The position numbers and the translations under genes are program-made. 28,969 bases of DNA from a virus: IMG/VR virus record IMGVR_UViG_3300023119_000089, positions 1 to 28,969 of that record. The stretch is one strand, 5' to 3'. Within the stretch, counting starts at the first letter, position 1; each line of letters starts with the position of its first letter. Of this stretch, positions 1 to 28,969 are shown piece after piece. Below the pieces are notes generated by a model, which worked only from the letters and a program-made list of their open reading frames with translations, searched no databases and was not told the origin of the DNA.

Positions 1-3000
1 GTGCTTCTGCTCCATGAAGTCGTACTTGAAATAGTTCCAAGCCTCACGGATGCCGCGAGCGGCGTTACTGTTAATGCTCGCACCGATCTCATCTAGCGCC
101 GCATCCCGAGCATCTTTCATCTCGTTGTATTCATCCCAAGCGGTACTCAAGGCAAGGTCATTTTCCATTGCACTTAAGGACTTCTTTTCCCGGTAGGGAA
201 CACCAGTTCCCGGCACCTCTTCCATGCCCAAAGCGGTGTAAACACCCTGATCGAACTCACCAGCGGGAACACCAGAACTGATAAGACCTACAAGGTCGGG
301 GTCAATCTTGCCCAAGTCCCTGGCTACATCCTGGTACTTCTTCTGCTGCTGGTACTCCTCCATCGTGTAGCCGACACCCTTGACCTTCTCCGAGGTGGAC
401 GTAACCAACACCGCAGCGTTGGGACCGAACTTGTCCTCAAGTCGCTTTAGGCGCTCGTCGTAAGTAAGCGTCGGGTCTTCCAGCAGCCTGCGCCAGTAAC
501 CCAACGCGAGAGCGTTTGCTGATCCAGGGGAAATAGATACCGGACCACCGAATGAGGCGAGAACGCTCATCGTGAAGTAGGCATTGATTTTTTCAATGAC
601 TCCTTCTGCCGAGTATTTCTCGTCGGGCAACCCTCCACTTTCGGCCCAGCGGAAGTGTTCGTCTCGCATGATCGCTCCACCGATACCTAGGTAAACGTCG
701 TTACCTTCCCCGCCCTGCCAATTCAAAAGTTTGCGCCACCCGCCAGGTGCCGCGAGTTTCCAAGTTTCTGGCTCAGTCCTGCCGAACGGGACAATGTTCT
801 GGTAAAAGGTTTCGCCAATGGTTTCACGAACTATCTTTTGCACATCTGGCTTGTTTGCCAAGAACATGTTCACGGGCATAGTTACGAGCGGCCCGAACCC
901 AGGCAAGTAAGGAGTCTCGCCGGGGAAAGCAACGTTCAGGCTTCCCTGCGGAACATCGAAAGGAATGCCGAACTTTTCTATCGAGTAGTCCCGAACGGGT
1001 TGAGGCATGATGATCCAGTTGGACTCACCACCGCGAATGAAGCCGTAACGGTCGTAAGGAACTACCTCTCCGTCATCATCCACCACCATCCCCAGGGAGT
1101 TGGGGAGGTTCCATAATGTATCGGCGCGTGGAATGACAGCAGGGTCTCGCGCAACGATCCTCGCCCACGTTGATGCCGTGTTCTGGAAGGCAGGGAAGAA
1201 GGGGATAATGAAGCGCAGGTACTTAGCCATCGTCGAGTATTGCTCGATGGTGTACAGCGTTTCCTTCAGATCCCGCAAAGCCTGTGCCTTTGCTGCGCGG
1301 TTGATCCCCTCAAGGACTTCCTTGCTAAGTTCCGTTCCCTGCTCCCGTGCGTTAGCGACCCGAGCGTTGAACTCTTTCCTCCATACGGTGTCGTAGAAGG
1401 GCTGCCGATTCAGATGTGTCTCCGGTAGATCACCGATGAGGTTGAAGACCCAATTGGTAACGGGTCGAAATCCCCAGTTTCTAACTTTTTCCGTAACTTC
1501 CCGACCATGAATCGGGCTGAGCGGGGTTATCGTTGACTCGATTAGATTCCCCAGTTCGGCCTTGAGTTGAGCGGGGGAGACGTTTCCATCGAGGACCATC
1601 TGCCTGGACTTCTCCGTTGGCAGGTACCGTTCGACCATCTCAACTCGATTTGCAACGTAGTCGGAGACACCGCGAATGGGTGTCTTCATGTCGTCTCGGT
1701 AGTAGCGAGCATTGGGGCTTTTCATCCACTTGATGATGGACTCTGCGCTCTGGCCTTGCAGGACTCGTTTAGTAACCTCATCTTCAACAAACTGAATACC
1801 TGACTGGACTAACTCGTCCCAATACTGCGGGTCGCCAGGGTTGACCATGATGTACTTTTGGCTGTCAACCAGCAGGTCAGACTCACCATCAATCAGGGCG
1901 TTCAAGGTCTGGCGATTGGTGTTTCCCATCGAAGTCAGGTCACGAGTAACGTCATCCCAGGGAGTGAACCACTCGTCCCCAACCCTGATACCCGTTGCCT
2001 TGAATAGTTCCAGTCCAAATACTTTCTGCGCGTCCCCGGTCAGGTTAAGTTCGGTCTTACGAATCTTTTCCAAAAGGGCGGCGAGTTGCTGCTCTGACTC
2101 CGCTAGTTGGTCATCAAGACCAAGAGTGCCCCTAGCAATGCGAGCCTTAAAGTTGGCGATCTTTTCAGCCTCTTCATTAGCGAGGCGGTTCCACCGCTTC
2201 ACAATGGTTCTGTTCTTGCCACGCTTGTAGGTGTTGTTCGTTATCTTCGCTACACCACCAGGCATTCTGGCGATCATCGGCAAGATGCCGATAGTGGCAA
2301 CGGAACGTAGAGAGTTCTCGAAAAGGTTGCGCTGCGTGTAACCCGCACGGATTAGGACAGTAGCCTTCCACAAGGCGAGAGTGGTATCGAGCGTGTTTAC
2401 GCTCCAATTTCGGAAGCCTTGACCCTTGCCCACGCCGGGAACTTTTGTCCTACTACCGGCAGACAGTAGATCGTTTGTTAAGTCGTACTGCTTAGAAAAG
2501 TCCCTGACAAGAAGGCGAGCGGTCTTTTGCAACATTTTCATGTCCAGCATCGGCTCAGCAACAGATAACTGCGAGCGCAGACGCTTATCCAAAACTACCT
2601 GAACGCCATTATCGGGGTCAATGTATGTGGCGTAGGCACGCTTCGGGTCACGAGCGATCCGAAGAATCTCAGCCCGTCGCTTATCAATCCTTTTGTACAA
2701 GTCACTACGAAGATCGTTAAGATCCTTCATCACCTTGCGCTGATCCTCGTCGGACAGTTTTTTCACCTGCTCACCGAGATCGCTTTTACCAAGGTAGTGA
2801 GCGACCTGGATCTCGAAAGCCCGGTTCTCGATCTCCTTGACCGCAACAAACTTTTCGTCTGGGGTTACAGCCTTACCCCAGATTTCCAAAGCCTCACGCT
2901 CGAAACCAGAGTTACGCAGAACCGAGGAGTCAGTTCCGACTGCCCTGATCTCGGTAAAGCCTCGACCGGCCTCCAAGCCCCTCACCTGGACGAGGCCGTT

Positions 3001-4338
3001 GGTCTCCTTGCCAGTAAGGAACTGCTTGGTGGCAGACAACAGGCGAAGGGGAATACCGAAGTTGTCTATGTACATAAACTCGCGTGCAGCCGGTGAGGTG
3101 CCGCGCTTCTCCGCTTGCAACTTACGGGCATTGCGCTTCTTGTACAAAGCAGACTGGTAAGGGCTGCGCCAGTCTCGAATGACCGCACCGCCGCCGACTT
3201 CCTGCGAAAGACGGGAAGCGGCCTTAACTCCCTTAAGTCTGTAGCCGTACCCCATTTCACGGAGGATGTCGGCGAACTCTTCGCTATTGTCAGCCATAGC
3301 CTCGATGCGCTTCACGCCGTCAGCGCCGGGTTCGAGGAAACGCTCTAGCGCGACGGGCATTTTCGACTCTGCCGTATGCACCGCAAGACGCTCGTACACA
3401 TCAGGATGAGCCAACTTCATAACATTCGTGTAGATGTCATTCCTGATGTTCGCCAGTTCGTCAATGTGGCGCTGCGAACCAGTCATCGCCCCGAGAAACA
3501 CCTTCATGGTTCTCTCGTCATCTATCAATGACGCTGCCGTAGCCAAGGCTCCCTGATTTGGGCCTCGAAACTCTCGCACCGTGAGCGCGTAGTTGTAATC
3601 GTTCTTGGCTAGATCCCTAGCCATCTGATTTATTTTGCCGACGCTTCCCACCTGACTACTGGGGTTGGCGATTGCCTGGTCAATGTCATTACCGACCTGC
3701 TGTATTACTTTTGCGCCAGCCTTGCCGGATGTTAAGCGGTGCGTTAGGCCACCCGCCATGCCAGGAATGGGCTTACCGAATGCCGTACCGAAACGTAGAA
3801 CCTTTGTAAACTTGGACCCGAGGACAAGTGGATCGAGATACCAGTCAACGGCGAAGTCAAGGGCACCAGTCGAATAGTTGACATTGAAGTCATCATCGAG
3901 TGGGTTGCGGTTAGACACACCCCATTGGGACTCACGCCAGTCATCGTCAGCCAACCGAACGCTGTCATCGAATAGAGCCTCTATGTTCGCTTCAATAGCC
4001 TGACCGGGGGAGACCTTGTAGGTATCTTCCAGCGTTAGTCGCTCATTACCCGTAACTGCGCTACCAGCAAAATCAATGAGAGCGGTGTAATTCTGTTCCG
4101 TCTCTTTGTAAAAGTTATCTATTTTTTCGATGCCGGAATCAACAGCGTTTAGGGCGGGATTGAGGAATCGCTGAACGAGATTGGGAGTTTCGGCTTCTTC
4201 CTGAAGGGCCATTCGTTGCCGCACTCGATCAGCCTCAATCATCTGCTGACGAGTTTCTTCTGACGCATCCTTGATTGGCTTACCGAGATTATCGGCAGGA
4301 GTCAAGGTTGCCGCTTCGTCACCAATGAACCTACCCAT
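1..4338 (-). CDS. Giant virion-associated protein, C-terminus beyond left edge
   Basis: One open frame runs from an ATG at 4338 to the left edge without a stop, giving at least 1446 residues. I do not recognise a catalytic domain. The N-terminal third is charged and helical (Glu/Lys/Arg-rich, probably coiled). A central stretch around residues 1050-1200 has hydrophobic and aromatic patches (for example FIIPFFPAFQNTASTW) and Pro/Gly-rich loops, a style seen in large internal or ejected virion proteins of tailed phages. It lies downstream of terminase, portal and basic small proteins on the same strand, where such proteins are usual. Its start overlaps the upstream 50-residue ORF by 8 bases. 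A role as internal virion, tape-measure-like or capsid-ejected protein is inferred. Major capsid protein and MuF-type protease are less likely because of the size. Confidence 0.8.
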   Translation of the reverse strand, partial: MGRFIGDEAATLTPADNLGKPIKDASEETRQQMIEADRVRQRMALQEEAETPNLVQRFLNPALNAVDSGIEKIDNFYKETEQNYTALIDFAGSAVTGNERLTLEDTYKVSPGQAIEANIEALFDDSVRLADDDWRESQWGVSNRNPLDDDFNVNYSTGALDFAVDWYLDPLVLGSKFTKVLRFGTAFGKPIPGMAGGLTHRLTSGKAGAKVIQQVGNDIDQAIANPSSQVGSVGKINQMARDLAKNDYNYALTVREFRGPNQGALATAASLIDDERTMKVFLGAMTGSQRHIDELANIRNDIYTNVMKLAHPDVYERLAVHTAESKMPVALERFLEPGADGVKRIEAMADNSEEFADILREMGYGYRLKGVKAASRLSQEVGGGAVIRDWRSPYQSALYKKRNARKLQAEKRGTSPAAREFMYIDNFGIPLRLLSATKQFLTGKETNGLVQVRGLEAGRGFTEIRAVGTDSSVLRNSGFEREALEIWGKAVTPDEKFVAVKEIENRAFEIQVAHYLGKSDLGEQVKKLSDEDQRKVMKDLNDLRSDLYKRIDKRRAEILRIARDPKRAYATYIDPDNGVQVVLDKRLRSQLSVAEPMLDMKMLQKTARLLVRDFSKQYDLTNDLLSAGSRTKVPGVGKGQGFRNWSVNTLDTTLALWKATVLIRAGYTQRNLFENSLRSVATIGILPMIARMPGGVAKITNNTYKRGKNRTIVKRWNRLANEEAEKIANFKARIARGTLGLDDQLAESEQQLAALLEKIRKTELNLTGDAQKVFGLELFKATGIRVGDEWFTPWDDVTRDLTSMGNTNRQTLNALIDGESDLLVDSQKYIMVNPGDPQYWDELVQSGIQFVEDEVTKRVLQGQSAESIIKWMKSPNARYYRDDMKTPIRGVSDYVANRVEMVERYLPTEKSRQMVLDGNVSPAQLKAELGNLIESTITPLSPIHGREVTEKVRNWGFRPVTNWVFNLIGDLPETHLNRQPFYDTVWRKEFNARVANAREQGTELSKEVLEGINRAAKAQALRDLKETLYTIEQYSTMAKYLRFIIPFFPAFQNTASTWARIVARDPAVIPRADTLWNLPNSLGMVVDDDGEVVPYDRYGFIRGGESNWIIMPQPVRDYSIEKFGIPFDVPQGSLNVAFPGETPYLPGFGPLVTMPVNMFLANKPDVQKIVRETIGETFYQNIVPFGRTEPETWKLAAPGGWRKLLNWQGGEGNDVYLGIGGAIMRDEHFRWAESGGLPDEKYSAEGVIEKINAYFTMSVLASFGGPVSISPGSANALALGYWRRLLEDPTLTYDERLKRLEDKFGPNAAVLVTSTSEKVKGVGYTMEEYQQQKKYQDVARDLGKIDPDLVGLISSGVPAGEFDQGVYTALGMEEVPGTGVPYREKKSLSAMENDLALSTAWDEYNEMKDARDAALDEIGASINSNAARGIREAWNYFKYDFMEQKH

Positions 4339-4483
4339 TTCGACCGCCAGTAATGGCTCGAAGGAATGAGTCACGCTGCTCAGCAGACTCCCACGGAGTC
4401 ATGCCGATACCCCAAATAATTCCGACAGGCTCAACACCTAAAGCGTCTACGGCTGCGGAAATATCTTCTGGAAGGCTAGGCAT
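4331..4483 (-). CDS. Small hypothetical protein, 50 aa
   Basis: A 50-codon frame fills the gap between the 142-residue ORF and the giant virion gene. Its ATG at 4483 lies inside the end of the upstream gene (8-base overlap) and its TAG lies just inside the start of the giant gene, so it fits the tightly packed operon. The product (MPSLPEDISAAVDALGVEP..., ending in GGRNG) has an acidic N-terminal half and a hydrophobic GIIWGIGM stretch followed by a charged tail. No family is recognised. It may be a small structural or chaperone-like factor. The main support is position, tiling and the absence of another use for these bases. Confidence 0.55.
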   Translation of the reverse strand: MPSLPEDISAAVDALGVEPVGIIWGIGMTPWESAEQRDSFLRAITGGRNG

Positions 4484-4904
4484 TGTCTCTCAAGTAGCGA
4501 ACGAATCGGACAAATGAACGCGGAGCGTTCGGATCGTTAGCCGCCCCCTCCAACAGAGGTAACGACTGGGCAATATCACTTATCTCCATCTGCGAGAGTT
4601 CTGAGACGTTGCGTGAAATCCCGTAAGACTCCGGCCCTCGACCTGGACCCAGCGAGTTACCTTCGGTAATCGGTTCGTCCGGTCGTTCCGTAGGAGCATC
4701 AAGCGGAGTGACCTTTGGCATCGAGGCAGCCTTCGCCATCTTTGCCGACTTCTGTAATTGCTGGAAGTCCTTCTGCTCTCCGTACCCGGCGTTGGGCAAG
4801 TCTTTAATTGATTGCCCCGGTGCGCCGTCAGTTCTTTCTGATAGCGCACCAGGGCCGCTTACGGGTGCAGGCTTTCGTGGTGCTTGGTATCCACCAGGCG
4901 GCAC
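4476..4904 (-). CDS. Pro/Ser-rich structural-operon protein, 142 aa
   Basis: The 142-residue frame begins at a GTG preceded by a clear GTAGGAGGTAG ribosome-binding site, which fixes the start. The first 100 residues are rich in Pro, Gly, Ser, Glu and Lys and are probably disordered (MPPGGYQAPRKPAPVSGPGA). The last 40 (SELSQMEISDIAQSLPLLEG onward) look helical and end in RSFVRFVRYLRDNA. It lies between a 55-residue basic protein and the giant virion gene on the same strand. No family is recognised. A disordered N-terminus with a short helical C-terminus could suit a scaffold, head-completion or internal virion component, but that is inference from position. Confidence 0.7.
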   Translation of the reverse strand: MPPGGYQAPRKPAPVSGPGALSERTDGAPGQSIKDLPNAGYGEQKDFQQLQKSAKMAKAASMPKVTPLDAPTERPDEPITEGNSLGPGRGPESYGISRNVSELSQMEISDIAQSLPLLEGAANDPNAPRSFVRFVRYLRDNA

Positions 4905-4916
4905 GACTACCTCCTA

Positions 4917-5084
4917 CTACTTATTACGCTTGCGAATGACCGCTGAGTTATCCACGAGATTCGGGTAGCGACGACCCTTGGCGCTTGCTCGACGAGCCGC
5001 CTCGCTTTTCTCGCCTGGGGTCATCTTCTTCCGGTTCTTCTTCTTCGTGGGATTTGGGTTTTTCCAAAAGACTCGACCGGGCAT
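4917..5084 (-). CDS. Small highly basic protein, 55 aa
   Basis: The ATG at 5084 shares a base with the TAA of the upstream 731-residue gene (TAATG), a translational-coupling arrangement. The frame closes at a TAG just before the next gene's ribosome-binding site. The product is strongly basic: MPGRVFWKNPNPTKKKNRKK, then TPGEKSEAARRASAKGRRYP and a short C-terminus ending in IRKRNK. More than a third of residues are Lys or Arg. With the neighbouring 78- and 731-residue basic proteins it forms a cluster of nucleic-acid-binding-like polypeptides in the structural operon. DNA condensation in the particle is a possible role, inferred from composition and position only. Confidence 0.6.
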   Translation of the reverse strand: MPGRVFWKNPNPTKKKNRKKMTPGEKSEAARRASAKGRRYPNLVDNSAVIRKRNK

Positions 5085-7279
5085 TACTTCTTCTTTCTCT
5101 GGTACTTCTTTCGAGCGTCGATTGCCGCTTGACGATTGCCACCCTTACCGGCAGCAGCCTTCATTTCCTTGTTGACCTTGCGGCTAGATACGCCTTCTTT
5201 CAGGTCAAGGTTGCGGGTAATGATGTTCGCTCCCTTACCCTTACGGGCGCGGTACGCCTCCCGGCGCTTCATCTCGGCCTTGCGAGCCTTCTTCTTCTCC
5301 GCTTCGGTCATACCCTCAAGGGACTTGCGGTAAGCCTCGCGTCGGTTGAACTCGGCGCGATCAATCTTGCGACCGTACTTATCCCGCAACTGGCTCGTGG
5401 GCTTCTTCGGGCGAGGAGTTACCTTGTCCTTGTCCGATTCCTTCGGGGCAGTCCTCTCGGCTACGCCGCCTGCCTTGCTTGCGGCAAATCCACCCGCACC
5501 TACAGCAGCAGCAACAGGAGTTATGTCCCTGGCTTTCTTTCCCTTGCCCTTGCCTTTTGCAGCACTAGATCCGATAGCAGCGCGAGCAGCACCACGACCA
5601 GCAGTACCACGAGCAGCAGGGCCGCGACCGGAACTTCCACGACCGCCACCAACGGGCCTGGTCTTGAGATCAACGGGCTTCGCTGTGCGCCCCTTGCTGC
5701 CACCGCTAGTTCTACCTCCACGGACTACTTCGCCACGAACTACATCTTTGCTTGGCGTTCTCCTGCCGGAGCCGAGGGCGATTGGCTTACGACCAGATGT
5801 GGCACCCCCACCAACGCGGCGACCGCGAGGACCGCCACGGGCAACAGCAACATCTGTGCTTGGTGCGATCACCCTGCGTGCTTGACCGCCCTTACCCTTA
5901 ATGCGGGTTACGCCGTCTTCTTCCTTAGCCCTCTCGGTTACCTTGTCGCCACGCTTGGCTGTACCGGATTTACCTTCTGGACCCTTCGGCGCGTCTTTGC
6001 CGCCTTCGCCTCGCCACTTCGGATTACTGGCCTTGACGTTACGCGGCGGGTTTACGAATCCAGCCTTAGAGCCACCTTCTGCCTGACCTTGACCGACGGA
6101 TCGAATGCCATCTCGCATCAAGCCTTCGGTTTGCCTTTGATTGCTTGCCTTCGGAGCGTTATCCCGAAGCCGGTTGAGAACCTGCATCTCACCTTCGCGC
6201 AGATTCCCGCGCCTGGCTCGCTTCTCAAGAGTCTTCATTAGGCGAGACTCAGAACTTCTTGGGTTAGACAAAGCCTTCTTGAGTTCAGCAGGAGACATCT
6301 TGGCGATGGAAACATCACCACCAAGTTTCGGGTTCCTGATCGCGTCCTTTAATGCCTGACTGCCACCAGCCTTCTTCCTGCGCTCGACCTGTGCTTCCGA
6401 AGCCTCGCGCTGAGCGGAGGTCTTCTTTGTTACACCTTTTGTGCGGGTCTTGGGTTTGTCAAGACCTTTGCTCTTGTAACGCTTGTACGCGCCTTCGAGT
6501 CCAGTCTCGCTTCGCTTGAATCCCAACTTACCAAGAGTGTCCTCTACCTCTTTGGTGCTCATCGGGGTAGTGCGAGCCTCACCGCTCTTAGCCGGTGAAA
6601 CGGGTCGAGCCGTTGTCGGCTCAGGCTCGTACTTAGGAGAACGCTTTTTTGTGAACCCTGGGCTGGTCGAACCACCAGGAGCGTCTGTCTTTAAATCTTT
6701 GGGCTTAGGCTGTGGACGACCACGCTTACCCGTGTCACCAAGTTTCTTAAGGTCTGCCGCCCGTTGCTTATCAATCATAAACTGGGGCTTCTTGGGAGCA
6801 CCGGGCTTGACCGACTTGGGGCGCGGAAGATTCTTAAAGTTCGGGGGAACTTTCCTAAGTTGGAGAGTAGGGGTCTTCTTAGCCGTGGTCTTCTTGGTTG
6901 TCTTCTTAGCCGCTGCCTTTTTCTCGGCTGCCTTCTTCGTCGTCTTCTTGACGGTGGAAGTGCCAGGAGTTTTCGTGGTCTTCTTCGCGGTCTTCGCTGC
7001 CTTGGCAATCGGCTTTATGAGTTTGCCACCAGGGATAACGGTCATCCCTAGAAGGGCAGCGTCTCGCTTCGCCTTCTCAGCGTCCTTCCCCCGCATGAAT
7101 GGCAGGCGCGGATCGAACGCGGTCTTACCCATACTTACTAGGTCTTCACCGAGTCCCTTAGCGACATCCCCCACAAAAGCCGGACCTAATCCGAACTTCG
7201 AGTAGCGGTTTCCCTTTTTCTTGGTTTGCCTCTTCGTTCGGGTTTGACCTGGCGGCTCACCAAATTTTCTCTTAGCCAT
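5084..7279 (-). CDS. Histone H1-like Lys/Ala/Arg/Gly-rich protein, 731 aa
   Basis: A 731-residue frame starts at an ATG with AGAGGA 5 bases upstream. The protein is low-complexity and very basic almost throughout. After a short N-terminal region (MAKRKFGEPPGQTRTKRQTK) and a semi-ordered part to about residue 85 (FMRGKDAEKAKRDAALLGMT), residues 90-145 are tandem KKTTKK/AAEKKAAAKK-type repeats like histone H1 tails, the C-terminus of actinobacterial HupB, or AlgP. Residues 440-600 are Arg/Gly/Ser-rich (RGGRTSGGSKGR). The tail (residues 640-731) is Lys/Arg/Glu-rich, with two copies of a RREAYRKS-like segment. It sits between portal and giant virion protein, so it is probably made late. Virion DNA condensation, or an ejected internal protein, is inferred; the long opposite-strand ORFs over it are shadows. 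Confidence 0.75.
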   Translation of the reverse strand: MAKRKFGEPPGQTRTKRQTKKKGNRYSKFGLGPAFVGDVAKGLGEDLVSMGKTAFDPRLPFMRGKDAEKAKRDAALLGMTVIPGGKLIKPIAKAAKTAKKTTKTPGTSTVKKTTKKAAEKKAAAKKTTKKTTAKKTPTLQLRKVPPNFKNLPRPKSVKPGAPKKPQFMIDKQRAADLKKLGDTGKRGRPQPKPKDLKTDAPGGSTSPGFTKKRSPKYEPEPTTARPVSPAKSGEARTTPMSTKEVEDTLGKLGFKRSETGLEGAYKRYKSKGLDKPKTRTKGVTKKTSAQREASEAQVERRKKAGGSQALKDAIRNPKLGGDVSIAKMSPAELKKALSNPRSSESRLMKTLEKRARRGNLREGEMQVLNRLRDNAPKASNQRQTEGLMRDGIRSVGQGQAEGGSKAGFVNPPRNVKASNPKWRGEGGKDAPKGPEGKSGTAKRGDKVTERAKEEDGVTRIKGKGGQARRVIAPSTDVAVARGGPRGRRVGGGATSGRKPIALGSGRRTPSKDVVRGEVVRGGRTSGGSKGRTAKPVDLKTRPVGGGRGSSGRGPAARGTAGRGAARAAIGSSAAKGKGKGKKARDITPVAAAVGAGGFAASKAGGVAERTAPKESDKDKVTPRPKKPTSQLRDKYGRKIDRAEFNRREAYRKSLEGMTEAEKKKARKAEMKRREAYRARKGKGANIITRNLDLKEGVSSRKVNKEMKAAAGKGGNRQAAIDARKKYQRKKK

Positions 7280-7287
7280 TGTTTCCT

Positions 7288-7524
7288 CTAGTTACGGGGT
7301 TTGCGCGTGGCGTTCTTCCCAATGAAGTGCTGCAACATGTCGTGGTTCTTGTCGGCACGCAGTTCTTCAACGCGACGCTTGCGGTAACCGCGTGCGTCGT
7401 CCTTAAGGATCGCCTGCTTCGCGTTCTTCTTCTTCGACTTGTAACGCTTTTTACCCGGCTTCAAGTTCATTCCAAAGTTCTTAGCCAAGCGCCGACCCAT
7501 ACTGTCGTCGTAATTTCCTGGCAT
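7288..7524 (-). CDS. Small basic structural-operon protein, 78 aa
   Basis: A 78-residue frame between a 51-residue ORF and the H1-like gene, with only 8 bases to the next start. The sequence begins MPGNYDDSMGRRLAKNFGMN, followed by a Lys-rich centre (PGKKRYKSKKKNAKQAILKD), then YRKRRVEELRADKNHDMLQ and a basic end. It looks like an N-terminal amphipathic segment followed by a charged helix. No family is recognised. It is one of three adjacent basic proteins downstream of the portal gene. Nucleic-acid binding or a role in head filling is plausible but unproven. Confidence 0.65.
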   Translation of the reverse strand: MPGNYDDSMGRRLAKNFGMNLKPGKKRYKSKKKNAKQAILKDDARGYRKRRVEELRADKNHDMLQHFIGKNATRKPRN

Positions 7525-7526
7525 AA

Positions 7527-7682
7527 CTACTTCAGGTTGCTGCCGCCAGCACCGATACCCTTGGGCTTGTCACCCTGGGGACGCTGCTGAGTGCCACCAC
7601 CGGGCACAGAACCGCCATAACGCGAGCATTTGCAGGGCTGCGCCACAGGTGCAGATGCGTTACCGCCTTGAGTTCCAATCAT
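7527..7682 (-). CDS. Gly/Gln-rich small protein, 51 aa
   Basis: An ATG at 7682 has GTAGGAGAAAAA just upstream, a good ribosome-binding site that lies in the end of the portal gene. The 51-residue frame ends 2 bases before the next gene. The product is Gly, Gln, Ser and Pro-rich (MIGTQGGNASAPVAQPCKCS, then YGGSVPGGGTQQRPQGDKPK) with a CKC pair near residues 17-19. No domain is recognised and the protein is probably unstructured. Its position between portal and basic proteins suggests a late-expressed structural or assembly peptide. The strong ribosome-binding site is the main evidence that it is translated. Confidence 0.6.
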   Translation of the reverse strand: MIGTQGGNASAPVAQPCKCSRYGGSVPGGGTQQRPQGDKPKGIGAGGSNLK

Positions 7683-7690
7683 TTTTTCTC

Positions 7691-9439
7691 CTACGCTGGA
7701 ATTTGTCGCTGAATGTTTCCCTTAAGAACTGGGCTACCCGAACCGGAAAGTCCTGCAAGAAGGTTCTGCATAGACATCGGTGCCTGCGGCTGCTGGACTT
7801 CCGCACCCGGCATGGCTGTGTTTTCTGGTAGCCCTGGAATCTGTTCTTCTCGGGGTTGTTGCTGTTCTTGCTGTTCAGTTTTGGGCGGCTCAAACGCTTG
7901 CTTCACCGCTTCTTCGATTGGCGTTCCCTTCTTGCGCTCGTCAATCACGGTCGCAAGAGAGTTGACAACCTTCATGGGGTCTTGACCCTGGGTAGCCAAA
8001 GCGGGAATCGCTGAAGCGAGAGCCTGAATGCTTTGCTTCAAAGAGTCACGCATGTCCTCCATATCAACCGCACGCTCTTCTTCGGATGGGTTGATCTGGA
8101 TAGGTAGATGTCGGCGAGTGAAGGATCGTGAGATCAACTTGTCGCCCCGCGCCTGTAGCGCGAAAACTAGAGCACGGTTGGGATCGAGGCCAGCGAGAAG
8201 CCCGTAGTCAACGTTCACGCCGTAGTTGCCCTGAATGTCGGTGCGCGGCGTGTACTTGAGGCTGAACGGTACTCCGTTGACCTTGCCTGAAACTTGGTTG
8301 ACGCGATTGTTGAAGTAAACCTCATCGCAGCGCATGGAAAGGCTGATCGCCTCACCCAATGCTTCACCCAGGATGGCTTGCGAGACCTTGACTTGCTGGT
8401 CAAACGCGGCCTGTAGAGCCTTCACGCCCTGACCTGTGACGATAGATCCGTCGGCTTGACCGGCTCGTGACTCGGGGAATCGAGTTCCGTACTTCAACTC
8501 GTCGCTCAGAATGTTGTTCTCTGCGAACGAGTAAGGCGGTACATCCAGGCTTACGCGCCGGATCTTCTCTGGCGTGTTGCTTCGGATGACCGAATCCGGC
8601 CCCACGTTCAACTGGGTAACGTCCTGCGGGATTGCTAGTGGAGCCTCAACACTCTTCTGAGTGGCCTCCAACATGAGTAGCGCCAGCCGTGCCTTTGCTG
8701 CATACACGGGCAGAACGTCGTCAAATTGACCAGATACCCCTCCGTCGAACGTGGGTCGCTTCGCCAAGGCAACGGGGATGACACCCATCATGTTTTCCTG
8801 ACGAGTCAGCACTACATCGGTTTCCGTGAACATGACGATCTCGTCTGGGGTTGTCCAACGGATAACGTTGATGTAGGAGTTGTCGTCGCGGCGGGACGAG
8901 CGGATCTTGTCTGCCAGTTCGGGGAACATGGCGGCTAGATCGCCGACCTTCCTGCGGAAACTGTTGCAGAAGACGCGCATCTCACCGAAGCGGTCTTGAT
9001 CCCAGTAGGTGCCCATCGAGTGCTCGACGCTGATGTGGGGAGCACCGTCCTTGAAGTTTGGCTCCACGCGCAGGGGAACGAAACCGAAGGTAATCAGTTG
9101 GTCAGCGGCGCGAATAATCTCGCTACTCATCTTCGACTTGGCGAGGTAGTAGTTCGCTATCTTCGTGCGCTTGTCGGCTTTCGTTCGAGCACTCTCATCG
9201 AGGGCTGAGTCACCGGAAGCGGAGATAGTGGGGAGAACACCGATCTGCTCGGACAAGTCTTTAGCAACAATGTCGATCATGTTGGCGACGATGGGCTGGG
9301 ACCATTGGCCCTCGGGGAACAGGGAGGGGTAGACCGATCCCAGGTTCCCGTTACGCGCCTCGGCAACCATGCTCATTTTTTTGTCGCGCTCAGAGAAGCG
9401 CATACGAATCTGCTCGAAACGCTCGTTATACGTCGCCAT
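7691..9439 (-). CDS. Portal protein
   Basis: The 582-residue protein has the length and layout of portal proteins of actinobacteriophages: an N-terminal segment with MIDIVAKDLSEQIGVLPTI, a central region with motifs such as LITFGFVPLRVEP and a long helical stem, and a Gln/Pro-rich C-terminus (EQQEQQQPREEQIPGLPENT). Portals form the dodecameric ring at one capsid vertex through which DNA is packaged and ejected, and they dock the terminase. The gene lies 8 bases downstream of the large terminase, the canonical order. The start is an ATG with AGAAGG about 5 bases upstream. Assignment rests on order, size and family resemblance; I could not run a profile search. Confidence 0.85.
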   Translation of the reverse strand: MATYNERFEQIRMRFSERDKKMSMVAEARNGNLGSVYPSLFPEGQWSQPIVANMIDIVAKDLSEQIGVLPTISASGDSALDESARTKADKRTKIANYYLAKSKMSSEIIRAADQLITFGFVPLRVEPNFKDGAPHISVEHSMGTYWDQDRFGEMRVFCNSFRRKVGDLAAMFPELADKIRSSRRDDNSYINVIRWTTPDEIVMFTETDVVLTRQENMMGVIPVALAKRPTFDGGVSGQFDDVLPVYAAKARLALLMLEATQKSVEAPLAIPQDVTQLNVGPDSVIRSNTPEKIRRVSLDVPPYSFAENNILSDELKYGTRFPESRAGQADGSIVTGQGVKALQAAFDQQVKVSQAILGEALGEAISLSMRCDEVYFNNRVNQVSGKVNGVPFSLKYTPRTDIQGNYGVNVDYGLLAGLDPNRALVFALQARGDKLISRSFTRRHLPIQINPSEEERAVDMEDMRDSLKQSIQALASAIPALATQGQDPMKVVNSLATVIDERKKGTPIEEAVKQAFEPPKTEQQEQQQPREEQIPGLPENTAMPGAEVQQPQAPMSMQNLLAGLSGSGSPVLKGNIQRQIPA

Positions 9440-9447
9440 ACAACCTT

Positions 9448-11334
9448 CTATACGGAAATGACATCATTGAGGTTTACCGTGAACTGGGCGCTTCTATCGC
9501 CCCTGGTAACGAACTCAGTAGACATGAAATTTGTTTGGTAGTTGCTGTTGATGCGGAACAACTGCTCACGAGCAACAAGTTCGGCGAACCATAAAGCCAT
9601 CACAGCGTCTTGCTTCAGTTTCTTCGGGGGAACCCCCGCCTGCCAGGTGATTAGTTGCTCGACCAGTTTCCTGACGTTTTCATTTGTAGTGGCAGGCAAC
9701 TCGATGAGATTGTCGCCAGCGTGCTTCGTGGTTAGTTGACCTTCTCGCGTCGTCTTTGAACCAAACAGGGGAGCGAGGGAGGCCACACCGAACTCAGGGT
9801 CTTGCTTGTTTGAGCCTGTGTGATGGGGCCGGTAAGAGATTCCCTTGCTTGCCAGGAACGATCTGATTTCCTCGTCCTGAGTCAGAAACAACTGAAACGC
9901 ATTGGACTCCACAACAATAGTCTGCGGTCTGTACCGCTCTGCCCAATTACGAATCAGCGTCCTGATCGCGGCTGGCGAAGGCGATGTCATCACATCGACA
10001 TCCATCACATAACGCTTACCACTTCTCCGGTCTACGGCATAGGCGACGGAAGCCGTATCGCCACTCATCGCTGGATCAATACCAACCACCCGGTAGAAGC
10101 CTTCAGGGTCTTTCGGGTGACCAGCGACACCGGACGACAGGGGGCCAACACTCCTCATGCCATTCACGGAACCCTTTACGCAGACGGGATCGAATATCGC
10201 GTCCTCGGCTACGTCAAGATTTTGATAGACCAGGCTCCACTTACTCGGCCCGACCTCGTTACGAACTTGGGATAGGCGCTCGCCACTCCACCGCTCGAAG
10301 TTTCCATTTTCGTCCGGCACATCATCTTCCATGAGTGTCTGCTCGGACTTAGGCCACAAGGTCACCCAATCCTTCGGGTCTTCCTTGGACTCCAACACGG
10401 CTGGCATAGCCAGGTAACTCCACGGGACTTTCCCGTCCGTGTAATGCTCCGCGTTACGCAACTCTTTATACAAGTCAATCGAGGCGACGCGGGTACCAAC
10501 AACAAGTAACTGACCGCCCCTCGGTGGGAGACGGGACGCAACTTCCTGCCTGATCCAGTCTTGCTGCTTACGCCAATCGGACGAGTTGGTTAGCGTCACA
10601 ACATCGTCGAGGATGATGAGGTTCGCACGCGATCCATAAATCATTCCACCCATGCCGATGGCTTCGATGGTTGGGTCTTTGGAGTCGCTGTCCCGGTCGC
10701 CCCCCAAGTAAACGCGGGTAGCAGACCACTCATCAGCGGAAGCCTTGAACCCGTCAGTAGGGCCGAACGCCGCCTGCATCTCCGCGTAGCGGGGGTGGGT
10801 CAACCGTTGCTTAATCGCGTACAAGAACTTCTTAGCCTGATCTTGAGTCTTGCTCACGATAATCACGTTGATGTTCGGGTCTTTGCACACCCGATACGTC
10901 GCGTAATTAATACTCACGGTCATCGACTTCGCGTGATTGGGCGGGACGTTAACGAGCAACCGGCTCAGTCCAGAAGTGCCCTTCTCGTACACCATGCTCG
11001 GGTGCAGCCACCCTGGGTCGCGCCCCTCCATGAGATCGACCACGTTCTGCATGTGAGGCCACACCTTCACACCCAGGTACTTCTCGGAGAACTCGGAGAA
11101 CCCGACCTTCTCAGTATTCGAGGCAACTAACTCAAGACGCTTATGGCGGGAGAAGTCACACAAAGCCGCCCAGTCGGAGTCACGCCTACGCTGATCCTGA
11201 TACCAGGAACGAGACCTCTCGATCTTCCGCAGCGCGTCACGCACCCGCTCACCCGAACGGATAAGGGCGAGCAGTTCACCCTTCGCAACCTCAGTACCGA
11301 CTACCCGGCGACCTGACCTGTCTCCTTGGCCCAT
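9448..11334 (-). CDS. terL: Terminase large subunit, with N-terminal HTH
   Basis: A 628-residue ATP-driven packaging motor. Residues 15-60 (LLALIRSGERVRDALRKIE, then RSWYQDQRRRDSDWAAL) look like the helix-turn-helix found in small terminase subunits. The ATPase follows, with Walker A at residues 130-138 (VPPNHAKSM, a variant with Asn-His-Ala where Arg-His-Gly is common), Walker B at 239-244 (LIILDD) and a coupling motif VVGTR near 280. The RNase H-like nuclease has Asp420 in VVGIDPAMSGD, Glu476 in VVESNAFQ, and a late Asp in KLKQDAVMALWFA. Translation overlaps the upstream HNH gene by 34 bases. No separate small terminase is seen next to it, so the N-terminal HTH may take over DNA recognition. 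Confidence 0.93.
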   Translation of the reverse strand: MGQGDRSGRRVVGTEVAKGELLALIRSGERVRDALRKIERSRSWYQDQRRRDSDWAALCDFSRHKRLELVASNTEKVGFSEFSEKYLGVKVWPHMQNVVDLMEGRDPGWLHPSMVYEKGTSGLSRLLVNVPPNHAKSMTVSINYATYRVCKDPNINVIIVSKTQDQAKKFLYAIKQRLTHPRYAEMQAAFGPTDGFKASADEWSATRVYLGGDRDSDSKDPTIEAIGMGGMIYGSRANLIILDDVVTLTNSSDWRKQQDWIRQEVASRLPPRGGQLLVVGTRVASIDLYKELRNAEHYTDGKVPWSYLAMPAVLESKEDPKDWVTLWPKSEQTLMEDDVPDENGNFERWSGERLSQVRNEVGPSKWSLVYQNLDVAEDAIFDPVCVKGSVNGMRSVGPLSSGVAGHPKDPEGFYRVVGIDPAMSGDTASVAYAVDRRSGKRYVMDVDVMTSPSPAAIRTLIRNWAERYRPQTIVVESNAFQLFLTQDEEIRSFLASKGISYRPHHTGSNKQDPEFGVASLAPLFGSKTTREGQLTTKHAGDNLIELPATTNENVRKLVEQLITWQAGVPPKKLKQDAVMALWFAELVAREQLFRINSNYQTNFMSTEFVTRGDRSAQFTVNLNDVISV

Positions 11335-11762
11335 GTCTTGTAACCCAACTCCGTCCGATCAACCTTCTCCATGTGCTGTGCGCTCACGCACAAGTGGTTC
11401 CAGCAGGTCATCGAGATAACCTCGTCGGTGGAGAAATCTGTCTGCTTCCCATCGGGCAGCGTCTCGTACCCATACGCCCACGCCCACAACAACCGGCGCG
11501 TCCTCAACGGGATAAAAGATGTGTAACCGGCGACCTTCAACTCGACCAACGGGTGAGATAAAGACCTACCGCCAATGTTCTGATTGGCCTGCAATGCGCC
11601 GCGCCAAATGGCGCAGCCAGAACCATCAAGCCGAACAAAATGCCAAACGTTCCGATCCCACCATGCGGAGGACTTCTCCTCCACCGCGTAGAAAATCGCA
11701 GCGTCGCTGACGCAGGAAGCGAACGGATCAAACGAGCGCAGTAACGAACTCACTCTGGACAT
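11301..11762 (-). CDS. HNH-type endonuclease, packaging-associated
   Basis: A 153-residue protein with an HNH/His-Me-finger-like layout common in actinophages: GSGCAIWRGAL near residues 48-56, a central beta region, then CWNHLCVSAQHM at residues 120-131, with Cys120, His123, Cys125 and His130 as likely metal and catalytic residues. HNH nucleases next to terminase genes assist genome cleavage in several phage packaging systems. This is the first gene of the leftward late block; its ATG at 11762 is preceded by AGGTGGGTGAG. The ribosome-binding site lies partly in a small hairpin (11769-11784). A homing endonuclease is the alternative, but fixed synteny with terL favours a packaging role. Confidence 0.75.
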   Translation of the reverse strand: MSRVSSLLRSFDPFASCVSDAAIFYAVEEKSSAWWDRNVWHFVRLDGSGCAIWRGALQANQNIGGRSLSHPLVELKVAGYTSFIPLRTRRLLWAWAYGYETLPDGKQTDFSTDEVISMTCWNHLCVSAQHMEKVDRTELGYKTWAKETGQVAG

Positions 11763-11768
11763 AACTCA

Positions 11769-11784
11769 CCCACCTAAAAGTGGG
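11769..11784 (-). promoter_or_regulatory. Leader hairpin overlapping the HNH ribosome-binding site
   Basis: CCCAC and GTGGG pair around a 6-base loop. Read leftward, the 3' arm and loop edge form AGGTGGG, the likely ribosome-binding site of the HNH gene. The stem could moderate translation of the first late gene. The stem is only 5 bp, so the effect is uncertain. Confidence 0.35.
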
Positions 11785-11795
11785 GATAAATCACA

Positions 11796-11814
11796 GGAAC
11801 GTTGTGACCGTTCC
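11796..11814. promoter_or_regulatory. Inverted repeat in late-operon leader
   Basis: GGAACG and CGTTCC are perfect 6-bp arms separated by 7 bases. The repeat lies just downstream of a leftward TAGAAT element (11818-11823), where a transcription start would be expected, and 34 bases before the HNH start codon. It could be an operator for a dimeric regulator or an RNA hairpin in the leader. Confidence 0.4.
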
Positions 11815-11898
11815 CATATTCTACCTGCTCAAAGTGACGCGAGCGTCCCACGACCTCGCGGAACTCGGTCGAACAATCACAAACAAAGCCGACCCGCC

Positions 11899-11921
11899 GC
11901 CTCCCCTAAAGGCGGGGAGGC
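11899..11921. repeat. Perfect 8-bp hairpin GCCTCCCC/GGGGAGGC
   Basis: The arms are perfectly complementary around a 7-base loop (TAAAGGC). A run of A follows on the plus strand, so the T run comes before the hairpin when read leftward. That argues against a simple intrinsic terminator in either direction. It may be a structured leader or operator. Confidence 0.5.
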
Positions 11922-12062
11922 TTAGTAAAAAAAGGCTTCTACTAATAACCCTGTAGTCTGGCAATTCACAAAAAGCAACCCCCCAAGAAACAAAAACTTT
12001 CAACACCCTGCAAACACGCGGGTTTCTGGTCAAAATTTTTCTCAGGTCTGTACACACCCCAC

Positions 12063-12087
12063 GGGGGGGCTTGCTTAAAACCCCCCC
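12063..12087. repeat. G7/C7 hairpin in control region
   Basis: Seven G and seven C pair around an 11-base loop (CTTGCTTAAAA). This is a strong G/C stem in the middle of the divergent region and could insulate the leftward and rightward operons. No U tract follows on either side. Confidence 0.5.
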
Positions 12088-12123
12088 AGGTCGTGCGTTT
12101 CTGCACCTATTGGGGTAGTGTGC

Positions 12124-12205
12124 TGTCCGTTTTGTGGCTTATTCCCTCTTTGCCTGGGGCTTGAGCACGGACCTGTCCCCTGTGCCCCCTGGAGTGTCCG
12201 TTTTG
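12124..12205 (+). repeat. Direct repeat TGTCCGTTTTG, two copies 71 bp apart
   Basis: Identical 11-mers occur at 12124-12134 and 12195-12205, upstream of the first rightward gene. Two spaced identical sites in a control region suggest binding sites for a regulator, but no regulator can be assigned. Confidence 0.5.
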
Positions 12206-12261
12206 CCCTGGTATGCCCCCCTGATTTGACGTGCATGATGGAATGGAAGTAGCCGACAGAA

Positions 12262-12283
12262 CACCCTGCCGGTTACACCCTGC
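12262..12283 (-). repeat. Paired ACACCCTGC sites before the first rightward gene
   Basis: Two copies of CACCCTGC (GCAGGGTG on the minus strand) start at 12262 and 12276, 14 bases apart, just upstream of the ribosome-binding site of the gene at 12304. A third copy is at 12004. They belong to the GCAGGGTG family scattered over the window. No leftward gene begins within 500 bases, so they are not ribosome-binding sites. Confidence 0.55.
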
Positions 12284-12303
12284 AAGATGAAAGAGAGATC
12301 AAA

Positions 12304-12516
12304 ATGGCTAAGCAATCCTTCACCGTGACCCTCGCCAACGGCAAGACCAGGACGGTCAAGCCTAAGAGGGATTGGCGGAAAGACCCTGCTACGGCTGCTC
12401 AGATCAGGAAGATCTCGACGCTCTGCTACGAGCAGTCGCTCAAGATCGCTGACCTGCCCAACGTCAAGACCAAGGGTGGGGCTTCTGACCTGATCCGCAA
12501 GTTGTCAAATGCCTAA
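12304..12516 (+). CDS. Small basic protein, possible DUF3072-like fold, 70 aa
   Basis: First gene of the rightward block. The ATG follows AAAGAGAGATC. The 70-residue product starts MAKQSFTVTLANGKTRTVKP and continues with PATAAQIRKISTLCYEQS and a C-terminal GGASDLIRKLSNA. The pattern 'xAxxQIxxIxxLxxE ... ASxLIxxL' resembles short phage domains of the DUF3072 kind (TekQ...eAS..I..L), two helices that often sit at the end of DNA-related proteins. This similarity is from memory and weak. The MAKQ start is shared with the next gene, which may reflect codon preference near starts. A hairpin follows directly. Confidence 0.7.
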   Translation: MAKQSFTVTLANGKTRTVKPKRDWRKDPATAAQIRKISTLCYEQSLKIADLPNVKTKGGASDLIRKLSNA

Positions 12517-12523
12517 AGGCGAA

Positions 12524-12541
12524 ACACCCCTTCGGGGGTGT
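12524..12541 (+). terminator. UUCG-loop hairpin after first rightward gene
   Basis: ACACCCC and GGGGTGT pair perfectly around TTCG, a very stable tetraloop. No clear U tract follows (CCACCGTTG), so it may act as a partial terminator, a processing site or an mRNA stabiliser. The next gene is 45 bases downstream in the same direction. Confidence 0.6.
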
Positions 12542-12586
12542 CCACCGTTGATGACGGTGCTGATGAGCCTCTGAAAGGAGATCAGT

Positions 12587-12850
12587 ATGGCTAAGCAGAA
12601 GTGGACGGTGGAACGTGGGCCGAGAGTCTACGAGGTTGCGATGTTCCTCGGTCTGTTATCGAGGGACGTTCTGACTGACCTTCGGCGGTACTTCCCACGG
12701 TTCGAGGGTCTGTCGTCGTCGAGCAGGGTTCCGCTGCCGATGGCTCTCGAAGTCTGTATGCGGCAGAGGGATATCAAGTGGGTCTGTCCGGTGTGCTACG
12801 CCGAGGGACACCTTCTTGGTGAGCAGGACTGTCCTGGATACAAGTATTAG
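12587..12850 (+). CDS. IF2-N-like helical domain plus zinc knuckle, 87 aa
   Basis: The ATG has an excellent AAAGGAGATC ribosome-binding site. Residues 13-35 (RVYEVAMFLGLLSRDVLTDL) match the pattern of the IF2 N-terminal domain (RVYELAKELGVSSKELL), a small helical module used for RNA or protein binding. The C-terminal part carries CPVCYAEGH and a following Cys (C-x2-C, His, Cys), a probable zinc site. Fusion of these two modules in 87 residues is unusual. A role in binding RNA, ribosome or polymerase is possible but inferred. It lies between two UUCG hairpins, so its transcript may be processed into a single-gene unit. Confidence 0.75.
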   Translation: MAKQKWTVERGPRVYEVAMFLGLLSRDVLTDLRRYFPRFEGLSSSSRVPLPMALEVCMRQRDIKWVCPVCYAEGHLLGEQDCPGYKY

Positions 12851-12868
12851 GTCTGACGTTCTGATTGG

Positions 12869-12888
12869 GCCAGGGTTTCGACCCTGGC
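12869..12888 (+). terminator. UUCG-loop hairpin
   Basis: GCCAGGGT and ACCCTGGC pair perfectly around TTCG (extendable by a G-T and a G-C pair) and are followed by TCTTTC, a weak pyrimidine tract. Same design as the hairpins at 12524, 13262, 13919 and 15923. Confidence 0.65.
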
Positions 12889-12936
12889 TCTTTCAGTTGG
12901 TCAGATAGGCCAACTTAGCGATCAAGGAGTATCACG

Positions 12937-13236
12937 ATGGAGCATTGTACTACCTATCGTTACGTCAGAAACGACGCAAAGGTCGAAGCGATTATCCACA
13001 TCGTTACCGAAGCGGGTGACGCAGACACCGCAGCAGTCAGGGCACAAGACGAGTTTAACTGGTTCTTGGCTCAGTTGTGCATGTCGTCATCTGACGGCTA
13101 CGAAGTGCCCTTCGATATGACTGGTTGCCAGCCGACCGACCCAGAGTTGGCTGCTGAGCAGGCTGAAGAAAGGGCTGTCCATGAGGCTGAGATTGCCGCC
13201 TACAAGGAGATTGAGCCTGAATGGATTGCAGGGTGA
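12937..13236 (+). CDS. Acidic hypothetical protein, 99 aa
   Basis: The ATG is preceded by AAGGAGTATCACG, a good ribosome-binding site. The product is acidic: an N-terminal beta-like part (MEHCTTYRYVRNDAKVEAII), an Ala/Asp-rich helix (DADTAAVRAQDEFNWFLAQL), and a Glu/Ala-rich C-terminal helix ending EIEPEWIAG. No family is recognised. The stop codon is embedded in GCAGGGTGATCTAG, a copy of the repeated junction motif, and a UUCG hairpin follows. It may be an early host-takeover protein, like many small acidic phage proteins, but the sequence gives no direct proof. Confidence 0.7.
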   Translation: MEHCTTYRYVRNDAKVEAIIHIVTEAGDADTAAVRAQDEFNWFLAQLCMSSSDGYEVPFDMTGCQPTDPELAAEQAEERAVHEAEIAAYKEIEPEWIAG

Positions 13237-13245
13237 TCTAGTTAT
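13228..13245 (+). repeat. GCAGGGTG junction motif copy
   Basis: GCAGGGTGATCTAGTTAT contains the stop codon of the 99-residue gene and is identical over 14 bases (GCAGGGTGATCTAG) to the minus-strand copy ending the CHC2 primase gene at 22725-22738. No start codon lies within a ribosome-binding distance downstream. Confidence 0.6.
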
Positions 13246-13261
13246 CTGCCATTCTGTTAGG

Positions 13262-13279
13262 CAGGGGCTTCGGCCCCTG
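13262..13279 (+). terminator. UUCG-loop hairpin
   Basis: CAGGGGC and GCCCCTG pair perfectly around TTCG, followed by TCTTTC. It separates the 99-residue and 55-residue genes and matches the other UUCG hairpins of this block in design but not in stem sequence. Confidence 0.65.
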
Positions 13280-13321
13280 TCTTTCACCCTGGCAGATCAC
13301 CAGGGAGTTAGGAGTAGCGAG

Positions 13322-13489
13322 ATGAGTACCAGGAGTGAAGCGCACTTTGTTGTGTGGGTTGGTGGCGTAGAGGCCGACTACTACATGACTAAAGAGGCGG
13401 CAGACCTAACTGCTCAGATCCTCAAGAACGACGGCTACGACGACGTTGTAGTCGAGGCGGTTGTAATCGAGAGGGTAAGTGATGAGTGA
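13322..13489 (+). CDS. Small hypothetical protein, 55 aa
   Basis: An internal ATG at 13322 follows GGAGTTAGGAGTAGCGAG, a better start than the longer frame that begins inside the previous gene. The 55-residue product (MSTRSEAHFVVWVGGVEADY, then YMTKEAADLTAQILKNDGYD and an acidic VVVEAVVIERVSDE end) looks like a compact beta-alpha-beta domain. The pattern of a beta strand, a 'T.eeA..ia..l...Gy.dv' helix and a final strand is common in small phage proteins of unknown function. Its end overlaps the start of the next gene, so the two are translationally coupled. Confidence 0.65.
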   Translation: MSTRSEAHFVVWVGGVEADYYMTKEAADLTAQILKNDGYDDVVVEAVVIERVSDE

Positions 13490-13913
13490 CGAGGGCCGCC
13501 GCATGGTGTACGAGGTCATGGAATACATCGAAACGCCAAGGCTTCCGCAGTACCGCCACCGTCACGATTGCGACAACTGTGAACCCATAGGGCAGATCAT
13601 CGAAGAAACGATGTGGGTGCCGAGGGTTGATGGTGAACTTCAGAGGGAGCAGAGAAGGTGGGACTGCTACGTCTGTGTTCACCAAGGTTGGGACGGTCGG
13701 GGCACTCAGGTTGTCGCTCGCTTCGGCGAGGACGGCGACTATCACAGCACCACCCTTTTTACGGGCGGCAAGGACAGTAGACAGCAGGCGTTACGGACTG
13801 ATCCTTACTTGCAATGGTGTATCCATCTGCTCGCTTTGCGACAAGTGAAGCACCTTCAAGACAAGCAACATCAAGAGCACATCGCCAACATCAGAAGCAA
13901 CTTGCCAAGTTGA
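13482..13913 (+). CDS. Cys-pair hypothetical protein, 143 aa
   Basis: I chose the ATG at 13482 (a GTG one codon earlier is also possible); GAGAGGG lies upstream and the start overlaps the end of the 55-residue gene. The product has HDCDNC near residues 28-33 and CYVCVHQGW near residues 64-72. These two Cys-x2-Cys pairs could bind one zinc ion between a beta-rich N-terminus and a region rich in Gly, Arg and Asp. The C-terminal third is helical and His/Gln-rich (LRQVKHLQDKQHQEH). No family is recognised. A UUCG hairpin follows. Confidence 0.65.
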   Translation: MSDEGRRMVYEVMEYIETPRLPQYRHRHDCDNCEPIGQIIEETMWVPRVDGELQREQRRWDCYVCVHQGWDGRGTQVVARFGEDGDYHSTTLFTGGKDSRQQALRTDPYLQWCIHLLALRQVKHLQDKQHQEHIANIRSNLPS

Positions 13914-13918
13914 GGGTT

Positions 13919-13934
13919 GCCACCTTCGGGTGGC
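13919..13934 (+). terminator. UUCG-loop hairpin
   Basis: GCCACC and GGTGGC pair perfectly around TTCG and are followed by TTCCC. It lies in the 70-base gap between the 143- and 128-residue genes and is the fourth member of the UUCG hairpin series. Confidence 0.6.
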
Positions 13935-13983
13935 TTCCCTGAGCGTGGCAACAACGCTACGTTCAAGAGAAAGAGGTATCAAG

Positions 13984-14370
13984 ATGAGTTGGTATGACAA
14001 GAACTATGGGGCCATCTACATTGAGGCGCATGAGGCTGCTATGGAAGCCGCCAATGCGAAGGTTCCGGTTCCGATGATCGTGGGGACAGCGAAGTCGCTG
14101 TTCGATGACACGATTGACGAGACTAAGCCGACGTACTACGTCCCTCAAGGTGTGTGTGGCTTCGCTTCTATCTGCTTCAAGGGCAATACAGGTTGGGGCA
14201 GATGGGCTAAGGCTGCTGGTGTGGCTCGGAAGGGCTACCCGAGTGGGCTTGCTATCTCTGTCCATGAGGGCGGTCAATCGTATGAGATCAAGTGTGCTTA
14301 TGCCCATGCCTTTGTTGGTGTGCTTCAGTCTCATGACATTGACGCTTGGGTAGAGAGCAGGCTCGACTAA
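13984..14370 (+). CDS. Hypothetical protein, 128 aa
   Basis: The ATG at 13984 has AAAGAGGTATCAAG upstream; an ATG at 13930 in the same frame runs through the hairpin region and lacks a site, so I prefer the shorter form. The 128-residue product starts MSWYDKNYGAIYIEAHEAAM and has a central aromatic and Gly-rich region (YYVPQGVCGFASICFKGNTG), then a Lys/Arg part and a C-terminal QSHDIDAWVESRLD. The spacing of a hydrophobic core around Cys residues suggests a globular alpha/beta fold. No function can be assigned. Its stop shares a base with the start of the next small gene (TAATG). Confidence 0.7.
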   Translation: MSWYDKNYGAIYIEAHEAAMEAANAKVPVPMIVGTAKSLFDDTIDETKPTYYVPQGVCGFASICFKGNTGWGRWAKAAGVARKGYPSGLAISVHEGGQSYEIKCAYAHAFVGVLQSHDIDAWVESRLD

Positions 14371-14480
14371 TGCTGGGCATTGGCTTGTATCAGAAGTGCG
14401 AGGAGTGTGATCGAGTGTTCGATATGGCTGATGGGATTGACCGTCAGGAATGGCACTACGGACACGATTGCGAGGTATGA
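14370..14480 (+). CDS. Mini zinc-binding-like protein, 36 aa
   Basis: The ATG overlaps the previous TAA (TAATG), typical of coupled translation. The 36-residue product, MLGIGLYQKCEECDRVFDMA followed by DGIDRQEWHYGHDCEV, has a Cys-x2-Cys pair and a His-x-x-Cys pair, enough ligands for one zinc. The longer frame in another phase that covers this stretch and the next gene is better explained as two genes. It is very short, and the evidence is coupling plus ligand pattern, so confidence is moderate. It fits the many Cys-pair miniproteins in this block. Confidence 0.5.
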   Translation: MLGIGLYQKCEECDRVFDMADGIDRQEWHYGHDCEV

Positions 14481-14481
14481 C

Positions 14482-14682
14482 ATGGAACGAGTGGAGTTCT
14501 TCTCCTCTGATGGTGAGTGGTGGATTGTTCATGACCCTTACAACGGCAACTACGGTTATGAACTGATCCACTTGCCGACGAGGAATGAGGGTGGTGACGG
14601 CTCTCAAGGTGACTTCATGACTGAGTTCGCTGCTCAACGTGCAGCATGGGAGATCAATGAAGGAGAGCGTGAGTTGGTATGA
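14482..14682 (+). CDS. Acidic hypothetical protein, 66 aa
   Basis: The ATG at 14482 lies 1 base after the stop of the 36-residue gene. The 66-residue product begins MERVEFFSSDGEWWIVHDPY and contains an aromatic-rich beta region and an acidic helix (FMTEFAAQRAAWEINEGERE). The 'eWWI ... Y.Gy.li.lP ... F.te..A..AAw.in' pattern suggests a small alpha/beta domain. The longer frame starting at 14380 is less likely because it would overlap the Cys-pair gene and has no good ribosome-binding site. Its stop overlaps the ATG of the next gene. Confidence 0.65.
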   Translation: MERVEFFSSDGEWWIVHDPYNGNYGYELIHLPTRNEGGDGSQGDFMTEFAAQRAAWEINEGERELV

Positions 14683-14846
14683 GCATGGTTTGGTATCACG
14701 AAGGAACGGGTACTTACATGCCCGTAGAAGATTGTGTAGTTGTAAGTGTCCCCGACAACTTGGACGCTGAAGAAGTCTTAGATTATTTAGAAGATGTGAA
14801 CTTCGAGCGCACGCCTCATCAAATGTTAGGGGTGGGCGTTTACTGA
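14679..14846 (+). CDS. Small acidic hypothetical protein, 55 aa
   Basis: A 55-residue frame whose ATG overlaps the previous TGA (ATGA), with AAGGAGAGCG upstream inside the preceding gene. The product (MSMVWYHEGTGTYMPVEDCV, then VSVPDNLDAEEVLDYLEDVN and FERTPHQMLGVGVY) is acidic with a predicted beta-hairpin, a helix and a short C-terminal segment. No family is recognised. Translational coupling and codon use in line with neighbours support it. It is the last gene before a 98-base regulatory-looking gap. Confidence 0.6.
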   Translation: MSMVWYHEGTGTYMPVEDCVVVSVPDNLDAEEVLDYLEDVNFERTPHQMLGVGVY

Positions 14847-14853
14847 GGTAATA

Positions 14854-14924
14854 GCAGGGTGCATGAGTGAGTTGGGGGGCAGGGCAACCTGCCCTCCTTC
14901 TCATCTATGTAACGTGCATAGATG
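14854..14924 (+). promoter_or_regulatory. Junction motif, GCAA-loop hairpin and inverted repeat
   Basis: This 98-base gap holds three elements in a row. A GCAGGGTG copy is at 14854-14861. A hairpin follows at 14874-14897 with GGGCAGG/CCTGCCC around a GCAA tetraloop, extendable by three more pairs, and a pyrimidine-rich tail (TCCTTCTC). A perfect 8-bp inverted repeat CATCTATG/CATAGATG lies at 14902-14924 with a 7-base spacer. The second arm overlaps CGTGCATAGA, a word also found at 25941 and 26375. The likely reading is a terminator followed by an operator or promoter-proximal site for the 313-residue gene. A 21-codon ORF (14863-14928) crosses the region but is doubtful. Confidence 0.5.
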
Positions 14925-14944
14925 GTGAGATAACAGGAGTAAGA

Positions 14945-15886
14945 ATGAGTACGATTACTTACGATGATGCTGTATCGAGCAACCCCCTTCGATACAACGA
15001 GTCGCGTGCGTTCATAAAGGCACCAAGCGTGGCTGGTTACACCGACGCGATGATTGGCAAGAAGGGTTACGCTAACTACAAAAGCGGTGAGGATCGCTGG
15101 TACTTCCGTGAGGAGGGGTCTGACGAATATCGCTGGGTTCACTTCGACCAGATCGCTTTCGTCCCCATGATTGGTGACAAGATCCTGGTCGGTAATGAGC
15201 CAGAGTTCCCTTATGAGTACCGTTGGGATCGCTACAACTCTCTCAGGGATGCTCAATCTATTGCCGAACACACAGTAACGGTCACTGATGTTGCTTGGGT
15301 TTACGGTGAGGATCACTCTCAAGGCAGCGTCGTGGTCACGGGTGAGGTCAAGTCACGGCAGAAGCCTGACGACACAGAGCAGGTCAAGTTTGCGATGCCT
15401 GCTGGTAGGAGTACCCGCTTGCCGTGGACATTTGCTGAGTCTGTCCCCAATCCCGAGTCGGAAACTCGTGCCACGTTGTTCCATGAGTTTCACAGCGTGA
15501 GTATGCGGCTTTGGGAGATGACGAAGCAGAAGCGGGATTACTCCTCAGACATTGACCTGATCGGTTCGATGCTTGAGCAGGAGGCCGAGAGCCGTAACTG
15601 GTGTAATGAGTACGACCAGTTCATAGACCAGTTCAATGGCGAGTCGAAGATCGCTTACATCTCTCCTCGTGAGAAGGAGTATGACGTAACCGTTGATGTG
15701 ACAGTCACGATGACGGTGCCTGTCACTATCTCCGTGACAGCACGCAACGAGCAAGATGCGGAGTCAATCGTCGGTGATGAGGCTAGTTCGTACATTGACG
15801 ACAGCCTAGTTAACTCGGAGGTGAGAGAGGGTGACCACATAATCACCATTGACGACTATCAAGTAAGCGATGTGGTTGAGTGCTAA
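14945..15886 (+). CDS. Hypothetical protein, 313 aa, beta-rich
   Basis: The ATG at 14945 has ATAACAGGAGTAAGA upstream, a good site; the longer frame from 14867 would run through the hairpin and inverted repeat. The 313-residue product is the largest in this block. Residues 1-170 mix beta and charged segments (MSTITYDDAVSSNPLRYNES). Residues 170-240 hold a helical, acidic part (SSDIDLIGSMLEQEAESRNW). Residues 247-275 are Val/Thr-rich (EYDVTVDVTVTMTVPVTISV), a likely beta sandwich or hairpin series followed by a 'TARNEQDAESIVGDEASSYI' helix like those in small phage DUFs. No catalytic motif is seen. The gene is followed by a UUCG hairpin. Confidence 0.7.
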   Translation: MSTITYDDAVSSNPLRYNESRAFIKAPSVAGYTDAMIGKKGYANYKSGEDRWYFREEGSDEYRWVHFDQIAFVPMIGDKILVGNEPEFPYEYRWDRYNSLRDAQSIAEHTVTVTDVAWVYGEDHSQGSVVVTGEVKSRQKPDDTEQVKFAMPAGRSTRLPWTFAESVPNPESETRATLFHEFHSVSMRLWEMTKQKRDYSSDIDLIGSMLEQEAESRNWCNEYDQFIDQFNGESKIAYISPREKEYDVTVDVTVTMTVPVTISVTARNEQDAESIVGDEASSYIDDSLVNSEVREGDHIITIDDYQVSDVVEC

Positions 15887-15922
15887 ATGCAGCATGATTG
15901 ACGGATCTGTGAGTATGGTGGA

Positions 15923-15944
15923 GGTCAGGGCTTCGGCTCTGACC
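15923..15944 (+). terminator. UUCG-loop hairpin, 9 bp
   Basis: GGTCAGGGC and GCTCTGACC pair over 9 positions (one G-T wobble) around TTCG. A second outer pairing (ATGG...CCAT) could extend it. It is the last of the UUCG series; genes to the right overlap and lack such hairpins. Confidence 0.6.
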
Positions 15945-15984
15945 TTCGCCATGTTGGACAGATCGTTCAACAAGAAAGGTAGGT

Positions 15985-16212
15985 ATGAGTAACAAACCGT
16001 TCGTTCTCAACCTCATGTTCAACGACGAGGAAGGTCTCATTCGATTCTTCAATGAGACTTTCTTTGCCCACGGATACGAGGTTGGGCTGTACGAAGCCGA
16101 TTCAGTAGATATAGAGAGCAGTCAGAGCGCCCATCAGTATGTCGTCCGTAACTGGAACGAGCCTCGTATGACCGAGCCTTTGGCTCAAAGGGGAGGTTCC
16201 TTCGATGAGTAA
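15985..16212 (+). CDS. Hypothetical protein, 75 aa
   Basis: The ATG follows AAGAAAGGTAGGT. The 75-residue product (MSNKPFVLNLMFNDEEGLIR, then FFNETFFAHGYEVGLYEADS) has a beta strand, an acidic helix, another strand and a charged tail ending RGGSFDE. It shares the MSNK start with the next gene, with which it overlaps by 8 bases. No family is recognised. It opens the second, compact part of the rightward block, where neighbouring genes overlap and hairpins disappear. Confidence 0.65.
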   Translation: MSNKPFVLNLMFNDEEGLIRFFNETFFAHGYEVGLYEADSVDIESSQSAHQYVVRNWNEPRMTEPLAQRGGSFDE

Positions 16213-16534
16213 CAAGTGGGATGAGGTGAAAGCGACCCTCGACTCGTGGGTAGTGGATGCCTTTGAGAGTGGTGACCTGCCTGGTGATGACGTTGATAGG
16301 TGGGTTCACGAGACGGCTGATGGTTGCGAGTTCGTCATCTGGCATAGCGAGGTGATAGACATTTGGAACAGCAGCCCAGAGGTTCAAGACTTTGAGTGGG
16401 GTTCTGCGGAGTTGTTCACTCCATTCCAGTCAATCCTTACACGCATGACCATCGTGGTCCTCCTCGCTATCGAGGATCACTTGAGGCAAGCAATCAAAGA
16501 TCATCAAGAAGAACTAGATAAGGAGGTTGAGTAA
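16205..16534 (+). CDS. Actinophage-type hypothetical protein, 109 aa
   Basis: The ATG follows AAAGGGGAGGTTCC, a strong site inside the end of the previous gene. The product (MSNKWDEVKATLDSWVVDAF) contains VDRWVHETADGCEFVIWHSE followed by VIDIWNSSPEV. The 'vhEtADgcefViwh.eviDiw' motif recurs in small hypothetical proteins of actinophages, recalled from such genomes rather than searched. The C-terminal half is helical (LTRMTIVVLLAIEDHLRQAI), possibly a membrane-proximal or coiled segment, and ends in an acidic tail. The function is not known. Confidence 0.7.
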   Translation: MSNKWDEVKATLDSWVVDAFESGDLPGDDVDRWVHETADGCEFVIWHSEVIDIWNSSPEVQDFEWGSAELFTPFQSILTRMTIVVLLAIEDHLRQAIKDHQEELDKEVE

Positions 16535-16717
16535 GTGAATACTTATGAAGTGAAAGTTAGGTTGCACTACACCGACACATACACAATCGAAGAGTATAAC
16601 GAAAGCGACGCACACCAGGAAGCACTTGAGCAGGCTATCAACGACGTTGAGATGGTTGCCGAGGTATGGACAACACACAAGGAAGAAGAGGAAGACGAGG
16701 TGGAGGATGATGAGTAG
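16535..16717 (+). CDS. Acidic hypothetical protein, 60 aa
   Basis: A GTG start directly after the previous stop, with AAGGAGGTTGAG ending 3 bases upstream. The 60-residue product (MNTYEVKVRLHYTDTYTIEE, then YNESDAHQEALEQAINDVEM) has a beta strand, an amphipathic 'eA..qAl' helix and a strongly acidic tail of Glu and Asp (EEEEDEVEDDE). The pattern 'Y.V.v.l....Y.iea.n..eA...A' is widespread in small phage proteins. The acidic tail could mimic nucleic acid, as in DNA-mimic inhibitors, but that is speculation. It overlaps the next gene by 8 bases. Confidence 0.65.
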   Translation: MNTYEVKVRLHYTDTYTIEEYNESDAHQEALEQAINDVEMVAEVWTTHKEEEEDEVEDDE

Positions 16718-16943
16718 GTGCGAGGATTACCCATGCTGCGGTCACACCGACGGCTTGGGTTGCGATTACACACCCGATTACGACTACATCAATAAGCATG
16801 TTGGTTGTGAACATGAGCACGGCTGGTGCTACCTCGATGACATCGAAGATGAAGAAGATGACGACGTTGATCCCGACATCGACCCGAACGCTCAGCACCC
16901 TGTAGCAGTAATGAGCAGGGGAGAGTTCAGCCCACAATGGTAA
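16710..16943 (+). CDS. Cys/His-rich acidic protein, 77 aa
   Basis: I start at the second of two tandem ATGs (16707, 16710), with GGTGGAGG just upstream. The N-terminus SRCEDYPCCGHTDGLGCDY resembles a small Cys-rich actinophage family with a 'PCCGHTDGlGC' motif. Further ligands follow (CEHEHGWCYLDD), giving six Cys and several His in the first half, enough for one or two zinc ions. The centre is acidic (EDEEDDDVDPDIDPN) and the C-terminus is short (MSRGEFSPQW). A longer frame from 16626 is a shadow of the previous gene. Function unknown; a metal-binding protein-protein adaptor is plausible. Confidence 0.65.
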   Translation: MSRCEDYPCCGHTDGLGCDYTPDYDYINKHVGCEHEHGWCYLDDIEDEEDDDVDPDIDPNAQHPVAVMSRGEFSPQW

Positions 16944-16957
16944 AAGGAGAAGGCGTG

Positions 16958-17059
16958 ATGGCCTATCCACCTGATGCGATGTGCGCCATGTGTGACAGAA
17001 CAGACCAGCACCTAACAGGGTGGCTGTGTCCCGATTGCAACGAAGAGATTGCAGGGTAG
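16958..17059 (+). CDS. Zinc-ribbon miniprotein, 33 aa
   Basis: The ATG follows AAAAGGAGAAGGCGTG. The 33-residue product (MAYPPDAMCAMCDRTDQHLT, then GWLCPDCNEEIAG) has two Cys-x2-Cys knuckles 14 residues apart, a minimal zinc ribbon. The stop is in GCAGGGTAG, a near copy of the junction motif. Very short, but the ribosome-binding site and paired knuckles make it likely to be real. It may act as an adaptor to RNA polymerase or another host machine, which is inference only. Confidence 0.6.
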   Translation: MAYPPDAMCAMCDRTDQHLTGWLCPDCNEEIAG

Positions 17060-17068
17060 GTGAGGCAA

Positions 17069-17224
17069 ATGTTAGACACAGAAGAGCAGACGAGTTACTG
17101 TTACGAGTGCAAGAAGCAAACTCAAACTGGAATGGATTGTCTGGACGACAGCGAATGTCCAACGTCCTGCGCTTGGTGCTGTCCCGAGTGCGGCTTTGTA
17201 AAGGAGGATGATGTACCACGTTGA
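17069..17224 (+). CDS. Cysteine-rich zinc-ribbon protein, 51 aa
   Basis: A 51-residue frame with GGTAGGTGAGGC upstream of the ATG. It carries nine cysteines: CYEC near residue 11, then CLDDSECPTSCAWCCPECGF. The arrangement Cys-x2-Cys ... Cys-x5-Cys ... Cys-Cys-x2-Cys suits one or two zinc ions. The similar-length frame on the same strand at 17020-17211 has no such pattern and is a shadow. It follows directly on another zinc-ribbon miniprotein and overlaps the next gene by 14 bases. Function not known; the array of Cys-pair proteins is a feature of this block. Confidence 0.6.
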   Translation: MLDTEEQTSYCYECKKQTQTGMDCLDDSECPTSCAWCCPECGFVKEDDVPR

Positions 17225-17408
17225 AGTAACGCAAGACGGTGAACTTGTCCACGAGACATTCATCGAGGACGAGGTATCACTAAGCGAAGTGCTCATCGCT
17301 GCCGCATGGCAAGCGGTCATCGACCGCATCGACGAGCGCATCGTTCCATTAGATGAAGTAACGGAGGTGTTCTATGGTCCGACGGCCTATCGCAGAGATA
17401 GCGACTGA
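17211..17408 (+). CDS. Hypothetical protein, 65 aa
   Basis: Tandem ATGs at 17208 and 17211 follow AAAGGAGG; the second gives the better spacing. The product (MYHVEVTQDGELVHETFIED, then EVSLSEVLIAAAWQAVIDRI) has a beta hairpin, an amphipathic helix and an acidic loop, ending YGPTAYRRDSD. The first lines resemble small phage proteins with a beta-alpha layout, without a known function. It overlaps the previous gene by 14 bases and the next by 35, so this stretch is under tight packing. Confidence 0.6.
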   Translation: MYHVEVTQDGELVHETFIEDEVSLSEVLIAAAWQAVIDRIDERIVPLDEVTEVFYGPTAYRRDSD

Positions 17409-17625
17409 CATTCTGCGTGACCCGCAACTGCGGGGTAGGGCACGGATGTTTGCTCCACCACATTTAGAGATCCTCACTCAAGCGAGATCCATCCATGATG
17501 TTGTGGGGTACAAGAAGGTAAGCATGAGCACTCATGCTGCACTCGACTGCCTCCGTACCTACAAGAACCAGCAACTCAAAGGCGAACTGCTCGATCATCT
17601 TCAGTCACAATGCAGGGTGATGTAA
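17374..17625 (+). CDS. Hypothetical helical protein, 83 aa
   Basis: The ATG at 17374 follows AACGGAGGTGTTCT, a strong ribosome-binding site inside the previous gene, which supports the 35-base overlap. The 83-residue product (MVRRPIAEIATDILRDPQLR, then a middle MFAPPHLEILTQARSIHDVV and a basic C-terminal LKGELLDHLQSQCRVM) looks all-helical and could be a DNA- or protein-binding domain. No family is recognised. Its 3' end, GCAGGGTGATGTAA, is a copy of the junction motif. Confidence 0.6.
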   Translation: MVRRPIAEIATDILRDPQLRGRARMFAPPHLEILTQARSIHDVVGYKKVSMSTHAALDCLRTYKNQQLKGELLDHLQSQCRVM

Positions 17626-17629
17626 GGAG
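17612..17629 (+). repeat. GCAGGGTG junction motif copy
   Basis: GCAGGGTGATGTAAGGAG includes the stop of the 83-residue gene and runs into the ribosome-binding site AAGGAG of the next gene. Matches the extended consensus GCAGGGTGATNNAGGGAT at 14 of the 16 fixed positions. Confidence 0.55.
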
Positions 17630-17634
17630 TAGTC

Positions 17635-17772
17635 ATGCCTGTCAGTAGTTACTGCAAGAAACACCACGGTCAACAGCCAGATTGTGACCGTTGTCCAGGC
17701 CCAGGGATCGTCCTTGGGATTGAGGTCACTTGCACTTGCAAGTGCCATGAAAAGAAAGGGAAAGACAAATGA
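17635..17772 (+). CDS. Cys/His-rich miniprotein, 45 aa
   Basis: The ATG follows TAAGGAGTAGTC. The 45-residue product (MPVSSYCKKHHGQQPDCDRC, then GPGIVLGIEVTCTCKCHEKK) has Cys7, His10, Cys17, Cys20 and the C-terminal CTCKCH. This gives two possible zinc sites or one ribbon with extra ligands. The central GIVLGIEVTCTC is a beta strand. It overlaps the next gene by 4 bases (ATGA). No known family. It is another member of the Cys-pair set in this block. Confidence 0.6.
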   Translation: MPVSSYCKKHHGQQPDCDRCPGPGIVLGIEVTCTCKCHEKKGKDK

Positions 17773-18269
17773 GTAGATACGCAGAACGAGAGAGCAAGTT
17801 GGTTTACCTACTTGATAAGAAGCGCACCGAGACAGCAGCGTTGAAGGTGTTCGCTGCACAGTTCGGCAAATCCATGCAAGACGTAAGACATGAAGGCTGG
17901 GGCTTGGCCTACGACTTGGTGTTCACCGAGGTCGAGCCTGTTGAAGATGAGAACGGGTACATACCCGAGCAACAATGGGCAGTCATCTGCACAGAGGGTG
18001 TTGGTTGGCGCAGTCAGCCTGACCAGCGCATCCTCATCCCGCTCATGTGTGGTTACTCGGGATCTAACACAGTCGAACTGGGTTGGAGGTTACTGCGGGA
18101 TATCGCAGTCAACCCAGGCGACAAGCCAATGAAGGGGATCTACGAGCCGAACCTGATCGACTTCAAGGATCACGTTCGCACCTTCGGTGAGCGGTTGGAA
18201 AACAACTTCTGGATGTGGCACCACCGCATCATCGAGGCACTACCAGCACCAGTGAAGGAGACGGTATGA
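17769..18269 (+). CDS. Hypothetical protein, 166 aa
   Basis: The ATG overlaps the previous TGA. The 166-residue product has an N-terminal helical region (MSRYAERESKLVYLLDKKRT), a central beta-rich part (VICTEGVGWRSQPDQRILIP) and a C-terminal helix with several Trp (ENNFWMWHHRIIEALPAPVK). The length and mixed composition suggest a single globular domain. I see no catalytic motif or membrane segment and do not recognise the family. Context is the same tightly coupled run of small early-type genes. Confidence 0.7.
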   Translation: MSRYAERESKLVYLLDKKRTETAALKVFAAQFGKSMQDVRHEGWGLAYDLVFTEVEPVEDENGYIPEQQWAVICTEGVGWRSQPDQRILIPLMCGYSGSNTVELGWRLLRDIAVNPGDKPMKGIYEPNLIDFKDHVRTFGERLENNFWMWHHRIIEALPAPVKETV

Positions 18270-18454
18270 ACAGTGACGAGTGGGTTTGTGGTTTGTGCGA
18301 TCAGGGTTGGACTCACTGCTCTCACAAGTTGGCGAGGCAACACCTCGCATCAGTGACCCACGCCATCGAAGCGAACCAATACAACTACGCAGCCATCATC
18401 GCCAGTGATCTATTGCTGGTTCTCGAACACATAAAAGAAGGAGCAAAGGTATGA
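18266..18454 (+). CDS. Zinc-binding-like helical protein, 62 aa
   Basis: The ATG at 18266 overlaps the previous stop and has GAAGGAGACGGT upstream; an earlier in-frame ATG at 18215 lies deep in the previous gene. The product (MNSDEWVCGLCDQGWTHCSH) has Cys-x2-Cys followed by His-Cys-x-His within 12 residues, a compact zinc knuckle. The rest is a long amphipathic helix pair (LARQHLASVTHAIEANQYNY, AAIIASDLLLVLEHIKEG). The combination suggests a small adaptor with a zinc-stabilised start and a helical hairpin. The function is unknown. Confidence 0.65.
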   Translation: MNSDEWVCGLCDQGWTHCSHKLARQHLASVTHAIEANQYNYAAIIASDLLLVLEHIKEGAKV

Positions 18455-18738
18455 ATAGCACCGACCAAGCAGTAAGAGACATCGGTCTCGTATGGGATAA
18501 CGATGAGGCAACTCATCGGTTCATTGTCGAGACCGTCAGGTACTCGTCATCATGGATGGAAGTCTCATCCAAGTTGCAAATGTTCTACGAGAAGTCAATC
18601 GACTATGTGTTGAGCGAGTTCTCGGAGAGGTTGATTGGAGTGCAAGTCATCTCACAGCAGGTGAACTTGCACCCACGAGATGTGTTCGATGAACTAGCCA
18701 GAGACTACTGGCGTGACATGAAGGAGATGGCAGGATGA
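18451..18738 (+). CDS. Hypothetical helical protein, 95 aa
   Basis: A 4-base overlap with the previous gene and AAGGAGCAAAGGT upstream set the start. The 95-residue product is mostly helical and acidic (MNSTDQAVRDIGLVWDNDEA, SSSWMEVSSKLQMFYEKSID, ending RDYWRDMKEMAG). No family is recognised. The stop and the next ATG overlap in GCAGGATGA, a one-base variant of the junction motif. Confidence 0.65.
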   Translation: MNSTDQAVRDIGLVWDNDEATHRFIVETVRYSSSWMEVSSKLQMFYEKSIDYVLSEFSERLIGVQVISQQVNLHPRDVFDELARDYWRDMKEMAG

Positions 18739-18983
18739 AAGAAGTAACTGTCTATGAAGTTGATAGCGACCGTGGAACCTACTGGGAAAGCGACCCGTTC
18801 GTTCCCGAGATATGGGACTCGAAGGCATTCAGTTTTGGTGTGGTCGAGGACGGCCCCCATGCTGACGCAATCGTGGCTAGTGCCGTGATGAAGATGGCGC
18901 GTGAGGGTTACGAGGTGACCATCAAGTCCCAGGAGTCTTACCTGTTGTGGCTGTTGGAACAAGGTGGGGAGAGTGCAGGGTGA
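18735..18983 (+). CDS. Hypothetical protein, 82 aa
   Basis: ATG overlapping the previous TGA. The 82-residue product (MKEVTVYEVDSDRGTYWESD, then a hydrophobic middle and MAREGYEVTIKSQESYLLWL) shows a beta-alpha-beta layout with a C-terminal helix ending LLEQGGESAG. The phrase 'A..iaSAVmkmAreGYeVtIksq' recalls short phage proteins of unknown function. Its stop is part of GCAGGGTGAG, in which the next gene's GTG start is also embedded. Confidence 0.65.
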   Translation: MKEVTVYEVDSDRGTYWESDPFVPEIWDSKAFSFGVVEDGPHADAIVASAVMKMAREGYEVTIKSQESYLLWLLEQGGESAG

Positions 18984-18992
18984 GTGAGGGAC
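18975..18992 (+). repeat. GCAGGGTG junction motif copy
   Basis: GCAGGGTGAGTGAGGGAC contains both the TGA of the upstream gene and the GTG start of the downstream membrane-protein gene. It matches the extended consensus at 14 of its 16 fixed positions. Confidence 0.55.
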
Positions 18993-19153
18993 TTGCTATC
19001 ATTCTGATAATGATTGGCATTGTTGTCGGGGTAGTCGTCGTACATCACGACGGCTACCTCGTCGGCAAGGAACACGGATACACAGAGGGGAGGGCTGATG
19101 CCATCTCGAAACAGCAGGTCAGTCAAAGCCGTGGCAAAGATCCTCGAACCTGA
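18980..19153 (+). CDS. Single-pass membrane protein, 57 aa
   Basis: I start at the GTG overlapping the previous TGA (GTGA), because the longer frame from 18947 begins inside that gene. The product starts MSEGLAIILIMIGIVVGVVV, a hydrophobic segment of about 17 residues, followed by a charged tail (HHDGYLVGKEHGYTEGRADA). This is a typical one-helix membrane protein with a short N-terminus. A holin-like or superinfection-related role is conceivable, but holins usually lie by lysis genes, so I leave the function open. The next gene overlaps its last 56 bases. Confidence 0.6.
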   Translation: MSEGLAIILIMIGIVVGVVVVHHDGYLVGKEHGYTEGRADAISKQQVSQSRGKDPRT

Positions 19154-19409
19154 GCCAAGCGAAGAGGCAATCGAGATGGCAATGGAGATTGTCGATGCAG
19201 TCATGGAGATCGAGCAGGGTCGGGAAAGGTGGGCCATCGTCGCACGCCTCGACCCGAAGACACCGATCCTAGGGATCGGCACATGGACGACAGAGAAGCC
19301 AGCCAGGACAGCGGCAAAGAAGTTGTGCGGATCAACCGAAGACCGGACAGGTACGGGTCTTGAAGTCATACGACTGAGGAACCCTGAATGGTTAGCCAAC
19401 CTTGACTAA
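19098..19409 (+). CDS. Hypothetical protein, 103 aa, last gene of rightward block
   Basis: The ATG at 19098 follows AGGGGAGGGCTG. The 103-residue product begins MPSRNSRSVKAVAKILEPEP and has an acidic helix (EEAIEMAMEIVDAVMEIEQG), then a beta-rich part (WAIVARLDPKTPILGIGTWT) and a basic C-terminal helix (KPARTAAKKLCGSTEDR). The pattern 'wavvArl......gig.w.Te..A..aAk.l' is seen in small phage proteins. Its stop is immediately followed by the candidate structured RNA and terminator, marking the end of the rightward transcript. Confidence 0.65.
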   Translation: MPSRNSRSVKAVAKILEPEPSEEAIEMAMEIVDAVMEIEQGRERWAIVARLDPKTPILGIGTWTTEKPARTAAKKLCGSTEDRTGTGLEVIRLRNPEWLANLD

Positions 19410-19516
19410 GGGGCGAGGCGTAAAAGCCAATGATACTCGGGCCAAGGACATCCATGACCTTGCCAGTTGAGCGACCCCCGCTCCTGGTAGGCGAGATAGT
19501 ACCTGCGCCTCGTCCC
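19410..19516 (+). ncRNA. Candidate structured RNA, cloverleaf-like
   Basis: Starting at the base after the stop codon, an 11-bp closing stem (19410-19420 with 19506-19516, one G-U pair) encloses about 85 bases with at least three hairpins: CAAGG/CCTTG (19443-19447 with 19458-19462), a long stem CCAG-GAGCG with CGCTC-CTGG (19463-19487, two-base bulge), and GGTA/TACC (near 19486-19503). The G-U pair favours the plus strand, since it becomes a mismatch on the other strand. The minus strand contains GCTCAACTGGC, a D-arm-like word, but no T-loop consensus, so it is not an ordinary tRNA. It could be a 3'-end stabilising RNA or a small RNA. Confidence 0.4.
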
Positions 19517-19525
19517 TGCCTAACA

Positions 19526-19566
19526 AGAGGGGGGACGTGCTACCCCACACAGAGCACGTCCCCTCT
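19526..19566. terminator. Bidirectional terminator between converging blocks
   Basis: AGAGGGG-GGACGTGCT (two extra G) pairs with AGCACGTCCCCTCT over 14 bp around an 11-base loop. It lies between the converging ends of the rightward block and the sigma-factor gene. There is no long U tract, but strong stems of this kind often terminate in Actinobacteria. Confidence 0.7.
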
Positions 19567-19579
19567 CCCTATTCAGTTG

Positions 19580-20221
19580 TTATGACCGAGGGTTGGCCCC
19601 ACCCAACGACTCAATCATTTTCCTAACTCCTCGACGAAGGAGTTGGTCTATGCGCTGCCGAGTCACACCCAACTGGTCAGCAATCTCCTGACTACTCAAG
19701 CCGTTACCAAACTTCCACATGAGTATTTGTTGGTCTCGACTGCTGAGTTTCTTGAATGCAGAGTTAGCGTCAGAGACGAGGGCAATGATGTTGTTGCCTT
19801 CACTTGCCAAAGTTTTCTTTCTTCGACCACCAACGTCAGCGGGGTCAAGTATCTGACCCGCTAGTTCATAGTCTCCGGTTGCCATCACAGCGATCAAGGC
19901 TTCGATCAGGCCAGACTCGTAGAAGTATTCATCTTCCAACTGGTAGCCAAGAGCCTCTGCTTTCTGTGTACGGGCATACACTTCGGCTTTCTTTTGCAGG
20001 AACTTCAGGAGTGAACGCTCACCGCGCTTCACTTCCGAGTCGCCCTCTTGTCTGAGCCAGCCCACGATCTTGTTCTCTTTCAAGGCGGCAGCAAGCAGGC
20101 ACTCTTGCCTGACATCAGCAGCCTCGACGTACTTGTTGAACCTGAGCATCACAGCGTTAGTTGCGACAGCCGCTACCTCTGTTACTGCCTGCCACTCTTC
20201 AGTTGTAAGTCCCTCATTCAT
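19580..20221 (-). CDS. Sigma-70-like RNA polymerase factor
   Basis: A 213-residue protein whose last 55 residues are a sigma region 4 type helix-turn-helix: FKKLSSRDQQILMWKFGNGL followed by SSQEIADQLGVTRQRIDQLL and RRGVRKMIESLGG. The motif (L..rdq.il...f.nglS.qEIA..LgvTrqRI.ql) is that of factors that bind the -35 promoter element. Regions 1-2 are divergent, with helical, charged segments (YVEAADVRQECLLAAALKEN) that could bind polymerase. It is the last gene of the leftward early block, an appropriate position for a factor that switches on late genes. It could recognise late-leader promoters, whose -35 elements are not host-like. ATG preceded by AGGTGC. Confidence 0.8.
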   Translation of the reverse strand: MNEGLTTEEWQAVTEVAAVATNAVMLRFNKYVEAADVRQECLLAAALKENKIVGWLRQEGDSEVKRGERSLLKFLQKKAEVYARTQKAEALGYQLEDEYFYESGLIEALIAVMATGDYELAGQILDPADVGGRRKKTLASEGNNIIALVSDANSAFKKLSSRDQQILMWKFGNGLSSQEIADQLGVTRQRIDQLLRRGVRKMIESLGGANPRS

Positions 20222-20228
20222 GCTGCAC

Positions 20229-20771
20229 CTAGCGGTGAAGATTCTTCACATAAGGGAGAACATGTGGAACCAGTTCAGCGAGAACCTTTACGTCCTGCTC
20301 GCAATGGACGACAACCTCATCCATCGCACCCTTATCCAGCGTCGCCGCTAACTGCCATTGCTCCCAAGAGATCGGAGTCTTGGCTTCACCTAAGTCGAAG
20401 AACTTCTGCGCGTTATCCAACTTAGCGGAACCAATACGCATCGAGGCTGAGTTCAAATACCAGCGGGTATCCATGTGCCACTCGACATGAATGGGTCGCT
20501 CTCCGTGCTTGGCTAGTCGAGCGTTCACGAATGGCACATCGAACAACTTCGAGTTGTGACCGACGATGAGTTTGTATTTCTCAAGGTGGTTGCGACAGGC
20601 GACGGCTAGTTTCTTGTCGTCTATCTTGGTTCGCCCCTTCCAGGGCTGCTCATCAGCACGGAAGGTGGTGACTTCACCTGTCTGACCATCGAGGAATGAA
20701 ACGCAAAGCATTCTCCCCATCAGTCCTTTAAGGTCGGTCGTCTCTATGTCGAATACGACGCTTGGAATCAT
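20229..20771 (-). CDS. DEDD-family 3'-5' exonuclease
   Basis: A 180-residue RNase H-fold nuclease (DnaQ/YprB-like). Exo I is VVFDIETTD with Asp8 and Glu10, Exo II is GHNSKLFDVPFV with Asp78, and Exo III is VVHCEQDVKVL with His155 and Asp159. The third motif has His three residues before Asp where DEDDy enzymes have Tyr, so the subtype is uncertain. Two metal ions would be held by the Asp and Glu residues. It stands alone without a polymerase domain, so it may work with a host polymerase or in DNA or RNA processing. ATG preceded by GGAGAAGTTGA; it overlaps the MazG-like gene by 4 bases. Confidence 0.8.
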   Translation of the reverse strand: MIPSVVFDIETTDLKGLMGRMLCVSFLDGQTGEVTTFRADEQPWKGRTKIDDKKLAVACRNHLEKYKLIVGHNSKLFDVPFVNARLAKHGERPIHVEWHMDTRWYLNSASMRIGSAKLDNAQKFFDLGEAKTPISWEQWQLAATLDKGAMDEVVVHCEQDVKVLAELVPHVLPYVKNLHR

Positions 20772-21049
20772 TCAACTTCTCCGATCTTGTCTGACCACCT
20801 GGCGATAGTCAGGTCAAGGCCGACGAGATATGTGATCGCATCAGCCACTTCTTGTCGTAGTTCAAGAAGGATTCGGTGTGGGTCGAACTCTTCCATCTTC
20901 TGATGAGTGCCCTCGTCGTATTCACGGGAGCCAGCATCGAGAAGCCTGAAGCGTGAGTAGGCGCACGCTCGTCTGTGGTAACTAGCAAACTGCTCGGGCG
21001 TAAGCCCGAAGTGAGGTGGCGTGGGGGGTGGTGGAGTGGGAATGGTCAC
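20768..21049 (-). CDS. MazG-like nucleotide pyrophosphohydrolase-type protein
   Basis: A 93-residue protein with a Pro-rich start (TIPTPPPPTPPHFG) and a helical domain including AYSRFRLLDAGSREYDEGTH and ILLELRQEVADAITYLVGLD. The motif E-L-x-x-E-x-x-D (Glu63, Glu67, Asp70) is the metal-binding signature of all-alpha NTP pyrophosphohydrolases (MazG/dUTPase-2 type), which hydrolyse (d)NTPs to monophosphates. A short single-domain form is usual in phages. The GTG start has GGAGGACTC upstream. It overlaps both neighbours by 4 bases, so it is co-translated with primase and exonuclease; nucleotide-pool control is the likely role. Confidence 0.65.
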   Translation of the reverse strand: MTIPTPPPPTPPHFGLTPEQFASYHRRACAYSRFRLLDAGSREYDEGTHQKMEEFDPHRILLELRQEVADAITYLVGLDLTIARWSDKIGEVE

Positions 21050-21705
21050 GAGTCCTCCAATTGCTGACCGATCAGATCAGAAAAGTGCTCGCTACCGTAT
21101 GTCTGAATTGTACTATTTACATCCTGTCCAGCAGGCAGCGACACGCGGATAGCATTCGGAATAGTTTCGGCTAAGAACTTGCCGAACTCATCCCCAGGAT
21201 TACGGTCGTTGCCTTCCTTCTGATCGTTGTCGGTGACCACGACCACCTTGCTGAACCCGTCGAAGCAGCGAGTGAAGTGCGGTTTCCAGCCGTTCACGCC
21301 AGGACTAGCGACAGCAGGGAACCCAGCGACGGTGGCTGCCACAGCGTCCAGTTCCCCCTCCACCACCAGCACCCAACTGACACTCTGATGCAGAGCGGAA
21401 ACGTTGAAGAGATGCTGACGCTGACCGGAAGGGGAGTCGTATTTCGGTAAGTCATCCGAAGCCAGCCGCCTGAACTTGTAAGCAACAACCCCGCTGGGAG
21501 TGCAGTAGGGAATCGACAAGGTGCCACGGAATCTGTCTTCGTGACCAGGAGCAACGACATCGACGTACCCAAGTTTGAACTGTTGAATACCCTCGCTCAA
21601 GCCCCGCTTCCGCAGGTACTCCTCGGCTGGTGAACCAGGCATGGCTTCGTGGTAGGCATCAGCAGCCCGAGTCCACATATCAATCATCGACTGATTCGGC
21701 TTCAT
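21046..21705 (-). CDS. DnaG-type primase, TOPRIM half
   Basis: A 219-residue TOPRIM catalytic fragment. I chose the ATG at 21705, with GGGAGGTG 7 bases upstream, over a start at 21753 that runs further into the preceding gene. After a helical N-terminal part (MIDMWTRAADAYHEAMPGSP, then EEYLRKRGLSEG, typical of the primase region before TOPRIM) come VVEGELDAVAA (catalytic Glu and Asp near residues 116-120) and VVTDNDQKEGNDRNPGDEF (Asp pair near 158-161). TOPRIM domains hold Mg for RNA-primer synthesis. The CHC2 zinc-binding domain is encoded separately about 1 kb upstream (22725-23051), so a complete primase needs both products. No helicase domain is fused. Confidence 0.85.
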   Translation of the reverse strand: MKPNQSMIDMWTRAADAYHEAMPGSPAEEYLRKRGLSEGIQQFKLGYVDVVAPGHEDRFRGTLSIPYCTPSGVVAYKFRRLASDDLPKYDSPSGQRQHLFNVSALHQSVSWVLVVEGELDAVAATVAGFPAVASPGVNGWKPHFTRCFDGFSKVVVVTDNDQKEGNDRNPGDEFGKFLAETIPNAIRVSLPAGQDVNSTIQTYGSEHFSDLIGQQLEDS

Positions 21706-21907
21706 CACTAAACACCTCCCAAAGAGTTCGAGGTTCGATCTCTGTTCCGTCATGCCAAATGCGAACTACCATCGCGCAGACCTCTTCACCCGTGTACAAG
21801 GCTTCCTCTTCCCATTCACGCAATGGGAGTGGGTCATGTTCTATGCAGACTGGATCGCTGACCCAGCCCATCTTCAAGCCATGAACAAACCACTCATCGA
21901 AATCCAT
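21680..21907 (-). CDS. Actinophage-type hypothetical protein, 75 aa
   Basis: The ATG shares a base with the previous TAA (TAATG). The product (MDFDEWFVHGLKMGWVSDPV, then CIEHDPLPLREWEEEALYTG and EEVCAMVVRIW) contains the pattern 'GWvSdPvC..HD..P....E ... C...VRi', seen in a small protein family common in actinophage early regions (recalled, not searched). Paired Cys and His suggest a metal site. The function is not known. It overlaps the primase TOPRIM gene by 26 bases, with the primase ribosome-binding site inside it. Confidence 0.7.
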   Translation of the reverse strand: MDFDEWFVHGLKMGWVSDPVCIEHDPLPLREWEEEALYTGEEVCAMVVRIWHDGTEIEPRTLWEVFSDEAESVDD

Positions 21908-22089
21908 TACCGATTACGCTTCCTGTCCCTGGCAGGCCAGTCGAAAAGGGGCAACTCATTGCTGGGTAGATCGGGCCTGATCGAGTACCTGCCGCAGTCA
22001 CGGCTTACGCACCTAACCAGCAATCGGTAGCAATCTCTATTCGTTGGCCCTCCACAATGAGGACAAGTCACGGTCGTTTCGAGTTGCAC
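21907..22089 (-). CDS. Zinc-ribbon protein, 60 aa
   Basis: The GTG start follows GGAGGTAAAGG, a strong ribosome-binding site that lies in the end of the lysozyme-like gene; the two overlap by 22 bases. The product (MQLETTVTCPHCGGPTNRDC, then YRLLVRCVSRDCGRYSIRPD) has CPHC and a second Cys group (CVSRDCG), a classical zinc ribbon. The C-terminus is Pro- and Arg-rich (LPLFDWPARDRKRNR), possibly DNA- or RNA-binding. It lies between the lysozyme-like and actinophage-type genes in the interval that separates the two primase halves. Confidence 0.65.
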   Translation of the reverse strand: MQLETTVTCPHCGGPTNRDCYRLLVRCVSRDCGRYSIRPDLPSNELPLFDWPARDRKRNR

Positions 22090-22553
22090 CCTTTACCTCC
22101 ATTCCAATGAAACCAGCCGCCGCCGGTAACGGTGGCGACGAAACCTATGTCTTGCCAGTAGCCATGCCAGGTGTGGATGGGACGCTGTTGTAGTTCTATG
22201 CGAATCTTTTTGGCGTGCTCCTTGGGCATCCCGTTTCTTTTCAGTTCGCGTGAGACTGCGTAGGGCAGCCCGTGATTCCATTGCGAGTTAAGAAACTGCC
22301 AGCGTCCCGAGGCAGAAGACCTCGGGTTACGCGCACGAACTCCTGATTGAACGTTGTCGAGTGTGCCTCCGCTTTCGCGGTCAAGTACGCACGCTGCGAA
22401 CGGCTTCCATTTCTTAGGCACCTTGGCTGCCTCAGTTATCACATCTGAGAACGCGCCCTTGTGTGGCTTCTTAATGCTGATCTCTTGTGTGTGCAGGGTG
22501 TGATGATCGGGGCCACCGCCCATCACTGCTGCCAATACCAATGCTTCTATCAT
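22068..22553 (-). CDS. Lysozyme/transglycosylase-like protein, 161 aa
   Basis: I start at the ATG at 22553, preceded by GAAGAGGACGA and overlapping the upstream stop by 4 bases, not at 22694. The first 11 residues (MIEALVLAAVM) are hydrophobic but short; signal-peptide function is uncertain. The core (FAACVLDRESGGTLDNVQSG, then NPRSSASGRWQFLNSQWNHG and LPYAV) matches the lysozyme-like superfamily of lytic transglycosylases and phage muramidases, with Glu60 in LDRESGG as the likely catalytic acid. It would cut peptidoglycan. Its place inside the replication block, between the primase halves, is odd; lysis or virion entry enzymes normally sit in late genes. It could be a transferred cassette. 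Confidence 0.7.
   Translation of the reverse strand: MIEALVLAAVMGGGPDHHTLHTQEISIKKPHKGAFSDVITEAAKVPKKWKPFAACVLDRESGGTLDNVQSGVRARNPRSSASGRWQFLNSQWNHGLPYAVSRELKRNGMPKEHAKKIRIELQQRPIHTWHGYWQDIGFVATVTGGGWFHWNGGKGCNSKRP
22493..22500 (+). repeat. GCAGGGTG copy inside lysozyme-like gene
   Basis: A plus-strand copy that faces the minus-strand copy at 22731-22738. The two form 8-bp inverted ends around 246 bases containing the whole 56-residue gene. It lies in codons near the N-terminus of the lysozyme-like protein. Confidence 0.5.
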
Positions 22554-22720
22554 TCGTCCTCTTCGGGGTAGCGGTCGATGAAGGCTGGGTCTGGTGCGAA
22601 ACCAGCGAGCGTGTGGTCGCTCGTCCCCAACTTGTCTGTGCCTGCCTCTTCCTCGACTTCGGAAGTGAGGGACAGGTGAATGTCGAGAGTCCAACCGAGG
22701 GCATCCATTGTCAGTCGCAT
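22550..22720 (-). CDS. Small actinophage-type protein, 56 aa
   Basis: A 56-residue frame starting right after the junction motif that ends the CHC2 gene; the second ATG (22708) is also possible. The product (MRLTMDALGWTLDIHLSLTS, then EVEEEAGTDKLGTSDHTLAG and PAFIDRYPEEDE) resembles short 'MRLTLDlyGWtLdihL' proteins seen in actinophage early regions, function unknown. It overlaps the lysozyme-like start by 4 bases. Opposite-frame ORFs over this place are shadows. It is flanked by inverted copies of GCAGGGTG (22493 and 22731), so it may be a mobile small-gene unit. Confidence 0.65.
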   Translation of the reverse strand: MRLTMDALGWTLDIHLSLTSEVEEEAGTDKLGTSDHTLAGFAPDPAFIDRYPEEDE

Positions 22721-22738
22721 ATCCCTAGATCACCCTGC
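22721..22738 (-). repeat. Extended junction motif at the primase split
   Basis: Read leftward, GCAGGGTGATCTAGGGAT supplies the stop codon (TAG) of the CHC2 gene, and the next start codon overlaps its last bases. Sixteen of 18 positions equal the copy at 25957-25974 that ends the N-terminal half of the split nuclease. Confidence 0.65.
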
Positions 22739-23051
22739 GTAGAGTCGGAGGAACCCAGCGTTTACTTTGTTTCTTTACTGATCGCCTAGTCGGAGCAGAC
22801 TTTCTTCCTGTCAAAGCCTCGATGTAACGCATGGCCTCGACGTAAGTGATGCCCTCCCTATCCATAACTATCTGTGCAGCAGTCCCGCCTGACCCGCAGG
22901 CGTGACAGAACCAGACACCTTTACTTCTATTGATTGATGCCGACGCATGAGCGTCGTCGTGGCTTGGGCAGTTGTACGCTCGCTCGCCGTACCCTGGTTC
23001 GGGTAGTTCGTAATGTTCGAGCACAGCAATCAGGTCGTCTTCTTGGCTCAC
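22725..23051 (-). CDS. DnaG-type primase, CHC2 zinc-binding half
   Basis: A 108-residue protein with the primase zinc-binding domain: Cys28 and His31 in NCPSHDD and Cys49 and Cys52 in VWFCHACGSGG, plus SASINRSKGVWFC typical of the CHC2 beta sheet. The helix after it (AAQIVMDREGITYVEAMRYI) matches the conserved 'd.i.fvm..eg.sf.eA' of DnaG. The CHC2 domain recognises template for primer start. The protein then ends in a basic tail (RRSVKKQSKRWVPPTLRRVI) whose last codons are the junction motif. The TOPRIM half lies at 21046-21705, so two polypeptides must cooperate. The GTG start overlaps the upstream stop (GTGA). Confidence 0.85.
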   Translation of the reverse strand: MSQEDDLIAVLEHYELPEPGYGERAYNCPSHDDAHASASINRSKGVWFCHACGSGGTAAQIVMDREGITYVEAMRYIEALTGRKSAPTRRSVKKQSKRWVPPTLRRVI

Positions 23052-23407
23052 GATTCACCCAGCATCCGTATCAACTCAAGAAGCGTGTCCAGATTCATGG
23101 TGACCCTGGCCTCACCGATGCCTTTCTGCCTGGTCTTCGTAGCAACAACAGGGATCGTGGGAACTCCGTACTTCAGTTCGTAGTTGCATGATTCGACATC
23201 TGCTTGACGAAGCCACTCACTCATGTCTTGCTTCTTCACGTTCTTGGCTTCGATAACGATGGTCAGCGCCTTCAGTATGAGAGCGACATCGCCGATATCT
23301 TTTGCTCCGGCACGGGGTAAGCGCCGTGCCTTCATCAATGCTTCGTTGAGGTAATCCTCTAGGTCAACCTCGAACTTCGTTCCCTTTGCCTTGTTGTAGG
23401 AACTCAT
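23048..23407 (-). CDS. PD-(D/E)XK nuclease, resolvase-like
   Basis: A 119-residue nuclease of the PD-(D/E)XK fold resembling Hjc/archaeal-type Holliday junction resolvases found in phages: KGTKFEVDLEDYLNE with Glu13, then ARRLPRAGAKDIGDVALI with Asp40, and VIEAKNVKK with Glu53 and Lys55. A basic helix follows (MSEWLRQADVESCNYELK), and a final 'kygVPtipVVatKtR.k.iGea.V.m' strand-helix. It likely cleaves branched DNA during recombination or before packaging. The start is an ATG with CGAGGGGCAAGAA upstream; it overlaps WhiB by 4 bases. Confidence 0.75.
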   Translation of the reverse strand: MSSYNKAKGTKFEVDLEDYLNEALMKARRLPRAGAKDIGDVALILKALTIVIEAKNVKKQDMSEWLRQADVESCNYELKYGVPTIPVVATKTRQKGIGEARVTMNLDTLLELIRMLGES

Positions 23408-23805
23408 TTCTTGCCCCTCGAATTCAGCCCTCTTGACTTCAACTCATCTCGAATCCGCTGGTTATTCCGTGCGTTGCGCTCTAGTCGCCGATCATTGACC
23501 GCTTTCTTGTGAGCCGCATGATTCTCAATCGCTGCGTCTATCCGCTGAAGCATCTGATCTACTAGTAGTGAGCGGTCAGGCTTCGCTCGCTTCTTGTACT
23601 TGGGCAGGAGGGTCACTCGATCCCAATGGGTCATGCCACCCCATACTCCGAACTCTTCTTCTTGATCGAATGATGCAGTCATACATTCCTTCTGGACTGG
23701 GCATTGGGCGCAGATCTTGACGGCATCCCATTCCTGTCCTGGGTAGTCGGGAAACCAAACTTCTGGGTCAACCGATCGACACGTTGCTTGCTCTACCCAA
23801 TCCAT
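23404..23805 (-). CDS. WhiB-family iron-sulfur regulator
   Basis: A 133-residue WhiB-like protein. It has the four cluster cysteines Cys9 (ATCRSVDPEVWFPD), Cys32, Cys35 (ICAQCPVQ) and Cys41 (KECMTAS), and the GVWGG turn at residues 53-57. WhiB proteins bind a [4Fe-4S] cluster and, with the sigma factor, contact promoter DNA; they occur only in Actinobacteria and their phages, where they can repress host whiB2 and block superinfection. The C-terminal 70 residues are Arg/Lys/Asn-rich (HKKAVNDRRLERNARNNQRI), a longer basic tail than usual that may bind DNA. The ATG follows AGAGGCGTGA and overlaps the helicase end by 13 bases. Confidence 0.92.
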   Translation of the reverse strand: MDWVEQATCRSVDPEVWFPDYPGQEWDAVKICAQCPVQKECMTASFDQEEEFGVWGGMTHWDRVTLLPKYKKRAKPDRSLLVDQMLQRIDAAIENHAAHKKAVNDRRLERNARNNQRIRDELKSRGLNSRGKK

Positions 23806-24620
23806 TCACGCCTCTTCTTGGCGGTCTCAAGATCTTGCAAAGTGTTGAATAGAGACATGGATTCAGGATCGACGTACACCGTGACCGGATCATCTGCGTA
23901 TGGGTCTGCCTTGCCGTCTCGGTTCTTGACCGCCGCAATGTGGTAGCGAGGCCCATCCATTGCGATAGTGAGGATTACCTCGGGAAGGGCGTTGACCTTT
24001 CCCATCGTTGCCTTCATAGGTGAAGGCTGCGTTGGTTGTCCTTGGCTTTCAGATGTGTGATGCAAGACGAGTACGGCGCTGAGCGTGTCTCGGGCAAGGG
24101 TGTGAAGAGCACGAAGCCCATCACGCAGTCCAGTCCACTCGTTGTCGTGCATGGCCTGGATATTCGACAAGTTATCTACAACGATCAGTTCGGGGCATCG
24201 CCCGAACATCTCAATCCAGGCGTAGCACTCTTCGTAAATGTCATCGAGCGTTGGTGCTGGGTTGGTCTGAATCCTGATGCGGTTGGACAGATCCCACAGG
24301 CTGTCAACCATTGCGGGGTCGTCCTCGTCGAACGCACGCATCTTCTTGACGGTCGATACCGTCTCTTTCATATGCACAGCAAGGGCACGATTAACAATCG
24401 TTCCTTCGTCAGAGTCGGCGCTGAAGTACAAGCACTCGACTCCGCTGGTTATGGCGTACCAAAGAGCAGCAAGAGTTTTTCCTCGACCAGGCTGTCCTGC
24501 TAAGACATGCAGTTGCCCACGCCTAAAGCGGATACCCGCTTCGTGAACGAGAGGCAGGAACGGAGGCAGTTCTTCGCCTGCCTCCGAACCGGCAACAACA
24601 ACCTGAAGAAGACTTCTCAC
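23793..24620 (-). CDS. RecA/DnaB-like replicative helicase ATPase
   Basis: A 275-residue P-loop ATPase of the RecA/DnaB type. Walker A is AGQPGRGKT at residues 41-49, an acidic motif YFSADSDEGTIVNRAL is near 65-80, Walker B is LIVVDN at 145-150, then LVLHHTSES and an arginine-finger-like region toward the end. It lacks the DnaB N-terminal domain, as do many short actinophage 'DnaB-like' helicases and Twinkle-type cores. It likely unwinds the fork and works with the split primase. The GTG start overlaps the upstream stop. A RadA-like recombination role is the alternative. Confidence 0.8.
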   Translation of the reverse strand: MRSLLQVVVAGSEAGEELPPFLPLVHEAGIRFRRGQLHVLAGQPGRGKTLAALWYAITSGVECLYFSADSDEGTIVNRALAVHMKETVSTVKKMRAFDEDDPAMVDSLWDLSNRIRIQTNPAPTLDDIYEECYAWIEMFGRCPELIVVDNLSNIQAMHDNEWTGLRDGLRALHTLARDTLSAVLVLHHTSESQGQPTQPSPMKATMGKVNALPEVILTIAMDGPRYHIAAVKNRDGKADPYADDPVTVYVDPESMSLFNTLQDLETAKKRREWIG

Positions 24621-25105
24621 GACGTAACGGGCAACTTCGGCAGATCGGAAGTGTCGTACTTGTCAGGAGTCCATTTCATCCATGCGCTCTTGGCAGCCTG
24701 ACCACGGATCTTTCCGCTGGCAACGTCAGGAGTCACCCATTGGGAGTACATGTTTCCTGACTGTTGAGCGCGAGACCACTTCAAGACTGCTTTCTCACCA
24801 GCATCGGTAAGCGGTGCGTTCGAGCGGTCGTAGACGAACCAAGTGTTGTCGAACTTCTTATCGACACGACCGTCGTATTCCGTCCCGTTCTGGTCACCGT
24901 CATCGCTGGCAACGACACCTGCATCCTTGAGATTCTGTGTCGCCTGCTCAACGGTAGGAGCCTGACCTTCGATGCGCTCCTTGATGCGAAGCAGAGATTC
25001 GTATGACGCAAGAAACTCTTCTTCGGTGTCACCACGGGCGGTGAGTAGGTCGTTACCACGACCGACCTTGGTTGTGTACGAGAACAGGTGTTCGTTCGCG
25101 CTCAT
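24617..25105 (-). CDS. Replication-block hypothetical protein, 162 aa
   Basis: A 162-residue protein between nuclease and helicase, starting at an ATG after AAAGGAAACAA. The N-terminal part (HLFSYTTKVGRGNDLLTARG, then DTEEEFLASYESLLRIKERI) looks like an actinophage family with the 'nLltvRGdT.eEF..n' pattern. The centre is acidic, and the C-terminal part has aromatic and Lys residues (KWTPDKYDTSDLPKLP). No catalytic motif. Position next to a Cas4-like nuclease and helicase suggests single-strand binding or annealing support, but this is inference only. It overlaps both neighbours by 4 bases. Confidence 0.7.
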   Translation of the reverse strand: MSANEHLFSYTTKVGRGNDLLTARGDTEEEFLASYESLLRIKERIEGQAPTVEQATQNLKDAGVVASDDGDQNGTEYDGRVDKKFDNTWFVYDRSNAPLTDAGEKAVLKWSRAQQSGNMYSQWVTPDVASGKIRGQAAKSAWMKWTPDKYDTSDLPKLPVTS

Positions 25106-25767
25106 TTGTTTCCTTTCATTTGGAGGGGGTATTTATCTGACAAAAATCCGTTGGCTGCTTGGCAGTAGTCCTTGACGGAGCACCAGCCGCAATGCATGTC
25201 AACGTTCGGAGCGAAGAGACCGAGAGACATTTGAGCGTGCGTGGTGGAGAACCAGCCGTCAAAGAAGTCTTCATCCCAATGGGACAGGTCGATCCGGTCG
25301 CCGATCTCTCCCTTGCGCGTCATGTAGTACGCGCCACGGTCAATCTCCATGCCGGTCGCTCGCTTGATACCGGCTCGATACAGGGCTAACTGCAACGCAG
25401 AGTGCGGAGTGTTCTTGCCTGTCTTGAAGTCAACAATCCAATGCTGATCTCGCTCGTCTTGGAAGATTCCATCGACGAACATCTTGATCGGCACGCCACC
25501 GAACTGCGTCTCAACACCCCACTCGATTCCAGGCCGGTCGTCGGGCATGGTCGCTACGCGCCAACCACTTTCCTCGTACCACTTGACGTAATCTTCGATT
25601 TGTCGAAGACCCTCGTTCATCCAGAAGTCAACGTCTTCACCGTCAGGCAGAGCCTTGGTCTTACGACCACCGACCTTGAACTCTGAGACTGGGTAGCCGC
25701 TATCGGTCTCAGCCTTGGCTAGTTCGGAGCGGAACTCACCGCTCCACATCTCACTAAGTTGCGTCAC
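25102..25767 (-). CDS. Cas4/RecB-like nuclease, catalytic C-terminal half
   Basis: A PD-(D/E)XK exonuclease part of 221 residues. I chose the GTG at 25767, with GGAGAGACAA upstream, over a TTG at 25788. The catalytic residues are Asp99 in MFVDGIFQD, Asp113 and Lys115 in HWIVDFKTGK, and a Gln in LQLALYRAG. Near the end, CGWCSVKDYC provides three of the four cysteines that bind an Fe-S cluster in Cas4/AddB-type nucleases. The missing N-terminal Cys and the GSxxH motif are in the separate ORF 25953-26189. Typical family members hold both parts in one chain. It probably resects DNA ends in recombination. No CRISPR array is present. Confidence 0.85.
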   Translation of the reverse strand: MTQLSEMWSGEFRSELAKAETDSGYPVSEFKVGGRKTKALPDGEDVDFWMNEGLRQIEDYVKWYEESGWRVATMPDDRPGIEWGVETQFGGVPIKMFVDGIFQDERDQHWIVDFKTGKNTPHSALQLALYRAGIKRATGMEIDRGAYYMTRKGEIGDRIDLSHWDEDFFDGWFSTTHAQMSLGLFAPNVDMHCGWCSVKDYCQAANGFLSDKYPLQMKGNK

Positions 25768-25969
25768 TTGTCTCTCCAATGTGGTCAATCTCGGTTGGCA
25801 GGGTCACGGGGTAGTCGCAGGCGACGCACTTGACGTAGTGCAGGTCGCGGGTCAGGTACCAAGAGATCTGCCCCTGCTCGTCGAAGCGAACGTGAGTGAC
25901 GAACGTGTCACCCAGACAGTTGGGGCAGTACCTCGAAGGGCGTGCATAGAGATTAGATCCCTCTATCAC
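25754..25969 (-). CDS. Zinc-ribbon protein inserted between nuclease halves
   Basis: A 71-residue frame with its GTG start inside the junction motif (25957-25974). It contains CPNCLGDTFVTHVRFD and CVACDYPVTLP, two Cys-x2-Cys knuckles 34 residues apart, a standard zinc ribbon. It overlaps the N-terminal nuclease half by 17 bases and the C-terminal half by 14. The region 25798-25974 is bounded by inverted GCAGGGT/ACCCTGC. It may be a late arrival that divided the nuclease gene, or it may have evolved to bridge the two halves. It has no close resemblance to other zinc-ribbon genes here. Confidence 0.7.
   Translation of the reverse strand: MIEGSNLYARPSRYCPNCLGDTFVTHVRFDEQGQISWYLTRDLHYVKCVACDYPVTLPTEIDHIGETSDAT
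25798..25805 (+). repeat. Near copy GCAGGGTC facing the junction motif at 25957-25974
   Basis: Seven bases of the motif (GCAGGGT) on the plus strand face the minus-strand copy 170 bases away. Together they bound most of the zinc-ribbon gene that interrupts the nuclease. With only 7 bp this could be chance. Confidence 0.4.
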
Positions 25970-26189
25970 CCTGCACCTGCTCCAAATAAAAACCCTTGTT
26001 CAGTTGCTCGATGACAGAGTGGATCGCACTACCGGCGCATAGATACACGGCTGGCTTGCGATCCACCTGCTCAACCTTCTCCAAGTACCACTGGTGCTGG
26101 CACCGGAGCCAGGTCGTGACCTGACTGTGTGACAGGTGTGTTGGTCGTTCAGCCAAGGGGTGCCTCCACTTGTATGTAGTCCCAATCAT
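25953..26189 (-). CDS. Cas4/RecB-like nuclease, N-terminal half
   Basis: A 78-residue protein equal to the start of Cas4/RecB-like phage nucleases: LSHSQVTTWLRCQHQWYLEK with Cys30 (the single N-terminal Fe-S ligand) and CAGSAIHSVIEQLN with His57 (the GSxxH motif). The usual continuation (about 15-25 residues, then a W..EF helix and the DxK core) is absent here but begins in the ORF at 25102-25767. The last codons are the junction motif. The two halves would need to form a heterodimer to make the complete active site and cluster. The ATG at 26189 lies within the previous gene (41-base overlap), with GAAGG upstream. Confidence 0.8.
   Translation of the reverse strand: MIGTTYKWRHPLAERPTHLSHSQVTTWLRCQHQWYLEKVEQVDRKPAVYLCAGSAIHSVIEQLNKGFYLEQVQGDRGI
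25957..25974 (-). repeat. Extended junction motif at the nuclease split
   Basis: Read leftward, GCAGGGTGATAGAGGGAT encodes the last residues (QGDRG) of the N-terminal nuclease half and holds the GTG start of the inserted zinc-ribbon gene. It differs at two positions from the copy at the primase split (22721-22738). Confidence 0.65.
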
Positions 26190-26355
26190 CGCAGCCTTCG
26201 GCGCTCAGGCCGTCGCAATTCCCTTGCTCAGTCACGAGGGAGAATCCCATGCGAGCAGCAAGGTTGAGTTCATCTTTGACTTCTTCTTGATCCGTGTACC
26301 ACGGGTACAGGACGAGGACATGCGAGCAGTCCTCAGACAGGTACATCCTGGTCAT
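26149..26355 (-). CDS. First gene of leftward early block, 68 aa
   Basis: The ATG at 26355 has GGGGGAGAAAAGC upstream and lies 32 bases downstream of the promoter's -10, so it is the leading gene; the longer frame to 26415 would start upstream of transcription. The product (MTRMYLSEDCSHVLVLYPWY, then TDQEEVKDELNLAARMGFSL and VTEQGNCDGLSAEGCDDWDY) is acidic with a beta-alpha-beta layout. No family is recognised. It overlaps the nuclease N-terminal half by 41 bases. First early genes often encode regulators or host-takeover proteins, but the sequence gives no specific sign. Confidence 0.65.
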   Translation of the reverse strand: MTRMYLSEDCSHVLVLYPWYTDQEEVKDELNLAARMGFSLVTEQGNCDGLSAEGCDDWDYIQVEAPLG

Positions 26356-26375
26356 GCTTTTCTCCCCCAACATCC

Positions 26376-26397
26376 GTGCATAGAGAACAGTATGCAC
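26376..26397. promoter_or_regulatory. Operator-like inverted repeat over the early promoter
   Basis: GTGCATA and TATGCAC are perfect arms around 8 bases, covering the -10 and the expected start of the leftward promoter. A dimeric repressor bound here would block polymerase. The left flank, CGTGCATAGAGA (26375), recurs exactly at 25941 and nearly at 14913. The divergent HTH protein (26635-27102) is a candidate binder. Confidence 0.6.
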
Positions 26398-26415
26398 GAC
26401 GAAAGCCGAACGCAA
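26387..26415 (-). promoter_or_regulatory. Sigma70-like promoter of the leftward early block
   Basis: Read leftward, TTGCGT (26415-26410) and TACTGT (26392-26387) are separated by 17 bases, the ideal spacing. Transcription would start near 26380, just ahead of the first gene's ribosome-binding site. A perfect 7-bp inverted repeat overlaps the -10. Confidence 0.65.
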
Positions 26416-26634
26416 GTGCTTTCATCAATGTCGGCGTGTCGCAGAAGATTGATACAACTCCTGCACTAATCTGACGGAGCCAGAAATGGTGGGGGCGAAA
26501 CCTCAAATGACGATAAACGGCATAGCCGGATCGAGGTTTGCTTCCCTGTCCTGCCACGAATTTTGTCGTGGGGGGTAGGGGGGCATTTCCTAAAATCAGA
26601 TTCCGGCATGGAGCGGCGACATCAGGAGCCGCGA
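26416..26634. other. Intergenic region upstream of the early promoter
   Basis: No gene is supported here; the 74-residue frame at 26333-26557 would cross the promoter and lacks a site. The segment holds a hairpin CCACGA/TCGTGG (26554-26571, 6-base loop), a G-rich run (26570-26583), and GCGGC/GCCGC (26613-26632) directly after the stop of the HTH gene, a probable weak terminator for it. Other binding sites are not evident. Confidence 0.5.
26554..26571. repeat. Hairpin CCACGA/TCGTGG
   Basis: A perfect 6-bp inverted repeat with loop ATTTTG, next to a G-rich run on the plus strand. It lies between the HTH gene end and the early promoter; it may help stop transcription or bind a regulator. Confidence 0.4.
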
Positions 26635-27102
26635 CTAGGAAGCATGGTCAAGCGGTTCGGGTATCCGAACCAAGCCATCCTTATCCCGTCGTGCTACATA
26701 GTGGAACCCTGCTACTGAACTGATGTCGTAATGAATGCACAGATTCTTCTCATCAAGTTCTGCTTTCCAGCGTTCATACCTGCCCTTGGCTTTGTCATCT
26801 ACCGGCAGGTTCTTACTCAGCCGCGCTCCGATGCGGAGCATCTGCAACTGGTAGGCCGTGTTGTGATCCACGGAGATCCGACCCCAAGGTATGAAATCGT
26901 CGTACCTGATCCGGTCGGTCAAGCCCATCCGAGATAGGCCGGAACTTACGGTGGACAAGGACACAGTCTCTCCCGTGTCCTCGAAAATCTTTTCCACTAT
27001 CTGCCGGTGTGTCATCCCAGCATCCAACATTTTTTCTAGTTCGTTCTTCGGGGGTAACTTCCTGTACTGACCCATGTGCCAATCACCGTCCTGTGTCACC
27101 AT
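26635..27102 (-). CDS. HTH DNA-binding regulator, actinophage type
   Basis: A 155-residue protein. I chose the ATG at 27102, with AAGGTG 5 bases upstream and downstream of the expected transcription start, over 27144, which has no site. An N-terminal HTH (LEKMLDAGMTHRQIVEKIFE, then TVSLSTVSSGLSRMGLTDR) is followed by DDFIPWGRISVDHNTAYQLQ and MLRIGARLSKNLPVDDKAKG, matching a common actinophage family with 'IPWrv...H..aY..qMLR.gaR'. The C-terminus ends in a short beta region (GFHYVARRDKDGLVRIPEP). Family members are annotated only as helix-turn-helix DNA-binding proteins. The position opposite the integrase suggests lysogeny or early control. Confidence 0.75.
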   Translation of the reverse strand: MVTQDGDWHMGQYRKLPPKNELEKMLDAGMTHRQIVEKIFEDTGETVSLSTVSSGLSRMGLTDRIRYDDFIPWGRISVDHNTAYQLQMLRIGARLSKNLPVDDKAKGRYERWKAELDEKNLCIHYDISSVAGFHYVARRDKDGLVRIPEPLDHAS

Positions 27103-27134
27103 GCGAACACCTTGCGTGTGGCAGGTCTGATACA

Positions 27135-27163
27135 CATCATGCACTAATGAGCGCGTATGTCAA
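27135..27163 (-). promoter_or_regulatory. Candidate promoter for the HTH gene
   Basis: Read leftward, a perfect TTGACA (27163-27158) is followed after 16 bases by CATGAT (27141-27136), four of six to consensus. Transcription would begin near 27129, so only the start codon at 27102, not the one at 27144, could be used. Confidence 0.5.
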
Positions 27164-27298
27164 ACACAAGCCAAGCGTTTTCCCGCCTAGTGGAACTGTG
27201 GATAAACCTGTGACGCACTAGCCTGCAAGGGGGAGGAATCACCCTGCGTTTTCCACAACCTGCAATCATGTTGCAATTAGGGTGACGACAGGATTAGA
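27164..27298. promoter_or_regulatory. Integrase upstream region with inverted repeats and DnaA-like boxes
   Basis: Between diverging HTH and integrase genes lie: an inverted repeat CTAGTG/CACTAG (27187-27221, 23-base spacer); TTATCCACA on the minus strand (27197-27205), a perfect DnaA-box word; TTTTCCACA on the plus strand (27249-27257); a junction-motif copy (27240-27247); and TGCAA/TTGCA (27261-27275). No strong rightward -35/-10 pair is evident. The region could hold integrase regulation, arm-type or core attachment sites, or an origin. The evidence cannot decide; a search of host tRNA genes against the region would test the attP idea. Confidence 0.4.
27240..27247 (-). repeat. GCAGGGTG copy upstream of integrase
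   Basis: Minus-strand copy of the motif in an intergenic region with no leftward gene start near it, so it cannot be a ribosome-binding site. It adjoins a DnaA-box-like word (27249-27257). Confidence 0.5.
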
Positions 27299-28264
27299 AT
27301 GAGGGACATGATACCTACACTCATGGAAGCCAAGAGAGATTACATAGAATGGCGGTACTCTCAGGGGTACTCGCCGAAGACAATTGAGAACGATATCTCC
27401 TCGATCAAGCATCTTGCAACGGTGGTCGGGTGGAACCGACCCGTATCGGATATTCATGGCGGTCACATCCAAGAGGTGCTGGACGCTCGCAGGATCTCCC
27501 CGTCCACGGCAAACCTCAGAAGAGCCTGCTTCAGCAAATTCTTCAAGTATTGCCGAGCCATGAAGATGGTGAACCCCGACTTCGACCCACTCATCAACAC
27601 CAGAAAGAGACCCACGCCCAAGAAGGAGCGGAAACGTGTCCACCCGAGCGACGTAAACACCCTCATAAACGGCTCTGAGAGCCAAATAGAGAGGATTATC
27701 CTGGCACTTGGACTGAACCTCCTGCTCAGGATTTCTGAGGTCTTAGATTTGCGCGTAGGGGATGTGGATTTAGAGTCCAAAAGAGTCAACGTCAGGATCT
27801 TCAAGACCGGAGATGTGGACTCCATGCCCATGATGTTCGAGTTGGAGCAGGAACTCCGGCGACACCTGATCTGGCTCACCAGCCAGGTCGGGGAACTCAA
27901 GCCCGACTACCACCTAGTTCCCGGCACCAACGGGCACGGAACCTACATCCCAACCAAGCCAGTCCGACGACCAGCAGACATCATCAAGAAGGGACTCACC
28001 CGCATCGGGTGGGAAGATGTGCGCGGTGAAGGGGGACACACCCTGCGTCGGACAGGTGCCCGACTACTACTCATGCGCCTCGAAGACGAGGGAGTGGACA
28101 GATCCATGCGGATTGTCCAATACTTACTGCACCACAAGAACATGGCGCAGACGGAGCACTACCTCGGGATCACCGTAGATCGGCAGTATCGAGACAGAGT
28201 GCTCACGGGAATGCGCTTCTACTCAGAAGACGAAAACGTCATTCCCCTACGGAGAGCGGAGTAG
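27299..28264 (+). CDS. int: Tyrosine recombinase (integrase)
   Basis: A 321-residue phage integrase of the XerC/D-like, N-terminal SAM-like type. The catalytic residues are Arg144 in NLLLRISEVLDL, Lys169 in RIFKTGD, His247 and Arg250 in GHTLRRTGA, His279 in LLHHKNMAQ, and the nucleophile Tyr288 in TEHYLG. The N-terminal domain (AKRDYIEWRYSQGYSPKTIE) binds core sites. It integrates the phage or resolves dimers by strand exchange through a 3'-phosphotyrosine. The ATG at 27299 follows GACAGGATTAGA; a second ATG at 27308 is possible. All catalytic residues are present, so it should be active. The attachment site has not been identified. Confidence 0.93.
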   Translation: MRDMIPTLMEAKRDYIEWRYSQGYSPKTIENDISSIKHLATVVGWNRPVSDIHGGHIQEVLDARRISPSTANLRRACFSKFFKYCRAMKMVNPDFDPLINTRKRPTPKKERKRVHPSDVNTLINGSESQIERIILALGLNLLLRISEVLDLRVGDVDLESKRVNVRIFKTGDVDSMPMMFELEQELRRHLIWLTSQVGELKPDYHLVPGTNGHGTYIPTKPVRRPADIIKKGLTRIGWEDVRGEGGHTLRRTGARLLLMRLEDEGVDRSMRIVQYLLHHKNMAQTEHYLGITVDRQYRDRVLTGMRFYSEDENVIPLRRAE

Positions 28265-28267
28265 CAA

Positions 28268-28489
28268 GTGGCGAAGATTACGAGTCTGGCGTGTGACAAA
28301 TGCGGGATTCACGAAGATGACATACCAATAAAGGAGTGGTCTGCCCGACGCGGATCAACCCACTACCTCGGCGAACTGTGCGACGACTGCTTCACCAAAC
28401 TCGTACAACAGTTCAAGCCCAGCACCAGGGGTGGTGGACGGCACGTTATCGCGGAAACCAAACTCGAAGACATTCAGAAAAAGGCATAA
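28268..28489 (+). CDS. Zinc-ribbon protein downstream of integrase, 73 aa
   Basis: A GTG start 3 bases after the integrase stop, so probably co-transcribed and co-translated. The product (MAKITSLACDKCGIHEDDIP, then YLGELCDDCFTKLVQQFKPS) has Cys-x2-Cys pairs at residues 9-12 and near 38-41, giving one zinc ribbon, followed by a basic tail. The layout, an N-terminal ribbon with a Gly/Arg-rich stretch (KPSTRGGGRH), resembles the zinc-ribbon start of some actinophage DNA-binding proteins; this is weak. It could be an excisionase-like or DNA-bridging cofactor of the integrase, inferred from position. A strong terminator follows. Confidence 0.65.
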   Translation: MAKITSLACDKCGIHEDDIPIKEWSARRGSTHYLGELCDDCFTKLVQQFKPSTRGGGRHVIAETKLEDIQKKA

Positions 28490-28497
28490 AAAAAGAA

Positions 28498-28516
28498 GGG
28501 ACGCGCAATGCGTCCC
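28498..28516. terminator. Bidirectional terminator after the integrase operon
   Basis: GGGACGC and GCGTCCC form a 7-bp stem with a 5-base loop, extended by AAGAA opposite CTTCC-type bases. A runs precede it and T-rich sequence (TCTTCCTTT) follows. It lies between the converging ends of the zinc-ribbon gene and the peptidoglycan-binding gene. Confidence 0.8.
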
Positions 28517-28523
28517 TCTTCCT

Positions 28524-28730
28524 TTACCAAATCGTCAGGCTTAACAATCCCAACGTTTGTTCGTCCAACTCCCCATGAGCGGTAATTCCATTTGCCTGCT
28601 GAAGCCCACGAAGGACTTCCATCAATCCACGATCCAAGCAGTTATCACCTGGGATGTTTAGTCGCTCTCGAACCTTGACCACAATTGGTGCTCGCTCGTT
28701 TTCCACAACGTAGGGAACTGCTGAAATCAC
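28524..28730 (-). CDS. Peptidoglycan-binding-domain-like protein, 68 aa
   Basis: The GTG start overlaps the upstream TGA (GTGA). The 68-residue product starts MISAVPYVVENERAPIVVKV and continues with RERLNIPGDNCLDRGLMEVL and LQQANGITAHGELDEQTLGL. The C-terminal repeat 'lr.lQ.anGi..hGelde.TlglL' matches the peptidoglycan-binding domain 1 (PG_binding_1), which attaches lytic or structural proteins to cell wall. No catalytic part is fused. It lies after a virion-protein gene on the late strand, so a tail-tip or lysis cofactor is likely. It is the last gene of this late run before the terminator. Confidence 0.7.
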   Translation of the reverse strand: MISAVPYVVENERAPIVVKVRERLNIPGDNCLDRGLMEVLRGLQQANGITAHGELDEQTLGLLSLTIW

Positions 28731-28969
28731 ACTACCTCCACATCGACAGTCTGTAGTTGTACGGTCACCATCCCTCCGAATCCATTGACGTAAGAAGGTG
28801 GTGAAGTTTGCTCGAACTGAACGGCGCGAATCACGCAGATGCGTTCTTCATTATTCGAAAAGTCCTGGAACAAACAAGCACCGCCGCTTTGTTCCAACTT
28901 CTCTAACGCCTGAAGCCGTGTCCACGGGTCGCTCGTTCGGATGACCCCGTTGGAATCCTGCTCTTCGTT
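28727..28969 (-). CDS. Virion protein C-terminus, N-terminal part beyond right edge
   Basis: An open frame from the right edge to a TGA at 28727 encodes the last 80 residues of a longer protein (NEEQDSNGVIRTSDPWTRLQ ... FGGMVTVQLQTVDVEVV). The end has alternating hydrophobic and Thr/Gln residues, typical of beta-rich tail or collar proteins (compare 'QV.GFGGmVtV.L.TVd'). Strand and overlap with the peptidoglycan-binding-like gene place it in a late operon. If the genome is circular or circularly permuted, this run may be the far end of the same leftward late block that exits at position 1. The exact role is unknown. Confidence 0.6.
   Translation of the reverse strand, partial: NEEQDSNGVIRTSDPWTRLQALEKLEQSGGACLFQDFSNNEERICVIRAVQFEQTSPPSYVNGFGGMVTVQLQTVDVEVV

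Follow-up and report, generated by a model that had tools for sequence, protein, structure and literature searches.

In nucleases of the Cas4/AddB/Dna2 type, a metal cluster is thought to staple together both ends of one polypeptide chain. Four conserved cysteines have been reported in all Cas4-family proteins (PMC5704561), and replacement of any of the four in the Cas4 protein Sso0001 yielded insoluble protein, while in the structure 3L0A the four cysteines hold zinc (PMC3466216). Here, we analysed a window of 28,969 nt of viral DNA, comprising positions 1 to 28,969 of the IMG/VR record IMGVR_UViG_3300023119_000089. The motifs of Cas4/RecB-like nucleases usually share one polypeptide, a layout that is customary though not strictly defining, but in this window and throughout the surrounding phage clade they lie in separate ORFs in different frames. 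We consider it likely that the locus encodes a two-gene nuclease, whose chains associate to share one metal cluster and one active site, and for which the zinc-ribbon protein encoded between them is not required.

The locus consists of three overlapping ORFs in three frames on the minus strand, running from 26189 to 25102 (Table 1), and all three were confirmed. The first-pass annotation had read them as a nuclease split into two polypeptides around a zinc-ribbon gene, and the profile matches bear this out. The N-half (26189-25953) matches positions 1-51 of the Pfam profile PDDEXK_1 (E 3.4e-6) and the C-half (25788/25767-25102) matches positions 83-247 (E 7.8e-11), so that the two halves are complementary parts of one domain. 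The C-half also matches the exonuclease family phrog_1870 (E 2.7e-44), 'exonuclease' being the PHROGs label for both halves, and has profile matches to AdnA and ACE1. The match to the CRISPR-associated family CAS-Cas4 (pfam01930) fell below the cut-off (Cas_Cas4, E 0.077), and no cas genes were found among the neighbours that were profiled (part of the window's ORFs), which were replication, regulatory and structural phage genes.

The zinc-ribbon ORF shares 17 nt with the N-half and 14 nt with the C-half, or 35 nt with the latter if it starts at TTG 25788; an overlap with both halves had been noted before. With three frames involved and 165 nt between the stop of the N-half and the earliest start of the C-half, no single-base error would join the halves, as had also been argued. 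The length of 78 residues first given for the N-half needs revision: the ORF is present, but its start is probably TTG 26156 rather than ATG 26189, which gives 67 residues, because relatives start at the same column (ATG in L006 and L007, GTG in L008). GGAG precedes the start in these three relatives as well, and in the window the TTG overlaps the upstream stop as TTGGCTGA. The 221 residues proposed for the C-half stand, as judged from ATG at the position of GTG 25767 in relatives and from GGAGAG upstream.

Table 1. Features of the split nuclease locus and its synteny markers (window coordinates).
Feature	Coordinates	Strand	Details
Nuclease N-half	25953..26156	-	67 aa from TTG 26156; 78 aa (26189-25953) if ATG 26189 used
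N-half motifs		-	SxS, Fe-S Cys C30 (78-aa numbering), GSAIH with active-site His57; PDDEXK_1 match and invariants
Zinc-ribbon gene between halves	25754..25969	-	71 aa, GTG start, four Cys
Nuclease C-half	25102..25767	-	221 aa from GTG 25767; 228 aa from TTG 25788
C-half motifs		-	PD-(D/E)XK core (D..DxK..QxxxY) and CxxC...C; PDDEXK_1 match, phrog_1870, invariants
Shine-Dalgarno-like GGAGG	26163..26167	-	precedes N-half TTG, 6 nt upstream
Weak Shine-Dalgarno-like GGAG	25980..25983	-	precedes zinc-ribbon GTG
Shine-Dalgarno-like GGAGAG	25772..25777	-	precedes C-half GTG
DnaB-like helicase, downstream synteny marker	23793..24620	-	phrog_243, E 2.7e-60
Transcriptional repressor, upstream synteny marker	26635..27144	-	phrog_3929, E 1.3e-19

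Alignment of 33 diverse N-halves revealed S20, S22, C30, L36, P46, G53 and H57 as invariant, and in 42 aligned C-halves the residues E82, D99, D113, K115, Q126, Y130, C193, C196 and C202 never varied. The catalytic motifs of the PD-(D/E)XK family are therefore present, both by the Pfam matches of the two halves and by the invariant E82, D99, D113, K115 and Q126. All four cysteines of the family are kept in the aligned members, C30 on the N-half and C193, C196 and C202 on the C-half, in agreement with the earlier proposal that the cluster ligands lie on two chains. Taken one after the other, N-half and C-half can be aligned with one-piece relatives without loss of any conserved motif, in line with the earlier remark that only continuity seems to be missing. 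By analogy with 3L0A, the four cysteines of the split nuclease could hold zinc instead of an Fe-S cluster.

Structure prediction of a one-piece environmental relative (L245; pLDDT 93.7, pTM 0.90) gave a model that matched the ACE1 Cas4 family, AdnA, Dna2 and Cas4 over its whole length in a fold search, and the split point falls in its loop between helices 33-50 and 57-78. Modelled alone, the C-half of the window reached a pLDDT of 88.4 with a confident core, dropping to about 66 across residues 181-200, a stretch that includes Cys193 and Cys196; this model matches ACE1, AdnA and Cas4 over its core, to which the alignment with ACE1 is confined. The weaker confidence in the cysteine region could stem from a different query, a longer tail or a shallower alignment.

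Three alignments, one each for C-half, N-half and zinc ribbon, served as queries for separate scans of IMG/VR, and each locus was scored with profiles of both halves in all forward frames. Each scan is limited to the loci closest to its query (best 80) and loci are shared between scans; the figures describe clades rather than all phages. Among the best 80 loci of the C-half scan, 78 had an adjoining N-half as a different ORF, and the other two begin no more than about 215 nt from the end of a contig. The C-half lay in a different ORF in 80 of the best 80 loci of the N-half scan. Taken together, the two half-scans, which share loci, had the halves as neighbouring separate ORFs in 158/160 loci, and separate ORFs were also found in all 12 loci of the zinc-ribbon scan. 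A scan with one-piece proteins of the cluster-A type gave a continuous ORF throughout (80/80 of the best 80). The three-gene layout is the same in IMG/VR contigs with C-halves 76-100% identical. The layout is not due to chance, since all relatives whose flanking sequence is long enough show it too. A search of related phages for fused versus split versions had been suggested at first pass; neither a continuous frame in close relatives nor, where upstream sequence sufficed in the IMG/VR scans, a C-half without an N-half was found.

When GTDB genomes were scanned with the C-half alignment, no relative was found. Among annotated phages, the only close matches to the split forms are two Planktophila isolates, LanE43-AprE7 and LanE43-AprF5 (ct2KA10; OX376640, OX376641), which were isolated with their host and whose nuclease goes unmentioned in the accompanying paper (PMC10202952). 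The Planktophila phage record carries no annotation; examination of OX376641 revealed a split nuclease. Pairwise dN/dS was 0.03-0.11 for the N-half and 0.05-0.15 for the C-half, with no ratio for some pairs that are saturated at silent sites, and both halves are under purifying selection. A large and deep clade of phages, from lakes and other environments, keeps the nuclease split. In the open literature, to which our search was confined, we found no description of a split Cas4/RecB nuclease, and the two-chain arrangement seems not to have been described before as a conserved variant of this phage nuclease family.

We compared 118 distinct junctions from many samples, which showed three geometries: ATGA/GTGA, ATGNNTAA, or an inserted gene. 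In the first class (39 loci), ATG or GTG of the C-half overlaps the stop of the N-half by 4 nt in 39/39, with a Shine-Dalgarno-like site in 34/39. In the second (56 loci), ATG of the C-half lies 5 nt before the stop, an 8-nt overlap, in 47/56. Such sites precede the start in only 2/56 here, and reinitiation is therefore assumed for this class. The third class comprises 23 loci in which the C-domain lies farther away with a gene between the halves (19/23 with a Shine-Dalgarno-like site), although L097, placed there by distance, is actually a GTGA overlap. Most often the inserted gene is a homologue of the zinc ribbon, and in some loci additional small genes follow it. A few phages carry different genes between the halves, encoding charged, coiled-coil-like proteins (L112 947-1225, L131 2655-2930, L109 2683-2919), and the junction therefore seems to be a repeated insertion point.

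Ribosomal frameshifting or bypassing might join the halves into a full-length nuclease, which would make the split only apparent. Where the halves overlap directly, one frameshift would indeed suffice to fuse the frames with few extra residues. However, the shift needed differs between classes (+1 or -1), both the stop and the codon preceding it vary, and start codons are kept at the junction, which argues for separate translation over frameshifting. The window itself would require two shifts, by way of the zinc-ribbon frame, and relatives vary in how the genes overlap at this point. No single conserved frameshift can account for halves whose relative phase is +1, -1 or interrupted; given this variation and the conserved starts, recoding was rejected as the common mechanism, and we regard an apparent split as very improbable. 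An error in sequencing or assembly, or a pseudogene in decay, deserves practically no credence: nothing was found in its favour, and the 118 junctions, the two sequenced phage isolates, the conservation and the strong purifying selection led us to reject it. An alternative explanation might be that the C-half is a self-sufficient nuclease and that the N-half has turned into a separate regulator or an unrelated small protein. The C-half carries all acidic and lysine catalytic residues, and its core is modelled confidently alone. Yet the N-half retains exactly the first cysteine of the family and the active-site histidine under strong selection, and it accompanies every C-half with enough upstream sequence. 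We therefore find a self-sufficient C-half unlikely.

The first-pass annotation had also offered the zinc-ribbon protein as a third subunit, which would make the nuclease an obligate three-chain enzyme. Its cysteines C15, C18, C48 and C51, in a CxxC...CxxC pattern, are invariant among 13 homologues; no clear relative was found in Pfam, PHROG or PDB. In favour of a third subunit, two deep lineages carry homologues between the two halves (profile-profile probability 98.5%), most large contigs of the 8-nt-overlap lineage carry one at another place in the genome, and none was found in 23 one-piece phages. However, the ATGA/GTGA lineage, in which the halves overlap directly, likewise yielded none in its largest contigs (G001, 40.9 kb; G002, 38.5 kb; G039, 40.4 kb), and in Planktophila phage F5 the homologue lies about 5 kb off on the opposite strand, beside WhiB. 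The zinc ribbon also evolves faster than both halves (dN/dS 0.11-0.33 where sequences differ at all). Its absence from the large contigs led us to reject it as an obligate subunit, and a three-chain enzyme has, in our view, only a slight chance of being correct. The zinc ribbon accompanies the split in part without being needed for it. Its gene is often carried along at the junction, but the product is no required subunit.

A two-chain nuclease remains our preferred reading. The mechanism with most support is a heterodimer sharing one metal site, an inference like the nuclease activity itself; an obligate heterodimer would be likeliest because the invariant histidine and cysteine sit on the N-chain. 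In this reading, the phage DNA-end exonuclease of the Cas4/RecB family (pfam12705-type) is permanently divided into two genes, which overlap or adjoin, and their products would be made independently before they associate. The N-chain would supply helices 1-3, the active-site histidine and the first cysteine; the catalytic core and the remaining three cysteines would come from the C-chain. Because the cluster-holding and active-site parts lie on different chains, the chains probably must meet, and one metal cluster (probably Fe-S) and a complete active site would form only with both. The assembled enzyme would then act like the one-piece version at the same genome position, presumably in DNA-end processing during phage replication and recombination. 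It is conceivable, if somewhat doubtful, that an Fe-S cluster bridges the two independently translated chains with its insertion serving as an assembly switch for activity, and that the zinc ribbon tunes assembly in some lineages.

A phage clade with the two ends of the staple on separate proteins offers a natural experiment on the role of the cluster and its time of loading, and may provide a ready-made split nuclease. One of its members, phage F5, infects a cultured host (Planktophila LanE-43), which makes these ideas testable. The clade also holds a warning for annotation: N-halves of 60-80 aa are easily left hypothetical, and C-halves are called complete exonucleases.

Other genes of the window were noted as well. 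Its DnaG-type primase is likewise divided, with a CHC2 zinc-ribbon protein (22725-23051) and a Toprim protein (21046-21753) encoded separately on the minus strand, about 970 nt apart with another gene between them; in phage F5 the primase pieces are in overlapping ORFs (L293 7499-7888 and 7024-7650, minus strand). Possibly, splitting is a general habit of these phages. The replication module further contains a stand-alone 3'-5' exonuclease-like (RNase_H_2) protein of 180 aa (20229-20771, minus strand). Directly after the C-half lies a gene of 162 aa for which no family was found (24617-25105, minus strand), and a look-alike of 127 aa with cysteines near its end follows the C-half of phage F5 (L293 9378-9761, minus strand). 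The 162-aa protein could be a partner of the nuclease. A WhiB-like regulator (23404-23805, minus strand), located between DnaB and a Holliday-junction resolvase-like gene, suggests an actinobacterial host.

In an unrooted tree, the one-piece proteins fell into two long-branched groups that lie amid the split lineages. The split sequences were not one clade in the best tree, but a single split clade was not rejected (p-AU 0.284). The gene may have been split once, long ago, with the junction remodelled later, or it may have been split or re-fused several times.

The split nuclease resembles the one-piece Cas4-family exonucleases of the pfam12705 clade, known from cluster-A-type mycobacteriophages and from Rhodococcus, Gordonia and Cutibacterium phages, in having the same motifs end to end and in lying between an immunity repressor and a DnaB-like helicase. 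The order of repressor, small gene(s), nuclease, small gene(s) and DnaB is common to the one-piece phages, and the split pair is therefore the positional counterpart of their exonuclease. In Cutibacterium phage YGXY (L197, PV806360.1) the exonuclease occupies one ORF (901-1482), and the other short ORFs annotated over it are an annotation slip. The one-piece phage exonucleases are single chains of about 265-315 aa, whereas here there are two chains from usually overlapping genes, with or without an inserted gene. The Planktophila phages, as read in OX376641, share the same split and a syntenic replication module, but differ from the window in that their halves overlap directly and the zinc-ribbon homologue lies elsewhere in the genome. 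With the Fe-S nucleases Cas4, AddB, AdnA and Dna2 (including ACE1, 9iab/9iac), the split form has in common the PD-(D/E)XK core and one N-terminal plus three C-terminal cysteines; in those enzymes the four ligands share one chain, whereas here they are predicted to come from two.
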